DNA from: Sideroxyarcus sp.
Lineage (GTDB): Bacteria > Pseudomonadota > Gammaproteobacteria > Burkholderiales > Gallionellaceae
Assembly (NCBI GenBank): GCA_030652215.1
Contig: JAUSBC010000119.1
Coordinates: forward strand, 1-64,000
Length of the DNA stretch: 64,000 bases
Direction: 5' to 3'
Shown: positions 1-64,000 of the stretch, one piece after another
Numbering within the stretch: the first letter of the stretch is position 1
How the letters are laid out: each line of letters opens with the position of its first letter
Notes under the pieces: generated by a model
What the model was told of the DNA's origin: nothing
Seen by the model: the letters and a program-made list of their open reading frames with translations, nothing else
Database searches by the model: none
Translations under genes and position numbers: made by a program

Positions 1-86
1 AGCAGGAGGGCTCCGAGGCCGATATGGCCGGGGTTAGGGCGGGCGCAGCCATCGCACCAAGCTTGCCAGAGATGCTCTTCGTTCAT
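1..86 (-). CDS. RNase H-like protein, N-terminal fragment
   Basis: Reading leftwards from the ATG at 84-86 gives 28 residues with the motif WCDGCARPNPG, followed by HIGLGALL. This matches the first beta strand and glycine turn of RNase HI-like (reverse-transcriptase-like) domains, where the Asp (residue 12 here) is the first catalytic metal ligand. The gene runs off the left edge, so the remaining acidic residues cannot be checked. The family hydrolyses RNA in RNA-DNA hybrids; the role here is inferred only from the N-terminal motif. No good Shine-Dalgarno sequence is seen upstream. Confidence 0.55.
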   Translation of the reverse strand, partial: MNEEHLWQAWCDGCARPNPGHIGLGALL

Positions 87-217
87 GCCCACATGGTAGC
101 GAGCAAGGCGGTGTTTGTGCTGATTTTGTTTTGTTACGCCCAAGCTCGTGTGAACAATTCATCCATGAAACAATAGGGATCAGACTGTCCTCGGTTTGTG
201 AACATCTATGAATAGTG

Positions 218-658
218 CTAGTGATCTGCTGCTCTATCAGAAGAAGTCTCAAGTGTTTTATCTGAAGGAGTCTCCGTCTCTTTGGAGAAAGCCGCTACTT
301 TGCCGTCCCCGATGCTGATGCAATGCACTAGGTATGTCTTACCAGCGCGGGCATTTATTGTCACACGTGGATACCCCGTATAAGGGTACTTACTAGTAAC
401 CAGAAGAAGGTCATAACGCCCGGGTGCGACATGGACGCTATCTACGTTGCCCGTCTTCGTCGACGAGTCCAATTCCAAGTCTCTCACTGACAAGAATGAT
501 GTAGGCCAATACTCAGGATTCACCGCAGTATCAAATTTAATTATCGCCATATCTGACTTTGTGAGCCCATACGCATTTGACATCGTGAAAAATGGGGCAG
601 AACTGCATGAAATCAGGGCGGAAACAGATACTGCTGCGAGGAATGTATAGATTCTCAT
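218..658 (-). CDS. Putative lipoprotein, unknown function
   Basis: This encodes 146 residues beginning MRIYTFLAAVSVSALISC, a short basic start, a hydrophobic stretch and a lipobox (ALISC), so it is probably exported and lipidated at Cys18. The mature part has a region around VAPGRYDLLLVTSKY that resembles small beta-sandwich periplasmic proteins, but no named family is recognised. An in-frame ATG at 706 would add 16 residues; the start at 658 is preferred because it places the signal peptide at the N-terminus. It has the same architecture as the lipoprotein at 3135-3713, which suggests related roles; this is inference. Confidence 0.6.
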   Translation of the reverse strand: MRIYTFLAAVSVSALISCSSAPFFTMSNAYGLTKSDMAIIKFDTAVNPEYWPTSFLSVRDLELDSSTKTGNVDSVHVAPGRYDLLLVTSKYPYTGYPRVTINARAGKTYLVHCISIGDGKVAAFSKETETPSDKTLETSSDRAADH

Positions 659-706
659 ATTTAGTCCACGTGTGATGATAACGACCAATATACTAAACGG
701 ACGCAT

Positions 707-1089
707 TCGGTCAGTATTAAGAACAACACTGCGAGCAGTATAACAATTAAAATCAAACGGGTCAGGGCCAATAGGGGACCACGACCTTTTGACAGCCTAT
801 CGGCAGATCGTCATTGAGTGTGATTAAACGTGATTAAACGGGCCAGGCTCGGAATAGTCTCAGCAACTAAATCCGTCAGTCTTTACAGCCCCACTCACAA
901 TTGGCGTACCGCCAATCTTCAGGCCGTCGCGTGATCATCTGAGAATCGATGGGGGCAGACGCCATTGATCTTGTCCGGCAGGAAGTTGAGGGTCTAGACT
1001 CGCTGCGCTATCAACCGCTGCAGCCTCAGTTGTAATAGGGGAGTCTGTACCCTAGTATTTGAGCATCGTTGCTTCAAACCAGCTGATGT
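707..1089. other. Gene-free stretch with repeat copy
   Basis: I see no convincing coding sequence in these 383 bases. The stretch holds a tandem pair of the decamer TGATTAAACG at about 821-840 and, from 841, a copy of the dispersed CAAAGGGG/AAATCCGTCAG repeat listed separately. Confidence 0.5.
841..960 (+). repeat. Dispersed intergenic repeat, copy 1
   Basis: It contains CTCGGAATAGTCTCAGCAAC, then TAAATCCGTCAGTCTTTAC, then the perfect palindrome ATTGGCG-TAC-CGCCAAT at about 900-916, and TCGCGTGATCATC further on. The same words in the same order recur at 16135-16219 and 17645-17760. The repeat carries no ORF and is not a recognised insertion sequence. Confidence 0.6.
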
Positions 1090-3072
1090 CTACGGCACCA
1101 CCACGTACCTCGTCGGAGGACCCCATGGCAGGTATCCTCCGACGCGCCATATCGTTTTGTTCGACGTTATCAGTAGCCGTTGCTGCGATATATACCTGCT
1201 TCTATCTCCCGCAATAAGCTTGGTGAAAGTAGCTCCACCATCAGCGCTTGCAAACAAGCTCTCCGAGTCGCTCTTGACGTACAGCATTCCATCGCTGGAG
1301 GGTGCCATCGAAACAATGTTTTCTGTTGTGCAGCCGGTCATGGACCAGGTTGCACCACCGTCGGTGGTGCCGTATGCGCAGTTGCCGATGGTCGCCCATC
1401 CTTTTTGGGTTGATGCAAAGCCCATGTCGCCCGATGTAAAGCTGAAGTCGCTCTCTGTAAAGGTCGCGAGATTGGTACGCGACCATGTTGTCCCACCATC
1501 CCCGGTTTGCAGAATAAACAGTTGAAACGTGCTCGCATCTTTTCCCAGAACAAAGCCGTGCTGTGCATCGACGAACTGCACGCGCGTCAATCGTGCAGAC
1601 GTGGTGCTGTCCTGTTTTGTCCAACTGACACCAGAGTCTATCGTTTTATATATCTGCCCTGCGGCACCGACGATCCACCCCGTATTCAGATCGGTGAAAT
1701 ATACGTCTTCGAAATCACGGAATGGGCCGGAGACTTGGTCAGTATGCGGATCCATGCGTTGCCAAGTGACGCCGCCATCCGTTGTTTTGGAAACCGCACC
1801 CCACAATAACACTAGGGTCCAAGATGCAGGGCCGGTTTGGTAGTAATAACTCCCTCCACTACTTACCGCCCAACCATTGTTCGCATCAATGAAATAGACA
1901 TTTTTTCCGAACCCCGGGATTCCGCTGTCGCGCGCAACCCAAGTTGCGCCTCCGTCGGAGGTGGCAAATGCCGTATTTTCTGCGTTCACTATTCCATGCT
2001 GTGAATCGGTGAAGAAGCCGCCCCCAATATACGAGACATTCTGGGGATCAGGATGGGCGATAGTCCAGTTCAGCAGTCCGGCATCCACCGTCAGATACGC
2101 AACCGCACTGGTTGAAGTACCTGCCGAATTGGTCACAAGCACACGAAATTGGGTGCCATTTTCATAGAGTGTCAGGTTGCTTACGGTATAGCTTGCTGAT
2201 GTGGCGCCTGCGAGATCAATGAATCCGGGATCTGTCGGGCGGCGTTCCTGCCATTGATAGGTCAAGGGTCCGACACCGCTGGCAATAACCTCAAAGAAGG
2301 CGCTACCACCTACCGCCCCTTGCACGCTTGTCGGAGGGTTGACGATTGCGGGTAGTGCAACCACGTTTGTCACAGACAAGGTTGCCGTACTGCTGATCAC
2401 ATTTCCGAAGGTGTTGCGGATCACGACACGAAACACACTTCCATCGTCAGCAATAGCAGCAGGGTAGTACAGCCAATTGGATGTCGCTCCCGCAATGTCG
2501 GCGAAAGCGCTGTCCGCCGCGCCCGCCGCCTTCTTTTGCCACTGATACAAATTCGAGCTGCCCGCGGTTCCAACCACAAATACGGCCATCTGCGATTCCA
2601 CGACTGTCGTATCCTGCGGCTGTATCGAGATAGAAGGCACGTCTCCCACTGTCAGAGTTGCGTCGCGGCTGTAAATTGTCTGGTTGCCACTGGTAATCTT
2701 TGCGCGAAATGCTGCGCCGTTGTCGGCCAGGGTCGGGGAGGTGATGCTCAGCGTTTGGGAGGTGGCGCCATGAATGTCCGCGTAGCCGCCTGACTGATGA
2801 CGGCTCTGCCATTGAACTTGGAAAATATCCAAACAGGAGACTGAAACGGATAGTTCAGCCAAAGCGCCGACGGACACGGTCTTGTCTGTCGGCTGTACGG
2901 TGATTGTCAGGTTCGTTGCGTCGGGTGTGGGTGCACTCGGCCCGCCACCGCCACACCCGGTGATGGTGAGACAGGCAAAGACAGCGATGCGCAGTACTAG
3001 AGACCAATCGGTCCAAAACTGCACTGAAGAATAGCGGCTACGCACACCCCTCCCTCCGAACGCGACTACCAA
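1090..3072 (-). CDS. Lipoprotein with Ig-like and BNR/YCF48-type repeats
   Basis: The 660-residue product has a basic N-terminus, a hydrophobic segment and a lipobox ending in Cys40 followed by four glycines (TITGCGGGG). Residues of about 55-330 form three repeats of the type QWQ...DIxGATS...L..NG..FR, typical of bacterial immunoglobulin-like domains. From about 335 on there are YCF48/BNR-type propeller blades such as TSDGGATW, TTDGGVTW, TIDSGVSW and ADGGATF. This suggests a surface or periplasmic beta-rich binding protein. The start is the first ATG; a GTG 29 codons in would remove the basic N-terminus. The ligand is unknown. Confidence 0.75.
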   Translation of the reverse strand: MVVAFGGRGVRSRYSSVQFWTDWSLVLRIAVFACLTITGCGGGGPSAPTPDATNLTITVQPTDKTVSVGALAELSVSVSCLDIFQVQWQSRHQSGGYADIHGATSQTLSITSPTLADNGAAFRAKITSGNQTIYSRDATLTVGDVPSISIQPQDTTVVESQMAVFVVGTAGSSNLYQWQKKAAGAADSAFADIAGATSNWLYYPAAIADDGSVFRVVIRNTFGNVISSTATLSVTNVVALPAIVNPPTSVQGAVGGSAFFEVIASGVGPLTYQWQERRPTDPGFIDLAGATSASYTVSNLTLYENGTQFRVLVTNSAGTSTSAVAYLTVDAGLLNWTIAHPDPQNVSYIGGGFFTDSQHGIVNAENTAFATSDGGATWVARDSGIPGFGKNVYFIDANNGWAVSSGGSYYYQTGPASWTLVLLWGAVSKTTDGGVTWQRMDPHTDQVSGPFRDFEDVYFTDLNTGWIVGAAGQIYKTIDSGVSWTKQDSTTSARLTRVQFVDAQHGFVLGKDASTFQLFILQTGDGGTTWSRTNLATFTESDFSFTSGDMGFASTQKGWATIGNCAYGTTDGGATWSMTGCTTENIVSMAPSSDGMLYVKSDSESLFASADGGATFTKLIAGDRSRYISQQRLLITSNKTIWRVGGYLPWGPPTRYVVVP

Positions 3073-3100
3073 GGCAGCCTGGTCGTGAAACTCCGGTAAT

Positions 3101-3126
3101 CAAAGGGGCCTGGCTCGAATATTCAA
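3101..3126 (+). repeat. Dispersed repeat, short fragment
   Basis: CAAAGGGGCCTGGCTCGAAT followed by ATTC matches the head of the dispersed repeat family. Only the first 26 bases are present, between the lipoprotein gene start at 3072 and the lipoprotein gene end at 3135. Confidence 0.45.
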
Positions 3127-3134
3127 TGCGCATA

Positions 3135-3713
3135 CTATTTTGACGGCATCTGTATTGTTATCGTTTTGGCTGCGCAAAAGTTTGAATTCGTCTTCATTAT
3201 CGTCATCGGTTGGACAACCAACTTATCCGTGAACTTTGGGTAATTTTCGTCCAGAAAAGTACGGACTTTATTCTCGTCGAGGGTGAGCGCGTATCTCAGT
3301 CCACCATCATCGAATGCGTAGTTCAGATCGCCCGCATAATTTACAACACCAGGCATGACCACAAATGTGGGGGAATCGGCTCCTTGGCATGGTCCATATG
3401 TCCTTCCTTCGGGAAATATCAGGGAAACGCCTAATGCCTGTGACCCGCTAGTTCGTCTCGCTTTGACAACGATGTAGCCTTTCTCAGGATTCACATTGAT
3501 TTCCGGAACGTCCAGGTGTGGTCTATTCCAGGTATTGTTCTCGGTACCTCCACGAGTAAGATGAATTCTGTAGTTCGGCGATAGGCCAAAAACCAGTATT
3601 CCCGCATCTGCGTCCAATTGAGGATTGGTTCCAACCGGAATATTTGTGGTTCCGCATGCGCTGATTAAAAGAGTGATTGAAAGAATTGTTGCTACTTTGA
3701 AAAGTTTAATCAT
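3135..3713 (-). CDS. Putative lipoprotein, unknown function
   Basis: The product has 192 residues with a textbook lipoprotein signal, MIKLFKVATILSITLLISAC, lipidated at Cys20. The mature part is mostly polar with many beta-prone stretches (GYIVVKARRTSG, VSLIFPEGRTYGPC) and two further cysteines. No family is recognised. It follows the Ig/BNR lipoprotein on the same strand and resembles the product of 218-658 in size and layout. GC content is lower than in the housekeeping genes of the window, consistent with accessory status. Confidence 0.7.
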   Translation of the reverse strand: MIKLFKVATILSITLLISACGTTNIPVGTNPQLDADAGILVFGLSPNYRIHLTRGGTENNTWNRPHLDVPEINVNPEKGYIVVKARRTSGSQALGVSLIFPEGRTYGPCQGADSPTFVVMPGVVNYAGDLNYAFDDGGLRYALTLDENKVRTFLDENYPKFTDKLVVQPMTIMKTNSNFCAAKTITIQMPSK

Positions 3714-3790
3714 GAATTTGCCCGGCTTCTTGGTTTATGGAGTTCACCTGTGTTGAATTATTTCATGCCCGATTCTTCAATGAAAGAGAC

Positions 3791-3870
3791 TCAAAGGGGT
3801 CTGGTTCGTAGAATATTTGGGGGACAGGTTGCATTGTTTGCCACAACCAAATCAGTCAACCTTTACGAGT
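3791..3870 (+). repeat. Dispersed intergenic repeat, copy 2
   Basis: It starts CTCAAAGGGGTCTGGTTCG, continues with AGAATATT and, after a divergent stretch, CAAATCAGTCAACCTTTACG. It lies directly 5' of the promoter-like element at 3958-4084, just as the copy at 17645 lies 5' of the second promoter-like element. Confidence 0.55.
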
Positions 3871-3957
3871 TGCAAAACCAAAGGTACCTGAGTGAATCGT
3901 TCATCCAACGCAATGCCCGCGTCTGAATTCGATTTGCAAACCTCGTTGCCTGAAGAT

Positions 3958-4084
3958 GCCCGTCTTTACTGGCTTGCAGGGCATTTTCCTGTTGCCATTC
4001 CTTAACAACATGACTACGGCCTACGCGAAGGTCTATACCTTTTGGCATATGGTCTGGTTGTATCTTTGCTGCTAGATTGCGCGC
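3958..4084 (+). promoter_or_regulatory. Promoter-like element, copy A
   Basis: These 127 bases correspond to 17799-17925 box for box with identical spacing: GCCCGT-N-TTTACTG, CATTTTC, then 27 variable bases, then a 35-base block with only 2 differences that contains AAGGTCTATACCTT (arms AAGGT/ACCTT) and TTGGCATAT, then 16 variable bases, then TGCTG-Y-TAGATTGCGCGC. TAGATT could be a -10 box; there is no consensus -35, so an activator-dependent promoter is the simplest reading. It ends 90 bp before the lipoprotein start at 4175. Confidence 0.5.
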
Positions 4085-4174
4085 TTCGCGCCAACAGGAC
4101 TTCGGTGCGTTATGCAAGCGGGGCAAGCGGTCTTGTTGCCCCGTCAACCAGTAATTCATAAAGGGGAGGATTCG

Positions 4175-5047
4175 ATGTTGAAGCGAAATATCGCGTTGTT
4201 GCTTATTCCATTGCTGCTCGGGGCATGTGCAACTCCATTGCGCGTGAACCTGACCACCGAACAGCGCGCCAAGATCAGCGAACTGAAACCGCGCGTAATC
4301 GTGATCCAGGATGAAGTGATCGCCGCCGTAATGCCGTCGCAAGTCAGCATGGCGACGGGCGGAGGCCTTATAGGCGCCATGATTGACGGCGCGATTACAA
4401 ATAAACGCGTCCAGGAATCTCAGAAGATCATGGGGCCCTTCTACGCCGCCATTGAAAATGTCGATTACCGCAAGGAATTCGATGGCGTCATCCGGCAGGA
4501 ACTGGCGAAGTACCCTATCAAAACGGGCCAAATCGTATCTACACCGCGTATGTTCAACAACGCCGAACTCGCGCGATTGACGGATGAGCTTCAGCCTGGC
4601 CAGGCGTTGCTGGTGATAGTGCCACGCTATTTCCTGACCATGGATTTCCGCAATCTCGATTCCGAAGCCTGGGTGACGATGTGGGTCAAAGGTCAAACTG
4701 CTGCTCCCATCCACCGCGGCGTGCTGTATTACCAATCGAAGCCGGTGGGTACTGGCGGCAAAGCATCGATAGACCTGTGGGCCGCCGGGAACGCTGAACT
4801 GTTCCGCACGACCATGCACGATTCTGTCGCGGAGATGACGAAGCTCATCCTCATGGAGGTCGAAGTAAGCGCGACGCCAGCGAAGACCGGCGAATCAAAG
4901 CTTTTCGCTTTCAACACCGGGGTACAACAGGTTGAGATCAAGGGTCGCCAGCTTCAGGAAACCGCCAGCCGCACCGTAATGCTTGGCGACGATGGCAAGA
5001 TTTATTCCCTGCCCAAGGCGCAGTCCGCCGCAGTGGCGCAACGTTAA
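4175..5047 (+). CDS. Putative lipoprotein of unknown family
   Basis: The product has 290 residues. The start chosen is the ATG behind a strong ribosome binding site (AAGGGGAGG, 4161-4169), giving MLKRNIALLLIPLLLGAC with a lipobox and Cys18. Upstream in-frame starts lack such a site. A glycine-rich hydrophobic patch, ATGGGLIGAMIDGAI, lies near residue 58 and may insert into or lie on a membrane. The next gene, 12 bp downstream, encodes an exported protein, so the two are probably one operon acting at the cell envelope. Transcription is likely driven by the element at 3958-4084. Function unknown. Confidence 0.75.
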   Translation: MLKRNIALLLIPLLLGACATPLRVNLTTEQRAKISELKPRVIVIQDEVIAAVMPSQVSMATGGGLIGAMIDGAITNKRVQESQKIMGPFYAAIENVDYRKEFDGVIRQELAKYPIKTGQIVSTPRMFNNAELARLTDELQPGQALLVIVPRYFLTMDFRNLDSEAWVTMWVKGQTAAPIHRGVLYYQSKPVGTGGKASIDLWAAGNAELFRTTMHDSVAEMTKLILMEVEVSATPAKTGESKLFAFNTGVQQVEIKGRQLQETASRTVMLGDDGKIYSLPKAQSAAVAQR

Positions 5048-5059
5048 GAGGATCCGGCA

Positions 5060-5695
5060 ATGAAACGAGTCAATCTCAACACAATTTGCATCGCGCTTCT
5101 TGGCGCGCTGTCGATAACGGCTTTTGCTGCGCCCGTGGCCGATGTGCCGCTTGAAATGAACTACGATCGCACTGTTCGCGAGACGCTGCCGACGCAATAC
5201 GAAGATCTCTGCCCGATCCGGGTGGTCGCTACCGTCGATGCACGGCAGAACAAGGAAACGATCGGGCAATCGATGAACGGTGCGCTGTTAAGCGGCGACA
5301 TGAGTAAGTGGGTCACTGACGGTTTGGCCGATCTAAAAAGTTACGGCGCCGAAGTCGAGGTCGGCACCGGCGAAGATCGGCCGCACAAAGGCGTGTTGAT
5401 CAAGACTACGCTGACCCGCGCCTATACTTGGCAGGTTGGACTGAAGATATTCAGCATGGTGGCGCTGAAGACACAGTTCGTAAACAGCGACGGTGTTATC
5501 CAGGAGAAGTACTACCGTGCTCATGGAGACAAGACCAATATGTGGGGCGCCAGTTCGGAGTATGTAACGACGCTTAACTATGGTCTCAACAACCTGCTGC
5601 CGGTGATTGCCCAGGATCTGGTCTTGCTATGCAAGGGTTCACCAGTGGAAAAGTACTCGTACGCTGGTCCTCCGGCTGCTGAGCCAAAGAAATAG
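5060..5695 (+). CDS. Exported protein, partner of upstream lipoprotein
   Basis: The product has 211 residues with a Sec-type signal peptide (about residues 1-23, cleavage near AFA-AP) and no lipobox cysteine. AAGAGGAT lies just before the ATG. The mature protein has two cysteines (in EDLCPIRV and LVLLCKGS) that could form a disulfide in the periplasm. No named family is recognised. The 12-bp gap to the lipoprotein gene supports co-transcription and a shared envelope role; this is inference from position only. Confidence 0.7.
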   Translation: MKRVNLNTICIALLGALSITAFAAPVADVPLEMNYDRTVRETLPTQYEDLCPIRVVATVDARQNKETIGQSMNGALLSGDMSKWVTDGLADLKSYGAEVEVGTGEDRPHKGVLIKTTLTRAYTWQVGLKIFSMVALKTQFVNSDGVIQEKYYRAHGDKTNMWGASSEYVTTLNYGLNNLLPVIAQDLVLLCKGSPVEKYSYAGPPAAEPKK

Positions 5696-5919
5696 CGCGC
5701 AAGGCGAACGCCTGCAGTAATCGATAGCGATCAATGGGGTCGGCCTCCATTGATCCGCTCTCGAAGTCAATAAAGTCATCGGTACCGGAGCCCAATTGAT
5801 TTGGAAGGAAATCGGTTCCATCCCCTGTACGCCGTCGAACTTATCCGCCGAGCCGAAACAGTGGAGGATGTAGAGATGGAATCGAAGCTGCCTCACTTGG
5901 TTTTCTGGTGGAGAAATAT

Positions 5920-7257
5920 ATGATCAGCCACAAAGCACTGTATCGCCATATCTTCATTATTTTTGCATTGATGACTCTGATTTTCGCTCGGCCTATTCTA
6001 GCGCAGGCGGAGGAGAATGCGGAATTTTCGGAAGACAGTGCTTTTTTTCAGAAGTCCTATTTACTGCTCTCTACAAAGCGATACGAAGAGCTTGATCAGC
6101 TCTACAAACAATATGTCGACTTGTATGCCGACCATCAAATTACCGCTGAAGAACTAGCGAAAAAGTTTGGGACGTTTGCAAGGACGCCGGGGCTGGACCC
6201 CAGATACGATGAATGGATAGAAGCCTTTCCTGCATCATATTCGGCAAGACTGGCTCGCGGCATATGCCGCTCGAACTCTGCCTGGGAAAAACGCGGTAGC
6301 AACATGGCACGCAATACGTCAGACGCGCAATTTCGCGGTTTTGGTGAAACGCTGCTCGAAGCCCGTTCCGATCTTGAGGCTTCGCTCGCTCTGGATTCCC
6401 GCCCGGTAAACAGCTACCGCTATCTTATTCGAGTCACAAAAGGGTTAGGCCACGATGGTCAGGAGGTTGTCAGGGTTGATTGGCACGACTTGCTCGACGC
6501 AGTGTTAAGACTAGATCTAAAAGCAGTCATAGCCTTTTTCCGCGATCTGTTTCAAGACTCCGGCGCTTCACGTCACAATACTAAACGCGGCTTGCTCGAT
6601 GCGGCGCTAAAACTCGATCCGGAAGCAATGAATGTTCGCTTCGAATATATGGATTCTATTACTCCCAAATGGGGGGGTAGCGAAGGAATGCTGGAAGAGT
6701 TCTATGCTGAATGCAATCAGTCGTCGATGAGCGACAAGAACAAGAAGGTCATGGAAGGAAAATACTACTTTTCACTTGGAGAGCAGGCCCGCTTCGATAA
6801 GGATTTCAAATCTGCGGCCGACTACTTTTACAAGTACTACCTCACCAACAAAGAGCCGGCCAATCTTCAATTGGCCGGACAAGCGTTGCTGGACGGAGAC
6901 TTTAACGATCTGGCTTTTGAGCGCTTCGATGAGTTGGTCAAGAATCACCCGGAGTACTCCTACGGCTACGAACTGCGCGGCACGCTGAATGAACACCATA
7001 TCAAGGATATTGAGAATGCAATCAAGGACTATCTGGTCGCCTCTGAGCGTGGCGCCAATTGGTCGCAAAACCGCATGGGCTGGTTTTACATGATGGGCAT
7101 CAATGTCCCGGTCGATTACGTCAAGGCAAAGCATCAGCTTGATTTGGCCGCCATGCAGGGAAATATTACGGCAAAAGAGAATCTGATCACTCTCGAACGC
7201 TTGCTTGGTCAGCCCGGTGCGCCCGCATCGACCAACGCCATGCAGCCAGGCAGCTAG
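5920..7257 (+). CDS. DUF4034/Sel1-type helical repeat protein
   Basis: The product has 445 residues. GGTGGAG at 5907-5913 supports the ATG at 5920; a GTG at 5908 overlaps that site. A hydrophobic N-terminal segment (about 10-28) looks like a signal peptide or anchor. The body is alpha-helical with TPR-like repeats; YEELDQLYKQYVDLYADHQ, WIEAFPASYSARLARG and the later family-like arrangement fit DUF4034 proteins, and the end (GANWSQNRMGWFYMMG...LDLAAMQGN) looks like a Sel1 repeat. It may act as a periplasmic scaffold. It lies 62 bp before the glutaredoxin-like gene and may be transcribed with it. Confidence 0.7.
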   Translation: MISHKALYRHIFIIFALMTLIFARPILAQAEENAEFSEDSAFFQKSYLLLSTKRYEELDQLYKQYVDLYADHQITAEELAKKFGTFARTPGLDPRYDEWIEAFPASYSARLARGICRSNSAWEKRGSNMARNTSDAQFRGFGETLLEARSDLEASLALDSRPVNSYRYLIRVTKGLGHDGQEVVRVDWHDLLDAVLRLDLKAVIAFFRDLFQDSGASRHNTKRGLLDAALKLDPEAMNVRFEYMDSITPKWGGSEGMLEEFYAECNQSSMSDKNKKVMEGKYYFSLGEQARFDKDFKSAADYFYKYYLTNKEPANLQLAGQALLDGDFNDLAFERFDELVKNHPEYSYGYELRGTLNEHHIKDIENAIKDYLVASERGANWSQNRMGWFYMMGINVPVDYVKAKHQLDLAAMQGNITAKENLITLERLLGQPGAPASTNAMQPGS

Positions 7258-7319
7258 CCTTCAAACCAATAAGTATTCAGCCAATCCTGAGCTGACATTT
7301 TGCAAAAGGAAATCGCATC

Positions 7320-7952
7320 ATGCGTAAATTGATCATTGTGGCACTCATCGCCGTCGGTATCTGGTATTGGCAAAAACATGGCTCTTCGCATGAGCCTCTG
7401 CTGGACGAGGCCGGTAATCCGGCGGTCGAGATTTATACCGCAATACAATGCGGCTCCCCCTGCCAGCAGGCCATCGACATTCTGGATGCCAGAGGCGTTC
7501 CCTACCAGAGAATTAATCTCAACCTGGAGGATGAGCAAAATGAAGACGTAAAACACTGGAGAAGCATCGGCGAGAACATGCTCCCGCTCACACTTGCAGG
7601 CAACTCCAAGGTCAAGAGTTCGTCCAAGTGGGAACTGATCGGCCTACTGGGCGATAACTTTGGCGACCAATATCTCACGCAGGATGAGAAAGGATATTTC
7701 AGCCGGCATTTTGATGCGAATGGTTCTCCAAAAGTTGTAATGTACGGTGCGGCCTGGTGTCCGGGTTGTGCTGCACTGCGCAAAGAATTCGAAGCACATG
7801 GCGTCGACTATGTCGACATCGACGTGGAAAAAAGCGGCGAGTTCGACAAAATGACGAGAGTCATGGATATACCCGGTTACCCGGCAACCTGGGTTGGCTA
7901 TACCCGAGTGCATGGAGTAACGTACAGCGACGTTAAAGCAGTGATGAACTAG
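7320..7952 (+). CDS. Membrane-anchored double glutaredoxin-like protein
   Basis: The product has 210 residues with one N-terminal membrane helix (residues 2-18) and two thioredoxin-fold units. The first has CGSPC (Cys44, Cys48) and the second has WCPGC (Cys147, Cys150) with the GYPATW stretch (residues 186-191) supplying the expected cis-Pro. CPGC is a typical dithiol glutaredoxin/thioredoxin-like active site; the CxxxC of the first unit is atypical and may be structural or a metal/thiol site. Membrane topology suggests redox work at the cytoplasmic membrane. AAGGA precedes the ATG. Confidence 0.8.
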   Translation: MRKLIIVALIAVGIWYWQKHGSSHEPLLDEAGNPAVEIYTAIQCGSPCQQAIDILDARGVPYQRINLNLEDEQNEDVKHWRSIGENMLPLTLAGNSKVKSSSKWELIGLLGDNFGDQYLTQDEKGYFSRHFDANGSPKVVMYGAAWCPGCAALRKEFEAHGVDYVDIDVEKSGEFDKMTRVMDIPGYPATWVGYTRVHGVTYSDVKAVMN

Positions 7953-8161
7953 CAGGTGTCATGTAGCCGCAGTTGCATATATTGTTGTGATTTGTTTTCG
8001 ACTTATATTTGTGGTCAAAACAATTGCGATACTGACTCCATTTTTCACCCACAATATTTCCATCCATGATCCGTCTTCACTGGCATGGACGCGACTTTAA
8101 CTGCTTACCTGCAAAAATCTGTGGTTTTGCCTTGGCTGTTTAACAACCGTGGGGGAATTGC

Positions 8162-9001
8162 TTGCGAATCCATCATCTGAATTGCGCGACGCTTTGTCCG
8201 GTGAGCGCCAAGCTTATCAATGGAGCTGGGGGTTTATTTTCGCCAGCGCTAATGATCTGCCATTGTCTTTTGATCGAGACCAAGAGCAATTTAATTCTTG
8301 TCGATACCGGCCTTGGAGTACAGGATTTGGCGCATCCAGACCCACTGGGGTTTATCTTTCGCAACCTCATCAGACCCAAGCTGAGTCTTGCTGAAACTGC
8401 GGTTGAGCAGGTAAAAAAGCTCGGGTTTAGTCCTGGTGACGTCAAGCATATCGTTGTCACCCATCTCGATTTGGATCATGCCGGTGGGCTGCCGGATTTT
8501 CCCGGGGCGGAGATCCATGTTTCAGGCCTTGAGTATAGTTCGGCGATGGCCAGCAACTCATTTCGGGACAAGTTCAGATATCGCCCCGAGCACTGGTTAC
8601 ATCAACCGAAGTGGAAAACACATGCAATTTCCGGCGAAAAATGGTTCGGGTTTGATGCAGTCCGCACGATTGTCGAGGGAGAAACAGAGGTGTTGTTAAT
8701 TCCTTTGCGGGGGCACACCACCGGCCACTGCGGGGTTGCCGTTAAGTCGGAGGATAAGTGGATTCTGAACTGCGGCGACGCCTACTTTTTCCACGCCGAA
8801 ATGTCCCCCCGGCCAGATTGCACACCGGGGCTCAACATTTTCCAAAGATTGCTGGAGAGTGATCATGGGGCAAGGATGAATAATCAACAGCGCCTGCGCG
8901 AACTAAAACAAAATCACGGCAGCGACATACAATTATTCTGCTCTCATGATCACAGTGAATTTTGCGTTTGCACAGAATCAAGCAGGCCAGGCTCAAATTG
9001 A
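8162..9001 (+). CDS. MBL-fold hydrolase, lactonase-like
   Basis: The product has 279 residues with the metallo-beta-lactamase motif HLDLDH (His101, Asp103, Asp105, His106), then GHTTGHCG and NCGDAYF supplying later ligands, and a C-terminal CSHDHSEF. The start is a TTG behind GGGGGAA; it gives MRIHHLNCATLCP, which is how members of this lactonase-like branch usually begin. The family includes N-acyl-homoserine lactonases (AttM/AiiA type), but quorum quenching is only a possibility. The gene stands alone and converges with the lipoprotein gene at 9056-9832. Confidence 0.8.
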   Translation: MRIHHLNCATLCPVSAKLINGAGGLFSPALMICHCLLIETKSNLILVDTGLGVQDLAHPDPLGFIFRNLIRPKLSLAETAVEQVKKLGFSPGDVKHIVVTHLDLDHAGGLPDFPGAEIHVSGLEYSSAMASNSFRDKFRYRPEHWLHQPKWKTHAISGEKWFGFDAVRTIVEGETEVLLIPLRGHTTGHCGVAVKSEDKWILNCGDAYFFHAEMSPRPDCTPGLNIFQRLLESDHGARMNNQQRLRELKQNHGSDIQLFCSHDHSEFCVCTESSRPGSN

Positions 9002-9028
9002 TTTTTCGTAAAACTATATTGAGCCTGG
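8987..9028. terminator. Bidirectional hairpin between convergent genes
   Basis: Perfect 10-bp arms CCAGGCTCAA (8987-8996) and TTGAGCCTGG (9019-9028) around an AT-rich loop. It spans the stop codon of the MBL gene and lies 28 bp from the end of the convergent gene. There is no clear T-run on either side, so termination strength is uncertain. Confidence 0.5.
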
Positions 9029-9055
9029 ACCGCTTCGTGACTGCCTCAGTTTTGA

Positions 9056-9832
9056 TTATTGAAGCGAGTTCGCGCCAAATACTGCATTAAAGGTAGCCGC
9101 GTCAGAGATCTGCTGATCCTGGGCAGCGCTAAGACCATTCAACACTACGGTAATGTCGAATTTAGCCCCTCCAACATTCCGTACTAGCTGAAAAGTGACG
9201 ATCCCGTCGGTAGGGCTCGGATTGACCACGGACAGCGCGTTGGGGGCGCCTCCGAACACGGGGAACACCAGTTTATCCCCTGCGCCGAACCCGGTGATGT
9301 TGAACGTGTAGGGGACGTTGTCAACGGCTGCGAAGGTAAAGGTCGCGTCCGCCCCCACGGCGGATGTTGTATCGGCTCCCGACGCGGAGACGGTAACGTT
9401 CACCGGGAGGACGGGAAGGGTAATCGTCACGGTTGCCGGCGTCCCGACTGCCGAGACATTGCCGGCCGCATCTTTGGCCCAGGGGTCGAAGGTTTGGCTG
9501 CCTGCTGCGGCAGCGGTAACGGCAGTCGGGGCGGTGGCCGTCCATCCGACTGCGTCGGCAGCCGGCGGCGTTGCCGACTGGGTGATCATGAATCCGGCCA
9601 CCGCCACGTTGTCCGTTGCGGTGAACGCGCTGATGCTTACAGACAGGCTCGCAGCGGTCGCCGGCATGGTGAATGCCGTGACTGCCGGCGCCGTGGTGTC
9701 GGTTGCAGCAACCGTTCCGCCAGCGCCGCCACCACCGCCGCAAGCTTGCAGCATTACGGCAAGCGCTACCGAGGCAATTAAGGATGGAGTGTTTCCGTAG
9801 AATCGTGCGGTATCGGAGAGCGTGCGTAACAT
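9056..9832 (-). CDS. Lipoprotein with glycine-rich linker
   Basis: The product has 258 residues. The start at 9832 follows AAGGGGAAATC and gives MLRTLSDTARF...LQACGGGGG: lipobox LQAC, then five glycines, then a low-complexity Ala/Thr/Val-rich region. The segment DTTAPAVTAFTMP...TATDNVAVAGF...KDAAGNVSA is an Ig-like/bacterial cell-surface type unit. The C-terminal third (NVPYTFNITGFGAGDKLVF) looks like a separate beta domain, perhaps related to repeats in type I-secreted proteins. It is probably a surface-exposed adhesin-like lipoprotein; function unknown. Confidence 0.7.
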   Translation of the reverse strand: MLRTLSDTARFYGNTPSLIASVALAVMLQACGGGGGAGGTVAATDTTAPAVTAFTMPATAASLSVSISAFTATDNVAVAGFMITQSATPPAADAVGWTATAPTAVTAAAAGSQTFDPWAKDAAGNVSAVGTPATVTITLPVLPVNVTVSASGADTTSAVGADATFTFAAVDNVPYTFNITGFGAGDKLVFPVFGGAPNALSVVNPSPTDGIVTFQLVRNVGGAKFDITVVLNGLSAAQDQQISDAATFNAVFGANSLQ

Positions 9833-10225
9833 GATTTCCCCTTTCATTTTGTGATTCAAAAAAACCCGGTCTGTGCGACCGCAGCTGCTGTCCTGAGGGG
9901 GACTTCGCGATGTATCGATTCATCGTTAGCACGCTTATTCATGTTCGGGCTTTTTCACTAAATTGCCGACATCAGGTGTACGCAGTGTGAGGAATCGGCC
10001 GTAATGCAGGAATCAGCCATATACCTTATTAGGATCTGAATATTTGTGTATTTCCGGCAGTACTTGTCCTTTAGTTAGACAGGTCGGAATCACTTTGTTT
10101 ACAGCGACCAGAACCGTCAGCCTTTTCCCGCCCTTCAGCGTTTTCATGTGGCAGCTCGGCTGCAAACACCCACCCGGAGCAGCTGTGCTAAATTGCGGCA
10201 TCATTCCCACTGCCACTTCACAAAT
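9833..10225. other. Gene-free stretch
   Basis: These 393 bases separate a divergent pair (lipoprotein gene and nucleotide cyclase). A 67-codon minus-strand frame at 10013-10216 lacks a ribosome binding site and a recognisable domain, so it is not called. No clear promoter or hairpin was seen. Confidence 0.4.
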
Positions 10226-10855
10226 ATGACCTACGCACGCAATATCGGACTCAGCGCCTCGGAAGACCGCATCGAAAAACTCATTGCCGAGCGCCTCGCA
10301 CTCGGCGCGGACAAGGCCAAGATCGACGCACGAATCTGGGATCTTTTTGGCGAGGAATGGGCGGTGATGTTTACCGACCTGTCAGGCTTTTCCAGCGGGG
10401 TTGCCTCATTCGGTATCATCCACTTTCTGCAGATCATCTACGAATCGCAACGCATCCTGACTCCTTCGATCGACCGGCATGACGGGATTTTGCTCAAGAT
10501 GGAGGGCGACAGCATGCTGGTGATTTTCCGCAATGTCGCCAAAGCAGTTGAGTGCGCACTGGAAATGCAGCATATCTGTGCCGATTACAGCGTCACGCAC
10601 GAACCCGCCGAACAAATCCGCCTGGGTGTCGGTCTGGGCTTCGGTCGCATGTTGCGCATCGGCGACCGCGACGTCTTTGGTGCTGAAGTGAATGCCGCTT
10701 CCAAGCTCGGCGAAGACATCGCCAGCGCCGGCGAAATCCTCGTCACCGATGCCGTGCGTTGCGCCACCGCAGAGAAGTACCGCTTCACCCCCATTGACGA
10801 GGTGCCGTCCGGTGCCAAGGCGGCCTACCGCATGGAGATTTTGTCGGCTGGTTGA
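10226..10855 (+). CDS. Class III adenylate/guanylate cyclase domain protein
   Basis: The product has 209 residues and is almost entirely one class III cyclase homology domain. The first metal-binding Asp is in FTDLSGFSSG (Asp51) and the second in KMEGDSMLVIF (Asp95). GAEVNAASKLGE corresponds to the Asn-x3-Arg region but carries Lys where Arg is usual, and FxITD-like ILVTDAV follows. There is no sensor domain. Proteins of this kind make cAMP or cGMP or act as degenerate regulators; activity is uncertain because of the Lys change. The start is the ATG at 10226; no strong ribosome binding site is visible. Confidence 0.75.
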   Translation: MTYARNIGLSASEDRIEKLIAERLALGADKAKIDARIWDLFGEEWAVMFTDLSGFSSGVASFGIIHFLQIIYESQRILTPSIDRHDGILLKMEGDSMLVIFRNVAKAVECALEMQHICADYSVTHEPAEQIRLGVGLGFGRMLRIGDRDVFGAEVNAASKLGEDIASAGEILVTDAVRCATAEKYRFTPIDEVPSGAKAAYRMEILSAG

Positions 10856-10907
10856 AAGTGCTTTTGAATTGCCGACGCTGGTGACACGCCTGTGTGTCTG
10901 GGCCAAC

Positions 10908-10952
10908 GGATTTGCTTTTGATTTATGCTTTTTTTTAAAATTATTGTGATGC
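10908..10952 (+). repeat. AT-rich shared upstream element, copy 1
   Basis: A 45-bp block (GGATTT, then GATTTATG, a T8 run, TTAAA and TTGTGATGC) that recurs nearly unchanged at 13597-13640. It ends 35 bp before the DUF3592 gene. It may contain a promoter or protein binding site. Confidence 0.5.
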
Positions 10953-10987
10953 CATAGTTTCTGCGGCATGTACCCGGGGAGCCAGCC

Positions 10988-11419
10988 ATGAGTAGCAACA
11001 AGACAGCCGTTATCGTGTCACTGGCCCTTGGGGCCGCATTGCTGGCCGGGTCCGCCTACATGTACGCGGACACGCGGGAGTTGATTTCCACCGCAGTGAA
11101 GGTTCCGGGTACCGTGGTGGATTTCGAGCGGCGATCTTCGAAGGGCGGCAGCTCAGACTATCCCGTGGTTGAATTCGTCACTGCTTCCGGTGAAATTCGC
11201 CGCTTCACCACATCTGGCGCGGGTGACTTCGCCAAGGGTCAGTCGGTGGAGGTGTATTACGACGTCAGCGACCCAGCCAATGCCAAGGTCAATGTGTTCA
11301 TCGAGCTGTGGCTTGGCAGTCTTGCGCTCGGCGCTTTCGGTCTGTTGTGCCTGGGTGTTGGCGTAGCGAATTTTCTATACGAGCGAGCACGCAGGCATTC
11401 CGGCGTCGATAGCAAGTGA
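10988..11419 (+). CDS. DUF3592 membrane protein
   Basis: The product has 143 residues with membrane helices at about 7-27 and 107-130, flanking a soluble domain of DUF3592 type (VPGTVVDFERRSS...YPVVEFVTASGEIRRF...GQSVEVYYDVSDPANAKV). In this family the two helices anchor a small beta domain outside the cytoplasm; the function is unknown. GGGGAGCC precedes the ATG. It converges with the next gene. Confidence 0.8.
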   Translation: MSSNKTAVIVSLALGAALLAGSAYMYADTRELISTAVKVPGTVVDFERRSSKGGSSDYPVVEFVTASGEIRRFTTSGAGDFAKGQSVEVYYDVSDPANAKVNVFIELWLGSLALGAFGLLCLGVGVANFLYERARRHSGVDSK

Positions 11420-11425
11420 ACGAAT

Positions 11426-11455
11426 CAAAGGGGTCCGTTCATGCTGCCCCCTTTG
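11426..11455. terminator. Hairpin between convergent genes
   Basis: Arms CAAAGGGG (11426-11433) and CCCCTTTG (11448-11455) lie between two convergent stop codons (11419 and 11460). The left arm is also the head motif of the dispersed repeat family, so this may be a repeat remnant reused as a terminator. Confidence 0.45.
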
Positions 11456-11459
11456 TGAA

Positions 11460-12674
11460 CTAGTCGCCGCCTCGGCTGATGTAGTGCTGCTTGGTCTTTC
11501 CAATCAGCAGTCCGCCATCCGACTCCACATGGGTTTGCGCAGTTTCGCCGCTGCCATACAGCATGCCCACCACATGGGCGTCACGCACTTCTGCGATGTT
11601 GGCAAAAAGCAGTTCCACACGTTGGTCTTTGTAGTGTTGGTAGGTGTTGTTCTGGTAGGAATTTCCCAGCGGCAGTTGCCAGAGGAAGAATGGCTTGCCC
11701 ACTGTCGTCGAAACATCCTTCGTCCACTGCAAGAAGGAGGTCATCTTGGCGACATCCCAGTCATGCCCTGACTGCCCTTGCACCAAGCGGTACCAATCGG
11801 CGTCGCGGTCGCTGGGGTCTGTCACCAGAAAGTCGCCCTGATCCGCACCCAGGGCGAGCATGAAGCTGGCCCACGATGCAGCATCCCCCGCACTGGTATG
11901 GTTCCAGGGTGATACATGCAAGCCCACTTTGGCGTTGGGCGCATAGATGCGCACCATGTGGATCATGCACTTGGTAAAACCGGTGGCATCGTTGGCGTAA
12001 CCTCCGCAGTCTGGGTTGCTCTGCGTCACTTTGGCGGGAATGTCGCCGGGTTGAGCGGCTCTGGCTTTCAGGTACCCGAACAGGTCGGGCTCGATGTGCA
12101 GCATGGCTTGTTCGTTGCCGATCTTCTGCAGCAGGAAACGCCAGTCATTGAAGTAGGTGGTCAAGAACGACTGGTCGTCCAGCGCAGCCGTTTCTCCGGT
12201 AAGAGATGGCCCTTCACTCAGCCCGGAAGCGGGCAACACCATGTAATAGGTGAAGAACGGAATCTGTGGACGGGACACGGAGTTCCAGGTGCGTGCCTTG
12301 GCCGTGTTGATAAAGCGCGTCGCGAACAAACCACGTGTTGAGCTATTTTCCTGCCAGGCGCCCCACCAGGGGCATGAGGTATTGGTTATGGGCACCGTGC
12401 CATCCAAGCACCCTGCGTGATCATAGCTACTGAAGTTGCCCGAATTCAGATATTGGTACTGCATGTCGAAAGGGGCCTGGTCGCCCGCACTGCCGCCCCC
12501 CGAAAAACCCACCATCACTTTGGTATGCTCCATAAAACGCGTACTCAACGTGGCGTTGGCGGGGGTTGTGCTCACACTGAAATCCATAACCGGGTTGCCA
12601 CTTACCTGTGAACCACCACTCCCTCCCCCACAAGCAGACAACATCAGACCCAACAACAACAAGCCAACACGCAT
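11460..12674 (-). CDS. Lipoprotein, possible TIM-barrel glycoside-hydrolase-like
   Basis: The product has 404 residues. The start at 12674 follows GGGAGAG and gives MRVGLLLLGLMLSAC, then GGGSGGS. The mature part contains MLHIEPDLFGYLKAR, HMVRIYAPNAKVGLHVSPW and GKPFFLWQLPLGN, a pattern of acidic residues at strand ends as seen in TIM-barrel glycoside hydrolases; Glu and Asp in HIEPD are candidate catalytic residues. No exact family can be named. Cysteines in the CLDG and SCPWW stretches suggest a disulfide. A longer in-frame start is not supported by a ribosome binding site. Confidence 0.65.
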   Translation of the reverse strand: MRVGLLLLGLMLSACGGGSGGSQVSGNPVMDFSVSTTPANATLSTRFMEHTKVMVGFSGGGSAGDQAPFDMQYQYLNSGNFSSYDHAGCLDGTVPITNTSCPWWGAWQENSSTRGLFATRFINTAKARTWNSVSRPQIPFFTYYMVLPASGLSEGPSLTGETAALDDQSFLTTYFNDWRFLLQKIGNEQAMLHIEPDLFGYLKARAAQPGDIPAKVTQSNPDCGGYANDATGFTKCMIHMVRIYAPNAKVGLHVSPWNHTSAGDAASWASFMLALGADQGDFLVTDPSDRDADWYRLVQGQSGHDWDVAKMTSFLQWTKDVSTTVGKPFFLWQLPLGNSYQNNTYQHYKDQRVELLFANIAEVRDAHVVGMLYGSGETAQTHVESDGGLLIGKTKQHYISRGGD

Positions 12675-12755
12675 ACACTCTCCCGAACTCAATAAAAATA
12701 ATCGACCGCCAACGTCGGCTGGTGCACGAAGGATAGCAAAGCAAAGGGACATCGC

Positions 12756-12803
12756 CAAAGGGGGCGGGGGTTTCAACAACTAAATCCGTCAACCTTTTCG
12801 AGA
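12756..12803 (+). repeat. Dispersed intergenic repeat, copy 3
   Basis: CAAAGGGGGCGGGGGTTTC followed by AACAACTAAATCCGTCAACC and TTTTCG. It matches the head and the AAATCCGTCA core of the family but lacks the AATATTCTCAG segment and the ATTGGCG palindrome. Confidence 0.5.
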
Positions 12804-12864
12804 TGGAGTGATCACAGACGCGTATCCCGGCCGCTTTCCTCTGCCCGTAACACCAATGCACCAA

Positions 12865-12886
12865 ATATCTCTAATTGAGATATAAT
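12865..12886 (+). promoter_or_regulatory. higBA operator and -10 box
   Basis: A perfect palindrome ATATCTC-TAATT-GAGATAT (12865-12883) overlaps a consensus TATAAT (12881-12886). The toxin ATG at 12894 is only 7 bases after the -10 box, so the transcript would be nearly leaderless. The layout fits autorepression by the antitoxin (HigA) binding over the -10 region. Confidence 0.6.
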
Positions 12887-12893
12887 TCTTCCC

Positions 12894-13178
12894 ATGCACA
12901 TCATCACTCACCGCCGCATAGTGACTGCGCAGCAAGAGCACCCGCAATGTGCGAGTGCTTTGGATCAGTGGTATCGCCTGTGCAAGAAGGCCGAGTGGCG
13001 CAATTTCTCAGCGTTGAGAAAACTGTTCCCCAGCACTGACAAGGTGGGTGATGTATTCGTGTTCGACATTGGCGGGAACAAGCTGCGCCTGATTGCCGCA
13101 ATCCATTTCAACACGGGGCGGATGTTTATCAGGGCGGTATTGACGCATAAAGAATACGACCAGGGAGGTTGGAAATGA
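12894..13178 (+). CDS. higB: HigB-family mRNA interferase toxin
   Basis: The product has 94 residues of the HigB_toxin family (RelE fold). Family features include W-x5-C near DQWYRLCKKAEWRNFSALRK, the TDKVGDVFVFDIGGNKLRLI core, and the tail RAVLTHKEYD with the conserved His and Tyr. Members cleave ribosome-bound mRNA. The toxin precedes the antitoxin, the usual order for higBA, and its stop overlaps the antitoxin ATG (ATGA at 13175-13178), which couples translation. Confidence 0.9.
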   Translation: MHIITHRRIVTAQQEHPQCASALDQWYRLCKKAEWRNFSALRKLFPSTDKVGDVFVFDIGGNKLRLIAAIHFNTGRMFIRAVLTHKEYDQGGWK

Positions 13179-13576
13179 ACGCACGAGTTAAAACAGCAAT
13201 CGAGCATTGGAGCTATGTCGCGCCGCTGTTGCAGCCTGCGCGCAATGCAAAAGAGTATGCGCAGTTGGTCGAGGCGCTGGACGCGGCGATTGATGCGGGC
13301 GGCGCAGATGAGAAACATCCGCTCGCGCGTCTGGTTGATTACCTCGGCGATCTGGTTGCCGAATACGAAGCCAAAGATAAGATGCCGTCCGCTGCAACCG
13401 GTGCGGATGCGCTGCGTTATCTGATGCAGCGCGATAGCTTGCGTCAGGCTGATCTGCCGGAATTGGGTAGTCAGGGTGTGGTTTCCGAGTTGCTCTCCGG
13501 TAGGCGCGACTTCAATGCTCGTCAGGCGAAGGCATTGGCTGAGCGGTTTGGTGTTTCGGCATCTTTGTTTTTGTAG
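13175..13576 (+). CDS. higA: HigA-family antitoxin, HTH regulator
   Basis: The product has 133 residues. The ATG at 13175 sits in an ATGA overlap with the toxin stop and follows GGGAGGTTGG. The N-terminal half is a helical, toxin-binding type region; the C-terminal half is an XRE-like helix-turn-helix (DALRYLMQRDSLRQADLPEL...VVSELLSGRRDFNARQAKAL). HigA proteins neutralise HigB and repress their own operon; the palindrome at 12865-12883 is the likely operator. Confidence 0.9.
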   Translation: MNARVKTAIEHWSYVAPLLQPARNAKEYAQLVEALDAAIDAGGADEKHPLARLVDYLGDLVAEYEAKDKMPSAATGADALRYLMQRDSLRQADLPELGSQGVVSELLSGRRDFNARQAKALAERFGVSASLFL

Positions 13577-13596
13577 GCAGCTATAGGATGCGTTTC

Positions 13597-13640
13597 GGAT
13601 TTATTTTCGATTTATGTTTTTTTTTAAACTGTTGTGATGC
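13597..13640 (+). repeat. AT-rich shared upstream element, copy 2
   Basis: A 44-bp near copy of 10908-10952: GGATTT, CGATTTATG, a T9 run, TTAAAC and TTGTGATGC. It lies 46 bp before the decarboxylase gene and just after higA. Confidence 0.5.
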
Positions 13641-13686
13641 TGACCAAAAATTTGATTTAGATTTTATCCCCAAGGAATAAACCTCC

Positions 13687-14952
13687 ATGCCGATGTCCCA
13701 GTCCTACAAGGATCGTCTGTTTCCGATCCTGCCGCAGCTTGCCGTCCATTACGGCACGCCTTTTCACATCTATGACGAAGCTGGTATCCGCGCCACGGGT
13801 ACGGCGCTGAATCAGGCTTTTGCGGGCATTCCCGGTTTCCGTGAGTACTATGCGGTGAAGGCGCTGCCCAATCGCCACATTCTGGAGGTGCTCTCCGACC
13901 TCGGTTTCGGCTTCGATTGTTCGTCCATCGCCGAATTGATCCTGTCGCGCCAGGTGGGTGCGCGCGGTGAGGACATCATGTTCACGTCAAACAATACGAG
14001 CACGGAAGAGTATGCCTTCGCCGAGGCCGACGGCGGTTGCATCCTCAATCTCGACGACATCAGCCTGATCGCCAAGGTGCCGAATTTTCCCGAGCTGATC
14101 TGCTTCCGTTACAACCCTGGCCCGCGCCGTACCGGCAACATCATTATCGGCAACCCGGTGGAGGCCAAGTACGGCGTGGCCCACGACCAACTGGTGGATG
14201 CCTACCGCATCGCGGGCGAGCGCGGCGCCAAGCGTTTCGGCCTGCACACCATGGTCGCCTCGAACGAGCGGGATTACACCTACATCGTCGAAACGGCACG
14301 CGTGCTGCTCGAACTCACCCTAGAGCTGAAGAAGGCGCTGGGTATCGAGCTCGAATTCGTGAACATCGGCGGCGGTCTCGGCATCCCCTACCATCCGGAA
14401 CATTCCCCGCTTGATCTTGCCGCGATGGCCAAGGAGATCACCGCGCTCTTCGACGCCTTCCGCAGCGCCCACGGTTTTGCACCCAAGATGCTGATGGAGA
14501 GCGGCCGTTACATCACCGGCCCGCACGGTTGTCTGGTGACGACGGCGATCAACGCCAAGCAGACCTACCGCAACTACGTGGGCGTGGATGCCTGCATGTC
14601 GGCCCTGATGCGCCCTGCTCTCTATGACGCCTACCACCACATCGATGTGCTCGGCAAAGAGCATCTGCCGAAGAGCGAGACCTACGATGTGGTCGGCTCG
14701 CTGTGCGAGAACAACGACAAGTTCGCGGTGCAGCGCGAGCTGCCGACTATCGATGACGGCGACATCCTGGTGATCCATGACACCGGCGCCCACGGCCATG
14801 CCATGGGTTTCCAGTACAACGGCCGCCTGCGCCCCAAAGAACTGCTGCTGCGCACCGACGGCACGGTGGAACTGATCCGCAGGGCCGAAACGGTGGAGGA
14901 CTACTTCATCACTTGTAACTTCGAGCCGGATGAATTTAAGCCGGGGCAATAA
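13687..14952 (+). CDS. lysA: Diaminopimelate decarboxylase-family enzyme
   Basis: The product has 421 residues of the fold-type III PLP decarboxylase family. The PLP lysine is in YYAVKALPN (Lys58). The phosphate-binding loop is IGGGLGIPY (about 224-232), and CENNDKF (about 341-347) supplies the active-site Cys. LMESGRYITGPHG matches the E-x-GR segment of LysA. The reaction would be meso-diaminopimelate to lysine plus CO2. It is not next to dapF or cyaY-like genes, so it may be a second decarboxylase with another substrate. AAGGA lies 12 bases upstream of the first ATG; a second ATG occurs two codons later. Confidence 0.8.
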   Translation: MPMSQSYKDRLFPILPQLAVHYGTPFHIYDEAGIRATGTALNQAFAGIPGFREYYAVKALPNRHILEVLSDLGFGFDCSSIAELILSRQVGARGEDIMFTSNNTSTEEYAFAEADGGCILNLDDISLIAKVPNFPELICFRYNPGPRRTGNIIIGNPVEAKYGVAHDQLVDAYRIAGERGAKRFGLHTMVASNERDYTYIVETARVLLELTLELKKALGIELEFVNIGGGLGIPYHPEHSPLDLAAMAKEITALFDAFRSAHGFAPKMLMESGRYITGPHGCLVTTAINAKQTYRNYVGVDACMSALMRPALYDAYHHIDVLGKEHLPKSETYDVVGSLCENNDKFAVQRELPTIDDGDILVIHDTGAHGHAMGFQYNGRLRPKELLLRTDGTVELIRRAETVEDYFITCNFEPDEFKPGQ

Positions 14953-14988
14953 TTAGTCTGTACTGTGTCCTAAACACGGAGCACTATT

Positions 14989-15086
14989 CCCTCCCCCTTG
15001 CAGGAGGAGGGCTAGGGTGGGGGTAGGCACTGTGCTGATCCAGAACTCTACCCCCATCCTAACCTTCCCCCTGCAAGGGGGAAGGG
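14989..15086. repeat. GC-rich inverted repeat element
   Basis: The left part (CCCTCCCCCTTGCAGGAGG, then GGGTGGGGGTAG) and right part (CTACCCCCATCC, then CCCCCTGCAAGGGGGAAGGG) are imperfect inverted copies. It is a mobile-palindrome type intergenic repeat. It resembles in style the repeat-like segment inside polA at 60289-60362. Confidence 0.6.
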
Positions 15087-15192
15087 CCTGGGGAATCATT
15101 TGTGAGCCCGCATTACCTCTTCTCCATTTCAACAAACCTGTTGACCTGTCTACGACTGTCACCTTTACGCTCGTATTTTTCAACGAGGAGTA

Positions 15193-15609
15193 ATGATGAC
15201 AACGTGCGATCTTTCGACTGATGATGGTTTCCTTTCTGCTTTCAACGACTGCTCTGCCCCGCCCTCTGCGTTCAACCATCTGGGGCATCTGCGCATCGGC
15301 TGGATTCATTTGCAGCGTTATCCGCTGCGGCAGGCAATAGACCTTACCTGTGACGGCATTGACCGTTTCGCCAAACATCTTGGCGTGCCGGGAAAATACA
15401 ACCGCACGCTGTCCGAGGCGTTGATGTTGATCATGGCGCATGGCGGCGGGGCGGATTGCGCCAAACCGTTCGACGTTTTCCTGGCGGAGAATCCGGCACT
15501 GGTTGGTGATGCGCTGGGGTTGCTTGGTCGGTACTATACTGGCGACCTTCTCAATTCGCCGGCCGCACGCACGACGTTCGTGGCGCCGGATATTTCGCCA
15601 TTGCCATGA
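15193..15609 (+). CDS. Conserved hypothetical protein, MerR partner
   Basis: The product has 138 residues, mostly helical, with the pattern FNHLGHLRIGWIHLQRYPL...GIDRFAKHLG...KYNRTLSEALMLIM. The spaced His and Arg residues (FNHLGHLR, KYNRT) recur in a family of small uncharacterised proteins; a metal or ligand site is possible but unproven. The start is the first of two ATG codons after GAGGAG. Its stop overlaps the start of the MerR gene (ATGA at 15606-15609), so the two are translationally coupled and probably respond to the same signal. Confidence 0.75.
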   Translation: MMTTCDLSTDDGFLSAFNDCSAPPSAFNHLGHLRIGWIHLQRYPLRQAIDLTCDGIDRFAKHLGVPGKYNRTLSEALMLIMAHGGGADCAKPFDVFLAENPALVGDALGLLGRYYTGDLLNSPAARTTFVAPDISPLP

Positions 15610-16136
15610 ATTTGTTGACGATCAGGCAGCTCGCCGCGCTTGCGGGCATCACCCGTGCAGGTCTTCTGTATTACGAGACGGAAGGCCTGTTGGTGCCCGC
15701 GCGGCGCAGCGCGAGCGGGTACCGTTTGTATGGCGAGAAGGAAGTGCAGCTGGTGCAGACCATCCGCGCGTTCCGCGATGCCGGCGTTCCGGTTAGTACG
15801 ATCAAGGATATCTTGAAGAACCAGTCCAGCGTTTCGGTTCAGCTACTGGAGCAGCGGCTGTTCGACCTCAACAGCGAGATGCGCAACTTGAAGGAGCAGC
15901 AGATCCTGCTAGCCCGGCTGCTGGCACAGGCGACTTTGGGTGAGCCGGGCAAGGTGAAAAACAAGGATGCCTGGGTGGCGTTGATGCGGGCGGCTGGTTT
16001 ATCGGACGACGACATGAAGCGCTGGCATGCTGCTTTTGAAGCCAGCGCACCCGATGCCCACAAGAAATTTCTGGAATCGCTCAAGCTGCCACTGAAGGAA
16101 GTAGAAGCGATCCGGGCGTGGGCCAAGCAAGGCTAA
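15606..16136 (+). CDS. MerR-family transcriptional regulator
   Basis: The product has 176 residues. The N-terminal winged helix (LTIRQLAALAGITRAGLLYYETEGLL) is typical of MerR, followed by SGYRLYGEKEVQLVQTIRAFRDAG and a dimerisation helix (about 80-110). The C-terminal region (DAWVALMRAAGLSDDDMKRWH...FLESLKLPLKEVEAIRAWA) looks like a small effector domain of the TipA-S type, without a metal-binding cysteine cluster, so a small organic ligand is more likely than a metal. It is coupled to the upstream gene by an ATGA overlap. Confidence 0.85.
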   Translation: MNLLTIRQLAALAGITRAGLLYYETEGLLVPARRSASGYRLYGEKEVQLVQTIRAFRDAGVPVSTIKDILKNQSSVSVQLLEQRLFDLNSEMRNLKEQQILLARLLAQATLGEPGKVKNKDAWVALMRAAGLSDDDMKRWHAAFEASAPDAHKKFLESLKLPLKEVEAIRAWAKQG

Positions 16137-16219
16137 AGGGGCTGGTTCGGAATATTCTCAGCAACTCAATTCTTCAGTCTTTTCCGCCCCACAACATCCC
16201 AATTGGCGCAGCGCCAAGG
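16135..16219 (+). repeat. Dispersed intergenic repeat, copy 4
   Basis: It starts AAAGGGGCTGGTTCGG, then AATATTCTCAGCAACTCAAT, TTCTTCAGTCTTTTCCG and the palindrome TTGGCG-CAG-CGCCAA (about 16203-16217). It begins at the stop codon of the MerR gene and ends just before the alternative oxidase. Confidence 0.65.
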
Positions 16220-16278
16220 TGCATTCCACAGTGCGCTATCGAACCGACTCAAGCGACTACCAGGGCTACCTTGCGTGC

Positions 16279-16893
16279 ATGTCCGATATGCCGCCACTCA
16301 GCAACCACTACGTCCCGCGAGATCGTTCGGATCGGGCGGCCTTTGCGTTCGTCCGGCTTCTTCGGTTCTTTGCCGACATGTTTTTCGCTCGTCGCTACGA
16401 CCATCGTGCGGTGGTGCTGGAAACAGTCGCCGCGCTGCCAGGCATGGTTGGCGGAGCGCTCCAGCATTTGCGCTCTCTGCGCCGCATGGAAGGCGACCAC
16501 GGCCGGATTCGCATTCTGCTGGATGAGGCGGAAAACGAGCGCATGCACCTGATGACTTTCATGGAGATCGTTCAGCCATCGCGGTGGGAGCGCCTGCTTG
16601 TATTGCTCACCCAAGGTGTTTTCTACAACCTGTATTTTTTGTTTTATCTCTTCTTCCCGGGTGCGGCACATCGCGTCATCGGCTATTTCGAGGAAGAGGC
16701 CATATGCAGCTACACGGAGTATCTGGCCGGTGTGGACAACGGGACTTATGCAAATGTCCCGGCGCCCCGAATCGCCATTGAATACTGGCACCTCGATCCC
16801 GAAGCCAGGTTGCGTGAGGTCATCATCGCGATACGTGGGGACGAGACGCGCCATCGCGACGCAAATCACGACCTGGCAGACGAGTTGGCGTAG
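16279..16893 (+). CDS. aox: Alternative oxidase
   Basis: The product has 204 residues with all six di-iron ligands of the AOX family: Glu48 in LETVAALPGMVGG, Glu87 and His90 in AENERMHL, Glu139 in FEEEAICSYT, and Glu189 and His192 in RGDETRHRD. Two hydrophobic helices lie between the ligand pairs (about 104-130). The enzyme oxidises quinol and reduces O2 to water at the membrane without pumping protons. The ATG at 16279 is used; a GTG at 16219 would place the start in the upstream repeat. The IscR-like regulator follows 208 bp downstream. Confidence 0.9.
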   Translation: MSDMPPLSNHYVPRDRSDRAAFAFVRLLRFFADMFFARRYDHRAVVLETVAALPGMVGGALQHLRSLRRMEGDHGRIRILLDEAENERMHLMTFMEIVQPSRWERLLVLLTQGVFYNLYFLFYLFFPGAAHRVIGYFEEEAICSYTEYLAGVDNGTYANVPAPRIAIEYWHLDPEARLREVIIAIRGDETRHRDANHDLADELA

Positions 16894-17039
16894 GCCGGGG
16901 TTTCACAGCGGTACCGGAGTGATGCGCAAATGTGTTCCAGCGAACAGACCGCCGGCGAACGGATAAGAACAATGCCTCTCCGTCTGGATCGTTCCGCCCG
17001 GTGGCTGAACGCACAATTGAACTGCTTTGGAGAACAAAC

Positions 17040-17105
17040 ATGGATGAGAACCGCTATCAATCCCTCGAAGTGATGCGCGACGACGCGAAGGGGACAAACA
17101 AATGA
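17040..17105 (+). CDS. 21-residue ORF coupled to regulator gene
   Basis: MDENRYQSLEVMRDDAKGTNK. It has its own ribosome binding site (TGGAG, 7 bases before the ATG) and its stop overlaps the start of the regulator gene (AATGA at 17101-17105). The regulator's own Shine-Dalgarno (AAGGGGA) lies inside it. It may be a leader peptide that couples or tunes translation, or the remnant of a longer gene. No homologue is recognised. Confidence 0.45.
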   Translation: MDENRYQSLEVMRDDAKGTNK

Positions 17106-17623
17106 AGATCGACACCAAGGCCCGCATCGCAATTAGCGCCATTCTGGACGTTGCCATCCACGGCGTCAGTCAGCCGGTCCGGTTGGCCGACATCTGCGCG
17201 CGTCAGGACGTGTCGCAGTCGTATCTTGAGCAATTGTTCCGCAGGCTGGTCCATGGCGGGTTCCTCACCAGCGTACGTGGTCCCGGTGGCGGCTACCGGT
17301 TGAGCCGTCGCTTGGCCGTGGTCTCGGTTGCGGACATCATTGGCGCCGTCGACACTAAGGGCCCAGGTCAAAAAGTGCGTCGAGCGACGGCCAAACACGC
17401 TGGGGATGAACGCGTTATCACCACGGAACTCTGGAGTGGCCTCGACGACTACCTGCACGACTACTTGCGCACCGTGACACTGGAGACCGTTCTGGCCGGT
17501 GCCATCGCGCCGGCGGACAGGCGCAAACGCAAGTTCGTCGTGGTAAAGGCGTCTCAAGTCCCGGGCGACACCCGCGTCATGGACAAATCGCCGTCTTCCC
17601 TGTGGCCGTTGTCTGCAGTTTGA
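17102..17623 (+). CDS. Rrf2/IscR-like regulator lacking cluster cysteines
   Basis: The product has 173 residues. The winged helix-turn-helix (MKIDTKARIAISAILDVAI, then LADICARQDVSQSYLEQLFRRL) and RGPGGGYRLSR wing are closest to IscR, as are SVADIIGAVD and the late TELWSGLDDYLHDYLRTVTL segment. IscR holds its 2Fe-2S cluster with three Cys between those two blocks; here that stretch (about residues 83-105) has no Cys, and the only Cys is in the DNA-binding domain. It therefore probably works without a cluster. It lies downstream of the alternative oxidase gene and is a candidate regulator of it. Confidence 0.85.
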   Translation: MKIDTKARIAISAILDVAIHGVSQPVRLADICARQDVSQSYLEQLFRRLVHGGFLTSVRGPGGGYRLSRRLAVVSVADIIGAVDTKGPGQKVRRATAKHAGDERVITTELWSGLDDYLHDYLRTVTLETVLAGAIAPADRRKRKFVVVKASQVPGDTRVMDKSPSSLWPLSAV

Positions 17624-17644
17624 CGCGATGGCTGAATAGTTGAA

Positions 17645-17760
17645 CTAAAGGGGGCGGGTTCGCAATATTCTCAGAAACCAAATCCATCAGCCTTTTCTGC
17701 TCGACTCTCATTGGCTAAACGCCAATGCTCTGAACATCGCGTGATTATCCGCACGTAATC
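17645..17760 (+). repeat. Dispersed intergenic repeat, copy 5
   Basis: CTAAAGGGGGCGGGTTCGC, AATATTCTCAGAAACCAAAT, CCATCAGCCTTTTCTGC, then the palindrome ATTGGC-TAAAC-GCCAAT (about 17710-17726) and TCGCGTGATTATC. It leads directly into promoter-like element B. Confidence 0.65.
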
Positions 17761-17798
17761 GCTGCCACTAACCATTCCAAGCCACTTTTCCCGAAAAC

Positions 17799-17925
17799 GC
17801 CCGTATTTACTGCCCTGCGCGACATTTTCATATTGCGCAAACCCAGACAACCCGCCACGGCCTAGGCAAAGGTCTATACCTTTTGGCATATTTCCTAATT
17901 GAGTCAATGCTGTTAGATTGCGCGC
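17799..17925 (+). promoter_or_regulatory. Promoter-like element, copy B
   Basis: It matches 3958-4084 with no gap over 127 bases. Conserved boxes are GCCCGT-N-TTTACTG, CATTTTC, a 35-base block (ACGGCCTA...AAGGTCTATACCTT...TTGGCATAT) and TGCTG-Y-TAGATTGCGCGC; the 27-base and 16-base spacers diverge. It ends 166 bp before the response-regulator gene at 18092. Conserved boxes with diverged spacers point to selection on protein binding, not a recent copy event. Confidence 0.5.
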
Positions 17926-18091
17926 GCGGTATTTTGGGGGGGCGAAATATTCCTTGCTGCCTTGAGCCAAGGCTACCGGAGTCGATTTCTTTTGATAAAT
18001 GCGAAACACATCATAAAATGATCGAAGCGGATGCATAAACTCGGTTCAGGCAATTCCATACATAGTATCTGACAGTCATTAAGGGGAATTC

Positions 18092-18643
18092 GTGGGACTA
18101 TTTGATCAAATCAAGGCGCTATTCAGAAGCGAACCGGAGGAGTCTTCTGATGAGCCTCGATCCTGGGAACCGGAACGCCGCAGCAAGCCTCGGATCAATG
18201 CACGGGATGGAACGCTCGTGCTCATCATTGACGACTCGAAAACTGTCGTCATGGCAATCAAGAAATACCTGCGCTCCGTCGGCTATGAAACCCTTGAAGC
18301 GTTTGATGCCGAAACCGGCCTGAATATCATCCGCGAAAATCCTCCGGCACTTATCTTTCTCGACATCATGCTGCCCGGCATGAGCGGTTTCACTGCACTC
18401 CGCAACATCCGACGCGATCCGTTGACCCGTGACATTCCGGTCATCATGATGAGCGGTAACGAGCAGGCAATGGAACAGTTTTACGGTTCGCGAATCGGCG
18501 CCGACGACTTCATGAAAAAGCCATTCTCGCGCGAAGAAGTATTCTTCCGTATCGAACGTCTGCTCGACAAGCATTGCGTTCCGCGCCGCGTCAAAGTGGA
18601 TTCAGACGCGGTACCGGAACTCTCGGCAACACCTGCCGCCTGA
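18092..18643 (+). CDS. CheY-like response regulator
   Basis: The product has 183 residues. The GTG start follows AAGGGGAA. After a 45-residue charged N-terminal extension comes a receiver domain: acidic pocket LIIDDSKT, phospho-acceptor Asp in FLDIMLPGMSG, Thr/Ser in IMMSGNE and Lys in FMKKPFS. There is no output domain, so it is a PilG/CheY-type single-domain protein acting through partner proteins, for example in type IV pilus or chemosensory signalling. No kinase gene is adjacent. Element B probably drives it. Confidence 0.85.
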   Translation: MGLFDQIKALFRSEPEESSDEPRSWEPERRSKPRINARDGTLVLIIDDSKTVVMAIKKYLRSVGYETLEAFDAETGLNIIRENPPALIFLDIMLPGMSGFTALRNIRRDPLTRDIPVIMMSGNEQAMEQFYGSRIGADDFMKKPFSREEVFFRIERLLDKHCVPRRVKVDSDAVPELSATPAA

Positions 18644-18770
18644 TCCCGACTCAGGATCGCGGAGATGCGATGGGTGCGGAGCCCATTTCGTTCTTAACTG
18701 AATTGTGCTCCGCCCCCAACTTCACATGTCCCGCATCTCTTCTCCTGCCGGGTGTTGAAGCCCGGTAGAT

Positions 18771-19112
18771 TCAGTTAACCGGAGTAGCTTCAAAGAGGTG
18801 GCCATTCAAATTGAGGACGGCTATTGCCGCCTTCAATTTAATTTCTTCAGTGAAATCGACGCTGTCGCCGGCTTTGTTGACGTATCCCCAGATTGTGTCT
18901 TCTCCCGCCGTGCCGCGCTTTGCCTTTTCTTCCAGCTCTGCGTAAGTGGCCAAGTCCCCGCCCAATTCCTTTGCCAGGACTTCTTCTGCGCGAGAGATGA
19001 TCTCGCTGCGTGTATGGCGCTGTTCGCTGATCACGCTGCCTGCCGGATTGCTCATTTGTCCTGCACTCATTCTTGTTTTGTACATCTGCTCCGCTGGGTT
19101 TGTATGTGTCAT
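18771..19112 (-). CDS. Conserved hypothetical protein
   Basis: The product has 113 residues starting at 19112 behind AAGGAAAA. It is hydrophilic and probably cytoplasmic: EQRHTRSEIISRAEEVLAKE, then ELEEKAKRGTAGEDTIWGYV and an Ile/Val-rich end (IKLKAAIAVLNLNGHLFEA). No family is recognised. It converges with the response-regulator gene; between them (18660-18760) are GC-rich inverted segments that could stop transcription from both sides. Confidence 0.6.
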   Translation of the reverse strand: MTHTNPAEQMYKTRMSAGQMSNPAGSVISEQRHTRSEIISRAEEVLAKELGGDLATYAELEEKAKRGTAGEDTIWGYVNKAGDSVDFTEEIKLKAAIAVLNLNGHLFEATPVN

Positions 19113-19323
19113 GATGTGTTTTCCTTGTATAGATGCTGATGGTTGAATTCCACAATGCATGACGCAACAATATTGGAACGCCATGACTCTTCAACATATG
19201 CTTCCAGTCGCGGCAGAACCGTACGCTATCCAACGTTGCACTTAACGGTGCGCAAGTTAATACTGGCTGAGATTGTGTAACTTGATATCTGTTTGCATGA
19301 AATCAATGGCACAGCATCGCCAT

Positions 19324-20019
19324 TTAATCCCGCGCCCAAACTTCTCCGCATGCCTCAACAGCAACACCCTCGACACTTTCGCAAAACCGCCGCACCTCAC
19401 CCTGCCCCCACTCGCTGTCCAGTGCGAACTCGCTCAACGGGCGCTTGAACGCGAGCTTGCTGATCCAGCGGAACAGGGCTTCCAACTCGCCGAACCAGAA
19501 AAATGGGTGGTGGCTGCTGGAGATGGCGAGGGTGGCGAACAGCTCCGCTCCCTTGGCGCGAATGCAATCCTGCAGGGGGCTAAACAGCATTTCCAGTTCG
19601 AATACTTTCAGCGGCGGTCCGCAGAAGGTGGCGAACGCGCCGATCTTTCTGCCATCCAGCCCGCTGACGGTGTTCAGGTACCGCGCCACGGGATAGGCGA
19701 TATACAACCACTTGGGCCCGCCCAGCAGGATAAGGTCGAAGCCGGATACGTCGGGATGGGTTAGAGGCTTGATGTCCTGCTCCTGCTGGCGGTAGCGGCT
19801 CAGCCAGCGCCGCCTGAACGGCGCATGCAGCAGGTAGAGCGGCAGCCAGGGCAGCAGGGGCAACAACGGCGGCACCAGCAACCATTTGTTGCGCTCGCGC
19901 ACGGCCTCGATCTTTTCCAGAACGATTTCGTGGCCGCGCGCGCCCAACTCGGCGCCCAGCCGCAGGGCCAAACGCTCGGTATGCCCGCTTCGGGAATAGT
20001 AGGGAATGAGTATCTTCAT
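19324..20019 (-). CDS. Flavodoxin-like NAD(P)H oxidoreductase
   Basis: The product has 231 residues. The start MKILIPYYSRSGHTERLA contains the FMN-phosphate loop (YSRSGHT) of flavodoxins. LILLGGPKWLYIAYPVARYLN and IGAFATFCGPP match the two isoalloxazine-flanking loops. A hydrophobic insert (LLVPPLLPLLPWLPLYLLH, about 47-65) is unusual and may dock on a membrane, as in flavodoxin-fold proteins that serve quinone or polyketide-type pathways. The electron donor and acceptor are unknown. Confidence 0.75.
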   Translation of the reverse strand: MKILIPYYSRSGHTERLALRLGAELGARGHEIVLEKIEAVRERNKWLLVPPLLPLLPWLPLYLLHAPFRRRWLSRYRQQEQDIKPLTHPDVSGFDLILLGGPKWLYIAYPVARYLNTVSGLDGRKIGAFATFCGPPLKVFELEMLFSPLQDCIRAKGAELFATLAISSSHHPFFWFGELEALFRWISKLAFKRPLSEFALDSEWGQGEVRRFCESVEGVAVEACGEVWARD

Positions 20020-20542
20020 TTCATGTGGAGGATCGTTGTGCGCGGCATGTTATGCCAAAACGCCCGGACCTCGCCAGATTCGCGGAATGCCGGTGAGCCG
20101 GGAGAACATGGTTTCCAGAGCATTTGCTTTGCGTTGTGCATCCGCAGCATTCGATGTGCGCGGCATAACTTTCACTGATGAATTTTCGCGCCCCAATCTT
20201 GACACCCTCCACCGCCTTCCCTAGAGTCCGCTCCACACGCGCATCCGCCGACAAAATACCCGACCGCAACGCACGGTCGGGATCGGGCGGATAATCGGTC
20301 AGGAGGCTGGCGCATAGAGAGGGCTCCCGCAATCGGGAAGATTCTCGGAACAGTGGATCGCTTCTCAGGCGAATTACATGACTGCAGCCTTCCTGCGCGC
20401 GCTTCTGCCGTTCCGGCAAGTCGTGTTTTCCTTGAATGCATGCATTTGTTCTCGCGAGGGCTGCGCTCGTATATGTCGGCATGATGCGGCAAATCAGCTC
20501 AGCCAAATGATTGATGCATCCATCAAGGAAGGAATACTGCAA
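20020..20542. other. Gene-free stretch between divergent genes
   Basis: No gene is called in these 523 bases. Near 20040-20057 is GCGGCATGTTATGCC (inverted repeat GGCAT/ATGCC), also seen at 23169-23184. A minus-strand terminator-like hairpin lies at 20251-20281, although no gene ends there, which leaves room for an unannotated minus-strand small transcript from about 20300-20500. Confidence 0.4.
20251..20281 (-). terminator. Intrinsic-terminator-like hairpin
   Basis: Perfect 8-bp arms CCCGACCG (20259-20266) and CGGTCGGG (20274-20281) with a 7-base loop. On the minus strand the stem is followed by TATTTTGT. No minus-strand gene ends here, so it may close a small RNA or be a leader attenuator. 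Confidence 0.4.
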
Positions 20543-21802
20543 ATGAGTTTCAGATTCGGATTGTTAATGCTTGCCGGCTTGTTGATTTCACTGGCGTTGC
20601 CGGCGACGGCTGCGGCGGACAAGCTCGCTGCCCGCGACCATTCCATCGCCATGCTGCTGCTTGGCAATTCAGATGACTCCCTCAAATTGGGCGGAAAATC
20701 CGTCATCTGGTTCTCCGCTCAGAAGCCCCAATTGACGGACATATTGGCAGAAGTTGTGTGGCAGGCATGTTCTGGAAAACGCCAAATGGACCCGGATACA
20801 TTGGCCTGGCTGTCCAAGGCGGTAGGCAGTACCAAACAACTGCGTTATGCGGAGGTGCTGGAAACTTGTCTTAACACGGACATCGCTTCGCGCACGAGAG
20901 GCCACATTGCAAAAGCAAAGTCGGGGCTGACTGAGGCGTCTGCCGACGCATTCAAGGGCGGGGGGTTGGATCTTTCCCTGATCCGCGCCGGTTTGACCCA
21001 GCCCCGCACAGTCGGCCAGAACCAACTGGCCCAAGGGTTCAGAAAGTTGCAGAAGGATGCAGCGCTGGAGGAAGTCTATACGTCGCTGGGTTTGCCGGAC
21101 GAGATTGACATCGGCACCGTTTCGGCGAGCAACCGGCTCATGCCGTATGTCTGGCTGACCGCCCTCAAGCTTACGTACAAAGGCGTGGGGCAGATCCAGT
21201 TCTATGCTGAAGAAGGCGCGACGGACTGGCAGTTGGATAACGCGGTTACCGATAACGGCCTGATGCTGACCAGCTACGATGGTCGTTTCTACACGATTAC
21301 CGAGCTGATCGCACGTGGCAACGCCATGCAGCTGCGTGAAGTCGGGGATTATCTGGTCGGCAGAAAATCTCTCTCGAACGAAGAGTACGACGCAATCATG
21401 AAACGCGACAACGCCCCGCTCGACCCCGCCGACGAGCGCCTGGCCGACAGTCTGGGATGGCTGGAAAGGGCCGCCCTTGCGGACGGCAATGCAAGCCATG
21501 AGAGGGCAATGACCATGAGCTTGCTCGAACGCGGCGATGGGCTGCAATTGCGCCATACCGCCGAGCACTGGCTGGCCAAAGACACCGCCGACAGCGAAGT
21601 GGTGGATGCCATGATGGCGCGGATCAATACATCCTTTGAAACGACCGATGGCAAGCTGGCGGATGGACTGGCTTATCTGTGCAAAGTGATCCAGAAGAGC
21701 GGTAACGCAAAATACAACTTGCGGATGCGCGAACTCTCGGAAGCGGCACCTCACAAAACGTTGCGCAAGTACGCCGGGCTGGCCGCCAAGGTACTGAATT
21801 AG
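20543..21802 (+). CDS. Exported protein, unknown function
   Basis: The product has 419 residues. The start at 20543 follows AAGGAAGGAA and gives a clear signal peptide (MSFRFGLLMLAGLL..., cleavage near AAADK). The mature protein is largely helical and ends in repeated segments: NAMQLREVGDYLVGRKSLSNE..., DGLQLRHTAEHWLAKDTADSE... and KYNLRMRELSEAAPHKTLRK share a pattern of about 80-90 residues. No named family is recognised. It is followed by a strong hairpin at 21804-21836. Confidence 0.65.
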   Translation: MSFRFGLLMLAGLLISLALPATAAADKLAARDHSIAMLLLGNSDDSLKLGGKSVIWFSAQKPQLTDILAEVVWQACSGKRQMDPDTLAWLSKAVGSTKQLRYAEVLETCLNTDIASRTRGHIAKAKSGLTEASADAFKGGGLDLSLIRAGLTQPRTVGQNQLAQGFRKLQKDAALEEVYTSLGLPDEIDIGTVSASNRLMPYVWLTALKLTYKGVGQIQFYAEEGATDWQLDNAVTDNGLMLTSYDGRFYTITELIARGNAMQLREVGDYLVGRKSLSNEEYDAIMKRDNAPLDPADERLADSLGWLERAALADGNASHERAMTMSLLERGDGLQLRHTAEHWLAKDTADSEVVDAMMARINTSFETTDGKLADGLAYLCKVIQKSGNAKYNLRMRELSEAAPHKTLRKYAGLAAKVLN

Positions 21803-21803
21803 T

Positions 21804-21836
21804 GAAGCGGCCTCCGGCACAGCCGGAGGCCGCTTC
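21804..21836 (+). terminator. Strong GC-rich hairpin after exported-protein gene
   Basis: A perfect 15-bp stem (GAAGCGGCCTCCGGC pairing with GCCGGAGGCCGCTTC) around ACA starts directly after the stop codon at 21802. There is no T-run, so it may act as an RNA stabiliser or a Rho-assisted stop rather than an intrinsic terminator. Confidence 0.6.
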
Positions 21837-21987
21837 GACAGGCGCAGGACAGACTTATTGGGTACGTTCCTCAACGGCCGATAAATCCGTGAATCGCCTC
21901 AAGACTGAAGACAATCGATGGGATCAGCGAAGACCTGGCCGGAAGAATGACATGGGACACATCGCTCCGATCACCTTCAAACCGGAG

Positions 21988-22863
21988 TTATGGCTTTGTC
22001 CCCAAAGTGCCCTTCAGAGCCGCAATTTCCACATACGCTTCCACCAGCAGCCTCTGCAGAGCTTCATTCTCGATTTCCAATGTGCGCACATGAAGGGCTT
22101 CTTGCTCGCTCATTCCGCTTTTTGATTTCAGCTCGGATTTGGATTTTTCTACGAAGTCAGACTGGGTTTTGGCAGCACGGATGGCCATCTCGAATTCAGC
22201 ATAGGTACGCGCATTATCCTGCTCCATCTTTTTGGCCACAGCCCTGGACTTTGCTTCTGTATCCAGCTTTTCCTTGGCGGCGGCGGCAGCCTGCATTTCG
22301 GCACGAGCGCGCGCCGCTTCCTGCTCTGACTGTTTAATCTCAGCCGCAGCTTTCTCCTTGGCGGCCGTAAATTGAGTCTTCAATTCAGCGGCGCGTGCGG
22401 CACTTTCCACCTTTTGTTGCGTATCAGCTTTGGCCTTTGCCGCGAGGTCCGATTTTGCCTTGTCCGCTGCCGCCGCATTTTCCAGTGCGGCTATCACCCG
22501 ATCAGCCTCGATATGCGATTTTGCTTTGTCCGCTGCTGCTGCGGTTTCCAGTGTGGTGACCACCTGCTCAGCTGCACGCAATTTGTGGTTGGCCGAATCG
22601 CTCGCGGATTCAGCGGCTCGCGACTTGGGCACCGACTTGTTCTTCGGTTCGATAGAGGCTCGAGGGTTGGAAACAATGTACCCCCCCTTCACCAATTCGT
22701 TAATAAGCTCACCCCACCTTTGGCGCAGACTGGGCGCTGCGCGCTTGGCCAAGTCATCGGATCCGGATCGTCCGTCCAGAAGAGACAGCACGCGTTTTAG
22801 ATCAACCGAAAGCTTGCTCTCCTCGCGTTCTGCCGCAGGGGTTTTAAGATAGATCGTATTCAT
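21988..22863 (-). CDS. Ala/Lys-rich coiled-coil protein
   Basis: The product has 291 residues from the ATG at 22863. The first 75 residues (MNTIYLKTPAAEREE...LKRVLSLLDGRSGSDDLAK...LRQRWGELINELVKGGYI) form a small winged-helix-like module. The rest is a long Ala/Lys/Glu-rich coiled coil with a near-tandem repeat (LETAAAADKAKS and LENAAAADKAKS). The frame stays open to an ATG at 23151 and would add 96 residues with five Cys (CKTCERF...HCG...YC...LC), possibly a zinc-binding module; no ribosome binding site decides between them. A cytoplasmic structural role is possible. Confidence 0.6.
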   Translation of the reverse strand: MNTIYLKTPAAEREESKLSVDLKRVLSLLDGRSGSDDLAKRAAPSLRQRWGELINELVKGGYIVSNPRASIEPKNKSVPKSRAAESASDSANHKLRAAEQVVTTLETAAAADKAKSHIEADRVIAALENAAAADKAKSDLAAKAKADTQQKVESAARAAELKTQFTAAKEKAAAEIKQSEQEAARARAEMQAAAAAKEKLDTEAKSRAVAKKMEQDNARTYAEFEMAIRAAKTQSDFVEKSKSELKSKSGMSEQEALHVRTLEIENEALQRLLVEAYVEIAALKGTLGTKP

Positions 22864-23312
22864 GCCAATTTCTGTTACCTGTGCGTTTTCACTGCTCCGA
22901 CGGAGCATTTCAGTGGGGCCCGGATGCTGACGGTATCTGTCAGCGGGCTGTGTGACACCGAACTTCTTACATAGGTTAGAGGTGTCCGCATCGCAATAGT
23001 TCTTATTGCCAACATTCAGGGACAAGGGTTTTCCGCAATGGGCCGCTAGGAATCGTTCGCAAGTTTTGCATACAGCTTGCATGGGTATTAGCGCCAGCGA
23101 ATACAAGTGCGCTGCGTGAATAATCAGGGAATGACTTTTTTTACATCGCATGGGGGAGGTTCGCCATGTGCGGCATGCTATGCCAATGCGGCGGAAGCAC
23201 GCCGGTCAGAACAGCGGGTTGCCGGCAAACGCCACAGGCCTTTTTCATTTAATATCCATTCGGGATGGCAAGGCGACGCTTGCCCGGCATTTTCGGTTTG
23301 ATGGAGGTATGA
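22864..23312. other. Mostly gene-free stretch
   Basis: Between 22864 and 23151 the coiled-coil gene may extend (see that entry). From 23150 to 23190 there is a block similar to 20026-20062, including GCGGCATGCTATGCC (inverted repeat GGCAT/ATGCC) with GGAGG-TTCG before it. It lies about 130 bp before the TAXI-type gene. Confidence 0.4.
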
Positions 23313-24710
23313 ATGATGGCGCTCTTAAGGGAAGCACTGGCGTGGATAACAGAAAAGAAGTGGCACTCCTGGCTTTTGATATTGATCGTGCTGGTCGTCA
23401 TCGGCTCGGTTTTCAAGTTCTACCCGGGAACCACGCTGGTGGTGGGGGTGAATTCGGACCAGGTGGATGCCAATGGCAATCTCAAGAATGAAAAGGGCCC
23501 CCTGGCAAAAATAAAGAACCAACTCGCGGCGCAGGGCGTGCGGCTCAAGATCAAGACACAGTCCAACAAGAAGGAAGAAAAATCCACACTGGAGTTTCTG
23601 GTGGAAGATCCGGAGGTGGATTGGGTCGTTGCCCGGAATTCCGGGGCGGAATTTGATGAAGACCTGTACGAGCGCTTCAGTTCGCTGGGCGTGATCAGCT
23701 ACAGTCCGCTGGTATTCTTCGAGAAGACGGGCAAGGCCAGGATCAAGAAGCTTAAAGACCTGCGCGGCAAGAAAATCATTTTCCGCGCCGCGCCGGAAGG
23801 AAACGAAATACCCGCCTTCACCTCGGCTGCGGCGAAAGTTTCACCGTACTCCAACAATTACATCATCCAGAACTTCTTCGACATGGCGGGCATCACGCCG
23901 GAGAACACCAAACTGATCAACACCTGGCCGGATCAAATCACGGACAAGGGTGATTGGGATGTCTACATCACGTTCGGTTTCCCCTCGGAAAGGAATTCAT
24001 CCAAAGGCATCTATCCGGCCCTGTTGAGCGGCAAGATCGACTTCCTGCAGCTCGATGACCTGGATGCGGTTGCCAAGAAGCTGTCTTACCTGTCGGTGCA
24101 AAAACTGCCCGCCTCCGCCATGGTTCCTGCGCAAGCGATACCCGCTGCCGACGTACGTTATCTCTCCACGACGTCAAGCGTGCTGGCCAAGGCCAACCTC
24201 GACCGCACCTTGGTGATGATACTGGCCGAGGCGCTGGACAAGGTGTATGCGCCCGCCAACCTGACCCGGGCCAAGGACGAGTTCCCCAATTTCCGCAGCA
24301 CGGAAACCTTCAAGCCCAACCCGGTCGCGGAGGAGTTCTACAAATCGGGCAGGCCACTGTTGGGCAAATATTTCCCGCTGGTGGTCGCTGGGCTGCTCGG
24401 AAATATGCTGGTGGTGCTCATTCCCATCGTCACCGTGGTATGGCCCATCGCGCACTTCTTCCCTTCGCTCTATCGCATCTACGTGAGAAGAAAAGTCACG
24501 CCCTGGTACAAGAAGCTGGAATTCATCGAACGCAATTGCGACGTGCAGAGCGAGGACTTGCGCAACGACCTGAAGCGCCAATTGCACGAAGTGGAAAAAG
24601 GCCTGCTGGCCATCAAGCTACCGCTGATGTACGGCGCTTACGTGCAGGATGTGTTCAATGCCAAGAGCCATGTGGAGCTGGTGAAGAGCAAGTTGTATCG
24701 GACGGCGTGA
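23313..24710 (+). CDS. TAXI-family solute-binding protein, membrane-anchored
   Basis: The product has 465 residues. A membrane helix (about 18-37) anchors a periplasmic domain of the TRAP transporter TAXI type: TTLVVGVNSDQ, LRGKKIIFRAAPEGNEIP, INTWPDQITDKGDWDVYITFG and LPASAMVPAQAIPAADVRYL. A second pair of helices near 354-385 is followed by a charged cytoplasmic tail. Free TAXI proteins are soluble; this membrane-attached form with a C-terminal tail and no TRAP permease nearby is atypical and may work as a sensor or partner protein. GGAGG precedes the ATG. Confidence 0.8.
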   Translation: MMALLREALAWITEKKWHSWLLILIVLVVIGSVFKFYPGTTLVVGVNSDQVDANGNLKNEKGPLAKIKNQLAAQGVRLKIKTQSNKKEEKSTLEFLVEDPEVDWVVARNSGAEFDEDLYERFSSLGVISYSPLVFFEKTGKARIKKLKDLRGKKIIFRAAPEGNEIPAFTSAAAKVSPYSNNYIIQNFFDMAGITPENTKLINTWPDQITDKGDWDVYITFGFPSERNSSKGIYPALLSGKIDFLQLDDLDAVAKKLSYLSVQKLPASAMVPAQAIPAADVRYLSTTSSVLAKANLDRTLVMILAEALDKVYAPANLTRAKDEFPNFRSTETFKPNPVAEEFYKSGRPLLGKYFPLVVAGLLGNMLVVLIPIVTVVWPIAHFFPSLYRIYVRRKVTPWYKKLEFIERNCDVQSEDLRNDLKRQLHEVEKGLLAIKLPLMYGAYVQDVFNAKSHVELVKSKLYRTA

Positions 24711-24720
24711 TTGGTGTGTC

Positions 24721-24799
24721 GTAGGTTGGGTTGAGCGCAGCGATACCCAACAGTGTTGGCGAGAATATGATGGGTATCGCTACGCTCGACCCATCCTAC
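24721..24799. repeat. Palindromic GTAGG...CCTAC element
   Basis: The ends GTAGGTTGGGTTGAGCGCAG and CTACGCTCGACCCATCCTAC are imperfect inverted copies. It forms a tandem with the next element between two convergent genes. Confidence 0.7.
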
Positions 24800-24830
24800 A
24801 ACGGGCGGTCTGTTCAGCCCGTAGGTTGGG

Positions 24831-24902
24831 CAAAGCGTAGCGTGCCCAACAATCCAAAACGTCAATATCAACGTTGGGCACGCTACGCTTTGCCCAACCT
24901 AC
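24831..24902. repeat. Palindromic GTAGG...CCTAC element
   Basis: Inverted arms GTAGGTTGGGCAAAGCGTAG and CTACGCTTTGCCCAACCTAC, extended by CGTGCCCAAC/GTTGGGCACG, give a nearly 30-bp stem. It ends four bases before the AsmA stop codon and probably also terminates transcription from both sides. Confidence 0.75.
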
Positions 24903-24906
24903 CGGG

Positions 24907-27900
24907 TTATTTGAACTTGCACACATCGCTGCCGTCTTCGGGTTTGGTTTTCCCGATCATCGTTTGCAGCGGTACCCAAATAACTGAGGTGAGCATGTCG
25001 CCGGCCACTTCCAGCACATCGCCCGCTTTCACACCGACGCTGAAATCATCGAAGCTGCCGCTCACCTGCACGGGGATGGCGAAGCTCAGGAACTGCGGCG
25101 TCTTGGAGCGGGGTTTCATGCGGAACCGCAGCTGCTCGGTTTTAAAGTCGGCATTCCCCCTGCCGAACACGCGCATGCGGGTGGTGTCGACGAGGATGCG
25201 CTTGTGCGACAGCTTGCCGTCCTGCAGGGTGAATTGTCCGATGGCGCAGTTCACTTTGGACTCGTGCGTTGCATCCACGGCGGGCAACAGCGCCATCAAC
25301 ACATTCACCGCCCACACGTCGAGCAGGCCGGATTTCATGTTCTCGGGCCACACGGCAAAATCGATGTGGCCTTTGCCGTAGCGCATGAGTTCGGAAAGCT
25401 GTTTGGCGCGCGCGCTGACGTCGACGTCCATGTCGAAGAAGCCGCGCATCTCGCTTTGCCTGTCGATGCGGCGCGCCAGGATGCCGTAGTCGAAATGCCT
25501 GGCTTCGGCGCGCAGCTTGAAAGCCACGTCCGTATCGGTGGGTTCGTAGTCGAGGCGGAAACTGGCCGAGCCGCCGGGCGTGTCGACCACTACCGGGCCG
25601 ATTTCGGCGCGCCCGTTTTCCAGTCTGGCTTCCAGCTTGCCGTTACCCAGCGCATCGTTTCCGGAAAGCACCTGCTCCACCCGCACCGCCAGATAGGCAT
25701 TCTGTCGTCGCATCACTTGGCGACTCAGGAGTTGCTGCGCCTGTGCGCCGGGCTTGCTGCTCTGCTCTGCCGCAGGCGCGGATTTTTCCGGCGACCATGC
25801 ACCGAAGCGGAAGTCGTCGATTTGTATGGTGGGGGCCGCGAGGCCTATGTTCAGCCTGGGGGGCGTGACTGTGGTATCCAGCTTGCCGTGCCCGTCGAGC
25901 AGGCTGCTGCCGACTTTCAATTGCAGTGCGGATACCTCATAGCCGCCAGCCGACATATGGAATTTGCCCGAGGCAGACCACGGGCCCCACGGCGGCAGCG
26001 AGGTCCGCAGCAGCGTATTAAGGTTGTCGAAACGGCTGCCTTGCATGTCGAGCACGAGCTCCACATCCCGTTGCGAGAAGGGCCGCTCAACATCGCCGGA
26101 CAAGCGGATGCTTGCGCCGGAAGTGGCAGCATCCAACTGGAATGGAATCGACAGCTTCGGGTTGAGCAGGTCGGCGGCTGTGGCGGTCTGGATGGCGATG
26201 CTGACGGGTGCCTTGTCCAGCGCGCCGTTCAGGTTCAGGTGCACGGGGGCACCGGGCGCGGATTTGAGTTCGCCCTTGTCGAGTGCGATGTGCAGAGTGC
26301 CTTTGGTGTTGGCATCGTGCAGGTCGAGCGCGCCGCCGCTGAAATTGACCGACAGTTCCGACTGCGCCAGCAATTGCCCCAGTTGGCTTGAGTGCAAGTC
26401 GAGATGCAGCTGCACGTGGTCGACACGGGCATCGATGTTGTGCGCGATATCCAGCCGTTGCAGCAGCTTGCCGAGATCGAGTCCGTCGGCGCTCAGTTGC
26501 AGATCGGCGCGCGGTTGCTGCGAGCGCAGGTCTAGCAGTATCGAACCTTTGAAATCGGCGGATGCCACCCGCGCCGCAAACGGCGAGGCATTCATCATGC
26601 CGTCGCGGATGCGTCCGTCGAAGCTCAGGTCATGCACCACATACGGCGAGCTTGTTTTGACTTGCTTGGTGCGCACCGTGATGTCGGCATCTTTCAGGTT
26701 GATGCCCTGCGGCAGGATGGGAATGTCGATCAGGGAACTGGCGACGGGCGCGGCATGTGTGGACGCGGCAGCTTTCTTCTCAGGCAGCAACGCTTGCAGT
26801 TCATCCGCATCGATCAGTTCGCTGTTCAATTGCAGTTTGACCAGCGGTTTGTTTTGTTCGCTGGTTTGCTGCGCCTCAACTGCCAAAATGCTGTGCCCCA
26901 GTTGCAGAGCCAAGTCGTAAAGTTGCCAGCCGTTCCTGCGCAGTTGGAAATAGCCTTTCACGCTGGCCGGTACATCTGCACCGGGTTTGAGCCCCAGCCA
27001 ACTGGAGACTTCGCTGGAATGCGGCGCATCAAGCTTGAAGCTGATTGTCGTGCCGGTAATTTCCGAAGGCGGTTGCAGAACGGCAAGCACTTGCGCGCTG
27101 GCGCTGCCTGCCTGCAGGTTCAACTCGATGGGTGCATTGGCTTGCTGCATGAGCTCGGTCAGGGTGGCGCCGTGCAGCGTCATGCTGAAGGTGTTGGCTA
27201 GCAGCGTGCCGCGCGCTTCGCCGCGCAGCGCTTTGCCTGCGGGCAGTGTCATGGAAAACTTGTCCAGCGCGAGCTGCACCGGACGCGAGCCCGCGCTGTT
27301 GCCGTACGAGAGTTTGCCGCGCTCCACGTCGAGTTGCACATCAAGCGATTCCATCAACGCTGCACCGCGGTTGCCGCGTGCGGCGATGCGCAAATCGAAC
27401 CGGCCCAGATGGCCTTTGACATCGGGCAGGCCCAGCAGCAGCCCGGCCAGGTTGCCCAGGCTGGATTCATGCGTACCGAGTGCGGCTTCGAAGCGTGCCG
27501 GATTTTTTCTGGCGTCGATGTACGCACTGCCGGAGAGTTTCACATCGGCCAGCGCGGCCTGAATCGGCAAACTCAAGCGACCGCGATCAAGCTTCAACTG
27601 CAACATTGCATCGTGCACATCGCCGGGCAGGTTCAGCCATTTGCCCACGCGCAAGGTCAGGTCGACATCCGTGTCGTTGAGCGCACGCAAGTCGAAATTG
27701 GCCTGCGCCAGATCGCGATAGATTTCGGCCAGACTTTGCGCGGGCGCATCCTCTACATTGGGTTGTCCCGTCATGAACGGGCGCGTGTCCAGCGTGGGCA
27801 GGCTGAGTTGTCCCTGTACTCTGGGGCGCGCACCACCATAGTCGAAATCAAGCGAGCCGTTGAGCGCTGTGTTGCCCATGTTGCCATCCAGATTCGCCAG

Positions 27901-28800
27901 CTTGACGATGCCCGGCGCATAGGTCATATCGCCTGCGAGACTGGTCTTACCGACGTGTGGCAAGCTGGTCTGCAACAGCCGTTCGAGTTCGGTCAGGTTC
28001 TGCGTGGCAAGTGCGAAGTGGATGTTTCCGCTGTCGGGGATGACAGTGCCCTTGAGTGTCAGTTTGGAGCTCAGGAAATTCAGCGAGAGGTCTACGGGCC
28101 AGGGCTGCTCGCCGCCCACCAGTTCGGCCAAGGTGCCGCCGGTGAAATACAGCCGGTAGGGAAAGGTCTTCTCCACCGTTCCGTTCAGGCTCAGTGCAAT
28201 CGGCTGGCCGGAAGGAATATGCGCAAGCAGCGATTCCAGCTCGAAGTAATGGCGCTTGCCTTCGCTGCCGGTGTATTCCACATTCAGCTTGCTTAGCGAT
28301 ACGCGCTGGATATCGAGCAGTGCGAGCAGGCGATGGTTGCCGGTGGAGGCTGGCTGATTCGCATCGGCTGCTTGCCGCTTGAACGTCCAGTTGTTGCTGC
28401 CGTCCTTGTGCGCCTGCAAACGCAGATGCACGTCGCTGCCCGACAACTCCTCGATTTGCAGATGTCCCCACAGCAAGTGCCACAGATCCAGCTCCAGCCG
28501 CGCCTCCCCCAGGCTGGCGAATTCATCGCCGTTGAAGCCACGCGCATTGGCAATGCGCAAGCCGCCCACGCGCAATTTGGGGTGAGCGGAGATTTCGAAC
28601 TGCAGGGCACCGGCGAACTGCATTTCGCGGCCGAGCGCTGCAGTGAGCTTGTCGGCGATGTCCTTGTCATGTGCGGAGGCATCGAGCTTGATGCCGATGA
28701 CTGCAACATAGAGCACGGCGAGGCTGAGCAATACCGCCGCGACGCGCAGTGACTTGAGCATCTTCGGGCGGAGTTGTGTGTGGGTGACGGGGTTTAGCAT
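24907..28800 (-). CDS. AsmA-family protein, very large
   Basis: The product has 1297 residues. One N-terminal membrane helix (about 19-36) precedes a long, mostly beta region typical of AsmA/YhdP/TamB-like bridge proteins: LDASAHDKDIADKLTAALG, GGLRIANARGFNGDEFASLG and LDLWHLLWGHLQIEEL at the start, and repeated amphipathic strands throughout. The AsmA C-terminal region is near 1080-1270. Such proteins span the periplasm and are implicated in moving lipids to the outer membrane. The start at 28800 follows CAAGGTCGTC; an ATG at 28761 is an alternative. Length is well above E. coli AsmA (about 617). Confidence 0.85.
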   Translation of the reverse strand: MLNPVTHTQLRPKMLKSLRVAAVLLSLAVLYVAVIGIKLDASAHDKDIADKLTAALGREMQFAGALQFEISAHPKLRVGGLRIANARGFNGDEFASLGEARLELDLWHLLWGHLQIEELSGSDVHLRLQAHKDGSNNWTFKRQAADANQPASTGNHRLLALLDIQRVSLSKLNVEYTGSEGKRHYFELESLLAHIPSGQPIALSLNGTVEKTFPYRLYFTGGTLAELVGGEQPWPVDLSLNFLSSKLTLKGTVIPDSGNIHFALATQNLTELERLLQTSLPHVGKTSLAGDMTYAPGIVKLANLDGNMGNTALNGSLDFDYGGARPRVQGQLSLPTLDTRPFMTGQPNVEDAPAQSLAEIYRDLAQANFDLRALNDTDVDLTLRVGKWLNLPGDVHDAMLQLKLDRGRLSLPIQAALADVKLSGSAYIDARKNPARFEAALGTHESSLGNLAGLLLGLPDVKGHLGRFDLRIAARGNRGAALMESLDVQLDVERGKLSYGNSAGSRPVQLALDKFSMTLPAGKALRGEARGTLLANTFSMTLHGATLTELMQQANAPIELNLQAGSASAQVLAVLQPPSEITGTTISFKLDAPHSSEVSSWLGLKPGADVPASVKGYFQLRRNGWQLYDLALQLGHSILAVEAQQTSEQNKPLVKLQLNSELIDADELQALLPEKKAAASTHAAPVASSLIDIPILPQGINLKDADITVRTKQVKTSSPYVVHDLSFDGRIRDGMMNASPFAARVASADFKGSILLDLRSQQPRADLQLSADGLDLGKLLQRLDIAHNIDARVDHVQLHLDLHSSQLGQLLAQSELSVNFSGGALDLHDANTKGTLHIALDKGELKSAPGAPVHLNLNGALDKAPVSIAIQTATAADLLNPKLSIPFQLDAATSGASIRLSGDVERPFSQRDVELVLDMQGSRFDNLNTLLRTSLPPWGPWSASGKFHMSAGGYEVSALQLKVGSSLLDGHGKLDTTVTPPRLNIGLAAPTIQIDDFRFGAWSPEKSAPAAEQSSKPGAQAQQLLSRQVMRRQNAYLAVRVEQVLSGNDALGNGKLEARLENGRAEIGPVVVDTPGGSASFRLDYEPTDTDVAFKLRAEARHFDYGILARRIDRQSEMRGFFDMDVDVSARAKQLSELMRYGKGHIDFAVWPENMKSGLLDVWAVNVLMALLPAVDATHESKVNCAIGQFTLQDGKLSHKRILVDTTRMRVFGRGNADFKTEQLRFRMKPRSKTPQFLSFAIPVQVSGSFDDFSVGVKAGDVLEVAGDMLTSVIWVPLQTMIGKTKPEDGSDVCKFK

Positions 28801-28960
28801 GACGACCTTGCCCGGATGCTGTCTTTCCGGGGTGGCTTCATGCTACCAGCTTTTTCCGGCTCGCCGGATTCTTCGATATTCGGAAAAAAAGAAACCGGCC
28901 AATTTGATTGCTGCCCCTTTGAACCCTGCTCAATCCGAGACCTGGTTTGCTCCGCAGTTG

Positions 28961-29044
28961 GTAGGTTGGGCAAAGCGCAGCGTGCCCAACAATAAAAAGG
29001 CATACATAACGAATGTTGGGCACGCTGCGCTTTGCCCAACCTAT
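28961..29044. repeat. Palindromic GTAGG...CCTAT element
   Basis: It is the same family as 24831-24902: arms GTAGGTTGGGCAAAGCGCAG and CTGCGCTTTGCCCAACCTAT, with CGTGCCCAAC/GTTGGGCACG inside. The loop differs. It separates yecA-like from asmA-like genes on the minus strand. Confidence 0.75.
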
Positions 29045-29110
29045 TCGCTTTTTGCTCTGGTGCGGCTGCGCACCCTACAAATGAGGCGGACAAGTTCCAT
29101 CGCAGCCTTC

Positions 29111-29854
29111 TCAATCTTCAACCTGAGTTGCCCCGCAGCACTTCTTGTACTTCCTTCCGCTACCGCAACTGCACGGTGCATTGCGGCTTATTTTCGGAAT
29201 TTCATTTTCCGAAATCTTGCCACTGGCGATTTCTGCTGCGCGGCGCTGCGGCGCCCAGAATTTGTATATCAAGGCGACACTGGCCGGGATCTGTTTTGAT
29301 AACTCTTCGCGCTGGGCCGGCGTCTTTACCAGTTCTTCTTCAGCCTCGGTGATGTCCGGTGCACCAAGCAGATAGATCGGCCGCAGTATTTCCGGACCGT
29401 GCTTTGTTTCGTACAGAGCTTCCCAGCGTTCCCGCTGCATGTCGATGCCGGTCATATAGCCGTGCGCCCACATTTCTCCGTCCATGTATTCGCGCTCATC
29501 GCCTTCGAAGACTTGCAAATCGAAGACCGGCTCGAAAAGCTCCGGCTCCTGAAGCAGGCTCCAGCCGATCGCGTGCATGTGACGCATCAGCAAGTCAGTG
29601 ATCCGTTCTGCCTGGGCAGCGCTTGCAAAACTCGGCGCGTCTTTTGCCGTCGGACCCCACACGCGCGCAATCCATTCTTCCGGCTGTGGCATGGCCGGCC
29701 CGGAGACGAGGGCGGTGAGGAATCCGTCCAGGCAATCCAGCAGCATGACTTCATTGGTCGTGGCATCGGACATGAGGAAACTGTCGAGCTCGTCCATTTC
29801 TTGTTCGGAGAGGGCGGGCGTGATTTCTTCCTCGATTGATTCTTGTTTTGACAT
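29111..29854 (-). CDS. YecA/UPF0149 family protein with SEC-C zinc motif
   Basis: The product has 247 residues. The helical UPF0149 domain covers about 15-190 (ELDSFLMSDATTNEVMLLDCLDGFLTAL, AHGYMTGIDMQRERWEALY). The end carries the SEC-C motif CSCGSGRKYKKCCG, a zinc-binding module that in SecA contacts SecB and ribosomes. YecA-type proteins are thought to bind ribosomes or nascent chains. It lies 8 bp downstream of the dUTPase gene, so both are probably in one transcript. Confidence 0.85.
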   Translation of the reverse strand: MSKQESIEEEITPALSEQEMDELDSFLMSDATTNEVMLLDCLDGFLTALVSGPAMPQPEEWIARVWGPTAKDAPSFASAAQAERITDLLMRHMHAIGWSLLQEPELFEPVFDLQVFEGDEREYMDGEMWAHGYMTGIDMQRERWEALYETKHGPEILRPIYLLGAPDITEAEEELVKTPAQREELSKQIPASVALIYKFWAPQRRAAEIASGKISENEIPKISRNAPCSCGSGRKYKKCCGATQVED

Positions 29855-29862
29855 GGTTGTGC

Positions 29863-30534
29863 TTACTTCCCTTCCTGAACAATCACGTATCTTGCCTTGA
29901 GTGCGCCATAGAGCTCGTCCCGCACATTGGCGGAATCCAGATCGGCAACTTCCAGCATCTCAATCAGGTGCTCATTGTCTTCCCGGCCGTCCCATATCTT
30001 GATGTAGGTTCCGGCCTTGTAGCCGTGGTCCTGGCGAAACACATTGAGGACATTCTTGCCCACGTATTGTTTGAACAGGTCGTTCCAATCCATGCCGCAG
30101 TCGTGCAGCAGTGACTCGAACAGCGCGAGGTTTGTGCGCTTGGCTGCTGCCAGCCCCACCAGCAAGTCGAGCTTTTCGAGCAGGCTGAGCTGGGCGAGCA
30201 CATAGTATTGGTTATCAAACTGAACCGACTTCTGGCGAAGATTGAGTTCAGCCTGCATCTCCATTCTCGACAGCGCGATCGTGCCGAATTTGGCCTGTAT
30301 GGATGCAGACAGGATGAAGTGCCAGATATCGACCAGTTCCATTCTCAGTTGCGCGAGGTCGCATTCCTGCTTCTTCCACCACTTCCAGCCGTGGTGTTCT
30401 ATGGCTTCGACGCCTTCGACCTGGATGGCGCGATGCCAGTTGTTGTTGGCTGCTACCCAAGCGGGGTTGACCTTGCTGTTCATGCCATCCTGCAATTCGA
30501 GCATGGTGATGAGTTGGGTTTCTGAAATCGTCAT
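29863..30534 (-). CDS. Dimeric all-alpha dUTPase
   Basis: The product has 223 residues starting at 30534 behind GAGGCAG. It belongs to the dimeric dUTPase family (MazG-like fold): EGVEAIEHHGWKWWKKQ followed by MELVDIWHFILSA carries the acidic metal ligands (E..E and E-L-V-D), and CGMDWNDLFKQYVGKNVLNVFRQ resembles the second helix pair. It converts dUTP to dUMP and PPi and so limits uracil in DNA. The more common trimeric dUTPase (dut) is a different family and would be elsewhere. Confidence 0.8.
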   Translation of the reverse strand: MTISETQLITMLELQDGMNSKVNPAWVAANNNWHRAIQVEGVEAIEHHGWKWWKKQECDLAQLRMELVDIWHFILSASIQAKFGTIALSRMEMQAELNLRQKSVQFDNQYYVLAQLSLLEKLDLLVGLAAAKRTNLALFESLLHDCGMDWNDLFKQYVGKNVLNVFRQDHGYKAGTYIKIWDGREDNEHLIEMLEVADLDSANVRDELYGALKARYVIVQEGK

Positions 30535-30808
30535 TGTGTCTGCCTCGGGTAAAACGGGCATTTTACAGTACGGCACCCACTTCGATTCCGGCTGTATTCG
30601 GCGGGATTCACACTGTGTGCCAATAATGGGCGGCAAATCCGGCGTGGCACCACTCCTGTCCCCTATCGATTCAATGGGGTGCTTGAATTTTCGCCCTGTT
30701 TTTGACGTAGCTTAACGTGCGACAACACCCGTTCGGCTAAGCTGACGTTTCGATTGTGGGGTTTCTGCGAGTATTGCGAGCACTCTGACTTCTCTAAGGA
30801 GACACATC

Positions 30809-32002
30809 ATGTGGAACGTAAAGTCATTGTTCAAAATTAACGAATTTTCCATCTTCGCCATCAGTGTCGCCCTGCTACTAGTTGCCTGTGGCGGCGGCGG
30901 CACGACGAGTTCTGCCATTCCCGGCACCCTGTTTTTCGCGGCACAGAGCGACACGACCGTAGGCTTCCAACTATGGAAAACCGATGGCACAGTCAGCGGT
31001 ACGGTGGCGGTAAAAACGCTCAACCCTGCGGGAGGTTCTTATCCCATGCATTTTGCCGCACTCAACGGCGTAACTTACTTCAACGCATTTGATAACAACA
31101 CCAGCACTCCCCAACTGTGGAGGACTGACGGCACGGCGGACGGCACATTCGCGCTGACCGCCGGCAGCGGTGTAAACCCTTCCGGTCTGACCGCGCTCAA
31201 CGGGACGCTGTACTTCGTCGGCGAAGATGGCAGCGGCAAACGATTATGGAAAAGCGACGGCACGGCTTCGGGCACGGTGGCGGTAACGAGTGCTCCCGGC
31301 CCGAACAGCGTTGAGAACCTGATTGCATGCAATGGCGCGCTGTACTTCAGGGGTTTCGACGGCAGCCGCTATCAATTGTGGAGAAGCGACGGCACCGCGT
31401 CCGGCACGGCCGCAGTGACGAGCGTCACATGGGATCTGGATCCGATCAACTTGACCGCATTCAACGGCGCAGTCTATTTCAACGGAAACGATGGCAGCAG
31501 CTATCAGTTGTGGAAGAGCGACGGCACCGCGTCCGGTACGGCGGCAGTCACGAGTATTGCCGGAACCTTCGATCCGGCGCTCATCACCGCCATCAACGGC
31601 GCACTGTACTTCGGCGCGGGCGGCGCCGGAAACTGGCAGTTGTGGAAGAGCGACGGCACCGCGTCCGGCACAGTGGCCCTGACGAACGTTGCGGGCGGCG
31701 TTGCCCCTGAGTTCATGATCGCCTTCAACGGCGCGCTTTATTTCAGCGGGCATGATGGCAGCGGCTATCAGCTCTGGAAAAGCGACGGCACCGCATCCGG
31801 CACGGCGGCAGTCACGAGTATTGCCGGCGGGCTCATGGTGAACTCGCCAAGAGTACTCAACGGCGCGCTGTACTTCTCAGCTGCCGATGCCCTTCACGGC
31901 AGGGAAATGTGGAAGAGCGACGGCACGGCAGCCAACACGCGGATGCTGGTGGATATTTGCAGCGGCACCTGCAATGGCATGCTACTGCTCGGCCCCTTAT
32001 GA
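30809..32002 (+). CDS. Lipoprotein with ELWxxDGT propeller repeats
   Basis: The product has 397 residues. AAGGAGA precedes the ATG; the signal ends in a lipobox (LLLVAC, then five glycines). About eight repeats of 45-52 residues follow, each with QLWKSDGTASGTAAVTS or a close variant and NGALYFSG. These are ELWxTDGT-type blades that close into a beta-propeller. At the DNA level the repeats GAGCGACGGCACC recur many times and could recombine. It is likely surface or periplasmic; ligand unknown. Confidence 0.8.
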   Translation: MWNVKSLFKINEFSIFAISVALLLVACGGGGTTSSAIPGTLFFAAQSDTTVGFQLWKTDGTVSGTVAVKTLNPAGGSYPMHFAALNGVTYFNAFDNNTSTPQLWRTDGTADGTFALTAGSGVNPSGLTALNGTLYFVGEDGSGKRLWKSDGTASGTVAVTSAPGPNSVENLIACNGALYFRGFDGSRYQLWRSDGTASGTAAVTSVTWDLDPINLTAFNGAVYFNGNDGSSYQLWKSDGTASGTAAVTSIAGTFDPALITAINGALYFGAGGAGNWQLWKSDGTASGTVALTNVAGGVAPEFMIAFNGALYFSGHDGSGYQLWKSDGTASGTAAVTSIAGGLMVNSPRVLNGALYFSAADALHGREMWKSDGTAANTRMLVDICSGTCNGMLLLGPL

Positions 32003-32064
32003 CGGATCGGTGCGCAGCATTCAGGCGCCGTGCCATGGATAGTTCCCGGCACCTCAGCTTTGAA

Positions 32065-32640
32065 CTAATCGTTCGGCGTGAACTGCAGCGAGCAGGACAG
32101 GATGCCCGCCGCAAACAGGTTTTCAGCGTGATCCACGAACGCGCCCGGCATTAATTTGAAGCACACCAGGGTGGCGGCAACCCTGCGGACTTTTTGCTGC
32201 GTCATCAATTCCCAGGCGGCATCGAACTCTTCCGGTTTCAATACCAACTCGATGCCCAGTCGGTTTTGATTTGACAGCTCGGCGATGTACAGCCGTCCGA
32301 TCTCCCCGCTGCTGACTCCTTTTTCCGCTGCCACATAGCCTGAAAGCCCGGAGGCAATATTGACCCTGGAGTGATGGATCGCCGTGTGCGTCTTCAAATG
32401 GGTAATGAGCTTGCCGTCGAAATCCGTGTCGGATTCGAGCTGGGTTTCGTGCTTGCTCGCGGAGCCCAGGAACTCGAAATCGGTGGTCGGTTTGCTTTCA
32501 GTCATCAGCCTCCCCGAGAGGATCTGTTCGCAGGTGAGTTTCAGCGCCCTGGCGGATTTCTGGCTGGATATGTCCTCCGATTTCCCCATGCTGTTAACGA
32601 GGAAAGAATCGAGTTTGAGTTGAAGCGAGATTTCAATCAT
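32065..32640 (-). CDS. Conserved hypothetical protein
   Basis: The product has 191 residues from the ATG at 32640; the frame is open to 32727 but upstream codons look non-coding and no ribosome binding site supports either start. It is soluble and acidic, with no signal peptide. Segments such as DFDGKLITHLKTHTAIHHSRVN and LSNQNRLGIELVLKPEEFDAAWELM suggest an alpha/beta fold. No family is recognised. It is divergent from the M23 peptidase gene. Confidence 0.55.
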   Translation of the reverse strand: MIEISLQLKLDSFLVNSMGKSEDISSQKSARALKLTCEQILSGRLMTESKPTTDFEFLGSASKHETQLESDTDFDGKLITHLKTHTAIHHSRVNIASGLSGYVAAEKGVSSGEIGRLYIAELSNQNRLGIELVLKPEEFDAAWELMTQQKVRRVAATLVCFKLMPGAFVDHAENLFAAGILSCSLQFTPND

Positions 32641-32870
32641 GCAGGCTGCAGTCGAATTTGATCGACTTTCTCCAAAAGGGGGGATTGCGAAGGGTGTTGT
32701 ATTATCGCCGCTCCCCTCACGGTTCATTATTGCACACGCAGTGGTGCCTGAAGCTCAATTGAGCTTACGCATTGCAGGGGCATGTCCAAATAATTTTCGG
32801 GGTTCGACTAAACAGGAACTAGAATATCCGCCTCTGCTTTGCACCCAACCCGTTTGACACCGTCTTAACC

Positions 32871-33719
32871 ATGCACCCGCTCACTGCCTTCACCCTTTCC
32901 CACTTTCTCCGCATCGCCCTGTTTGCGCTGCCGCTGCTTGCGCATGCAAGCCTTCCGCAATCCTCCAATGTACCCGGCGGTGTTGCGCTTGTTCCGCTGT
33001 GCAGCGCTGCGGTTTGCAGCGTTGCGCCACAGGCATGGCTGGGCGAGCAACCTGTGCTGGTCGCGGCCGAACGCGATGAGTGGTTTGCGGTGGTGGGCCT
33101 GGCGCTGGATATGACACCGGGTGCGCACGATCTGCGCGTGCAGATTGGCAGCGAAACGGGCTTGCAGCAATTCGTGGTTGGGGCCAAGGATTACCCCGCG
33201 CAGTACATCACGCTCAAGGACAAGAGCAAGGTGGAACTGTCGCCCGCAGACCTGGCGCGGGCGGAACGCGAAATCGCGACCATCAAGGAACTCAAACTCC
33301 ACTGGCGTGCCGTGCCGGACACCGATCTGGCTTTTATCCTTCCTGCAAAAGGCAAACTGGGCGGGCGCTTCGGTTCGCGCCGCTATTTCAACGATGAGCC
33401 GCGCGCGCCGCATTCCGGCTTGGACGTGGTGGTGAAACGCGGGACGCCGATCAAGGCGAGCGCGCAGGGAGTAGTGCTGGCGGTGGACGACTATTTCTTC
33501 AACGGCAAGACGGTCTTCGTCGACCACGGCAACGGGCTGATCACGCTGTACTGCCACCTCGACCGCATTGATGTGCAACCCGGCGAGATGGTGGGCAAAG
33601 GCCAGCAGGTCGGTCTCTCCGGCAAGACCGGCCGCGCCTCCGGCCCGCATCTGCACTGGAGCGTGGTGCTTAACGGGGCGATGGTTGATCCGGAGTTGTT
33701 TATTGCAACAGTGCGTTAG
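32871..33719 (+). CDS. M23-family metallopeptidase
   Basis: The product has 282 residues with a signal peptide (cleavage near AHA-SL). The C-terminal half is a LytM/M23 domain: KLGGRFGSRRYFNDEPRAPH then SGLDV gives zinc ligands His181 and Asp185, and GPHLHWSV gives His262, with His229 in TLYCHLDR completing the site. The region 40-130 is an N-terminal beta domain seen in this subgroup. It cleaves peptidoglycan peptide bridges or regulates amidases in the periplasm. All active-site residues are present. Confidence 0.9.
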   Translation: MHPLTAFTLSHFLRIALFALPLLAHASLPQSSNVPGGVALVPLCSAAVCSVAPQAWLGEQPVLVAAERDEWFAVVGLALDMTPGAHDLRVQIGSETGLQQFVVGAKDYPAQYITLKDKSKVELSPADLARAEREIATIKELKLHWRAVPDTDLAFILPAKGKLGGRFGSRRYFNDEPRAPHSGLDVVVKRGTPIKASAQGVVLAVDDYFFNGKTVFVDHGNGLITLYCHLDRIDVQPGEMVGKGQQVGLSGKTGRASGPHLHWSVVLNGAMVDPELFIATVR

Positions 33720-33828
33720 CGTCGAGATTTGAGTGACAATCGCCGACGATCAGTTTTCTATCCGAATTACTTTGACGTCATTGCTTCTTCGGGACTGCAC
33801 CGGGTAGCTCCCGACAGCCCGCCCCGCT

Positions 33829-35844
33829 TCATTCCTTGATACACACCCGGTTGCGCCCCGAGTACTTTGCCGCATACAACGCCTCGTCGGCGCGCTTGAG
33901 CATGTCTCCCACACCGGCATCTGCCGCATCCAAAGTCGCAACCCCTATCGACACGGTGAAGGAGATGGACACTTCATTTTCAAGTTGCACCACCGTGGCT
34001 GCAGCCGCTTCGCGCAGACGTTCTGCCGCCTCCCGCGCCTGCGCGCCGTTTGCTTCCGGCATCAGGATGGAAAACTCTTCGCCGCCGAGACGGCCGACGA
34101 TGTCGATCTCGCGCACTGCCTGAAGGCAGACTGCGCTCAGCAACTGCAGGACAATGTCACCCGAATGGTGTCCATAGGTGTCGTTGATGGCCTTGAAGTG
34201 ATCAACATCCAGCATGAGTATGGCCAATGGCTTGCGGTAACGCCGGGTGCGCACGATTTCCTGCTCGGCCAACTCGTAGAAATGGCGCCTGTTGTTCAAC
34301 CCGGTCAGCGCATCTGTTTGCGCCCGCTTTTCCAGTTCAAGTTCGAAATTCTTTCGTTCGGTAATGTCGTGAAATGCGACGACAATCCCCGCAGCATCGC
34401 GGGCCTTGATGATCGCTGATACACTTACCGAGATCGGCAATATCTGTCCATTCTTGCACTTGAACGCCTCTTCCACTGCGCGGTAGGTGGTTCCGGTCTG
34501 CGCCACTCGCAGCAGGTTGCACTCGTCCCTGCTGCAAGGCGAGCCGTCTCCGCGAACATGGAACAGATCATGCATGTCCGAGCCGAGAAGTTCGTGCTCG
34601 CTGTAGCCCAACAGGAGACTGGCTTCGGGATTGGCAAATGTGATTTTGCCGTTCCGGTCGGCAACCAGCAATCCGTCGCTCATGGTGAGGGTGATCTCGC
34701 GCAAACGTTCCTCGTCTTCTTTCAATCTGGCTCGCGCCTGCATGCGGCTTAACCTGAAATAGGCGATTGCCAGGGAGCCGAACGCGAGAAGGAGATAGCT
34801 GACGCCAAACAGGATGACTCTTCCTGTCCGATTGCTTTCGAATGCACCGGCAATTCCCTCATCGGGTGTGAACGAAACAATTTTCCAGTTGTATTCATCC
34901 CCCGTCAGTTCCCGGCGGCTGGACGAGCGCGGCAACGGTGATCCGGTAGAGGAATGTTGCCCGGCCTGCAGCGGATATACCGTGGCGTAAACATACAGCC
35001 CCTGTTGCGTTTGCAGTGCGCCGCTATCGCCGGCCGATATCGCGCGCCATGCGGCGGCATGTTCCTGTCCGAATTTGCGCTCCGGCTTGCCCAGCATGAA
35101 ACCCCATTCGTCTTCGTGCTTTGGGCTGCTTAACCAGTAGCCATCGCGGTTGAGCAGCATGCCGCTGCGCTGATCATCCAGCCGCATGGCATTGCGAAAG
35201 TGGCCAAGCAAGTCTTCGCCAAAGTAGTTGAGCAGGATAATCCCGCGCTTGCGGCCGGCGCTATCGAATACCGGTGTACCGAAACGGATCATGGGCTTGT
35301 AGGGGATCTCCAACTGATCGTGCTCGATATTCAAATCCATAGGCGAGACGAACACCTCGTTGCGTTCCAGCCTGATGCTGTCGCGGAAGAAATACCGTTG
35401 AGATTTGTCCTGCAGTTGATCGTGCGGAATGATAGAAGGACTGCCCGCATTGAAGTTGACGCGGATAACCTCGCGGCCGGACGCATCCAGATAGCGCACC
35501 TGGTCGTAGCACCCTTTGGCTCTGGCCAATGACAGAAACAGTTGCGCCAGATCATCGGTTCGCCCCGCACTGCTGCCGTCCAGGTAATGGCGAAGTACAG
35601 GGGTTGAGGCAAGAAGAAGCAGGTCTGAGGTGACCGACGAAAAATCCTGCGTCACCAGATTCTTCGCAATTTCGATGCGCGCCGTTTCCCTCACTTTGGC
35701 CAGCTCAATCCGATCCTGCGCATCGAGATGCAAGTTGGTGGCGATGGCAATGGTCAGTATCGTAGCAGAGGCCAGGTAAAGAAAAGCAAATTGCCGCAAC
35801 AGCAGGGGGTTGCGGAAAATTGCAGCCGTACGCAAAAGATACAT
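33829..35844 (-). CDS. Diguanylate cyclase with periplasmic sensor and PAS
   Basis: The product has 671 residues from 35844, where GGAGGG lies 4 bases upstream. Order: membrane helix (about 12-32), a periplasmic Cache-like sensor (about 35-320), a second helix (about 330-352), a PAS domain (about 370-495, ITLTMSDGLLVADRNGKITF), then GGDEF. The active site is GGEEF in VGRLGGEEFSIL, and REID five residues before it is a classical inhibitory site, so it should make c-di-GMP with product inhibition. No EAL domain. Confidence 0.9.
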   Translation of the reverse strand: MYLLRTAAIFRNPLLLRQFAFLYLASATILTIAIATNLHLDAQDRIELAKVRETARIEIAKNLVTQDFSSVTSDLLLLASTPVLRHYLDGSSAGRTDDLAQLFLSLARAKGCYDQVRYLDASGREVIRVNFNAGSPSIIPHDQLQDKSQRYFFRDSIRLERNEVFVSPMDLNIEHDQLEIPYKPMIRFGTPVFDSAGRKRGIILLNYFGEDLLGHFRNAMRLDDQRSGMLLNRDGYWLSSPKHEDEWGFMLGKPERKFGQEHAAAWRAISAGDSGALQTQQGLYVYATVYPLQAGQHSSTGSPLPRSSSRRELTGDEYNWKIVSFTPDEGIAGAFESNRTGRVILFGVSYLLLAFGSLAIAYFRLSRMQARARLKEDEERLREITLTMSDGLLVADRNGKITFANPEASLLLGYSEHELLGSDMHDLFHVRGDGSPCSRDECNLLRVAQTGTTYRAVEEAFKCKNGQILPISVSVSAIIKARDAAGIVVAFHDITERKNFELELEKRAQTDALTGLNNRRHFYELAEQEIVRTRRYRKPLAILMLDVDHFKAINDTYGHHSGDIVLQLLSAVCLQAVREIDIVGRLGGEEFSILMPEANGAQAREAAERLREAAAATVVQLENEVSISFTVSIGVATLDAADAGVGDMLKRADEALYAAKYSGRNRVCIKE

Positions 35845-35987
35845 AAATCCCTCCGCTGCGACGCAGGCAGCTTCGTAAAGCAAGACTGACGAGTCCCGTA
35901 CGCCATCCAGCATTTGGCAGGTGTTGTATCGGTAAGGTCATCATACTCCAGGCGAATGACATAAGGATGCGCCCCTCTGTTAAATGG

Positions 35988-36008
35988 ACTCAAAGGGGCT
36001 GGGTTGGA
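35988..36008 (+). repeat. Dispersed repeat, short fragment
   Basis: ACTCAAAGGGGCTGGGTTGG matches the head of the dispersed CAAAGGGG family, 5' of a different palindromic element at 36096. It is on the plus strand, like all other copies. Confidence 0.4.
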
Positions 36009-36095
36009 GCGCGGGCCGTTCTGTCTGATTTCTGCCCTTGCGCTGGCATTCTGCAACAGGTTGATGCTGCGCTGATCGGGCAGGTGCCAAAGCTG

Positions 36096-36166
36096 CGTAG
36101 CCCGGATGCAATCCGGGCTTGCCATCAACGGGATCCCGGATTCCGCTGCGCTGCACCCGGGCTACG
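36096..36166. repeat. Palindromic GTAGCCCGGATG element
   Basis: The arms GTAGCCCGGATGCAATCCGG and CTGCACCCGGGCTAC are imperfect inverted repeats. A truncated copy is at 41436-41472. Such CGTAGCCCGGATG palindromes are common in proteobacterial genomes. Confidence 0.6.
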
Positions 36167-36227
36167 CTGCTAAACCGACTCGCAGTTGCGATTGCAGATG
36201 AGATGGTTCGATAACTTTCGCGGCGGA

Positions 36228-36704
36228 TCACTCCTGCCGCTGGTAACGGCCGACGAGTTCGGTGCGGCCGATTACATGGCCTTTCATCGCGGCTTCCAGC
36301 GCGACCTTGGTGGGCGACTTCAGGTCCGGCAATACGACATCGAGTGCAAACAGTTTGAAATAGTAACGATGATTGCCTGTTGGCGGACAAGGCCCGCCGT
36401 AGCCGGTTTCGTGCCAGTCGTTCGTTCCCTGCAGCGTGCCGGGCGGCAGCGCATCGGTGTCGACGGCTTCGTGCAAGCCGTGAGTATTGGGCGGAATGTT
36501 GTACAGCAGCCAGTGCACCCACGTCATCCTGGGCGCCTTGGGATCGGGCGCATCCGGGTCGTCGACGATCAGCACCAGGCTTTTTGCCTTGTCCGGCACG
36601 CCGCGCCAACTCAGCGGCGGAGAAACGTTCTTGCCGTCGCATGTATTGCGCGCCGAAAGGGCGCCGTTGTGCAAGAAAGATGTCGACGTGAGGGTGAACG
36701 GCAT
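36228..36704 (-). CDS. YbhB/YbcL-type PEBP family protein
   Basis: The product has 158 residues from 36704, after AAGGAGA. It belongs to the phosphatidylethanolamine-binding protein family (Raf kinase inhibitor-like): CDGKNVSPPLSWRGVP, DDPDAPDPKAPRMTWVHWLLYNIP with the D-P-D-x-P and H-W ligand-pocket residues, and GYGGPCPPTGNHRYYFKLFALD. It has no signal peptide. The bacterial role is unclear. A further in-frame ATG upstream is not backed by a ribosome binding site. Confidence 0.9.
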   Translation of the reverse strand: MPFTLTSTSFLHNGALSARNTCDGKNVSPPLSWRGVPDKAKSLVLIVDDPDAPDPKAPRMTWVHWLLYNIPPNTHGLHEAVDTDALPPGTLQGTNDWHETGYGGPCPPTGNHRYYFKLFALDVVLPDLKSPTKVALEAAMKGHVIGRTELVGRYQRQE

Positions 36705-36906
36705 TTTGGTCTCCTTGTCCGGGAACGAAGCTGTTCGTCCGGTTCGACTTCCCGCGACGTTGTTGGTTCTGACCTCCATTTCGCGCAACGCCAAATCTCC
36801 ACAACAATTCCTGCGGTGAACCATCGCGCAGCGGCTGAAGTCTTAGTAACGCATTCAATGCTTTGGCGCGTCCTCTTTTTCGGAAACATCCACCACGGAG
36901 GCGATC

Positions 36907-37908
36907 ATGACAAAAACCATAAGCCGGGAAATTCTTCTCGCTTCACGCCCCACGGGATTGCCCACCCCAGCCAACTTTGCTCTCGTTGAACACGAACTGC
37001 CGCCGCTGCAGGATGGTCAGGTACTGGTGCGCAATCTCTACATGTCGGTGGACCCGTATATGCGCGGCCGCATGAACGAGGGCAAATCGTACGTTCCGCA
37101 ATTCGAGATCGGCCAGCCGCTGGATGGCGGCGCAGTAGGTGAAGTGGTCGAGTCGCGCGCCGGGGGATTCAAGGCGGGTGATGCCGTCACTTCACGCATG
37201 GGCTGGCGGGAATTTTTCATCGCCGCGCCCGGGGATTTGCATCCGGTCGACCGCGCAATCCAGCCACTCTCGGTCTACCTGGGCGCGCTGGGCATGACGG
37301 GCATGACCGCATGGGCCGGGTTGAATCTGGTGGATGTGAAAGCCGGCGACGTCGTCTACATTTCCGGCGCAGCCGGTGCGGTGGGCAGCGTGGCCGGGCA
37401 GCTTGCGAAATTGCGCGGGTGCAGAGTCATCGGCTCTGCAGGCTCGGTCGAGAAGCTCGCGTTTCTGCTGGAGGAATGCGGGTTCGATGCAGCGTTCAAT
37501 TACAAAACCGGCACCATACTTGATCACCTGAAACTGGCCGCGCCGGACGGAATAGATGTGTATTTTGATTGCGTGGGCGGCGAGGCGCTCGAAGCCGCGC
37601 TGTCGGCGCTGCGCGTGCACGGCCGCATCGTCGCCTGCGGCGCCATTTCCGGCTACAACAGCGAGAAGCCGCTGCCCGGCCCTTCCAACCTGTTCAACGT
37701 GACGACCAAGCGCCTCACGATCAAGGGTCTGCTGGTGATGGATTGGCTGGGACACCAGGCCGAATTCGAAAAGGAAGTAGGCGGATATTTTCTGGCGGGC
37801 ATGCTGAAGCACCGCGAGACGGTGGTGGAAGGAATCGACCATGCTGTAGATGCTTTCATCGGCCTGTTCCATGGCAAGAACATCGGCAAGATGGTGGTGA
37901 AGTTGTAG
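36907..37908 (+). CDS. NADPH-dependent reductase of the CurA/PTGR type
   Basis: The product has 333 residues. It is a medium-chain dehydrogenase without zinc ligands: SVDPYMRGRMNEG and FDCVGGEALEA are hallmarks of the CurA/leukotriene-B4-dehydrogenase branch, and GAAGAVGS (154-161) is the NADPH loop. It reduces alpha,beta-unsaturated carbonyls or similar enones in the cytoplasm; the native substrate is unknown. GGAGG lies 5-6 bases before the ATG. It is divergent from the PEBP gene. Confidence 0.9.
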   Translation: MTKTISREILLASRPTGLPTPANFALVEHELPPLQDGQVLVRNLYMSVDPYMRGRMNEGKSYVPQFEIGQPLDGGAVGEVVESRAGGFKAGDAVTSRMGWREFFIAAPGDLHPVDRAIQPLSVYLGALGMTGMTAWAGLNLVDVKAGDVVYISGAAGAVGSVAGQLAKLRGCRVIGSAGSVEKLAFLLEECGFDAAFNYKTGTILDHLKLAAPDGIDVYFDCVGGEALEAALSALRVHGRIVACGAISGYNSEKPLPGPSNLFNVTTKRLTIKGLLVMDWLGHQAEFEKEVGGYFLAGMLKHRETVVEGIDHAVDAFIGLFHGKNIGKMVVKL

Positions 37909-38232
37909 CGCTGTGCCCGCACGCTATCCACAGCTTGCGCTGCGTCGCATAGGCCAAACGCCGATGGCCTGCCTTCCGTTGCACCTAGTACGAATGCGCT
38001 TGTGCGCCGATATGTTTTTCTGCTCCCCAAGGCAAGAATGCGCACACGTACACCGCTGCCGGCGTGCGCAATAACAATACTGGCTCCCCGCAACCACATA
38101 TTAGCCGCGACAAGCCCGGTCTTTCTTGCACTGGGACTGATCGCGCGCGAGCGCCCCCCGTAGCGCAGAGCCGGGTTCGACTGCTGTTCCGGTTGTGCAT
38201 GGCAATGCGCAATACCCTATTGGAGATATGGC
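37909..38232. other. Gene-free stretch
   Basis: No gene is seen in these 324 bases. GGCCAAACGCCGATGGCC (37952 on) is a degenerate relative of the ATTGGC...GCCAAT palindrome of the dispersed repeat. No other clear structure. Confidence 0.35.
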
Positions 38233-39672
38233 ATGGCATTCCGCACACTTCACCCTGAACGGTTTTTGTTGCTTGCGCTGCTCACACTGGTCAGCGCCTG
38301 CGGCGGAACCGGCGGCTATGGAAGCAGCACGCCGGCCACCGGCGCGATTGCCGTTTCGATCAGCGGTTTGCCGGCGGGCCTGGACGCGTCTGTCGAGATT
38401 GGTGGACCCGATGGCTTTGTTCAAAACGTTCCCGCCACGCAAACCGTCGGCAATCTGGCACCCGGCACTTATACGATCGCGGCAAGCAGCGTGCTATCCG
38501 GCACCAGCGTGTTCGGACCGAATGCGGACAGCCAGTCTGTCGAGGTTGGCGCCGGAGCCACCGCAACTGCGGGCGTCGACTACACGGTCACATTGTCGCT
38601 GCGTCTCGCATTGCAGGAAGTCGCTGCAGGACTGGCTGCGCCTCTGTTCCTGACCGCGCCTGCCGGCGACGCGCGCCTGTTCATCGTCGAGCGTGCAGGC
38701 AGCATTCGCATCGTGCAGAACGGCCTTGTACTGGCCGCCCCGTTCCTGGATATCAGTACGCGCGTACGCACCGACGGTGAGCGCGGCCTGCTGTCCATGG
38801 CATTCGATCCGCAATACGCGAGCAACGGTTTCTTTTTCGTCTATTTTATCGACCTGAACGGTGACATCGCCATCGAACGCTTCAGCGTTTCCGCCGGCGA
38901 CGCCAACCAGGCCGATGCCGCATCGTCGCTGCCCATCCTCACCATTCCCCACCGCGATTTTTCCAATCACAACGGAGGGCTGGTCGCCTTCGGGCCGGAC
39001 GGATTTCTGTACATCGGCACCGGCGACGGCGGGGGCGGCGGCGACCCGCTTAACAACGGACAGAATCTCGATGCACTGCTCGGCAAACTGCTGCGCATCG
39101 ACGTGAGCAATGCCGGCGCCGCGCAGCCCTACGCCATTCCTCCGCTCAACCCGTTCGCGGGCCAGCCCGGACGGCGCGGCGAGATCTGGGCCTACGGCCT
39201 GCGCAATCCGTGGCGCTATGCCTTCGACGAAGCAACGGGCTTGCTCTATATCGCCGATGTCGGGCAGAACCGGATCGAGGAAGTGAATGTAGCGACTGCG
39301 GCAAGCGCGGGCATCAACTACGGCTGGAACATTACCGAAGGCACGCTGTGTTTCCCCGGCGATCCGTGCAGCAAGCAGGGCATGATGTTGCCGGTGCTGG
39401 AGTACGCCCACGATGCCAGCGGCGGTTGTTCCGTCACGGGCGGCCGCGTTTACCGTGGCAGTGCGATTCCGGAGTTGCAGGGCCGCTATCTGTATTCCGA
39501 TTTTTGCAGCGGCTGGCTGCGCAGTTTCGTGCACAGCCACGGCAGCGCGATCGAGCGGATAGACTGGAACATCCCCAACGCGGGTTCGGTTTTTTCCTTC
39601 GGCGAGGACGCGCAAAAGGAGTTGTACATGCTCACGGCAACCGGGCAGGTGTTCAAGATTGTCCGCCAGTGA
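38233..39672 (+). CDS. Sugar-dehydrogenase-like lipoprotein
   Basis: The product has 479 residues. The signal ends TLVSAC followed by GGTGG; GGAG precedes the ATG. Residues of about 35-115 form a small beta domain (prealbumin-like), then a six-bladed propeller of the glucose/sorbosone dehydrogenase family: FIVERAGSIRIV, RGLLSMAFDPQY, SNHNGGLVAFGPDGFLYIGT, GEIWAYGLRNPWRYAF, and NYGWNITEG. The SNHNGG His is the usual catalytic base and the NPWR segment is in the PQQ pocket. Many such proteins act on sugars or aldehydes with PQQ; cofactor use is not proven. Confidence 0.85.
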   Translation: MAFRTLHPERFLLLALLTLVSACGGTGGYGSSTPATGAIAVSISGLPAGLDASVEIGGPDGFVQNVPATQTVGNLAPGTYTIAASSVLSGTSVFGPNADSQSVEVGAGATATAGVDYTVTLSLRLALQEVAAGLAAPLFLTAPAGDARLFIVERAGSIRIVQNGLVLAAPFLDISTRVRTDGERGLLSMAFDPQYASNGFFFVYFIDLNGDIAIERFSVSAGDANQADAASSLPILTIPHRDFSNHNGGLVAFGPDGFLYIGTGDGGGGGDPLNNGQNLDALLGKLLRIDVSNAGAAQPYAIPPLNPFAGQPGRRGEIWAYGLRNPWRYAFDEATGLLYIADVGQNRIEEVNVATAASAGINYGWNITEGTLCFPGDPCSKQGMMLPVLEYAHDASGGCSVTGGRVYRGSAIPELQGRYLYSDFCSGWLRSFVHSHGSAIERIDWNIPNAGSVFSFGEDAQKELYMLTATGQVFKIVRQ

Positions 39673-39732
39673 TCGTCCGCAATGCTCGCTCTTTGCTGCC
39701 CCCGATTCCACCCGCCACGGCAACACTTCCAC

Positions 39733-39770
39733 TCTGCCGCATAACACCTGGCTGGCTGGTGTTATGGCAG
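39733..39770 (+). terminator. Long hairpin after sugar-dehydrogenase-like gene
   Basis: The arms CTGCCGCATAACACC and GGTGTTATGGCAG pair with one bulged base around TGGCTGGCT. It lies 60 bp after the stop codon and 160 bp before hsp20. No T-run follows. Confidence 0.5.
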
Positions 39771-39932
39771 AACTTTGGGTGCGGCAATGCACTCAAAGGA
39801 TGTGAAAGAGGTAATTGCAGTCACATCGTGAAAGACTGCAGAACGTGGCGGTGCGGCCGGAGACAGTTACACCGTGCAACACCTGACGGAGTCGTCTGCC
39901 GTCGGCTGACCGCCTTAGCAAGGAGTGCAATC

Positions 39933-40388
39933 ATGAGCAATCTAACTCGTTATAGCCCGTTGAGCGACGTCGCACGTTTCGACCCGCTCATGGACATAGA
40001 TAATTTGCTTGATCGGTTTGCCGCTACCGCACTGCGTCCGAGTTGGCCGGAGTGGGGGTATGTCGAACCGAAGTTCAAAATGGATATTGCCGACGTCGGC
40101 ACCGAATATTTCGTGAAGGCGGATATCCCCGGCGTGAAGAAGGATGACATCCATGTAAGTATCGATGGCAATCTGGTTACGATCAGTGCCGAAATCAAGC
40201 ATGAACTTGAAACTGAGGAAGGCAAGATGCTGCGTAGTGAGCGTTGCTACGGCAAGACCATGCGCAGCTTCAGGCTTGATGACGAAGTGATCGAGGACAA
40301 GGCAAGCGCCAAGTATGTGGACGGCGTGCTTGAACTCAAGTTGCCAAAGAAGAGCGTAACTGCCCATAAGGAGTTGGCCATTTCTTAA
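39933..40388 (+). CDS. Hsp20/alpha-crystallin small heat-shock protein
   Basis: The product has 151 residues. The ATG at 39933 follows AAGGAGTGC. The alpha-crystallin domain (about 48-145) includes FKMDIADVGTEYFVKADIPG, VKKDDIHVSIDGNLVTISAE and SFRLDDEVIEDKASAKYVDG, and ends in VLELKLPKK. It is an ATP-independent holdase that binds unfolding proteins. It stands alone; the 5' region holds no clear CIRCE or ROSE-type element. Confidence 0.9.
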   Translation: MSNLTRYSPLSDVARFDPLMDIDNLLDRFAATALRPSWPEWGYVEPKFKMDIADVGTEYFVKADIPGVKKDDIHVSIDGNLVTISAEIKHELETEEGKMLRSERCYGKTMRSFRLDDEVIEDKASAKYVDGVLELKLPKKSVTAHKELAIS

Positions 40389-40421
40389 ATAAGAAGAGTC
40401 GGCGCGACAGCTACCTCACGG

Positions 40422-40440
40422 TGCGGACACAATGTCCGCA
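40422..40440. repeat. Short perfect palindrome
   Basis: TGCGGACA-CAA-TGTCCGCA, just downstream of hsp20. It may stabilise the mRNA end or bind a protein. Confidence 0.4.
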
Positions 40441-40445
40441 CATAC

Positions 40446-40490
40446 AAATCACCGGTATATCGCAGTTTGATGTGCCGGTGATTTTCATTT
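40446..40490 (+). terminator. Probable hsp20 terminator
   Basis: Arms AAATCACCGG (40446-40455) and CCGGTGATTT (40475-40484) are perfect, with TCATTT after. The loop is 19 bases. On both strands the stem is flanked by A/T, so it could work in both directions. Confidence 0.55.
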
Positions 40491-40737
40491 GGGCGCCGCA
40501 AATTGCCCCGCCCGTGTCGCGAGTGCAAAGCCGGATTTCGATAGGGGCTATTGCCCGTCCCGAATGGGTTTTTACGCACTTCCTTTTTAGGGTTTCACCC
40601 CAGAGCCTTTTTGCATTTGCGTGGCAATAATTCACTCAGGCGTCGAGAGGGTATTTCATATCCGATCACATTGTCGCCCCCGGCATTGCGGCGCCGTTGC
40701 GCTTGAGCGATTCCGGGGTATGAGTACGGAGGCCGCC
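40491..40737. other. Gene-free stretch before CbiM-like gene
   Basis: Apart from a low-support Cys-rich minus-strand frame (see rejected items), nothing is seen. The gene that follows has its ribosome binding site at about 40728-40732. Confidence 0.35.
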
Positions 40738-41406
40738 ATGAATCTGCCCGCCCAATTGTTCAGCAGCGACTGGTTGTGGATGACCAACCTGCTGTATGCG
40801 TATTTCTTCTATCGTGCCGCGCGCAATGCGCCCTGGCGCGCGTTGCTGGATAACGCCGTCATGGTGAACGCGCTGGTCGGACTGCTGATGTTCACGTTCG
40901 TCTTCTGGCAGCTCAATGCGGGCATCCGGCCCGGCTTCAGTTTCCATGTGCTGGGCTCGACGCTGTTCATGCTGATGTTCGGCTGGCAGATTGCCGCCGT
41001 TTCCATCACGCTGGTCATGCTCAGCACCTGGCTGCGCACGGATACGGGTTTGGTCACGCTCGGCCTCAACGGATTGCTGATGGTGGCCATCCCCGTGCTT
41101 TTCAGCGAGTGGCTGTTGCGCTTCAGCAAACAGCACTTGCCGAAAAATCTGGCTCTGTTCGTGCTGTGGAACGGCTTCGCGTGCGGCGCCTTCGTGATCG
41201 TGCTGAATACGCTGGCGACCTCGCTGTTGCTGATGGCCTTCAGCAGCTACACCTGGCCCGACATCCGGATGCATTACCTCTTCAGCGCACCGCTCATCGC
41301 GTATGTGGAAGGGTTCACCACCGGCATCATGATCACGGCTTTCACCGTGTTCCAGCCGCAAGCCGTAATGAATTTCAGCGACAAGGAATATTTGACCGGC
41401 AAGTAG
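40738..41406 (+). CDS. CbiM/NikM-like membrane protein
   Basis: The product has 222 residues from the ATG at 40738 (GGAGG 6 bases upstream). It has about six membrane helices and resembles the S-component of energy-coupling cobalt/nickel importers: FSFHVLGSTLFMLMFGWQIAA, LVTLGLNGLLMVAIPV and LATSLLLMAF. In CbiM/NikM the mature N-terminus with His2 binds the metal; here the start is MNLPAQLF, without that His, while the His in FSFHVLG is kept. No ATPase or T-component is adjacent, so metal import is uncertain. Confidence 0.7.
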   Translation: MNLPAQLFSSDWLWMTNLLYAYFFYRAARNAPWRALLDNAVMVNALVGLLMFTFVFWQLNAGIRPGFSFHVLGSTLFMLMFGWQIAAVSITLVMLSTWLRTDTGLVTLGLNGLLMVAIPVLFSEWLLRFSKQHLPKNLALFVLWNGFACGAFVIVLNTLATSLLLMAFSSYTWPDIRMHYLFSAPLIAYVEGFTTGIMITAFTVFQPQAVMNFSDKEYLTGK

Positions 41407-41435
41407 TCGCCATCTCCCCGCGTCGGCGCACCAGC

Positions 41436-41472
41436 GTAGCCCGGATGCAATCCGGAACTGCACTTGCGCTAC
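41436..41472. repeat. Truncated GTAGCCCGGATG palindrome
   Basis: CGTAGCCCGGATGCAATCCGG is followed within 20 bases by TTGCGCTACGC. It is a shortened copy of the element at 36096-36166. Confidence 0.5.
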
Positions 41473-41618
41473 GCCGCGCTCCGTGTTGAGAATCATTTTC
41501 ATCAAATAAGTAATCCAGCGTATTGCTCCGGTATCTGGGCAAGCCTACTCTTTGTTCACATGACAGTTCCTGCAGCTCAAGCTTAGCCGACAGCATTCAA
41601 CGACAAGGGAGAATGGCC

Positions 41619-41876
41619 ATGATGAACAAGGAAGTCGTTCTGCATACGCTGAAATGCAGCCCCAACCAGTACCCGCAAATGCTTGACGAGAAGTTTCCGC
41701 ATGTACTGGAGCATGTGATCAGCCTCTGGGACACGCCCGATGCGGAGCCCTACTTCGCCGACTTGCTGCAACCCCTGTGCAGCGGCGGCAGATTCAACCG
41801 CGACGGTTTTCCCGACAGGGCGTGGATGGAGATATTGCAGCTGCAATTGCTCTACGGCAAACAGCACCCTCACTAA
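41619..41876 (+). CDS. Small conserved hypothetical protein
   Basis: The product has 85 residues. AAGGGAGA is placed 6-7 bases before the ATG at 41619 (other ATGs at 41613 and 41622). It is soluble and acidic: SPNQYPQMLDEKFPHVLEHVISLWDTPDAEPYFADLL then CSGGRFNRDGFPDRAWMEI. No domain is recognised. It lies tail-to-tail with the antiporter gene. Confidence 0.7.
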   Translation: MMNKEVVLHTLKCSPNQYPQMLDEKFPHVLEHVISLWDTPDAEPYFADLLQPLCSGGRFNRDGFPDRAWMEILQLQLLYGKQHPH

Positions 41877-41900
41877 AGTTGCCGGGCTTCCGCAGGCAAC

Positions 41901-43217
41901 TTACTGCGTCGGCCTTTGTTTGCCCCGCCGCCAGAACAAGCCCATCAGCGGCTTGACGCTGGTGCCGTGAACAATGATGGAGAGGGTGACGACGATCAGC
42001 GTCATTTGTATCAATTGCAGCGCTAGCGGCTCGGGCAAACCGTGCTCTATGGCATACATCAGGTAGTAGAGCGAACCGATTCCGCGTACGCCGAACCAGC
42101 CTGTCATACCGCGTATGCGCCATGTGGTGCGCGTTCCCAGCAGTCCGACGACGACGCTAACCGGACGCGCAACCGCAAACAGGAACAGGGCCAGCCCCAC
42201 CGCTGCCCAGCTCCACGAGTCCAGAAACAGCGTGCCGCCGATCAACAGCACCAGCACCACTTCCGACAGTCTTTCCAGATGCTCCTTGAAAACCAGCGAT
42301 CCCTCGCTGACCGTGTGCGGCAGCGAAGGGTCGGGAAGGTTGCTTGTTTCCGCGTGCGCGTATTTGTGAAAGGTGCGCGCGTCGATTGATTCCTGCGCGG
42401 CCTTGGCCAGTTTCATCTCGGTCTGGCGTAACGCAACGGCGGCAAAGAACACCGCGAGAAAACCCCAGCCCTCTACCATCACCGTCAACCCGTAGACGAC
42501 GCCGATCAAACCCAGGCCCAGGAAGTCGTCCATCAGCTCGTGGCTGTGCGGTTTGCAGCGCAGCTTCCAGCCCACGCGCGCCAGCGCCATACCCGCGAGA
42601 ACGCCAATGGCGATGCCGGACAGCGTGGCCCACAACACATCGACGAACAGCCAGCGCATTCCGAAATCGCCGAGTTCATGCAGGCCCAGCATCCCCATGC
42701 CCAGCATCACAAAAGGGAACGCGCTGCCGTCGTTCATGCCGGCTTCGCAGGTCAGAGTGAAGCGCAACTGGTCGTTGTCGCCGGGATGGCGAATCTGCAC
42801 ATCGGTCGCCAGCACCGGATCGGTCGGCGCCAGAATTGCGCCCAGCAACACCCCCACGCCCAGAGGCAGGCCCAGTGCAAAGTAGACGAAGGCGGCAACC
42901 AGCGCGACGGTAACGGCCATGGAAACTGTCGCCAGCAGGATAGGCGTGCGCCAGCGCGCAAAGCTGAACGGTGCCGGCATTTTGACGCCGGCGGCAAACA
43001 GGGAAATCAGTACGGCCACTTCGGTCAGCACTTCCAGCAGCGCCGATTCCTTGAGCGGGTTGAAATGAAACAGATCGAGCACGGTAGGCCCGACCAGCAC
43101 GCCCACTGCCAGATAGATGATGGCGGAGGTGACGGACGAGCGTTTGAGTATGGAAGCGGTGAGGCCCATAAACAGCAGCAGCCCGCCCACGAATATGAAC
43201 CATTGCGAGTTAGTCAT
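41901..43217 (-). CDS. Cation/proton antiporter, CPA1 (NhaP) type
   Basis: The product has 438 residues from 43217 with about 12 membrane helices. Family features: GVLLGAILAPTDPVLATDVQ (the substrate-binding Asp/Thr region), CEAGMNDGSAFPFVMLGMG with the two-acid N-D motif, and WFGVRGIGSLYY. It exchanges Na+ or K+ for H+ across the cytoplasmic membrane. The start at 43217 is supported by the hydrophobic N-terminus; upstream codons are polar and look non-coding. Confidence 0.85.
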   Translation of the reverse strand: MTNSQWFIFVGGLLLFMGLTASILKRSSVTSAIIYLAVGVLVGPTVLDLFHFNPLKESALLEVLTEVAVLISLFAAGVKMPAPFSFARWRTPILLATVSMAVTVALVAAFVYFALGLPLGVGVLLGAILAPTDPVLATDVQIRHPGDNDQLRFTLTCEAGMNDGSAFPFVMLGMGMLGLHELGDFGMRWLFVDVLWATLSGIAIGVLAGMALARVGWKLRCKPHSHELMDDFLGLGLIGVVYGLTVMVEGWGFLAVFFAAVALRQTEMKLAKAAQESIDARTFHKYAHAETSNLPDPSLPHTVSEGSLVFKEHLERLSEVVLVLLIGGTLFLDSWSWAAVGLALFLFAVARPVSVVVGLLGTRTTWRIRGMTGWFGVRGIGSLYYLMYAIEHGLPEPLALQLIQMTLIVVTLSIIVHGTSVKPLMGLFWRRGKQRPTQ

Positions 43218-43334
43218 GGATGAATTCCGGGTACGTGAGCGTCGGGTTGTTTTACCGTCCGGACGGGCAATGCCTGTTTTGAGCGAAGCGGACGGGGCAG
43301 TGCGCCCAGCCCGCAATGCAAGGTGCCGCTACTT

Positions 43335-43778
43335 TCAGCGATTGCGGCCGTGGCTTTCGCCGTCGCCCTTGCGGTCCTTCTTTTCTTTGCCGCGATTGTC
43401 GTCACCGCGTTCGTTGCGGCGGCCATCCTGGCGATCGCGATGCTGTTTGCGGTAATGCGGCACGTACTCGCGTTCGTACCAGCGATCCTGCACAAAATAA
43501 ACGCGCTCGCCGCAGGCATTGTATGTATGGCAGTGTTTGCTCCAATGTTTGGCATGGCCCGGCGCCACGCGCAGATAAATCGGCGGACGGTGAATCGGTC
43601 CAAGCACGATGATGATCGGCTGCGCATAGATCACGGGCGGATGCGGGAAGTCGCCGATATCAATTTGTCCGTAGAAACCGGGCTGACCGACGCTGATCGA
43701 AACTCCGATGTCGGCGGCGAGTGCGGGGGTGGCCAGGTTGGCCGCGAGTATTACCGTTGCGAGCAGTATGCGTTTCAT
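43335..43778 (-). CDS. Exported protein with basic C-terminal tail
   Basis: The product has 147 residues. AGGAGA precedes the ATG. The signal peptide ends near ALAAD. A core of about 60 residues is rich in Pro/Ile/Tyr (FPHPPVIYAQPIIIVLGP, then RPPIYLRVAPGHAKHWSKHC), and the tail (from about 110) is almost all Arg/Lys/Asp/Gly, as in small periplasmic proteins that bind nucleic acid, polyanions or the wall. Two Cys (HCHTYNACG) could pair. Function unknown. Confidence 0.7.
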   Translation of the reverse strand: MKRILLATVILAANLATPALAADIGVSISVGQPGFYGQIDIGDFPHPPVIYAQPIIIVLGPIHRPPIYLRVAPGHAKHWSKHCHTYNACGERVYFVQDRWYEREYVPHYRKQHRDRQDGRRNERGDDNRGKEKKDRKGDGESHGRNR

Positions 43779-43940
43779 GTCGACTCTCCTGTTGTGGCTG
43801 GATGAACGCGGCGTCCCGATCGGACTGCGCTGCCAAAATTTGCTTCATTTTGATTATGCGCCGGCGACCCGATATTTCCGTGCTGTAGCGCACGCTGGCC
43901 GCCATGCGCTGCAAGGTCGCGCGCATCCGCCCATCCCGAC

Positions 43941-44372
43941 TCAGCGGGTTATGTAGCGTTCCAACTGCTCGATAATAAAACCCTGGTCGGAGATTTTCGC
44001 CTTCACCAGATCGCCTATCGAGACGATACCGAGAATGTTTTGTTGTTCGTCCAGCACCGGCAGATGACGCAGGAAACGCTCGGTCATCAGTGCCAGTCCC
44101 TGCGAGACTTCCATGTCCAGCGTCGCGTAACGCACCCTGGTGGTCATCACATCGCGCACCAGCGTTTCATGCGGATCGACACCAATCGAGGCAACCTTGT
44201 GCAGGCAGTCGCGCTCGGTGAATATGCCTTCCAGCCGGTTGCCGTCAACGACCAGAACCGCGCCGATGTCGCGTTCGCGCATCAGCTCCAGCGCCCGCTG
44301 CACGGTCGCATCAGCCGCAACGGTGGTCAGCGGTTTGGTTTTTTCAGCCAGTATTTGCTTGATTGTTTTCAT
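43941..44372 (-). CDS. CBS-domain protein
   Basis: The product has 143 residues from 44372, after GGGAGAG. It is two tandem CBS motifs (Bateman module): DIGAVLVVDGNRLEGIFTERD and RFLRHLPVLDEQQNILGIVS then IGDLVKAKI. Such modules bind adenosine nucleotides. There is no other domain. It could regulate a partner enzyme or channel; none is evident next door. Confidence 0.9.
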   Translation of the reverse strand: MKTIKQILAEKTKPLTTVAADATVQRALELMRERDIGAVLVVDGNRLEGIFTERDCLHKVASIGVDPHETLVRDVMTTRVRYATLDMEVSQGLALMTERFLRHLPVLDEQQNILGIVSIGDLVKAKISDQGFIIEQLERYITR

Positions 44373-44664
44373 GGTTCTCTCCCTGTGAGGTTCTGTTGAA
44401 CGACGGTTTTTTTTGCCCATAGGCCAGATTCGACCGGACTATGGGGTGACCATGCCCGGCGCGATGAATGCTGCTGCATATCGGGCCGGTACTACTCGTT
44501 TCTGGGTGACGCGCTACTTGAACTGCTTGACGGGAATGACGACTACGCTGGGCACAGTATCCTTAAACACAGTATGCCAGTCAACTACACGCCGGCCTTT
44601 CCACTGCCGGGAAAGCAGGTATTACAGGCCGGTGCGAAAAACACGCAGCGGGGCAAACGGGCAA

Positions 44665-45375
44665 TTAGCGGCCGTGCTGCTTGTGCCACATTTCGGAATC
44701 AAAGCGCCGCGACTCGTGCTGGCCGAAATTCGCCGAGTTGGATTTGCCCGCACTGTGCAGAATTTCCGTCGTCTGGATAAATTTCTTCTTGGCCAGCGCG
44801 ATCTCCAGTGCGGTCAGACCTTGCGCATTTTTCTTGCGGTAGTCCGCGCCGTGGCTGATCAGCAGGCGCACCATTTCGGGATAGCCTTTTTCGGCCGCCA
44901 AGTGCAACGGAGTCGTGCCATTCAGGGTGAAGTTGACTTCGGCATTCATCACCAGCATGCGCTGCAGGGCAAGCTGGTCCCCTCGCGCGATGGCCGCCAG
45001 CAAGGCTTCGCGTTCGTCCATGATTTCTCTGGACGCAGCGTCCGGGTCCGTGGGCAAAAACCTGACCACGCGATTGAGCAGCGCGAGCGATATCAGTGTG
45101 CCGAGCGAGATCAGGAACACCACCCGGCTGACGCCCAGTGCGGCAGCCAGTTCTTCCGGCAGATTCGCACCTATGGCCAGGATGCTGATTACCAGCAGCA
45201 GGAAAATCTGCAAATAGCGGAACATCGCAACAACGATCATGCCCGTCAGGCCGATCAGCAGCATTTTTCTGTCGACGATGTTGCCCAGAACGCTATCGGG
45301 CAGGTTGGCGAGCAGGCTCATCACTGCAGCCGCGAGCAGGATCAGCACTTCGCTGGATTTGAGTTGTATCTTCAC
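44665..45375 (-). CDS. Membrane protein with ankyrin repeats
   Basis: The product has 236 residues; AAGAGGT lies before the ATG. Three hydrophobic helices (about 9-24, 38-66, 82-101) are followed by a cytoplasmic domain with at least two ankyrin repeats: NGTTPLHLAAEKGYPEMVRLLI and NAQGLTALEIALAKKKF. It may tether a protein partner to the membrane. No function is assigned. Confidence 0.75.
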   Translation of the reverse strand: MKIQLKSSEVLILLAAAVMSLLANLPDSVLGNIVDRKMLLIGLTGMIVVAMFRYLQIFLLLVISILAIGANLPEELAAALGVSRVVFLISLGTLISLALLNRVVRFLPTDPDAASREIMDEREALLAAIARGDQLALQRMLVMNAEVNFTLNGTTPLHLAAEKGYPEMVRLLISHGADYRKKNAQGLTALEIALAKKKFIQTTEILHSAGKSNSANFGQHESRRFDSEMWHKQHGR

Positions 45376-45529
45376 GTTGACCTCTTGTTAACAATGGCAC
45401 GCACACGCTACCGACTTGACCTTCAGCATACCCAAAAGTTCGGAGGAAAGGAGCGAAGGCATTGACCGCTCGTCCGGATTCGGACGAGCGGCATATTGAG
45501 TTGGCAATTGATTGCGTTTCGTGGGACGT

Positions 45530-46675
45530 TCAGGTCGGGCGGTTGCTTCCCGAGACGATCTTGTATTCGAACAAACGGCATTCGATGGCACCGTTATAAA
45601 GCGGTGTGCGTTTGGAGGGAGTCAGCCGCATGAGCTTGGTGATGCGCATGTCGGCGGTGAACAAGTAGGCGTTCCAGCCACCAAAGCGCTTTTTCAGCAC
45701 GTTGCCGAGTTGCGGATACAACTCCGCCAGTTCGTCCTCGTCGCCCATGCGTTCGCCGTAAGGCAAATTCGCGATCAGGATGCCTTCCTTCTCCGGCGGC
45801 GAAGCTTCCAGCGCGTTGCACTGTTTCAGGTCCACAGTCTGGCGTATGCCCGCCTCTTCCAGATTCTGGTGCGCGGCCCTGAGCGCGTCGCCGTACAGGT
45901 CGCTGCCGTAAATGGGCAACTCGCTTGGCGGCAGTTGCGCGGCGATGGCCGCCTCGCGCATTGCGTTCCATTTGGCCGCTTCGAAATACTTCAGCTTCTC
46001 GAAGGCAAAATTGCGCGCAATGCCGGGCTGGATATTGAGCGATATCTGCGCCGCCTCGATCAGGAAGGTGCCGCTGCCGCACATCGGATCGAGCAGCGGA
46101 ATGCCGGGCTTCCAGCCCGCCATCATCAGAATGCCTGCGGCGAGGTTCTCGCGCAGCGGGGCGATGTTGGTGTGGATGCGCACGCCGCGCTTGTACAGCG
46201 CGTCGCCGGAGGTATCCAGATACAGCGTGAACTTCTCGCCCTCGAAGAAAGCGTGAATGCGCATGTCGGGATCAAGCTTGGCCACGCTGGGGCGCGCGTT
46301 CTTCTCGGCGCGGAATTTGTCGCACACCGCATCCTTGATCTTGAGCGTGATGAATTCAAGGCTCTTGAGCGGGCATTTGATGGCGGTGACCTTGACCAGC
46401 ATGGTGTGGCTCACGTCGAACCAGCGCGTCCACGGCAGATCGTAAACGACCTTGTACACGTCCTGCTCGTTGCGGAACGGCGTGGCATCCTTGACGCGCC
46501 ACAGGATGCGCGAAGCGAGGCGGCTTTGCAGGTTGGCGCGATAGCACAGCGGCCAGTCACCCGCGAAAGCGACGCCGCCTGCGCTGATGCGCACATCGGC
46601 GGCGCCGAACGAGGTCAGCTCGTCGGAGAGTAATTGTTCCAGTCCGCGCGGACAGGTGGCGAAGAAATCAGGCAT
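45530..46675 (-). CDS. THUMP-containing RNA methyltransferase, RlmL-type
   Basis: The product has 381 residues from 46675 (MPDFFATCPRGLEQLL). The N-terminal THUMP domain (about 60-160) is followed by the methyltransferase: SAM motif LDPMCGSGTFLIEAAQ and catalytic NLPYGERMGD. It matches the N-terminal half of E. coli RlmL (m2G at position 2445 of 23S rRNA) without the RlmK half. The target nucleotide is inferred from that similarity. Confidence 0.85.
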   Translation of the reverse strand: MPDFFATCPRGLEQLLSDELTSFGAADVRISAGGVAFAGDWPLCYRANLQSRLASRILWRVKDATPFRNEQDVYKVVYDLPWTRWFDVSHTMLVKVTAIKCPLKSLEFITLKIKDAVCDKFRAEKNARPSVAKLDPDMRIHAFFEGEKFTLYLDTSGDALYKRGVRIHTNIAPLRENLAAGILMMAGWKPGIPLLDPMCGSGTFLIEAAQISLNIQPGIARNFAFEKLKYFEAAKWNAMREAAIAAQLPPSELPIYGSDLYGDALRAAHQNLEEAGIRQTVDLKQCNALEASPPEKEGILIANLPYGERMGDEDELAELYPQLGNVLKKRFGGWNAYLFTADMRITKLMRLTPSKRTPLYNGAIECRLFEYKIVSGSNRPT

Positions 46676-46706
46676 ATCAGATACCAAGCAAAACGATTCT
46701 TAGTGG

Positions 46707-47117
46707 CTAAAAAGGTTTTACGACAACAAGAATCACAACGGCCAGCAGCACCAGCACCGGCACTTCATTGAAGAAGCGATACCACACATGGCTGCGCGTG
46801 TTGCGGTCTGCGGCGAATTCCTTCACCAGATGGCCGCAATATAAATGGTAGACGGCCAGTCCGGCCACCAGCGTGGTCTTGACGTGCAGCCAGCCGCCGC
46901 TGAAGTCGTAGGCAAACCACAACCACAAGCCGGTGACGATGGCCAAGGCGCCTATGGGCGTGACGAAGCGGTACAACTTGCGCTCCATCAACTTGAAACG
47001 GTTGCGCACCGCCTGCTCTTCCGCCATCGCATGATTGACGAAAATGCGCGGCAGGTAAAACAGCCCCGCAAACCAGCTCACGACGAAAAAGATGTGAAAT
47101 GCTTTAAGCCACAACAT
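46707..47117 (-). CDS. hemJ: HemJ-type protoporphyrinogen oxidase
   Basis: The product has 136 residues from the ATG at 47117 with TGGAG upstream (an in-frame TTG at 47129 is not needed). It has four membrane helices and the family's WLKAFHIFFVVSWFAGLFYLPR, with His8 and Arg23 conserved, and RFFNEVPVLVLL near the end. HemJ oxidises protoporphyrinogen IX to protoporphyrin IX in heme synthesis and often replaces HemG/HemY in proteobacteria. It belongs to the CopD-like superfamily, so some annotations read CopD. Confidence 0.85.
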   Translation of the reverse strand: MLWLKAFHIFFVVSWFAGLFYLPRIFVNHAMAEEQAVRNRFKLMERKLYRFVTPIGALAIVTGLWLWFAYDFSGGWLHVKTTLVAGLAVYHLYCGHLVKEFAADRNTRSHVWYRFFNEVPVLVLLAVVILVVVKPF

Positions 47118-47169
47118 GATCAACTCCAAATTTCAATTCTCAAACCGATATGTGCGAATTCATTCGCCC

Positions 47170-47955
47170 CTACCTCGACAACCTGCGCCTGAACAACACC
47201 AGCGAAACGTAAAATGCGATCAGTGCATACGCCAGCAGCACGCCGATATGCAGCATTGCCTGCGGCGGAACGGTCCCGTTCATCAACGGCCGCGCCAGAT
47301 CGACCGCGTGCGTCAGCGGTAGCGCGCCGGCGACAATCTGGAACCCTTGAGGCAGTTGGGAGACCGGAAAAAACACGCCGCATAGTAGCATCATCGGGGT
47401 GATGACCAGCGTGAAGTAGTACATGAAAAAGTCATACGCGGGCGCCAGCGCGGTCATGATCAGGCCCAGGGCGGCGAAGGCCAGACCGATCAGCAGCGCC
47501 AGCGGAATCATCCACAGCGACATGAGCGAATGCGACAGCCCGAGCACCCAGATCACGACCAGCACGGCCGCGCCCGACATCAGGCTTTTGGTGGCCGCCC
47601 ACAGGATTTCGGACAGCACCACGTCGTCCAGCGACACCGGCGTGTTCAGAATCGCTTCCCAGGTACGCTGCTCGTGCATGCGCGCAAAACCGGAATACAG
47701 CGCCTCGAAGCTGGCGCTGTTCATGGTGCTGTAGCACACCGTGCCCGCCGCGAGGAACGCCATGTATGACATGCCGCCCATTTCCGGCAGCAGGCTGCCC
47801 AGACCGTAGCCCAGACCCAGCATGTAAATCACCGGATCGGCGAGGTGACCGAGAATGGAGGGCGCCGCGATTTTTTTCCATACCAGCCAGTGCCGTTGCC
47901 AGATGGGGAAGAAGCGCAGGCTCAAGCGCGGCAATGCAAAATAATGGCTGCTCAT
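47170..47955 (-). CDS. ABC-2 permease, NodJ-like
   Basis: The product has 261 residues from 47955; its ATG overlaps the stop of the thioesterase gene (ATGA at 47952-47955). It has six membrane helices and the ABC-2 motif region (GGMSYMAFLAAGTVCYSTMNSA, then RTWEAILNTPVSLDDVVLSE and LPLTHAVDLARPLMNG). It pairs with the ATPase at 48413-49327 as an exporter. NodIJ exports lipo-chitooligosaccharides in rhizobia; the substrate in this organism is unknown and the name is only by similarity. Confidence 0.8.
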   Translation of the reverse strand: MSSHYFALPRLSLRFFPIWQRHWLVWKKIAAPSILGHLADPVIYMLGLGYGLGSLLPEMGGMSYMAFLAAGTVCYSTMNSASFEALYSGFARMHEQRTWEAILNTPVSLDDVVLSEILWAATKSLMSGAAVLVVIWVLGLSHSLMSLWMIPLALLIGLAFAALGLIMTALAPAYDFFMYYFTLVITPMMLLCGVFFPVSQLPQGFQIVAGALPLTHAVDLARPLMNGTVPPQAMLHIGVLLAYALIAFYVSLVLFRRRLSR

Positions 47956-48416
47956 TTTCTTCCATCCTCCGCCACTGCCGCAAACGCGCGATCCGGCTCC
48001 ACCACGCCGACGCCGCGCTCGTACACGCAACCTTTGGATGTGCCTTCAGCGGCGACGCGCCCCCCGCAGATAAAGGTGTGCGTCATATAAAAGAATTTCT
48101 CGTCCCAGCGCTGCACTTCCAGCTTCACCTCGTAACGCTGGAAGATGTTCAGTGGCTTCTTGTAGGTCATGGTGTGCTCGGCGATGACCGGAATCCAGCC
48201 GCGCTTGAACATCGCCCTGAGCAGGCCGCTGCGCGCAAACACGTCCACGCGGTTGAGGTCGCAGATAGTGAGGTAGCGGCCGTTGTTCATATGGAAGTTG
48301 ATGTCGATGTCGTTGGGCAGCACGTGCAGCGTGAGCGAGCTCGTGTAACGTCCCTCCATGCGCTTCATGAACCAGGAGCGGATGATGACCCACAGCATGC
48401 GGAAGATCAGGTTCAT
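47952..48416 (-). CDS. 4HBT-type acyl-CoA thioesterase-like protein
   Basis: The product has 154 residues from 48416, overlapping the ATPase stop (ATGA at 48413-48416). It is a hotdog-fold thioesterase: [24 protein letters not shown] carries the N-x-H-MNNG-x-Y signature (Asp/His near the active site), and the later [25 protein letters not shown] is typical. Its position between the ABC ATPase and permease genes, with overlaps on both sides, suggests that its acyl product or substrate is linked to what the ABC system exports. This is inference. Confidence 0.8.
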
Positions 48417-49327
48417 TCCCGCATCTCCCTGCCGGTCAATTTCAAAAAGACGTCTTCCAGATTTGCGGGACGGTGCAGATAGCGCAATGCGCTCTGCGCC
48501 TGCAGATGGTCGACCAGGGGCTGCGCGTCCTTCACATAACAGAACACCGACTCGCCGCTCACTTCGAAGCGCTGCGAAAAACCGGCGGCATATTTTTCCG
48601 CCCACGCCCCGGATGTCTCGCCGAACACTTCCACCACCTGCGGCTCGATGTTCTGCTCGATCAACTCGCGCGGCGAACCCTGGCTGATGAGTTTGCCGTT
48701 GTCCAGCACCGCGAGGCGGTGGCACAGACGCTCGGCTTCGTCCATGAAATGAGTGGTGAGCAGCAGCGTCTTGCCCTGCTGCGTGAGTTCGCGCAGGCGC
48801 TGCCAGATCAGGTGGCGCGCCTGCGGGTCGAGGCCGGTGGTGGGCTCGTCCAGAAAGATCACGTCGGGATCGTTCACCAGTGCGCGCGCCAGCGTGAGGC
48901 GGCGCTTCATGCCGCCCGACAGCGTCGGCACTTTGGCATCGCGCTTGTTGGACAGGCTGGCGAATTCCAGCAGCGAGGGAATGCGCGCCTCGATCTCGCT
49001 GTCCTTCATGCCGAAGTAGCGCCCGTACACCAGCAGGTTCTCCGCCACCGTGAAATCGGGATCGAGATTGTCCATCTGCGGCACCACGCCAACGCGAATG
49101 CGCGCCTCACGCGCGGCTTGCGGCACGGGCAGGTCGAGCAGCATGGCGCTGCCCGCATCCGGCGCGATCAGACCCAGCAGCATGCGCAGCGTGGTGGTCT
49201 TGCCCGCGCCGTTCGGGCCGAGCAAGCCGAAGCATTCGCCTTTGCGGATGGCGAGGTCGAGGCCGTCCACTACACGCTGGCCGCCGTAGGATTTTTGCAG
49301 GCCTGTTGCTCGAATGACTGTATTCAT
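48413..49327 (-). CDS. ABC transporter ATPase, NodI-like
   Basis: The product has 304 residues. Walker [11 protein letters not shown], signature LSGGMKRRL, Walker [13 protein letters not shown] and switch His in [13 protein letters not shown] are all present. The sequence [19 protein letters not shown] is typical of the NodI/drug-resistance group. A C-terminal segment of about 75 residues follows the core. First gene of a three-gene run with four-base overlaps (ATPase, thioesterase, permease), probably one transcript. Confidence 0.85.
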
Positions 49328-49344
49328 TTCGTGAAACCCATCGG

Positions 49345-49509
49345 CCCGTCATTCCGGCGCAGGCCGGAATCCAGTTGGTAAAACATTCCCCGCGAAAGCG
49401 GGCCAACACTGCTGCAATGTCCGCTGCGCGGAGTATTTGTTCTTGCTGGATTCCGGCCTGACCGCAGGTCAGCTTGTCCAGAGCTTGACGAAGGGCCGGA
49501 ATGACGGGC
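49345..49509. repeat. Composite inverted repeat
   Basis: CCCGTCATTCCGGCGCAGG plus CCGGAATCCAG at the left is mirrored by CTGGATTCCGGCCT and GGCCGGAATGACGGG at the right. Inside is another inserted segment with CGCGAAAGCGGGCC. Related fragments lie at 63325-63410 and 63535-63566. Confidence 0.6.
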
Positions 49510-49526
49510 TAGTGTATCTTTTGAAC

Positions 49527-50150
49527 TCACAACTCTACCCCGGAGAAATGCCGCTTGATGATGCTGCGCAACTGCGTCAGGCGCCCGTGAAAAAAATGTT
49601 CCGCCTGCGGCAGGACAATGACGGGCAGATGCTGCGGCCGCGCCCATTCGAACACGTCGGCCAGCGGCACTACGTCGTCCAGCTCGCCGTGGATGATCAG
49701 CGTGTCGGGCGAAACGGCCGGCATCGCAAAACGGCCGACAGCGGGCGCGGCCAGCACCAGATGTTGCGGATGCAGCAGATTCGCGGCGCGCGCGGCAACG
49801 TAGCCGCCGAAAGAGAAGCCGCTCAGCAGCAGCGACAATTCGTCGCCGAACTGCTCGCGCGCATATTCCACGACGGCGACCATATCCTGCTCTTCGCCGT
49901 CGCCGCCGGTGAACTCGCCCTCGCTCGCGCCCACGCCGCGAAAGTTGAAACGCAGGGTCGCGCAGCCGAGCTCGGCAAATGTCTTCGCCAGCGTGACCGC
50001 CACTTTGTTTTCCATCGTGCCGCCCATGATGGGCAGCGGGTGTGCCACGATCGCGATGGCGCGCGGGGCTTCGGACGGCAGGTGCGCCAGGCCTTCGATG
50101 TTGCCGGCGGGACCCGTGATGGAGAATTTGCGCAATTCGCCCGACATCAT
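49527..50150 (-). CDS. Alpha/beta hydrolase
   Basis: The product has 207 residues with the nucleophile elbow GFSFGG (Ser) and the oxyanion-side motif AHPLPIMGG. LIIHGELDDVVPLADV carries the acid and HGELD position; the C-terminal AEHFFHG gives the His. It belongs to the dienelactone-hydrolase-like/KynB-like small hydrolases; the substrate is unknown. Its start overlaps the ferredoxin stop, so translation is coupled. Confidence 0.8.
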   Translation of the reverse strand: MMSGELRKFSITGPAGNIEGLAHLPSEAPRAIAIVAHPLPIMGGTMENKVAVTLAKTFAELGCATLRFNFRGVGASEGEFTGGDGEEQDMVAVVEYAREQFGDELSLLLSGFSFGGYVAARAANLLHPQHLVLAAPAVGRFAMPAVSPDTLIIHGELDDVVPLADVFEWARPQHLPVIVLPQAEHFFHGRLTQLRSIIKRHFSGVEL

Positions 50151-50458
50151 ATCTTCAGCCTCTCCACCACACGCCCGTGCGTCAGATGCTCTTCGATGAT
50201 CTCGTCCAGGTCCGCCTGATCGACATAGGTATACCAGACCGCTTCAGGATAGATGACCAGCACCGGGCCCAGATCGCAGCGTCCCAGACAGCCTGCGGAA
50301 TTGATGCGTATGAAATTCTGCTCGGTCGAAATGTCCAGCAGCTTGACCTTGTCCTTGACGTAGGCCCGCGCCGCTTTGGCATTGTGGTTAGCGCAGCAGT
50401 CTTCGCCCGGCCCGCGCTGGTTTTCGCAGAAAAACACGTGTTTATGGAAATGGCTCAT
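50147..50458 (-). CDS. Thioredoxin-like 2Fe-2S ferredoxin
   Basis: The product has 103 residues of the thioredoxin-like [2Fe-2S] ferredoxin family (Clostridium pasteurianum type). Cluster ligands: Cys11, Cys21 or Cys22 in GEDCC, Cys57 and Cys61 in AGCLGRCDLG. Such proteins pass electrons in nitrogenase, hydrogenase or redox systems. Its gene is between VanZ and hydrolase genes with overlaps of ATGA on both sides (50455-50458 and about 50147-50150). Confidence 0.85.
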   Translation of the reverse strand: MSHFHKHVFFCENQRGPGEDCCANHNAKAARAYVKDKVKLLDISTEQNFIRINSAGCLGRCDLGPVLVIYPEAVWYTYVDQADLDEIIEEHLTHGRVVERLKI

Positions 50459-51543
50459 CGCTTCCCTTTACGTTTGTACGAGGCTCGCGCCCACAATAGA
50501 TACCCGCCCAGCAGCAGCGGGAAAATCAGCGTTACCGCCTGCGATAGTCTGTTGAAATTGCGCAGGTGTCCGTAGCGCCACTGGTACAGGCGCATGGCGG
50601 AGGACGGTGTGCCGCTGTCCAGCACCCAGTGTGCCAGCACCACATAACTCAGCGCCGCCAGTCCGGCAGCCATGAGCAGCTTCGGGTGCGGCAACCACGA
50701 AATCGCGGTGATCAGCAGCGCCCCCAGCACAATGCCCAGGATCGCCTCGCCGTTCAGCCACAGCAGCAGGGCCCAGGATTTTAACAGCAGCGCCGCCGCA
50801 ATGAACTTTATCAATGCCACCACGCTCAGCATGAGTACCAGGCCGACCACCACATGCCGCCGTATGTGCAACAGCGTCAGCAACAGTGCGCCCAGCATGA
50901 GCAGATTCAGCGCAACTGTCAGGCTCTCCCATATGTTGAAGGGCTCTTCCGGCATGGCGGCAAACATGCGGTAGGCGGGTTCGGTGATGAACACGTTTCC
51001 CAACATCGGCAGGGAAGGATTGATCTGGGCGAACATCCACAACGTCACCAGCGCCAACCCGAAATCCACGCCTGCCCCCTGGCGGAACAAACCGATGCGC
51101 CACTGTGTCACACGTGCGAACCACGCGCGCGGTGCGATAGTGGCGGCCAGCACAGCCCCGGTTAACGCGCCGAAGCCGTTGGCCAGAATGTCGGCATTTG
51201 AGCTGGTGCGGTTGGGCAGGTACATTTGCAGGTATTCCAGCGTGACCGAGAGGGCCATTGCCGAGAATACGGCCAGCAACACGCTATAACCGGCACGGAC
51301 GTATATAAGGAAGGTGAGCGCCAGCAGCACGCCCAAGGGAAAGTAGGCCAGCAGGTTGCTCAGCGCATCGAAGCCGGTATAGGTCTGCCGCAAAGGCGAC
51401 GTCAGTACGGCCCAGAACTCCAAGCCTTGCTCCTGCCAGCCGAAAAACGGAGACAGGCTGGCATACACGATGAAAACCGCGTATCCCGCCACCAGATAAC
51501 GGCGTAGCAGGCTGCGTGGTTTTGCGGGTGAGGAAGTACTCAT
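50455..51543 (-). CDS. VanZ-family membrane protein
   Basis: The product has 362 residues with about nine membrane helices. The VanZ region (residues about 15-140: IVYASLSPF, NLLAYFPLGVLLAL, LEYLQMYLPNRTSSNADILANGFGALTG) has the N-x-x-A-Y-F-P-x-G and P-x-R-x-x-x-x-D motifs. The second half is a further hydrophobic domain not seen in short VanZ. VanZ proteins affect teicoplanin resistance in enterococci; the role here is unknown. Confidence 0.8.
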   Translation of the reverse strand: MSTSSPAKPRSLLRRYLVAGYAVFIVYASLSPFFGWQEQGLEFWAVLTSPLRQTYTGFDALSNLLAYFPLGVLLALTFLIYVRAGYSVLLAVFSAMALSVTLEYLQMYLPNRTSSNADILANGFGALTGAVLAATIAPRAWFARVTQWRIGLFRQGAGVDFGLALVTLWMFAQINPSLPMLGNVFITEPAYRMFAAMPEEPFNIWESLTVALNLLMLGALLLTLLHIRRHVVVGLVLMLSVVALIKFIAAALLLKSWALLLWLNGEAILGIVLGALLITAISWLPHPKLLMAAGLAALSYVVLAHWVLDSGTPSSAMRLYQWRYGHLRNFNRLSQAVTLIFPLLLGGYLLWARASYKRKGKR

Positions 51544-51682
51544 GCGTTGAACCCGAGAGATTTGCTCAATCTTTTTGTGATTGACTCGGAGGTATGTGTA
51601 AGAAACAATGCCCCCGCTTTTATCAGACCAATTACAAAATTGGCAGCCGTGGTATCAAAATTGGCTTCACCTAGGAGGAATT

Positions 51683-52144
51683 ATGGCATACCTGCATTGG
51701 TCCAGTGATTTGGATACTGGCATCGAGGTCATCGACAAGCAGCACCAGCGCATCGTCGACTATCTGAACGAACTCAACAGCGCCAACGAAAACGGCGACC
51801 AGGCAGTCACAAATCATGTGCTGGGCGAACTCGTGGACTACACGCTCACCCATTTCGCATTTGAAGAAGAGTTGCAGGAAAAGGCCAACTACCCGTTCCT
51901 TAAAGCGCACAAACGCGTGCATGAAATTTTCACGCGGCGCGTCGCGGAGTTCCAGAGACGCGCAGCCGCCGGCGAAAATGTCGCGCCCGAGCTGCTCTCC
52001 ATGCTGAAAATCTGGCTGGTCAACCACATCAAGGGCGACGATGCGGATTACGCGGACTGCATCAAGGAAATGCTGGGACTGGAAAACCAGAACAAAGTGG
52101 TCGGCGGCTGGCTGGGCTACGCGATGAAGAAATTCTTCGGCTGA
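51683..52144 (+). CDS. Bacteriohemerythrin
   Basis: The product has 153 residues. The AGGAGGAATT site ends just before the ATG at 51683. Di-iron ligands are all present: His21, His57, Glu61, His76, His80, His115, Asp120. The protein reversibly binds O2 and in proteobacteria is used to store or deliver O2 or to sense it. A 14-residue amphipathic tail (GWLGYAMKKFF) follows the helical bundle. It is divergent from vanZ. Confidence 0.9.
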   Translation: MAYLHWSSDLDTGIEVIDKQHQRIVDYLNELNSANENGDQAVTNHVLGELVDYTLTHFAFEEELQEKANYPFLKAHKRVHEIFTRRVAEFQRRAAAGENVAPELLSMLKIWLVNHIKGDDADYADCIKEMLGLENQNKVVGGWLGYAMKKFFG

Positions 52145-52145
52145 T

Positions 52146-52454
52146 TCACGCGGCGCGAAGCAACGCCTGTTGCTTCGCAATGACAGCCGGAAGTTTTTTC
52201 GGCGCTGCAATCCGCAACTGCTTGTTCACGTTGTAAACCCCGAACACCACCGGAATAGCGCTCTCCGCAACATCAAACTCCCCCGCCAGAAACGTCACCA
52301 GATGCGCCGTGGCTTTGCCGCGCACCGGATTCTCGGCGACGTGGATTTCCAACTGCTTGCCGATGACTTTGCCGATTTTGGTTTTCTTGGCGCGCGGGCG
52401 ACCGAGGATGTTGAGTACCAATGTCTCGCCATCCCATTGGCAGAACGACGACAT
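52146..52454 (-). CDS. DUF167/YggU-family protein
   Basis: The product has 102 residues from 52454 after AAAGGATCGGAG. It carries DUF167 signature segments: DGETLVLNILGRPRAKKTKIG, IHVAENPVRGKATAHLVTFLAG and FDVAESAIPVVFGVYNVNKQ. Small alpha/beta protein of unknown function, usually near pyrroline/ribosome-related genes. Its start is 11 bp downstream of the pseudouridine-synthase-like gene, so it is likely in the same transcript. Confidence 0.8.
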   Translation of the reverse strand: MSSFCQWDGETLVLNILGRPRAKKTKIGKVIGKQLEIHVAENPVRGKATAHLVTFLAGEFDVAESAIPVVFGVYNVNKQLRIAAPKKLPAVIAKQQALLRAA

Positions 52455-52464
52455 CTCCGATCCT

Positions 52465-53181
52465 TTAGAACTTTTCATACGGCATCAGATAACGCCACTG
52501 CCCCACCGGCAATTTCGACATCGACACACGCCCGATGCGCAGCCGCTTCATGGCCAGCACCTGCAGCCCGACTGCCTTGCACATATGCGCGACCTGGCCG
52601 GGCTTCACGCCTTTGAGCGCAAAGCGCAGATGCGTTTCGTTCTGCCAGCTGACCTTGGCCGGCGGTAGCGGCTTGCCGTTGTAGCTGAGGCCGTGATTGA
52701 GCAACTTGAGCCCGTCGGAAACCAGCTCGCCCGCAACCTGTACGACATATTCCTGCTCGATGGTAGAGGCATCATCGGTCAGCTTGCGCGACACGCGGAA
52801 GTCCTGGGTGAATACGCTCAGACCACTGGCATGCGGCTCCAGCGGCGTGCATTGCGTCAACCTGAAGAAGTGCTGCTTGAGCAGGCGGATATTTGAATGG
52901 TCGTCCGCTGCGCGCGTATCGGCGTTGAGCAGTTTCTTGATTGAATCCACATTCACGTCCGTGTCGGCCGGTTGGTGAAACAGGATCGTCACCGGCTCCA
53001 CCGGCACCAGCGTGGCCTCGGGATGCAGCTCGATCTTCTGCTCCGCCACCATAAATTGCGGCTCTTCCACCACCTGCCCATCCACCTTCACCCAGCCGCC
53101 CGCGATATACAGCTCCGCCTCGCGGCGCGAGCAGGAGACCAATTCGGCAAGACGTTTGGCGAGACGGATGGGGTCGGTCAT
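52465..53181 (-). CDS. S4-domain pseudouridine-synthase homologue, atypical active site
   Basis: The product has 238 residues from 53181. The N-terminal S4 domain (IRLAKRLAELVSCSRREAELYIAGG) is followed by an RsuA/RluF-like catalytic domain. The normal catalytic motif is R-L-D-x-x-x-x-G-L-x-x-x-T-x-D; here it reads PLEPHASGLSVFTQD, so the Asp is Glu115 and the Arg is Pro. The rest (QEYVVQVAGELVSDGL, KPGQVAHMCKAVGLQVLAMKRLRIG) is well conserved. It may be inactive, a tRNA/rRNA-binding factor, or use a different residue. Confidence 0.85.
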   Translation of the reverse strand: MTDPIRLAKRLAELVSCSRREAELYIAGGWVKVDGQVVEEPQFMVAEQKIELHPEATLVPVEPVTILFHQPADTDVNVDSIKKLLNADTRAADDHSNIRLLKQHFFRLTQCTPLEPHASGLSVFTQDFRVSRKLTDDASTIEQEYVVQVAGELVSDGLKLLNHGLSYNGKPLPPAKVSWQNETHLRFALKGVKPGQVAHMCKAVGLQVLAMKRLRIGRVSMSKLPVGQWRYLMPYEKF

Positions 53182-53347
53182 GGGATGTGAATCTGGAAAC
53201 AAGGAGCGCATTGTAATAGATGCGCTCATAAATCATCCGTTCGTGGTGAGTCCTTCGACAGGCTCAGGACAGGCCTGTCGAACCATAACGGATTCAATCA
53301 ATATTTTCTAAATACGCAGCCTCGGTGTTCACCTGTAAAATCCAACC

Positions 53348-53584
53348 ATGGACTCCGACAAAAAACCCGCCCCCCGCCCAGCACTGGAGGGCATCACCCT
53401 CGAAAAGATCGTCACGCATCTCTCCGAGAGCATAGGCTGGGAAGCGATGGGAGAAGCCATACCCATCCGCTGCTTCACCCACGACCCCAGCATCAAATCC
53501 AGCCTCAAGTTTCTGCGCCGCACACCGTGGGCCAGGGCGAAGGTGGAAGAGTTGTATTTGTGGCAGGTCAAGATAAAACGCTGA
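53348..53584 (+). CDS. VF530-like DNA-binding protein
   Basis: The product has 78 residues of the VF530/DUF2132 family: LEGITLEKIVTHLSESIGWE, then MGEAIPIRCFTHDPSIKSSLK and FLRRTPWARAKVEELYLWQ. The structure family is a helical DNA-binding fold with a double-psi-like layout; its regulon is unknown. No strong ribosome binding site is apparent before the ATG. Confidence 0.85.
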   Translation: MDSDKKPAPRPALEGITLEKIVTHLSESIGWEAMGEAIPIRCFTHDPSIKSSLKFLRRTPWARAKVEELYLWQVKIKR

Positions 53585-53782
53585 TCCCGGTCCGGACGGA
53601 TTCCACTCCATCACCTCAGTTCTAGTTTGCACTCCCCTACAGGGTTCAGTTTATTGAGATACCCCGACTTTATTGTTAAGTTGCTGTAACTCAACAGGCA
53701 ACCCGATTGGCCCGCTGCAATCGCGCGCCGATCCGCAATCCGGCTCGAAGCGCAGACGCATCGCCAATCTCCTGGAGCTGAC

Positions 53783-54181
53783 ATGAAACACTTACTCTAT
53801 TTCCTGCTACTCACAATCTCCGGCGCGGTGTATGCCGACGCAGACACGGCCGCCAGATTGAGCCAACTGAAAACGGAATTGAGCAACGTGCAGCAGGAAC
53901 AACAATCCGCGTACCAGAATTTTCAAATGACCATGGAACTGCGCCGCATCGAAGTGCAGGAAGCCAGCCCGCCCATGAATCAATACCCTTATGGCATGGA
54001 CCTTTACACCCCTCCGCCCAACTACGACGAAGTTCTGCGCATACAACTTGAGCGGGAAAAACGCATCCATCAGTACACGGATTTCCTGAGCACGCTGTCC
54101 GAGCGCTTTCTGAGGCTGGAGGAGCAGAGAAAACAGATCATTCAGCAGATCAGGGAACTGGAACAGCATCCGAAGGAGTAG
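53783..54181 (+). CDS. Exported coiled-coil protein
   Basis: The product has 132 residues with a signal peptide (cleavage near VYADAD) and GGAG before the ATG. The mature chain is mainly two helices (ARLSQLKTELSNVQQEQQSA and LSERFLRLEEQRKQIIQQI) joined by a Pro/Tyr-rich turn (NQYPYGMDLYTPPPNY). It lacks cysteines. Function unknown; it may be a periplasmic scaffold. Confidence 0.7.
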   Translation: MKHLLYFLLLTISGAVYADADTAARLSQLKTELSNVQQEQQSAYQNFQMTMELRRIEVQEASPPMNQYPYGMDLYTPPPNYDEVLRIQLEREKRIHQYTDFLSTLSERFLRLEEQRKQIIQQIRELEQHPKE

Positions 54182-54259
54182 CAATCAATTCGTAGCCCAT
54201 TACTACAGCCGTTCGCCCTGAGCCTGTCGAAGGGTGAATGTCTTCAAACAAAACCAAAA

Positions 54260-54584
54260 CCGTCGGGGGTAGCCCGACAGCTAGTCACTTTCTTTTGTCT
54301 CGCCAAAAGAAAGTAACCCAAGAAAAGGCGACCCCAGCGCGCCGCCCCTGCGGGGTTCCCTGCGTTGCTCAACTGGTCAGGCGGCTGCGGAACTCGCGCT
54401 ACGCGCTCAGACATAACCAGCGACTTAGCTGGCGTTCTTTGCCAGCTTAGTCAAATGGCTAGTTGTTTCATCAGTCCTCGCCGACTACCCCTGACCAGCC
54501 TCCGCTACTCGGCGGCGCACAGGGGAAAGAAAGTCAAAACCGAAAACCACTGCGTGTGCACTTCGTGCCCACGCAGCTTTGGCA
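54260..54584 (+). repeat. Long direct repeat, left copy
   Basis: It begins CCGTCGGGGGTAGCCCGACAG and ends TGCCCACGCAGCTTTGG. It is a near copy of 56582-56844 once the 60-bp insert at 54413-54472 is removed (265 versus 263 bases). Together with the right copy it flanks the propeller gene at 54629-56458. Translated pieces (KESNPRKATP-type peptides) resemble common junk ORFs and are not real genes. Confidence 0.7.
54413..54472 (+). repeat. 60-bp structured insert, copy 1
   Basis: It starts ATAACCAGCGAC and ends GTTTCATC. Within it GACTTAGCTGGC and GCCAGCTTAGTC (54422-54452) form a 12-bp stem with one T-T mismatch and a 7-base loop. The flanks join exactly (GCTCAGAC/AGTCCTCG) as in the right repeat copy, so it is an insertion. 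The second copy is at 63335-63394. Confidence 0.65.
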
Positions 54585-54628
54585 GGACGCAATGCCCGTT
54601 TCGATTCTTTGATTGCGAGGAGGACGCC

Positions 54629-56458
54629 ATGAAACGATCTCGCTTCGCTTCACGCCTGCATCTCATGGCGAATTTGCTGTTCCTCATCGCGGCCTCTCTG
54701 GCCGCGATCCCGGCCGACGCGGACGCAGACCGGGAACGCATCATCTATACCGCATTGCGCCCGGCAAACATGGACATCTATCTCTTCGACGCCCCGGGCA
54801 AGGCGCCGCGCCGGCTCACGGAGCACCCCGCGCTGGATTACAACGCGGTCTTCTCGCCTGACGGCAGATGGGTCGTGTTCTGCTCGGAGCGCAGGGGCAA
54901 TCCGGACCTCTATGCCCTGGACCTTAGTAACCCGGGACCGGCCCGGCTGCTGACGAACAGCGATGCCATGGAAGATGCTCCGGCCCTTTCGCCTGACGGC
55001 AAAAAGCTCGCCTTTGTCAGCGACCGCGACGGCAATGCCGACATCTTCGTGATGCCTTTTCAACCCGAAGGTCCGGATGTTTCCTCGCTGGCGGTAAACC
55101 TGTCCCGCCACCCGGCCGGGGATTTCAACCCTGCCTTCTCGCCCGACGGAAAGAGGTTGGCCTTTTCCAGCGACCGGGACATTTACCGCGAGAGCGAAAT
55201 CTACGTTATGCAGACGGACGGATCAAAGGTGCGAAGACTGACCCGCGCTCCGGGCTGGGATGGTTCTCCGGCATGGTCAGGGGACGGAAAAGAGATCTAT
55301 TTCTATTCCCGGCATTCTCGGCGGAACGACGCTGCTCCCGGCATCTACCGCATGCAGGCGGATGGTTCCGGAAAGACGCGGATCGTTGCCGGTCCCGCGC
55401 TCTCGCCCGCGGCTGCGCCGGACGGCCGCATTGCCTATGCCGCACAGCAGAATGGACGGTGGATCATCCTTTCTTCGTCGGAGAACGGCAAGGACATACG
55501 GTATGAAAGCGATTCGCAGCATGAGTGCTGGGCGCCGGCCATCGATCCCGGGACAGGCCGCATGATCTGCCACGGCTCCGGAGGGACTGCGCAGGCGCCG
55601 GCGATCGAATCCCCCGTTCCCGGCCCCTTCTTGGTGGACAACCAGGCGCGTGTCGAGCTCCCCGACCGCACACTCGAACTCTGGGCCGTACGCGGCACGT
55701 TTCCGACTGTCGATCCCACGCTGACGAAACTGGCGACCGCCGAGCACTTCCAGCGGGTCATGATATCGGAGCTCGACGGAAGCGGGCGACGCGCGGTCTT
55801 CGAACCTGTCCGGGATCGTGTCTGGAGGCCATATTGGTCAAAGGACGGTGAGTGGATAGTCTGCGCCGTCGGGGCGACCTTCGGAAAACCCGCCGACCGC
55901 GTGGACATATGGAAGCTCCGGCCTGACGGCAGCGGCGTGACCAACCTGACCGGCGGCAACGCGGGCAATAACGGTTTCCCCTATTTTTCTCCCGACGCAC
56001 AACAGATCGTCTTCCGGAGCGGACGGGACGGCAACCACGAGATATATCTGATGGACGCCGACGGTTCAAACGTGAGGCGCCTGACCGCCAATGAAGCCAC
56101 CGACACCATGCCTTCATTCTCGCCCGACGGGAAGCAGATCTCCTTCGTTTCCGCGCGCGAGGGTGACCATGAGATTTACACCCTCGACCTCGGCCCCGGC
56201 GGAAAACCCGAAAAACTCCGCCGCATCACCCATAGCCCCGGATTCGACACCCACCCGGTCTATTCACCTGACGGGAAATGGCTGGTGTTTTCGTCCCAGC
56301 GCGGCGGCCTGAACGATGAGGAGCCGCTCATACCGGTCTTCAATCCCCAGCCCTATGGAGAGCTTTACGCCCTGCGCCTGGAGGACGGACTGGTCGTCCG
56401 TCTGACCCACAACAAATGGGAGGACGGGACTCCGACGTGGGACGAGCTTCCGCGTTAG
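54629..56458 (+). CDS. TolB-like beta-propeller exported protein
   Basis: The product has 609 residues. The ATG at 54629 follows GAGGAGG. The signal peptide covers about 1-32. Many PD40/TolB-type blades follow: YNAVFSPDGRWVVFCSERRGNPDLYALDL, PALSPDGKKLAFVSDRDGNADIFVM, PSFSPDGKQISFVSAREGDHEIYTL. This is longer than TolB (about 430 residues), suggesting two propellers or extra blades. It is a periplasmic or secreted scaffold, perhaps polysaccharide-related. It sits exactly between two direct repeats. Confidence 0.8.
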   Translation: MKRSRFASRLHLMANLLFLIAASLAAIPADADADRERIIYTALRPANMDIYLFDAPGKAPRRLTEHPALDYNAVFSPDGRWVVFCSERRGNPDLYALDLSNPGPARLLTNSDAMEDAPALSPDGKKLAFVSDRDGNADIFVMPFQPEGPDVSSLAVNLSRHPAGDFNPAFSPDGKRLAFSSDRDIYRESEIYVMQTDGSKVRRLTRAPGWDGSPAWSGDGKEIYFYSRHSRRNDAAPGIYRMQADGSGKTRIVAGPALSPAAAPDGRIAYAAQQNGRWIILSSSENGKDIRYESDSQHECWAPAIDPGTGRMICHGSGGTAQAPAIESPVPGPFLVDNQARVELPDRTLELWAVRGTFPTVDPTLTKLATAEHFQRVMISELDGSGRRAVFEPVRDRVWRPYWSKDGEWIVCAVGATFGKPADRVDIWKLRPDGSGVTNLTGGNAGNNGFPYFSPDAQQIVFRSGRDGNHEIYLMDADGSNVRRLTANEATDTMPSFSPDGKQISFVSAREGDHEIYTLDLGPGGKPEKLRRITHSPGFDTHPVYSPDGKWLVFSSQRGGLNDEEPLIPVFNPQPYGELYALRLEDGLVVRLTHNKWEDGTPTWDELPR

Positions 56459-56536
56459 GCGCTTCGTGATGCCAGGCGTCAAAGATGCAAAGGGATGTTC
56501 AGCATCGCAATAATTTCAGCGAGGGAGCGGAAGTAT

Positions 56537-56571
56537 GTAGGTTGGGTTGAGCGTAGCGATACCCAACAATC
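56537..56571 (+). repeat. Half GTAGGTTGGG palindrome
   Basis: GTAGGTTGGGTTGAGCGTAG then CGATACCCAACAATC is one arm of the family seen at 24721-24799. The other arm is missing. Confidence 0.5.
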
Positions 56572-56581
56572 AAGCCCAACA

Positions 56582-56844
56582 CCGTCGGGGGTTGCCCGAC
56601 AGCAAGTTACTTCTTCTTGCTTCGCCAAGAAGAAGTAACCAAGAAGAAGGCGACCCCAGCACGCCGCCCCTTCGGGGTTCCCTGCGTTGCTCGACTGGTC
56701 AGGCGGCTGCGGAACTCGCGCTACGCGCTCAGACAGTCCTCGCCGACTACCCCTGACCAGCCTCCGCTACTCGGCGGCGCACAGGGGAAAGAAAGTCAAA
56801 ACCGAAAACCACTGCGTGTGCACTTCGTGCCCACGCAGCTTTGG
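56582..56844 (+). repeat. Long direct repeat, right copy
   Basis: It is near-identical to 54260-54584 but without the 60-bp insert. It starts CCGTCGGGGGTTGCCCGACAG and ends TGCCCACGCAGCTTTGG. Confidence 0.7.
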
Positions 56845-56928
56845 TAGGGTGCAATAAGCGTAGCGCATTGCGCCAGATTTTCAGATGTCGCACATACGGC
56901 GCAATGCCCATTGGTTATTGCGCCCTAC
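56844..56928. repeat. Palindromic GTAGGGTGCAATAA element
   Basis: Ends GTAGGGTGCAATAAGCGTAG and GGTTATTGCGCCCTAC are inverted copies. It overlaps the last codons of the PIN-domain gene, whose stop codon (56915-56917) lies inside the right arm. Confidence 0.7.
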
Positions 56929-58417
56929 GCGGGCTGCCGCTAATCAATTGATTTAGCCCACAACGCCTACGCGCCTCGTCCATAGAATTTTCTTCAACGT
57001 AGGAAATTTTTAGCGGAACTTTAATTGATTCCGGATGTGCCAGATTTTTTGCCCTAACTGTAAGTGCCAAAACGCCCCTACTTGGTCGTTTTCCCAAATC
57101 CACCAACAAAGTAAAGTAAAACTCCTCTGGTACATCCTTGTGAACAAACTCCTCACACTCAAATTCCCATTGAGATTGGGGCATCCTTGGTCTGTTAGGT
57201 TTCCAATAGAATCCATTCCTATCCCTATTTCTAGGTAGGCCGAGTGGACTTAAACCTGTCTCTAAATTATGTAATGCTGAACCATGCAGCATATTGCCTA
57301 ACTTAAATGCATCAAGTCCGAGAAATGTATTTACGCTTGTATATTCCCCTCGTGGTGGGCTAGGTGGTTTATTGAACTCCCAATCTTGAATAGCCTCACC
57401 CTCATCAATTGGCGGAGCGATTAGTATTGCGCTAGGCACCTCTATTTTGAAGATGGCATGTTCTGCTGGCATGTTTCCAATATTGGATAATGCCAGCGAA
57501 ATTCCAATTTTGTTATTTTGCTCTGACAGGAAGTCAGGCAATCCAGCCAGTTTTCTTTCTACTTCTCTTAGCCACCCCGGATAATCTTCATTTTTATATT
57601 TTTCGATCTCCTCAAATGAGGGGGGCTTGTACTTTCCCCGCATGAACTGCGCGGCAGTCAATGAAATCGCTGGTGCAGCAAAAGCATTACTTTTACTCAC
57701 TGTCTCTTCCGTAAAGTGTTCTGCCATTGGATATGCAGCTTCGATTTCTTGAATCAAGAGTTCGACTTCACTCTGCGCCAACGGTGGATAGACAACAATT
57801 TCGGCATTGATCTTGTCCGGAACAGCAGCTCCTTCCTCACCAAAAGTGAACTCAAATTTTGGTTGAGAACTTTCAATTTCACTTATACGAGTTTTTAGAA
57901 TTCGAATTTCCTTTTCCCGCTCATCAGGCTCAGGGGTCAACAACCATTCATCAGGAATAACCTGATATGGGATTTTTAATCTTTTTGCAGTCAATAATGG
58001 ATTTGTATCGTGCGTTAGTAGCGCAACATCTTGCTCTGGATTGAGCGCGCGATATGAAATCAACTCAAGCAAAATTGAGTCATCAGGCCTGTTGCTATCC
58101 AGCGCCACCTCTGCAACATCGGAAGGCGAGGCGGCAACATGCGATGAGAAAGTTAATGCCACATCCACCCCCGAATTGCCTCTCACCTGGAATTGTTCGT
58201 CATCACTTAAAATGATTTGTCTAAAATATGAATTAGTACTTCTCGCCCGTTTTGCCCGGCGACTATTTCCATCCGCCTTTAATTTGTCGATTTCATGCTG
58301 CACTGCGCGCGGGATAATTAGCTGCACTGGCTTTCTATCCGAAATATCACCCCAAGGCAGGTCGATTACATCTCGACACTGAAGGAATAAATTTGTATCT
58401 ACGAAGAAACACTTCAT
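56915..58417 (-). CDS. PIN-domain protein, large
   Basis: The product has 500 residues. The N-terminal PIN domain has FFVDTNLFLQ (Asp7), HEIDKL (Glu/Asp), SNRPDDSIL and LLTHDTNPLL, the usual acidic quartet of a metal-dependent ribonuclease. After an E-rich linker comes a large C-terminal domain (about 185-500) without a recognised family, including a helical stretch and Ig-like strands. The gene is AT-richer than its neighbours, which suggests transfer. Its last residues (SPRRAQ) come from the repeat element, so the true end may have been altered. Confidence 0.75.
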   Translation of the reverse strand: MKCFFVDTNLFLQCRDVIDLPWGDISDRKPVQLIIPRAVQHEIDKLKADGNSRRAKRARSTNSYFRQIILSDDEQFQVRGNSGVDVALTFSSHVAASPSDVAEVALDSNRPDDSILLELISYRALNPEQDVALLTHDTNPLLTAKRLKIPYQVIPDEWLLTPEPDEREKEIRILKTRISEIESSQPKFEFTFGEEGAAVPDKINAEIVVYPPLAQSEVELLIQEIEAAYPMAEHFTEETVSKSNAFAAPAISLTAAQFMRGKYKPPSFEEIEKYKNEDYPGWLREVERKLAGLPDFLSEQNNKIGISLALSNIGNMPAEHAIFKIEVPSAILIAPPIDEGEAIQDWEFNKPPSPPRGEYTSVNTFLGLDAFKLGNMLHGSALHNLETGLSPLGLPRNRDRNGFYWKPNRPRMPQSQWEFECEEFVHKDVPEEFYFTLLVDLGKRPSRGVLALTVRAKNLAHPESIKVPLKISYVEENSMDEARRRCGLNQLISGSPRRAQ

Positions 58418-58428
58418 TTGCGATTCTC

Positions 58429-61218
58429 CTAATGCGCCTCATCCCAATTGCCGCCCTCACCCAACCCCACCTCCAGCGGCACCTTCAACTCCGCCACATT
58501 ACACATCAACTCCCGCACCTTCTCTTTCACGCGTAAAAGTTCAGCATCAGGCACTTCCAGCACCAGTTCGTCGTGCACCTGCATGATGAGCTTGGTTTGC
58601 AACTTCTCTTTTTCCAGCCAATCCTGCACCGCAATCATCGCCAGCTTGATCAAGTCGGCGGCGGTGCCCTGCATCGGCGCATTGATCGCTGCACGTTCTG
58701 CGGCCTGTCTGCGCATGCCATTGGCGCCATTGATCTCCGGCAACCACAGCCTGCGCCCGAACCAGGTCTCGACGAAGCCCTGCGCCTTGGCCTGCTCACG
58801 CGTGCTGTCCATGTAGCGCTTCACGCCGGGGTAGCGCGCGAAGTAGAGGTCGATGTATTGCTTGGCGGCGCTGTTTTCGATGTTGAGTTGGCTGGCCAGG
58901 CCATAGGCCGACATGCCGTAGATGAGGCCGAAGTTGATGACTTTGGCGTAGCGGCGCTGTTCGCTGCTCACTGCATCGAGTGCGACGCTGAACACTTCGG
59001 CGGCGGTGGCGCGGTGGATGTCTTCGCCGTTGGCGAACGCTTTCAATAGACCTTCGTCGCCGGACAGGTGGGCCATGATTCGCAGTTCGATCTGCGAATA
59101 GTCGGCGGAGACGATGCGGCTGCCTTGCGGTGCGATGAAGGCTTCGCGGATGCGGCGGCCTTCGGGGGTGCGGATGGGGATGTTCTGCAGGTTGGGATCG
59201 CTGGAGGCGAGACGCCCGGTAACGGCCACCGCTTGTGAGTAGCTGGTGTGCACACGCCCGGTTTTTTGATTCACCATCTGCGGCAGTTTGTCGGTGTAGG
59301 TGGATTTGAGCTTGGACATGCCGCGATGCTCGAGCAGGATCTTGGGCAGCGGATAGTCGAGCGCAAGTTCCTGCAGCACTTCTTCGTCGGTGGAGCGCGA
59401 GCCGGTTGCAGTTTTCTTCTTGGACGGAATGCCGAGTTTATCGAACAGGATTTCCTGCAACTGTTTGGGCGAGGCCAGGTTGAACGGTTGCCCGGCCAGT
59501 TCATAAGCCTGCTTTTCGATGGCCATGATCTTTTCGCCGAGCTCGTGACTTTGTCTCGATAGTTTTGCACCATCGATCAGCACGCCGTTGCGTTCCATCT
59601 TGAACAGCACTTCGCGCACGGGTAGTTCGATGTCGCGGTATACCTCGGCCAAGCGGCCCTGCAACTGGGGCGACAAAGTCTGGTGCAGTTGCAGTGTGAT
59701 GTCGGCATCTTCGGCCGCGTAACGGGTAGCTGTTTGCAGATCGACCTGGTCGAATCCTATCTGCTTGGCGCCTTTGCCCACCACGTCGGTGTAGCTGACC
59801 GTCGACAGACCCAGGTGTCGCAAGGCGAGGTTGCCCATCTCGTGCGGCTTGTGCGATTCCAGCACATAGGATTGCAGCAATGTGTCTTCGGCGATGCCGG
59901 CGAAGGCGATGCCGTGATTGGCGAAGATATGCTGGTCGTATTTGAGGTTCTGGCCGAGCTTTTTGTGCGCCGGGCTTTCCAGCCAGTGCTTGATTTTTTT
60001 CAGTGCGTGGTCGCGGCCAAGCTGATCCGGTGCGCCGGGATAGTGGTGCGCCAGCGGCAGATAGGCGGCCTGATGCACTTCGATGCTGATCGTGATGCCG
60101 ACCAGTTGTGCGGTCATTTCGTCGAGGCCGGTGGTTTCGGTGTCTATGCTCACCAGAGGGGCGGCCATCAGTTTTTCTATCCACGCATCAAGCTGGGCTT
60201 CGGTGAGGATGGATTCGTAGTTGGAGGTATCGTTGACGGTGGAGGGGAGCGGAGCTTGCTCGAACTGGCGCGGGTCGTGGCCCTTCAGTCCCTCACCCCC
60301 GGCCCCGTGAAGCCCCCCTCTCCCCCCGGGAGAGGGCATGGGGTGAGGGGCGGGCGAGGGGAGTGAAGCATCGGGCGATGAAACTTCTCGCAGCCACGAC
60401 TTAAAGCCGAAGCGCTCGAACAGTTCCTTCATCTTTTCGTTATCGGCGGCGGGCGCAGCCAGTTCGTCGAACCTTTTGTCCAGCGCCACATCGCATTTCA
60501 CCGTGACCAGCCTACGGCCTTGCGGTAGCCAGTCGCGCGCGGCGCGCAGGTTTTCGCCGACCACGCCGCCGACCTTGTCCGCATTGGCAATCAGGTTATC
60601 CAGCGTGCCGTATTCGGTGAGCCACTTCACTGCGGTCTTGGGCCCGCACTTGGCCACGCCGGGTACGTTATCCACTGTATCGCCAACCAGCGACAGGTAA
60701 TCCACAATCCGCTCGGGCGGTACGCCAAACTTGGCCAGCACACCGGCTTCATCCAGCAGTTCGTTGCTCATGGTGTTGACCAGCGTGACATGCGGATTAA
60801 CCAGTTGCGTGAGGTCTTTGTCGCCGGTGGAGACGATGCAGCGCGCGCCCTGTTGCGATGCCTGCTGCGTGAGGGTGCCGATAACGTCGTCGGCTTCCAC
60901 ACCGTCGACCATCAGGATGTTCCAGCCGGCCGCGGCCACCACCTCGTGCAACGGCTCGATCTGCAGGCGCAGATCGTCCGGCATGGGCGGACGATTCGCC
61001 TTGTACTCGGGATACCAGTCGTCGCGGAATGTTTTGCCCTTCGCATCGAACACGCAGGCGCTATAATCTGCCGGGAAATCGGCACGAAGTTTGCGCAGCA
61101 TGTTGAGCACGCCATAAATCGCGCCGGTCGGTTCGCCCTTCGGGCTGCGCAGGTCCGGCATGGCATGGAATGCGCGATACAGATAGGACGAGCCGTCCAC
61201 CAACAACAATGTCTTCAT
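58429..61218 (-). CDS. polA: DNA polymerase I
   Basis: The product has 929 residues from 61218. The 5'-3' exonuclease covers 1-275 (DGSSYLYRAFHA, TGDKDLTQL). The proofreading domain has active-site DTETTGLD (Asp359, Glu361), NLKYDQ and YAAEDADI, so 3'-5' exonuclease activity is likely kept. The polymerase has SADYSQIELR, RRYAKVINFGLIYG and QVHDEL. The linker at about 285-313 is Pro/Gly-rich (SPAPHPMPSPGGRGG) and encoded by a repeat-like segment, see findings. The start is only 16 bp from the divergent LOG gene. Confidence 0.95.
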   Translation of the reverse strand: MKTLLLVDGSSYLYRAFHAMPDLRSPKGEPTGAIYGVLNMLRKLRADFPADYSACVFDAKGKTFRDDWYPEYKANRPPMPDDLRLQIEPLHEVVAAAGWNILMVDGVEADDVIGTLTQQASQQGARCIVSTGDKDLTQLVNPHVTLVNTMSNELLDEAGVLAKFGVPPERIVDYLSLVGDTVDNVPGVAKCGPKTAVKWLTEYGTLDNLIANADKVGGVVGENLRAARDWLPQGRRLVTVKCDVALDKRFDELAAPAADNEKMKELFERFGFKSWLREVSSPDASLPSPAPHPMPSPGGRGGLHGAGGEGLKGHDPRQFEQAPLPSTVNDTSNYESILTEAQLDAWIEKLMAAPLVSIDTETTGLDEMTAQLVGITISIEVHQAAYLPLAHHYPGAPDQLGRDHALKKIKHWLESPAHKKLGQNLKYDQHIFANHGIAFAGIAEDTLLQSYVLESHKPHEMGNLALRHLGLSTVSYTDVVGKGAKQIGFDQVDLQTATRYAAEDADITLQLHQTLSPQLQGRLAEVYRDIELPVREVLFKMERNGVLIDGAKLSRQSHELGEKIMAIEKQAYELAGQPFNLASPKQLQEILFDKLGIPSKKKTATGSRSTDEEVLQELALDYPLPKILLEHRGMSKLKSTYTDKLPQMVNQKTGRVHTSYSQAVAVTGRLASSDPNLQNIPIRTPEGRRIREAFIAPQGSRIVSADYSQIELRIMAHLSGDEGLLKAFANGEDIHRATAAEVFSVALDAVSSEQRRYAKVINFGLIYGMSAYGLASQLNIENSAAKQYIDLYFARYPGVKRYMDSTREQAKAQGFVETWFGRRLWLPEINGANGMRRQAAERAAINAPMQGTAADLIKLAMIAVQDWLEKEKLQTKLIMQVHDELVLEVPDAELLRVKEKVRELMCNVAELKVPLEVGLGEGGNWDEAH
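60289..60362. repeat. GC-rich repeat-like segment inside polA
   Basis: Plus-strand words CCCTCACCCCCGGCCCC, CCCCTCTCCCCCCGGGAGAG and GGGCATGGGGTGAGGGG form inverted segments as in intergenic GC-rich repeats. It is in frame in polA and adds about 25 Pro/Gly-rich residues. Confidence 0.55.
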
Positions 61219-61234
61219 TTTTTTGAGGCCCGAG

Positions 61235-61951
61235 ATGAACAACGATCTAAAACTTCCGCCCATGCAATCGCCCGAGTTGATGCAGTCGAAGGAGTCCTGG
61301 CGGGTGTTCGGCATTATGTCAGAATTCGTGTCGGCGACCGAACGCCTGCGCGACATCCATCCGGCGGTCAGCATCTTCGGCAGCGCGCGCACCCCGCACG
61401 ACCACCCTTATTACAAGCTCACGGAAGAGATTGCGCGTCTGCTGTCGGATGCCGGCTTCGCGGTCATCTCCGGCGGCGGTCCGGGTGTGATGGAAGCGGC
61501 CAACAAGGGCGCGTTCTACGGCAAGTCGGCCAGCGTGGGCCTGAATATCCAGTTGCCGCACGAGCAGCACAACAACCCGTACCAGAACATCAGTCAGACC
61601 TTCCATCACTTCTTCACGCGCAAGGTGATGTTCGTGAAATTCGCCAGCGCCTATGTGGTGATGCCCGGCGGCTTCGGCACCATGGACGAGTTGATGGAAG
61701 CGCTGACGCTGGTGCAGACCGGCAAGACTCGTCGCATGCCGGTGATTTTGGTCGGCAGCAAGTTCTGGGGCGGTTTGCTGGAGTGGTTCAAGTCCAGCCT
61801 GCTCGAAGAGGACATGATCTCCGCCACCGATCTGGATCTGATCAAGATCATTGACGAGCCGGAGCAGGTGGTCGCCGCCATATTCAAGCATTACGAAACT
61901 CGCGGCTTCGAGCCTTCAGTGGCCGAACTCGAGATGCAGCTTAATCTTTGA
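61235..61951 (+). CDS. LOG-family (TIGR00730) protein
   Basis: The product has 238 residues from the ATG at 61235 (GAGG just upstream; a TTG at 61223 overlaps that site). The family motif PGGFGTMDE and GGGPGVMEAANKGAF are present. LOG proteins hydrolyse cytokinin riboside monophosphates and related nucleotide-like substrates (5'-phosphoribohydrolase); in bacteria the true substrate is uncertain. Divergent from polA with overlapping control regions. Confidence 0.9.
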   Translation: MNNDLKLPPMQSPELMQSKESWRVFGIMSEFVSATERLRDIHPAVSIFGSARTPHDHPYYKLTEEIARLLSDAGFAVISGGGPGVMEAANKGAFYGKSASVGLNIQLPHEQHNNPYQNISQTFHHFFTRKVMFVKFASAYVVMPGGFGTMDELMEALTLVQTGKTRRMPVILVGSKFWGGLLEWFKSSLLEEDMISATDLDLIKIIDEPEQVVAAIFKHYETRGFEPSVAELEMQLNL

Positions 61952-61999
61952 TGCGTATCGGATAGAATCCACCCGTACTCATTCCAAACGGAACAAATC

Positions 62000-62329
62000 A
62001 TGCGCCCCTTATATTTTGCTGCCCTCGCCTGCCTGAGCTTAAGCGTCTATGCCGCCGAGCCCGGAAAACCCGCCAAGGCCGATGTACCGCCACCGCCCCC
62101 GATGGCGACGGACGACGCGCTCGACGAGCCGCAGGTGACCATCATCAAGCAGACAGAGCAGACCATCGAGGAATTCCGTGCCAACGGAAAACTCTACATG
62201 ATCAAGATCACGCCCAAGCATGGCGTGCCTTACTACCTGGTGGACGACCGTGGCGACGGCATGTTTGCACGTCGGGATCATCTGGACACCGGCCTGCGCG
62301 TACCCCGCTGGATCATAAAAACCTTTTAA
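62000..62329 (+). CDS. DUF2782 exported protein
   Basis: The product has 109 residues with a signal peptide (cleavage near YAAEP). A proline-rich linker precedes the DUF2782 core (VTIIKQTEQTIEEFRANGKLYMIKI, then GVPYYLVDDRGDG). It is found between polA-region genes and thrB in many betaproteobacteria. The 11-bp gap to thrB suggests co-transcription. Function unknown. Confidence 0.85.
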   Translation: MRPLYFAALACLSLSVYAAEPGKPAKADVPPPPPMATDDALDEPQVTIIKQTEQTIEEFRANGKLYMIKITPKHGVPYYLVDDRGDGMFARRDHLDTGLRVPRWIIKTF

Positions 62330-62340
62330 TTCTCCCCCGC

Positions 62341-63282
62341 ATGGCTGTATTTACGACCGTTACCGAGCCGGACATTTCCGTCTGGCTCGCCAATTATTCG
62401 CTGGGCATCCTGCTCGAACTTGAGGGCATCCCCGAAGGCATCGAGAACACCAACTACTTCGTCACTACCGGCAACGGCCGTTTCGTGCTGACGCTGTTCG
62501 AAAAACTCACCGCGAAAGAACTGCCGTTCTTCCTCAACCTGATGGCGCACCTGTCGCGGCACGGCATTCCCTGCCCGGCTCCCGTGGCGAATCTGCAGAA
62601 TCGTTTTCTTGGCGAGTTGAACGGCAAGCCCGCCTGCATTGTCAGCCGCCTTTCCGGCAAATCGGTGACGCAACCGACGGCGGCGCAATGCGCGGCCATG
62701 GGGGCGATGCTGGGTCGGATGCATGTCGCAGGACAAAGCTTCGAAGAACAAATGCTCAACCCGCGCGGCGCGGCCTGGCGTTTCGAGGCATCGGAAGCGG
62801 TGAAGCAATTTTTATCGCCGCAGGACGCGGCCCTGCTCGACAGCGAAGTCGAGCTCCACGCCAAGCATGCGCTGGTCGACATTCCGCGCGGCGTGATACA
62901 CGCCGATCTGTTCCGCGACAATGTGCTGATGGAAGGAGACCGCGTCGGCGGTTTGGTTGATTTCTATTTCGCCTGCACCGGCAACTTGCTGTACGACGTC
63001 GCCATCACCGTGAACGACTGGTGCCTGGGAGCCGACTCAAAGTTGGATGCGGTACGCACGCGTGCCATGCTGAGCGCCTACCATGCGGCGCGCCCCTTTA
63101 CGGGTCGGGAAGCCGAAGTCTGGCCGCAGACATTGCGCCTGGCGGCTTTGCGTTTCTGGATATCGCGTTTGTACGACCTGCATCTGCCGCGCGAAGGGGA
63201 ACTGGTTGTTCCGCGCAATCCCGAGCCGTTCAGGCGCATTTTGCAGAATCACATTGAGACGACACAGCCTGTCTGGCTGTGA
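62341..63282 (+). CDS. thrB: Homoserine kinase, type II
   Basis: The product has 313 residues of the aminoglycoside-phosphotransferase-like ThrB (not the GHMP type): GIPEGIENTNYFV near the ATP site, IHADLFRDNVLMEGD (catalytic Asp and metal-binding Asn) and GLVDFYFACTGNLLYDVA (metal Asp). It phosphorylates homoserine in threonine synthesis. ThrH at the right edge can also act on homoserine, so threonine and serine genes are close together here. Confidence 0.9.
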   Translation: MAVFTTVTEPDISVWLANYSLGILLELEGIPEGIENTNYFVTTGNGRFVLTLFEKLTAKELPFFLNLMAHLSRHGIPCPAPVANLQNRFLGELNGKPACIVSRLSGKSVTQPTAAQCAAMGAMLGRMHVAGQSFEEQMLNPRGAAWRFEASEAVKQFLSPQDAALLDSEVELHAKHALVDIPRGVIHADLFRDNVLMEGDRVGGLVDFYFACTGNLLYDVAITVNDWCLGADSKLDAVRTRAMLSAYHAARPFTGREAEVWPQTLRLAALRFWISRLYDLHLPREGELVVPRNPEPFRRILQNHIETTQPVWL

Positions 63283-63334
63283 GGTGGAAAATTCAATTCA
63301 GCCCGGATAGTTTATCAAGCCGTCATACCGGCGA

Positions 63335-63394
63335 ATAACCAGCGACTTGGCTGGTGTTGTTTGCCAGCTTAGTCGAATGGCTAGCAGTTCCATC
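63335..63394 (+). repeat. 60-bp structured insert, copy 2
   Basis: ATAACCAGCGACTTGGCTGG to CAGTTCCATC, 53 of 60 bases identical to 54413-54472. It interrupts a CCGGCG-CAGGCCGG repeat of the kind seen at 49345. Two of the differences are in the stem and change G-C/A-T pairs to G-T pairs only, so the fold is kept. Confidence 0.65.
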
Positions 63395-63572
63395 AGGCCG
63401 GTATCCAGCAATGAAAAATATGCCGCGAAGCGGACAAAACAACGATGTTTGTCCCACTTACACCCGCAAGGGGTACGCCGTGGTTGTACGGGGCTAAAGC
63501 CCCAACAACACACGCAGCGTGGGAAGTATTTGTTCATCTGGATTCCGGCCTTCGCCGGAATGACTAGGTATT

Positions 63573-64000
63573 TCAGATTCTCGCACTAGCCTTGCGTATC
63601 TCCGCATCAAGTTCCGCGTAGTTCATAGTGACCGGAAATTGCGGGAATTCGCGTATCACGTTTTCCGGCGGGTGGAACAGGATGCCGGCATGCGCTTCGC
63701 CCAGCATTGCCGTGTCGTTGTATGAGTCACCGGCGGCAATGGTTTTGAAATTGAGTTCCTTGAAGCGTTTCACCGATTCGAATTTCTGGTTCGGCATGCG
63801 CAGGTGATAATTGACCAGTATGCCGTTGGCATCGGCTTCAAGCTTGTGGCAGAACAGCGTCGGCATGCCCAGTTGGCGCATCAGCGGCATGGCAAATTCA
63901 TAGAATGTGTCGGACAGGATGATCACCTGGAAGCGCTGGCGCAGGTCGTCGAGAAAATCCTTGGCACCGGCCATCGGCCCCATCTCCGAAATCACTTTCT
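63573..64000 (-). CDS. thrH: ThrH-type phosphoserine phosphatase, C-terminal part
   Basis: At least 142 residues are seen; the N-terminus with the first catalytic Asp motif lies beyond the right edge. Visible HAD motifs: VIILSDTFYEFA (motif II Ser), the Lys of NQKFESVKRF, and AAGDSYNDTAM (motif III Asp). ISEMGPMAGAKDFL is typical of ThrH, a phosphoserine phosphatase that can also transfer phosphate to homoserine. The frame continues through 64000. Confidence 0.85.
   Translation of the reverse strand, partial: KVISEMGPMAGAKDFLDDLRQRFQVIILSDTFYEFAMPLMRQLGMPTLFCHKLEADANGILVNYHLRMPNQKFESVKRFKELNFKTIAAGDSYNDTAMLGEAHAGILFHPPENVIREFPQFPVTMNYAELDAEIRKASARI

Follow-up and report, generated by a model that had tools for sequence, protein, structure and literature searches.

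Two short inserts that interrupt repeats in the window (the whole 64,000-nt stretch of DNA that was analysed) are probably, by a modest balance of the evidence, copies of the same hairpin transposon, a non-autonomous unit of ~60 nt that is REP-like in kind and is moved in trans by an enzyme of the HUH type. The non-autonomous mobile hairpin is supported by the fixed ends and the dispersal of its copies, and movement as single-stranded DNA is likely. In the proposed mechanism, an enzyme recognising the top strand in its folded form would cut the unit out as single-stranded DNA after an A on both sides (A/TAACC and ATCA/G; slashes mark junctions), and the excised unit would enter other single-stranded DNA, frequently within or next to another repeat's hairpin. 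This trans-acting enzyme would most likely be HUH (Y1-like), and copies located inside REPs or larger repeats could also be carried along when those repeats spread.

Two inserts in two different repeats

Direct comparison of positions 54413-54472 and 63335-63394 confirmed the claim of an earlier note that the window holds two 60-bp inserts, which are identical at 53 of 60 positions. A 38-base pattern built from both 60-mers matched the window twice, with 0.00 matches expected from 100 shuffles. The length of exactly 60 bp and the clear edges stood, while the coordinates had to be moved by one base to the right, to 54414-54473 and 63336-63395. At three other copies (L104, L021 and L044) the joined flanks are perfect palindromes only with the unit TAACC...CATCA, and these copies therefore fix the boundaries. 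Each insert splits a different repeat, as had been proposed, and uninterrupted versions of both repeats are present in the window (Table 1). The three uninterrupted versions of the copy 2 host are all partial and 83-90% identical. None of the 19 relatives fetched has the element at the site orthologous to copy 2; five of them have both neighbouring genes and are without the CGTC-REP too.

Table 1. Positions of the two element copies, their host repeats and the uninterrupted versions of these repeats in the window.
Feature	Position	Strand	Basis
Copy 1, hairpin (48 nt; its stem begins at the element's 5' end)	54414..54461	+	Pairing and covariation
Copy 1, 3' tail GTTGTTTCATCA (consensus GTAGTTNCATCA)	54462..54473	+	
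Copy 1 host repeat (~230 bp without insert), split at CAGACA/GTCCTCG	54301..54600	+	Sequence comparison with uninterrupted copy
Empty site, uninterrupted copy of the copy 1 host repeat	56623..56855	+	95% over 234 columns of joined flanks
Copy 2, hairpin part (48 nt)	63336..63383	+	
Copy 2, 3' tail GCAGTTCCATCA	63384..63395	+	
Copy 2 host, CGTC-tagged REP, left arm CGTCATACCGGCGAA	63321..63335	+	CGTC-REP family according to an excerpt of PMC3733652
Copy 2 host, CGTC-tagged REP, right arm GGCCGGTATCCAG	63396..63408	+	
Uninterrupted CGTC-REP, empty version of the copy 2 host	63527..63564	-	
Uninterrupted CGTC-REP	49346..49374	+	
Further uninterrupted version of the copy 2 host repeat	49418-49459		

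Hairpin, tail and folded strand

Each copy consists of a hairpin flush with the 5' end and a nearly fixed tail of 12 nt, which begins with GTAG and ends with CATCA or CACCA; the element carries this single hairpin and no terminal inverted repeat. The 12-bp stem noticed previously, with one T.T mismatch, a 7-base loop and two wobble-preserving differences between the copies, was found as described, and it extends further, as far as the element's 5' end. Covariation of the stem in 60 sequences reached 0.308 compared to 0.139 after shuffling (none of 500 shuffles as high), with both sides changed in 9 of 15 pairs. For 17 cross-genus sequences both sides had changed in 14 of 18 pairs, and pairing reached 91.5%, compared to 30% and 46% at one-column slides. 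The T.T mismatch was retained in 96 of 102 distinct 60-mers. In these 102 sequences, 70 G.T/T.G cells were counted versus 12 A.C/C.A cells; 34 of the 70 sit at one pair, and 36 versus 10 cells are left after removal of that pair. Because G.T pairs outnumber A.C pairs on the top strand, this strand is regarded as the folded one.

Distribution of the family and sharing of flanks

At least 42 model matches were found in the source genome of the window, and matches were present in all 34 genomes of the genus. In an order-wide sample 20 of 250 genomes had matches, four of these 20 belonging to the genus; the hosts are Gallionellaceae and relatives (iron-oxidising bacteria and some kin). Among 176 distinct copies collected with a fuzzy pattern, 111 had a length of 60, 38 of 54, 26 of between 52 and 62, and one of 82, the ends being fixed and the length variation lying mostly in the stem. 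In at least four cases (L024, L166, L176 and L277) the element is nested inside itself, at GGCTA/GT. The search for further copies of the 60-mer, which had been proposed along with a comparison of empty sites, thus yielded a dispersed family at many unrelated sites, and the relatives examined lacked the element at the orthologous place. Together with the fixed ends and the self-nesting, these results support the view that the inserts are a tiny non-autonomous mobile unit.

Outside these genomes, viral contigs of mobile-element collections gave no match to one exact 19-mer, and plasmids, phages and E. coli genomes had no match to one 86-base query. A search of Rfam around copy 1 resulted in a single match at E<=1, with 11.5 bits compared to a gathering score of 70, on the other strand and touching only the insert end, and around copy 2 in nothing. 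No description of the element was recognised in searches of open-licence literature.

Of the two refuting signs named in the earlier note, variable length without fixed ends was not seen, since the ends are fixed, and neither were flanks shared by all copies, a sign of simple duplication. Most copies have no common flanks; however, those of the copy 1 host repeat are common to three copies in the source genome and to L099 and L138 in other genomes. Such sharing is compatible with an element that itself no longer moves and whose present copies spread mainly via copying of host REPs or larger repeats, together with recombination. In the same direction point three copies of a second tail type in genome G094, which sit in the same GTAG-REP, empty copies of which flank a RAYT gene, and several copies in genome G160 with common flanks. 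By eye, the flanks of L033, L043, L101 and L277 are from two different repeats, which fits recombination between copies. Nevertheless, the precise entry into unrelated palindromes, other sequence, the element itself and genes requires a past cutting and joining activity, and the source genome has three identical 62-bp copies whose host REPs differ, which suggests that this activity was fairly recent. We consider passive spread unlikely as the main explanation.

Insertion sites

Insertion proceeds without target duplication in the form A/TAACC...CATCA/G, as seen at the copy 1 empty site in the frame given by L104, L021 and L044. The 3' flank was AG in 149 of the 176 distinct copies, AA in 21 and different in 6, and the 5' flank was variable. 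At the 45 of 170 sites that fall outside rough repeat classes, A at -1 had a frequency of 0.87 and G at +1 of 0.84, with a weak GGC before. The insertion point lies between R and G (or A), the right boundary being CA/ and the left one mostly GA/ or CA/. Foldable sites are favoured as targets, mostly other palindromic repeats, but also the element itself and genes, with in-frame copies within the housekeeping genes for RecG, Mfd, IleRS and CysRS. Calculated with RNA energies, empty sites had a mean folding energy of -15.0 kcal/mol compared to -12.1 kcal/mol for G+C-matched sequence of the same loci, and the value was lower in 111 of 167 cases (Wilcoxon p=5e-9).

The previously suggested movement as a single-stranded hairpin is plausible, if short of proof, as it fits the strand-specific tolerance of G.T pairs, the lack of target duplication and the foldable targets. 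Against the HUH-driven transposon speaks that no significant bias in replication orientation was found for 53 copies of two single-contig genomes (30 versus 23, binomial p=0.41). Insertion biased towards the template of the lagging strand is a feature of IS200/IS605 elements.

Search for a driving enzyme

A linked Y1-type transposase, or an insertion sequence with matching ends, had been anticipated, and the searches gave no support for it. The profile search with PF01797 covered 27 genomes of the genus, 17 with a match, and 9 further genomes, 8 with a match. In total 72 distinct Y1 loci, in most cases with approximately 0.7-1.5 kb of flank per side, were scanned with the element model in batches of 30 loci, 25 loci (20 new, two of these loci being already in the batch of 30) and 24 loci plus L274, and no main-class copy directly flanked a Y1 gene among them. 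The nearest clear main-class copy lies ~1.4 kb from a RAYT (L233); at L234 and L237 a copy lies at a distance of ~4 kb, at L317 a copy with the second tail at ~1.1 kb, and at L303 a weak 17-bit match at ~0.7 kb.

When 3833 ORF stretches of 116 loci were clustered in search of a recurrent neighbour gene, the top clusters read as generic families only, the largest of them (14 loci) being ABC transporter-like. A longer, autonomous relative sharing the ends of the element was sought via arms outside full copies in 192 loci. Among the 28 orphan arms, left-then-right pairs on the same strand occurred only at L026 (195 bp apart) and L137 (356 bp), and these distances are too short for a transposase gene. 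A further repeat interrupts L024 and L026. The lack of a linked enzyme at the loci examined argues against the preferred explanation of a hairpin moved by a HUH-type enzyme.

A cognate RAYT (TnpAREP) of these bacteria could move the element as an unusual REP. Copies are more numerous in RAYT-positive genomes (correlation of copy density with RAYT presence p=4e-4, n=34, without tree control), the tail starts with GTAG, and an excerpt of PMC8266576 describes TnpAREP as cutting single strands at CT or CA beside the folded REP, with a bulge required in one system; this cutting is also a precedent for the preferred mechanism. However, RAYT loci were inspected in 23 cases (3 from subgroup A and 20 from subgroup B), and by eye these have their own, different GTAG-REPs, with tag letters on both sides at all 23, which by itself is a weak test, and none of them is directly flanked by the element. 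RAYT hits at E<=1e-12 were absent in 22 of the 34 genus genomes (several incomplete), yet these contain 1 to 26 copies each; the complete single-contig RAYT-negative genomes G043 and G003 have 24 and 11 copies, and G003 has no Y1 match at all. Most of the correlation was lost once a tree of 20 genomes, built from one gene, was used as control: taking all RAYTs together it lacked significance (p=0.21), and one subgroup gave a marginal value (p=0.03). RAYT as cognate enzyme is disfavoured and regarded as improbable; the copies in RAYT-negative genomes and the fragile correlation weigh against the HUH-type explanation as well.

A further alternative is a route via a folded 60-nt RNA with a CA(T/C)CA-3' tail that is reverse transcribed in trans and integrated as a copy at a nick. 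The G.T asymmetry fits folded RNA as well as folded DNA, the 3' end is precise, and the CATCA/CACCA tail end is, in our own comparison, faintly tRNA-end-like. However, precise 5' ends are unusual in target-primed reverse transcription, and those of the element are precise. In addition, where the two neighbouring genes are in tandem, the folded strand runs antisense to them in 42 cases and sense in 20 (binomial p=0.007; crude longest-first ORF calls, to be given little weight), and is therefore not mostly transcribed. Such a route has a rather low probability.

Small size, repetition and folding would suit an ordinary MITE of the DDE type or an integron cassette without a gene, but both are highly improbable, as the element has a single hairpin, no terminal inverted repeat and no target duplication, its boundaries misfit the G/TT crossover of integron attC sites (RYYYAAC...GTTRRRY), and its ends lack RYYYAAC/GTTRRRY. 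The DDE MITE was rejected on the missing inverted repeats and duplication, attC on element ends and boundaries, and a core duplication of the IS110 type on boundaries.

Relation to known systems

IS200/IS605 single-strand transposons, which also have non-autonomous derivatives, insert without target duplication, as does the element described here. It differs from them in its weak 5' target preference and in carrying one hairpin only, versus one per end, which is a further point against the preferred explanation; no tnpA relative with the same ends was found. Cyanobacterial small dispersed repeats (SDR), very small repeats inserted into other repeats, are likened by description only, and are shorter and from other bacteria. 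According to an excerpt of PMC8266576, a base close to the cleavage site is unpaired or mismatched in the IS200/IS605-type hairpin, and the hairpin of the element also has a mismatched base.

In excerpts of PMC8266576, PMC3733652 and PMC3116915, REPs are described as short, tagged, imperfect palindromes present in high copy number; in one system the stem has a conserved irregularity, and intragenic copies are known. The element resembles REP/RAYT systems (REPtrons, REPINs) in being such a palindrome with intragenic copies, whereas its hairpin starts at the first base and it inserts into other REPs. In GTAG-REPs the GTAG is directly 5' of the hairpin, while that of the element is 3', at the start of the tail, which likewise counts against a REP-like substrate of a HUH enzyme; moreover, cognate repeats flank the RAYT gene, unlike the element (main class) at the Y1 loci scanned. 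For CGTC-tagged REPs (dRS3, RPE-4/RPE-6), an excerpt of PMC3733652 reports in-frame intragenic copies and no known dedicated transposase. The element shares the in-frame copies, and no dedicated transposase was found for it at the loci examined either, but CGTC-REPs are its hosts here, and it has no CGTC tag and another stem. Rickettsia palindromic elements (RPE) are palindromic repeats in frame within conserved genes (excerpt of PMC2229807), into which the element also inserts in frame; RPE are 105-146 bp long and belong to Rickettsia, whereas the element mostly measures 54-60 bp and in many cases sits inside other palindromes.

The element is of a known kind, the REP/RPE-like small palindromic repeats, and represents a further variant. 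Possibly, though with less than even probability, it constitutes a separate class of hairpin transposons, in which the whole mobile unit is a 48-nt hairpin with a fixed 12-nt tail that parasitises other transposable palindromes via their hairpins and owes its movement to a trans-acting enzyme so far without a link to such repeats (either a HUH nuclease of divergent type or a reverse transcriptase with a 60-nt RNA as its template). Among mobile DNA units whose ends, target and structure are well defined, it would be one of the smallest. For REPs without a dedicated transposase, as an excerpt of PMC3733652 reports for CGTC-REPs, it offers a short and precise substrate with many natural variants in the search for such an enzyme. 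That it is nested in REPs of several unrelated families suggests a role of extruded or single-stranded hairpins as landing sites, and in enzymes such as RecG, Mfd, IleRS and CysRS it adds in-frame protein segments.

The two copies and the extent of the family

The two 60-bp inserts reported in the earlier note were borne out: they are identical at 53 of 60 positions and interrupt different host repeats (copy 1, 54414-54473, a repeat of about 230 bp; copy 2, 63336-63395, a CGTC-tagged REP), of each of which an uninterrupted version is present in the window. A 38-base pattern common to both was matched twice in the window against 0.00 matches expected from 100 shuffles, and the two inserts are not due to chance. 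In the genome holding the window (3.64 Mb, 128 contigs), 27 matches to a 76-base query were obtained at E<=1, the last few being partial, and at least 42 covariance-model matches at E<=1e-4, which is a lower bound because scoring covered 150 of the 968 first-look candidates. Covariance-model matches were present in all 34 genomes of the genus (1 to 49 per genome) and, with stricter filters, in 20 of 250 genomes of an order-wide sample, spread over 13 of 120 genera, with 4 of the 20 in this genus. An exact 19-base pattern was matched by at least 116 stretches of named GTDB genomes; among the matches listed, most were from Gallionella, Sideroxydans, Ferrigenium and other Gallionellaceae or Nitrosomonadales, and some from Thiobacillus, Sulfuricella, Hydrogenophilus and broadly named records. 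The likely source of the window is a Gallionellaceae-like bacterium. A fuzzy pattern applied to the fetched loci L001-L192 identified 176 distinct copies; it misses very divergent copies, and a few copy lengths depend on its edits.

In the repeat of about 230 bp (window 54301-54600 and 56623-56855; L002, L003, L099, L138) the element occupies one shared position; this holds for three copies in the genome of the window and for two loci from other genomes. The window also contains a tandem array (31357-31827; period 132 bp, 3.6 copies, 71% matches).

Ends of the element and insertion sites

The inserts had previously been framed as ATAACC...CATC, one base to the left, which is indistinguishable from TAACC...CATCA wherever the target has an A; read in that frame, 161 copies start with A, 13 with G and 2 with C, and CATC is followed by A in 171. 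Three copies that start with G, namely L104, L021 and L044, fit only the second frame, in which alone their joined flanks (CCTTGCGG joined to GAGAGGG, CCCCCTTGCAGG to GGGAGGG and CCCCCATGCAGG to GGGAGGG, respectively) are perfect palindromes like their relatives. On the basis of these flanks the mobile unit is TAACC...CATCA, inserted between R and G or between A and A without target duplication. The 5′ flank is variable, and the bases after the element are AG in 149 of 176 copies, AA in 21 and others in 6.

Rough classes of insertion sites (170 sites)
Class	Sites	Remark
CCCTC/GAGGG palindrome	57	regular expression also catches copies of the copy 1 host repeat
CGTC-REP	34	
CACAGAG-type	18	
TTCGAC/GTCGAA	13	
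Self (element into element)	3	
Other	45	some are variants of named classes

For the 45 sites outside the named classes, the base frequencies are 0.87 for A at -1 and 0.84 for G at +1. Folding is more favourable at empty sites than in G+C-matched windows from the same loci: the energy, computed with RNA energy parameters, is lower in 111 of 167 (p=5e-9).

Hairpin structure and tails

In an alignment of 60 diverse copies, with those of 54 bp partly shifted in register, 90.3% of the stem pair cells are standard, both sides are changed in 9 of 15 pairs, and covariation is 0.308 against 0.139 after shuffling (0 of 500 shuffles as high). In 17 cross-genus sequences the stem reaches the first base of the element, 14 of 18 pairs are altered on both sides, and the outer pairings are TAACCA/TGGCTA (with an A.C mismatch), CAAGCA/TGCTTG, CAGCCA/TGGCTG and TAAGC/GCTTA. 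Among 102 distinct 60-mers a T.T mismatch is retained in 96, and wobble cells are one-sided, with 70 G.T or T.G against 12 A.C or C.A (36 against 10 when a single pair holding 34 of the 70 is omitted). Given this excess, it is the strand reading TAACC to CATCA that folds, whether as DNA or as RNA.

Copies of the main class end in a 12-nt tail, GTAGTTNCATCA, that hardly varies between genera. A rarer second class combines the same hairpin with the tail TGCAAAGC; this tail or a close variant occurs in L137, L159, L176, L188, L253, L257, L274 and L269-L271 (genome G225), in tandem in L159, L253 and G225.

Evidence for past mobility

Past mobility of the element is nearly certain. In L024, L166, L176 and L277 a copy is nested in another copy, exactly between GGCTA and GT. 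The gene neighbouring copy 2 is present in 31 of 34 genus genomes; when its surroundings were compared in 19 relatives, the element was absent beside it in all 19, and in L282, L283, L286, L287 and L291 both neighbouring genes occur without the element or the CGTC-REP between them. Left and right flanks from different repeats, as judged by eye, in L033, L043, L101 and L277 suggest that copies have recombined or that two sites were cut. In another genome, G094, second-class copies lie inside a GTAG-REP, in its loops, and empty copies of that REP flank a RAYT (TnpAREP, a Y1-type transposase tied to REPs), showing that inserts can ride on host repeats. In L024 and L026 another repeat, TTGATTCGGCC...GGCCGGATCAA, splits element copies at TA; we take it to resemble an IS630-type MITE.

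Search for the moving enzyme and mechanism

No linked gene was found around the element in the loci examined. Of the 27 genus genomes searched, 17 contain Y1 genes (PF01797); a linked Y1 transposase, for which a search had been proposed, did not emerge, and none of 30 loci fetched around such genes contains an element copy. A RAYT query matched 12 of 34 genomes at E<=1e-12, several matchless genomes being incomplete, and all 23 inspected RAYT loci bear other, GTAG-tagged REPs. Copy density is higher in genomes with a RAYT (median 8.5 against 2.4 per Mb, p=3.6e-4); when 20 genomes were placed on a one-gene tree, the association lost significance for RAYTs as a whole (p=0.21) and was marginal for RAYT subgroup A (p=0.034). 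The same correlation would equally be expected from more REPs in a genome, since these provide more targets. Orientation relative to replication was not significantly biased in two genomes (9:3 in G003, 21:20 in G023; pooled p=0.41). In L062, L075 and L076 a RAYT gene is flanked by GTAGGTCGGGTTAGCG-type REPs and, in L062 and L075, adjoins what we read as a thiolase-like gene; six genomes match the query over its full length, at 88-100% identity, and in a seventh the gene is split.

A single-strand process of the HUH type fits best: the target is not duplicated, only one strand folds, the T.T mismatch is retained, the ends are compatible with cuts after A on either side, and the targets are foldable. 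Whether an HUH enzyme moves the element stands at about even odds, because GTAG lies 3′ of the hairpin, a point against a TnpAREP-like fit, and no partner emerged in the loci examined; passages of PMC8266576 describe TnpAREP as cutting at CT or CA beside the folded REP.

The element is classed with small palindromic repeats of REP/RPE-like kind and belongs to none of the tested families. As far as the literature searched shows, the family and its architecture, its nesting in several palindrome kinds and in itself, and the absence of a cognate gene from the examined loci are new; REPs within other palindromes are noted in parts of PMC3733652.

Copies inside genes

In-frame palindromes (RPE, in parts of PMC2229807) and intragenic REPs (likewise PMC3733652) are known. 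Here, 61 of 187 copies lie within long frames according to a crude ORF caller. A Pfam scan of 30 of these frames, picked by length and position, gave a family in 27 (10 of 10 at E<=1e-3 and 17 of 20 at E<=1e-5, with none at the latter threshold for L028, L040 and L117). By coordinates, the insert is flanked on either side by domain sequence in about 15 frames, including IleRS, CzcA, Mfd, RecG, M3 peptidase, NuoG, an ABC-F-like ATPase, HsdR, GHMP kinase and CysRS (two loci, same position); with the ABC-F-like protein and an MFS protein, the presence of a second stretch was deduced from the stretch count. In other scanned frames the insert is near one end. Compared with solved structures, RecG (403-462 against 416-420), Mfd (331-393 against 339-357) and oligopeptidase A (201-246 against 199-204) carry an extra segment at the insert, which exceeds the element length because the host repeat is also present. 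Copy length is divisible by three in 155 of 176 copies. In the CzcA frame of L143 the element lies inside another repeat (between SVRPEL and VEG); in this frame (L143:3402-6758) the SVRPEL/VEG and PHPNPLPEGEG peptides look repeat-encoded, and one of them contains the element.
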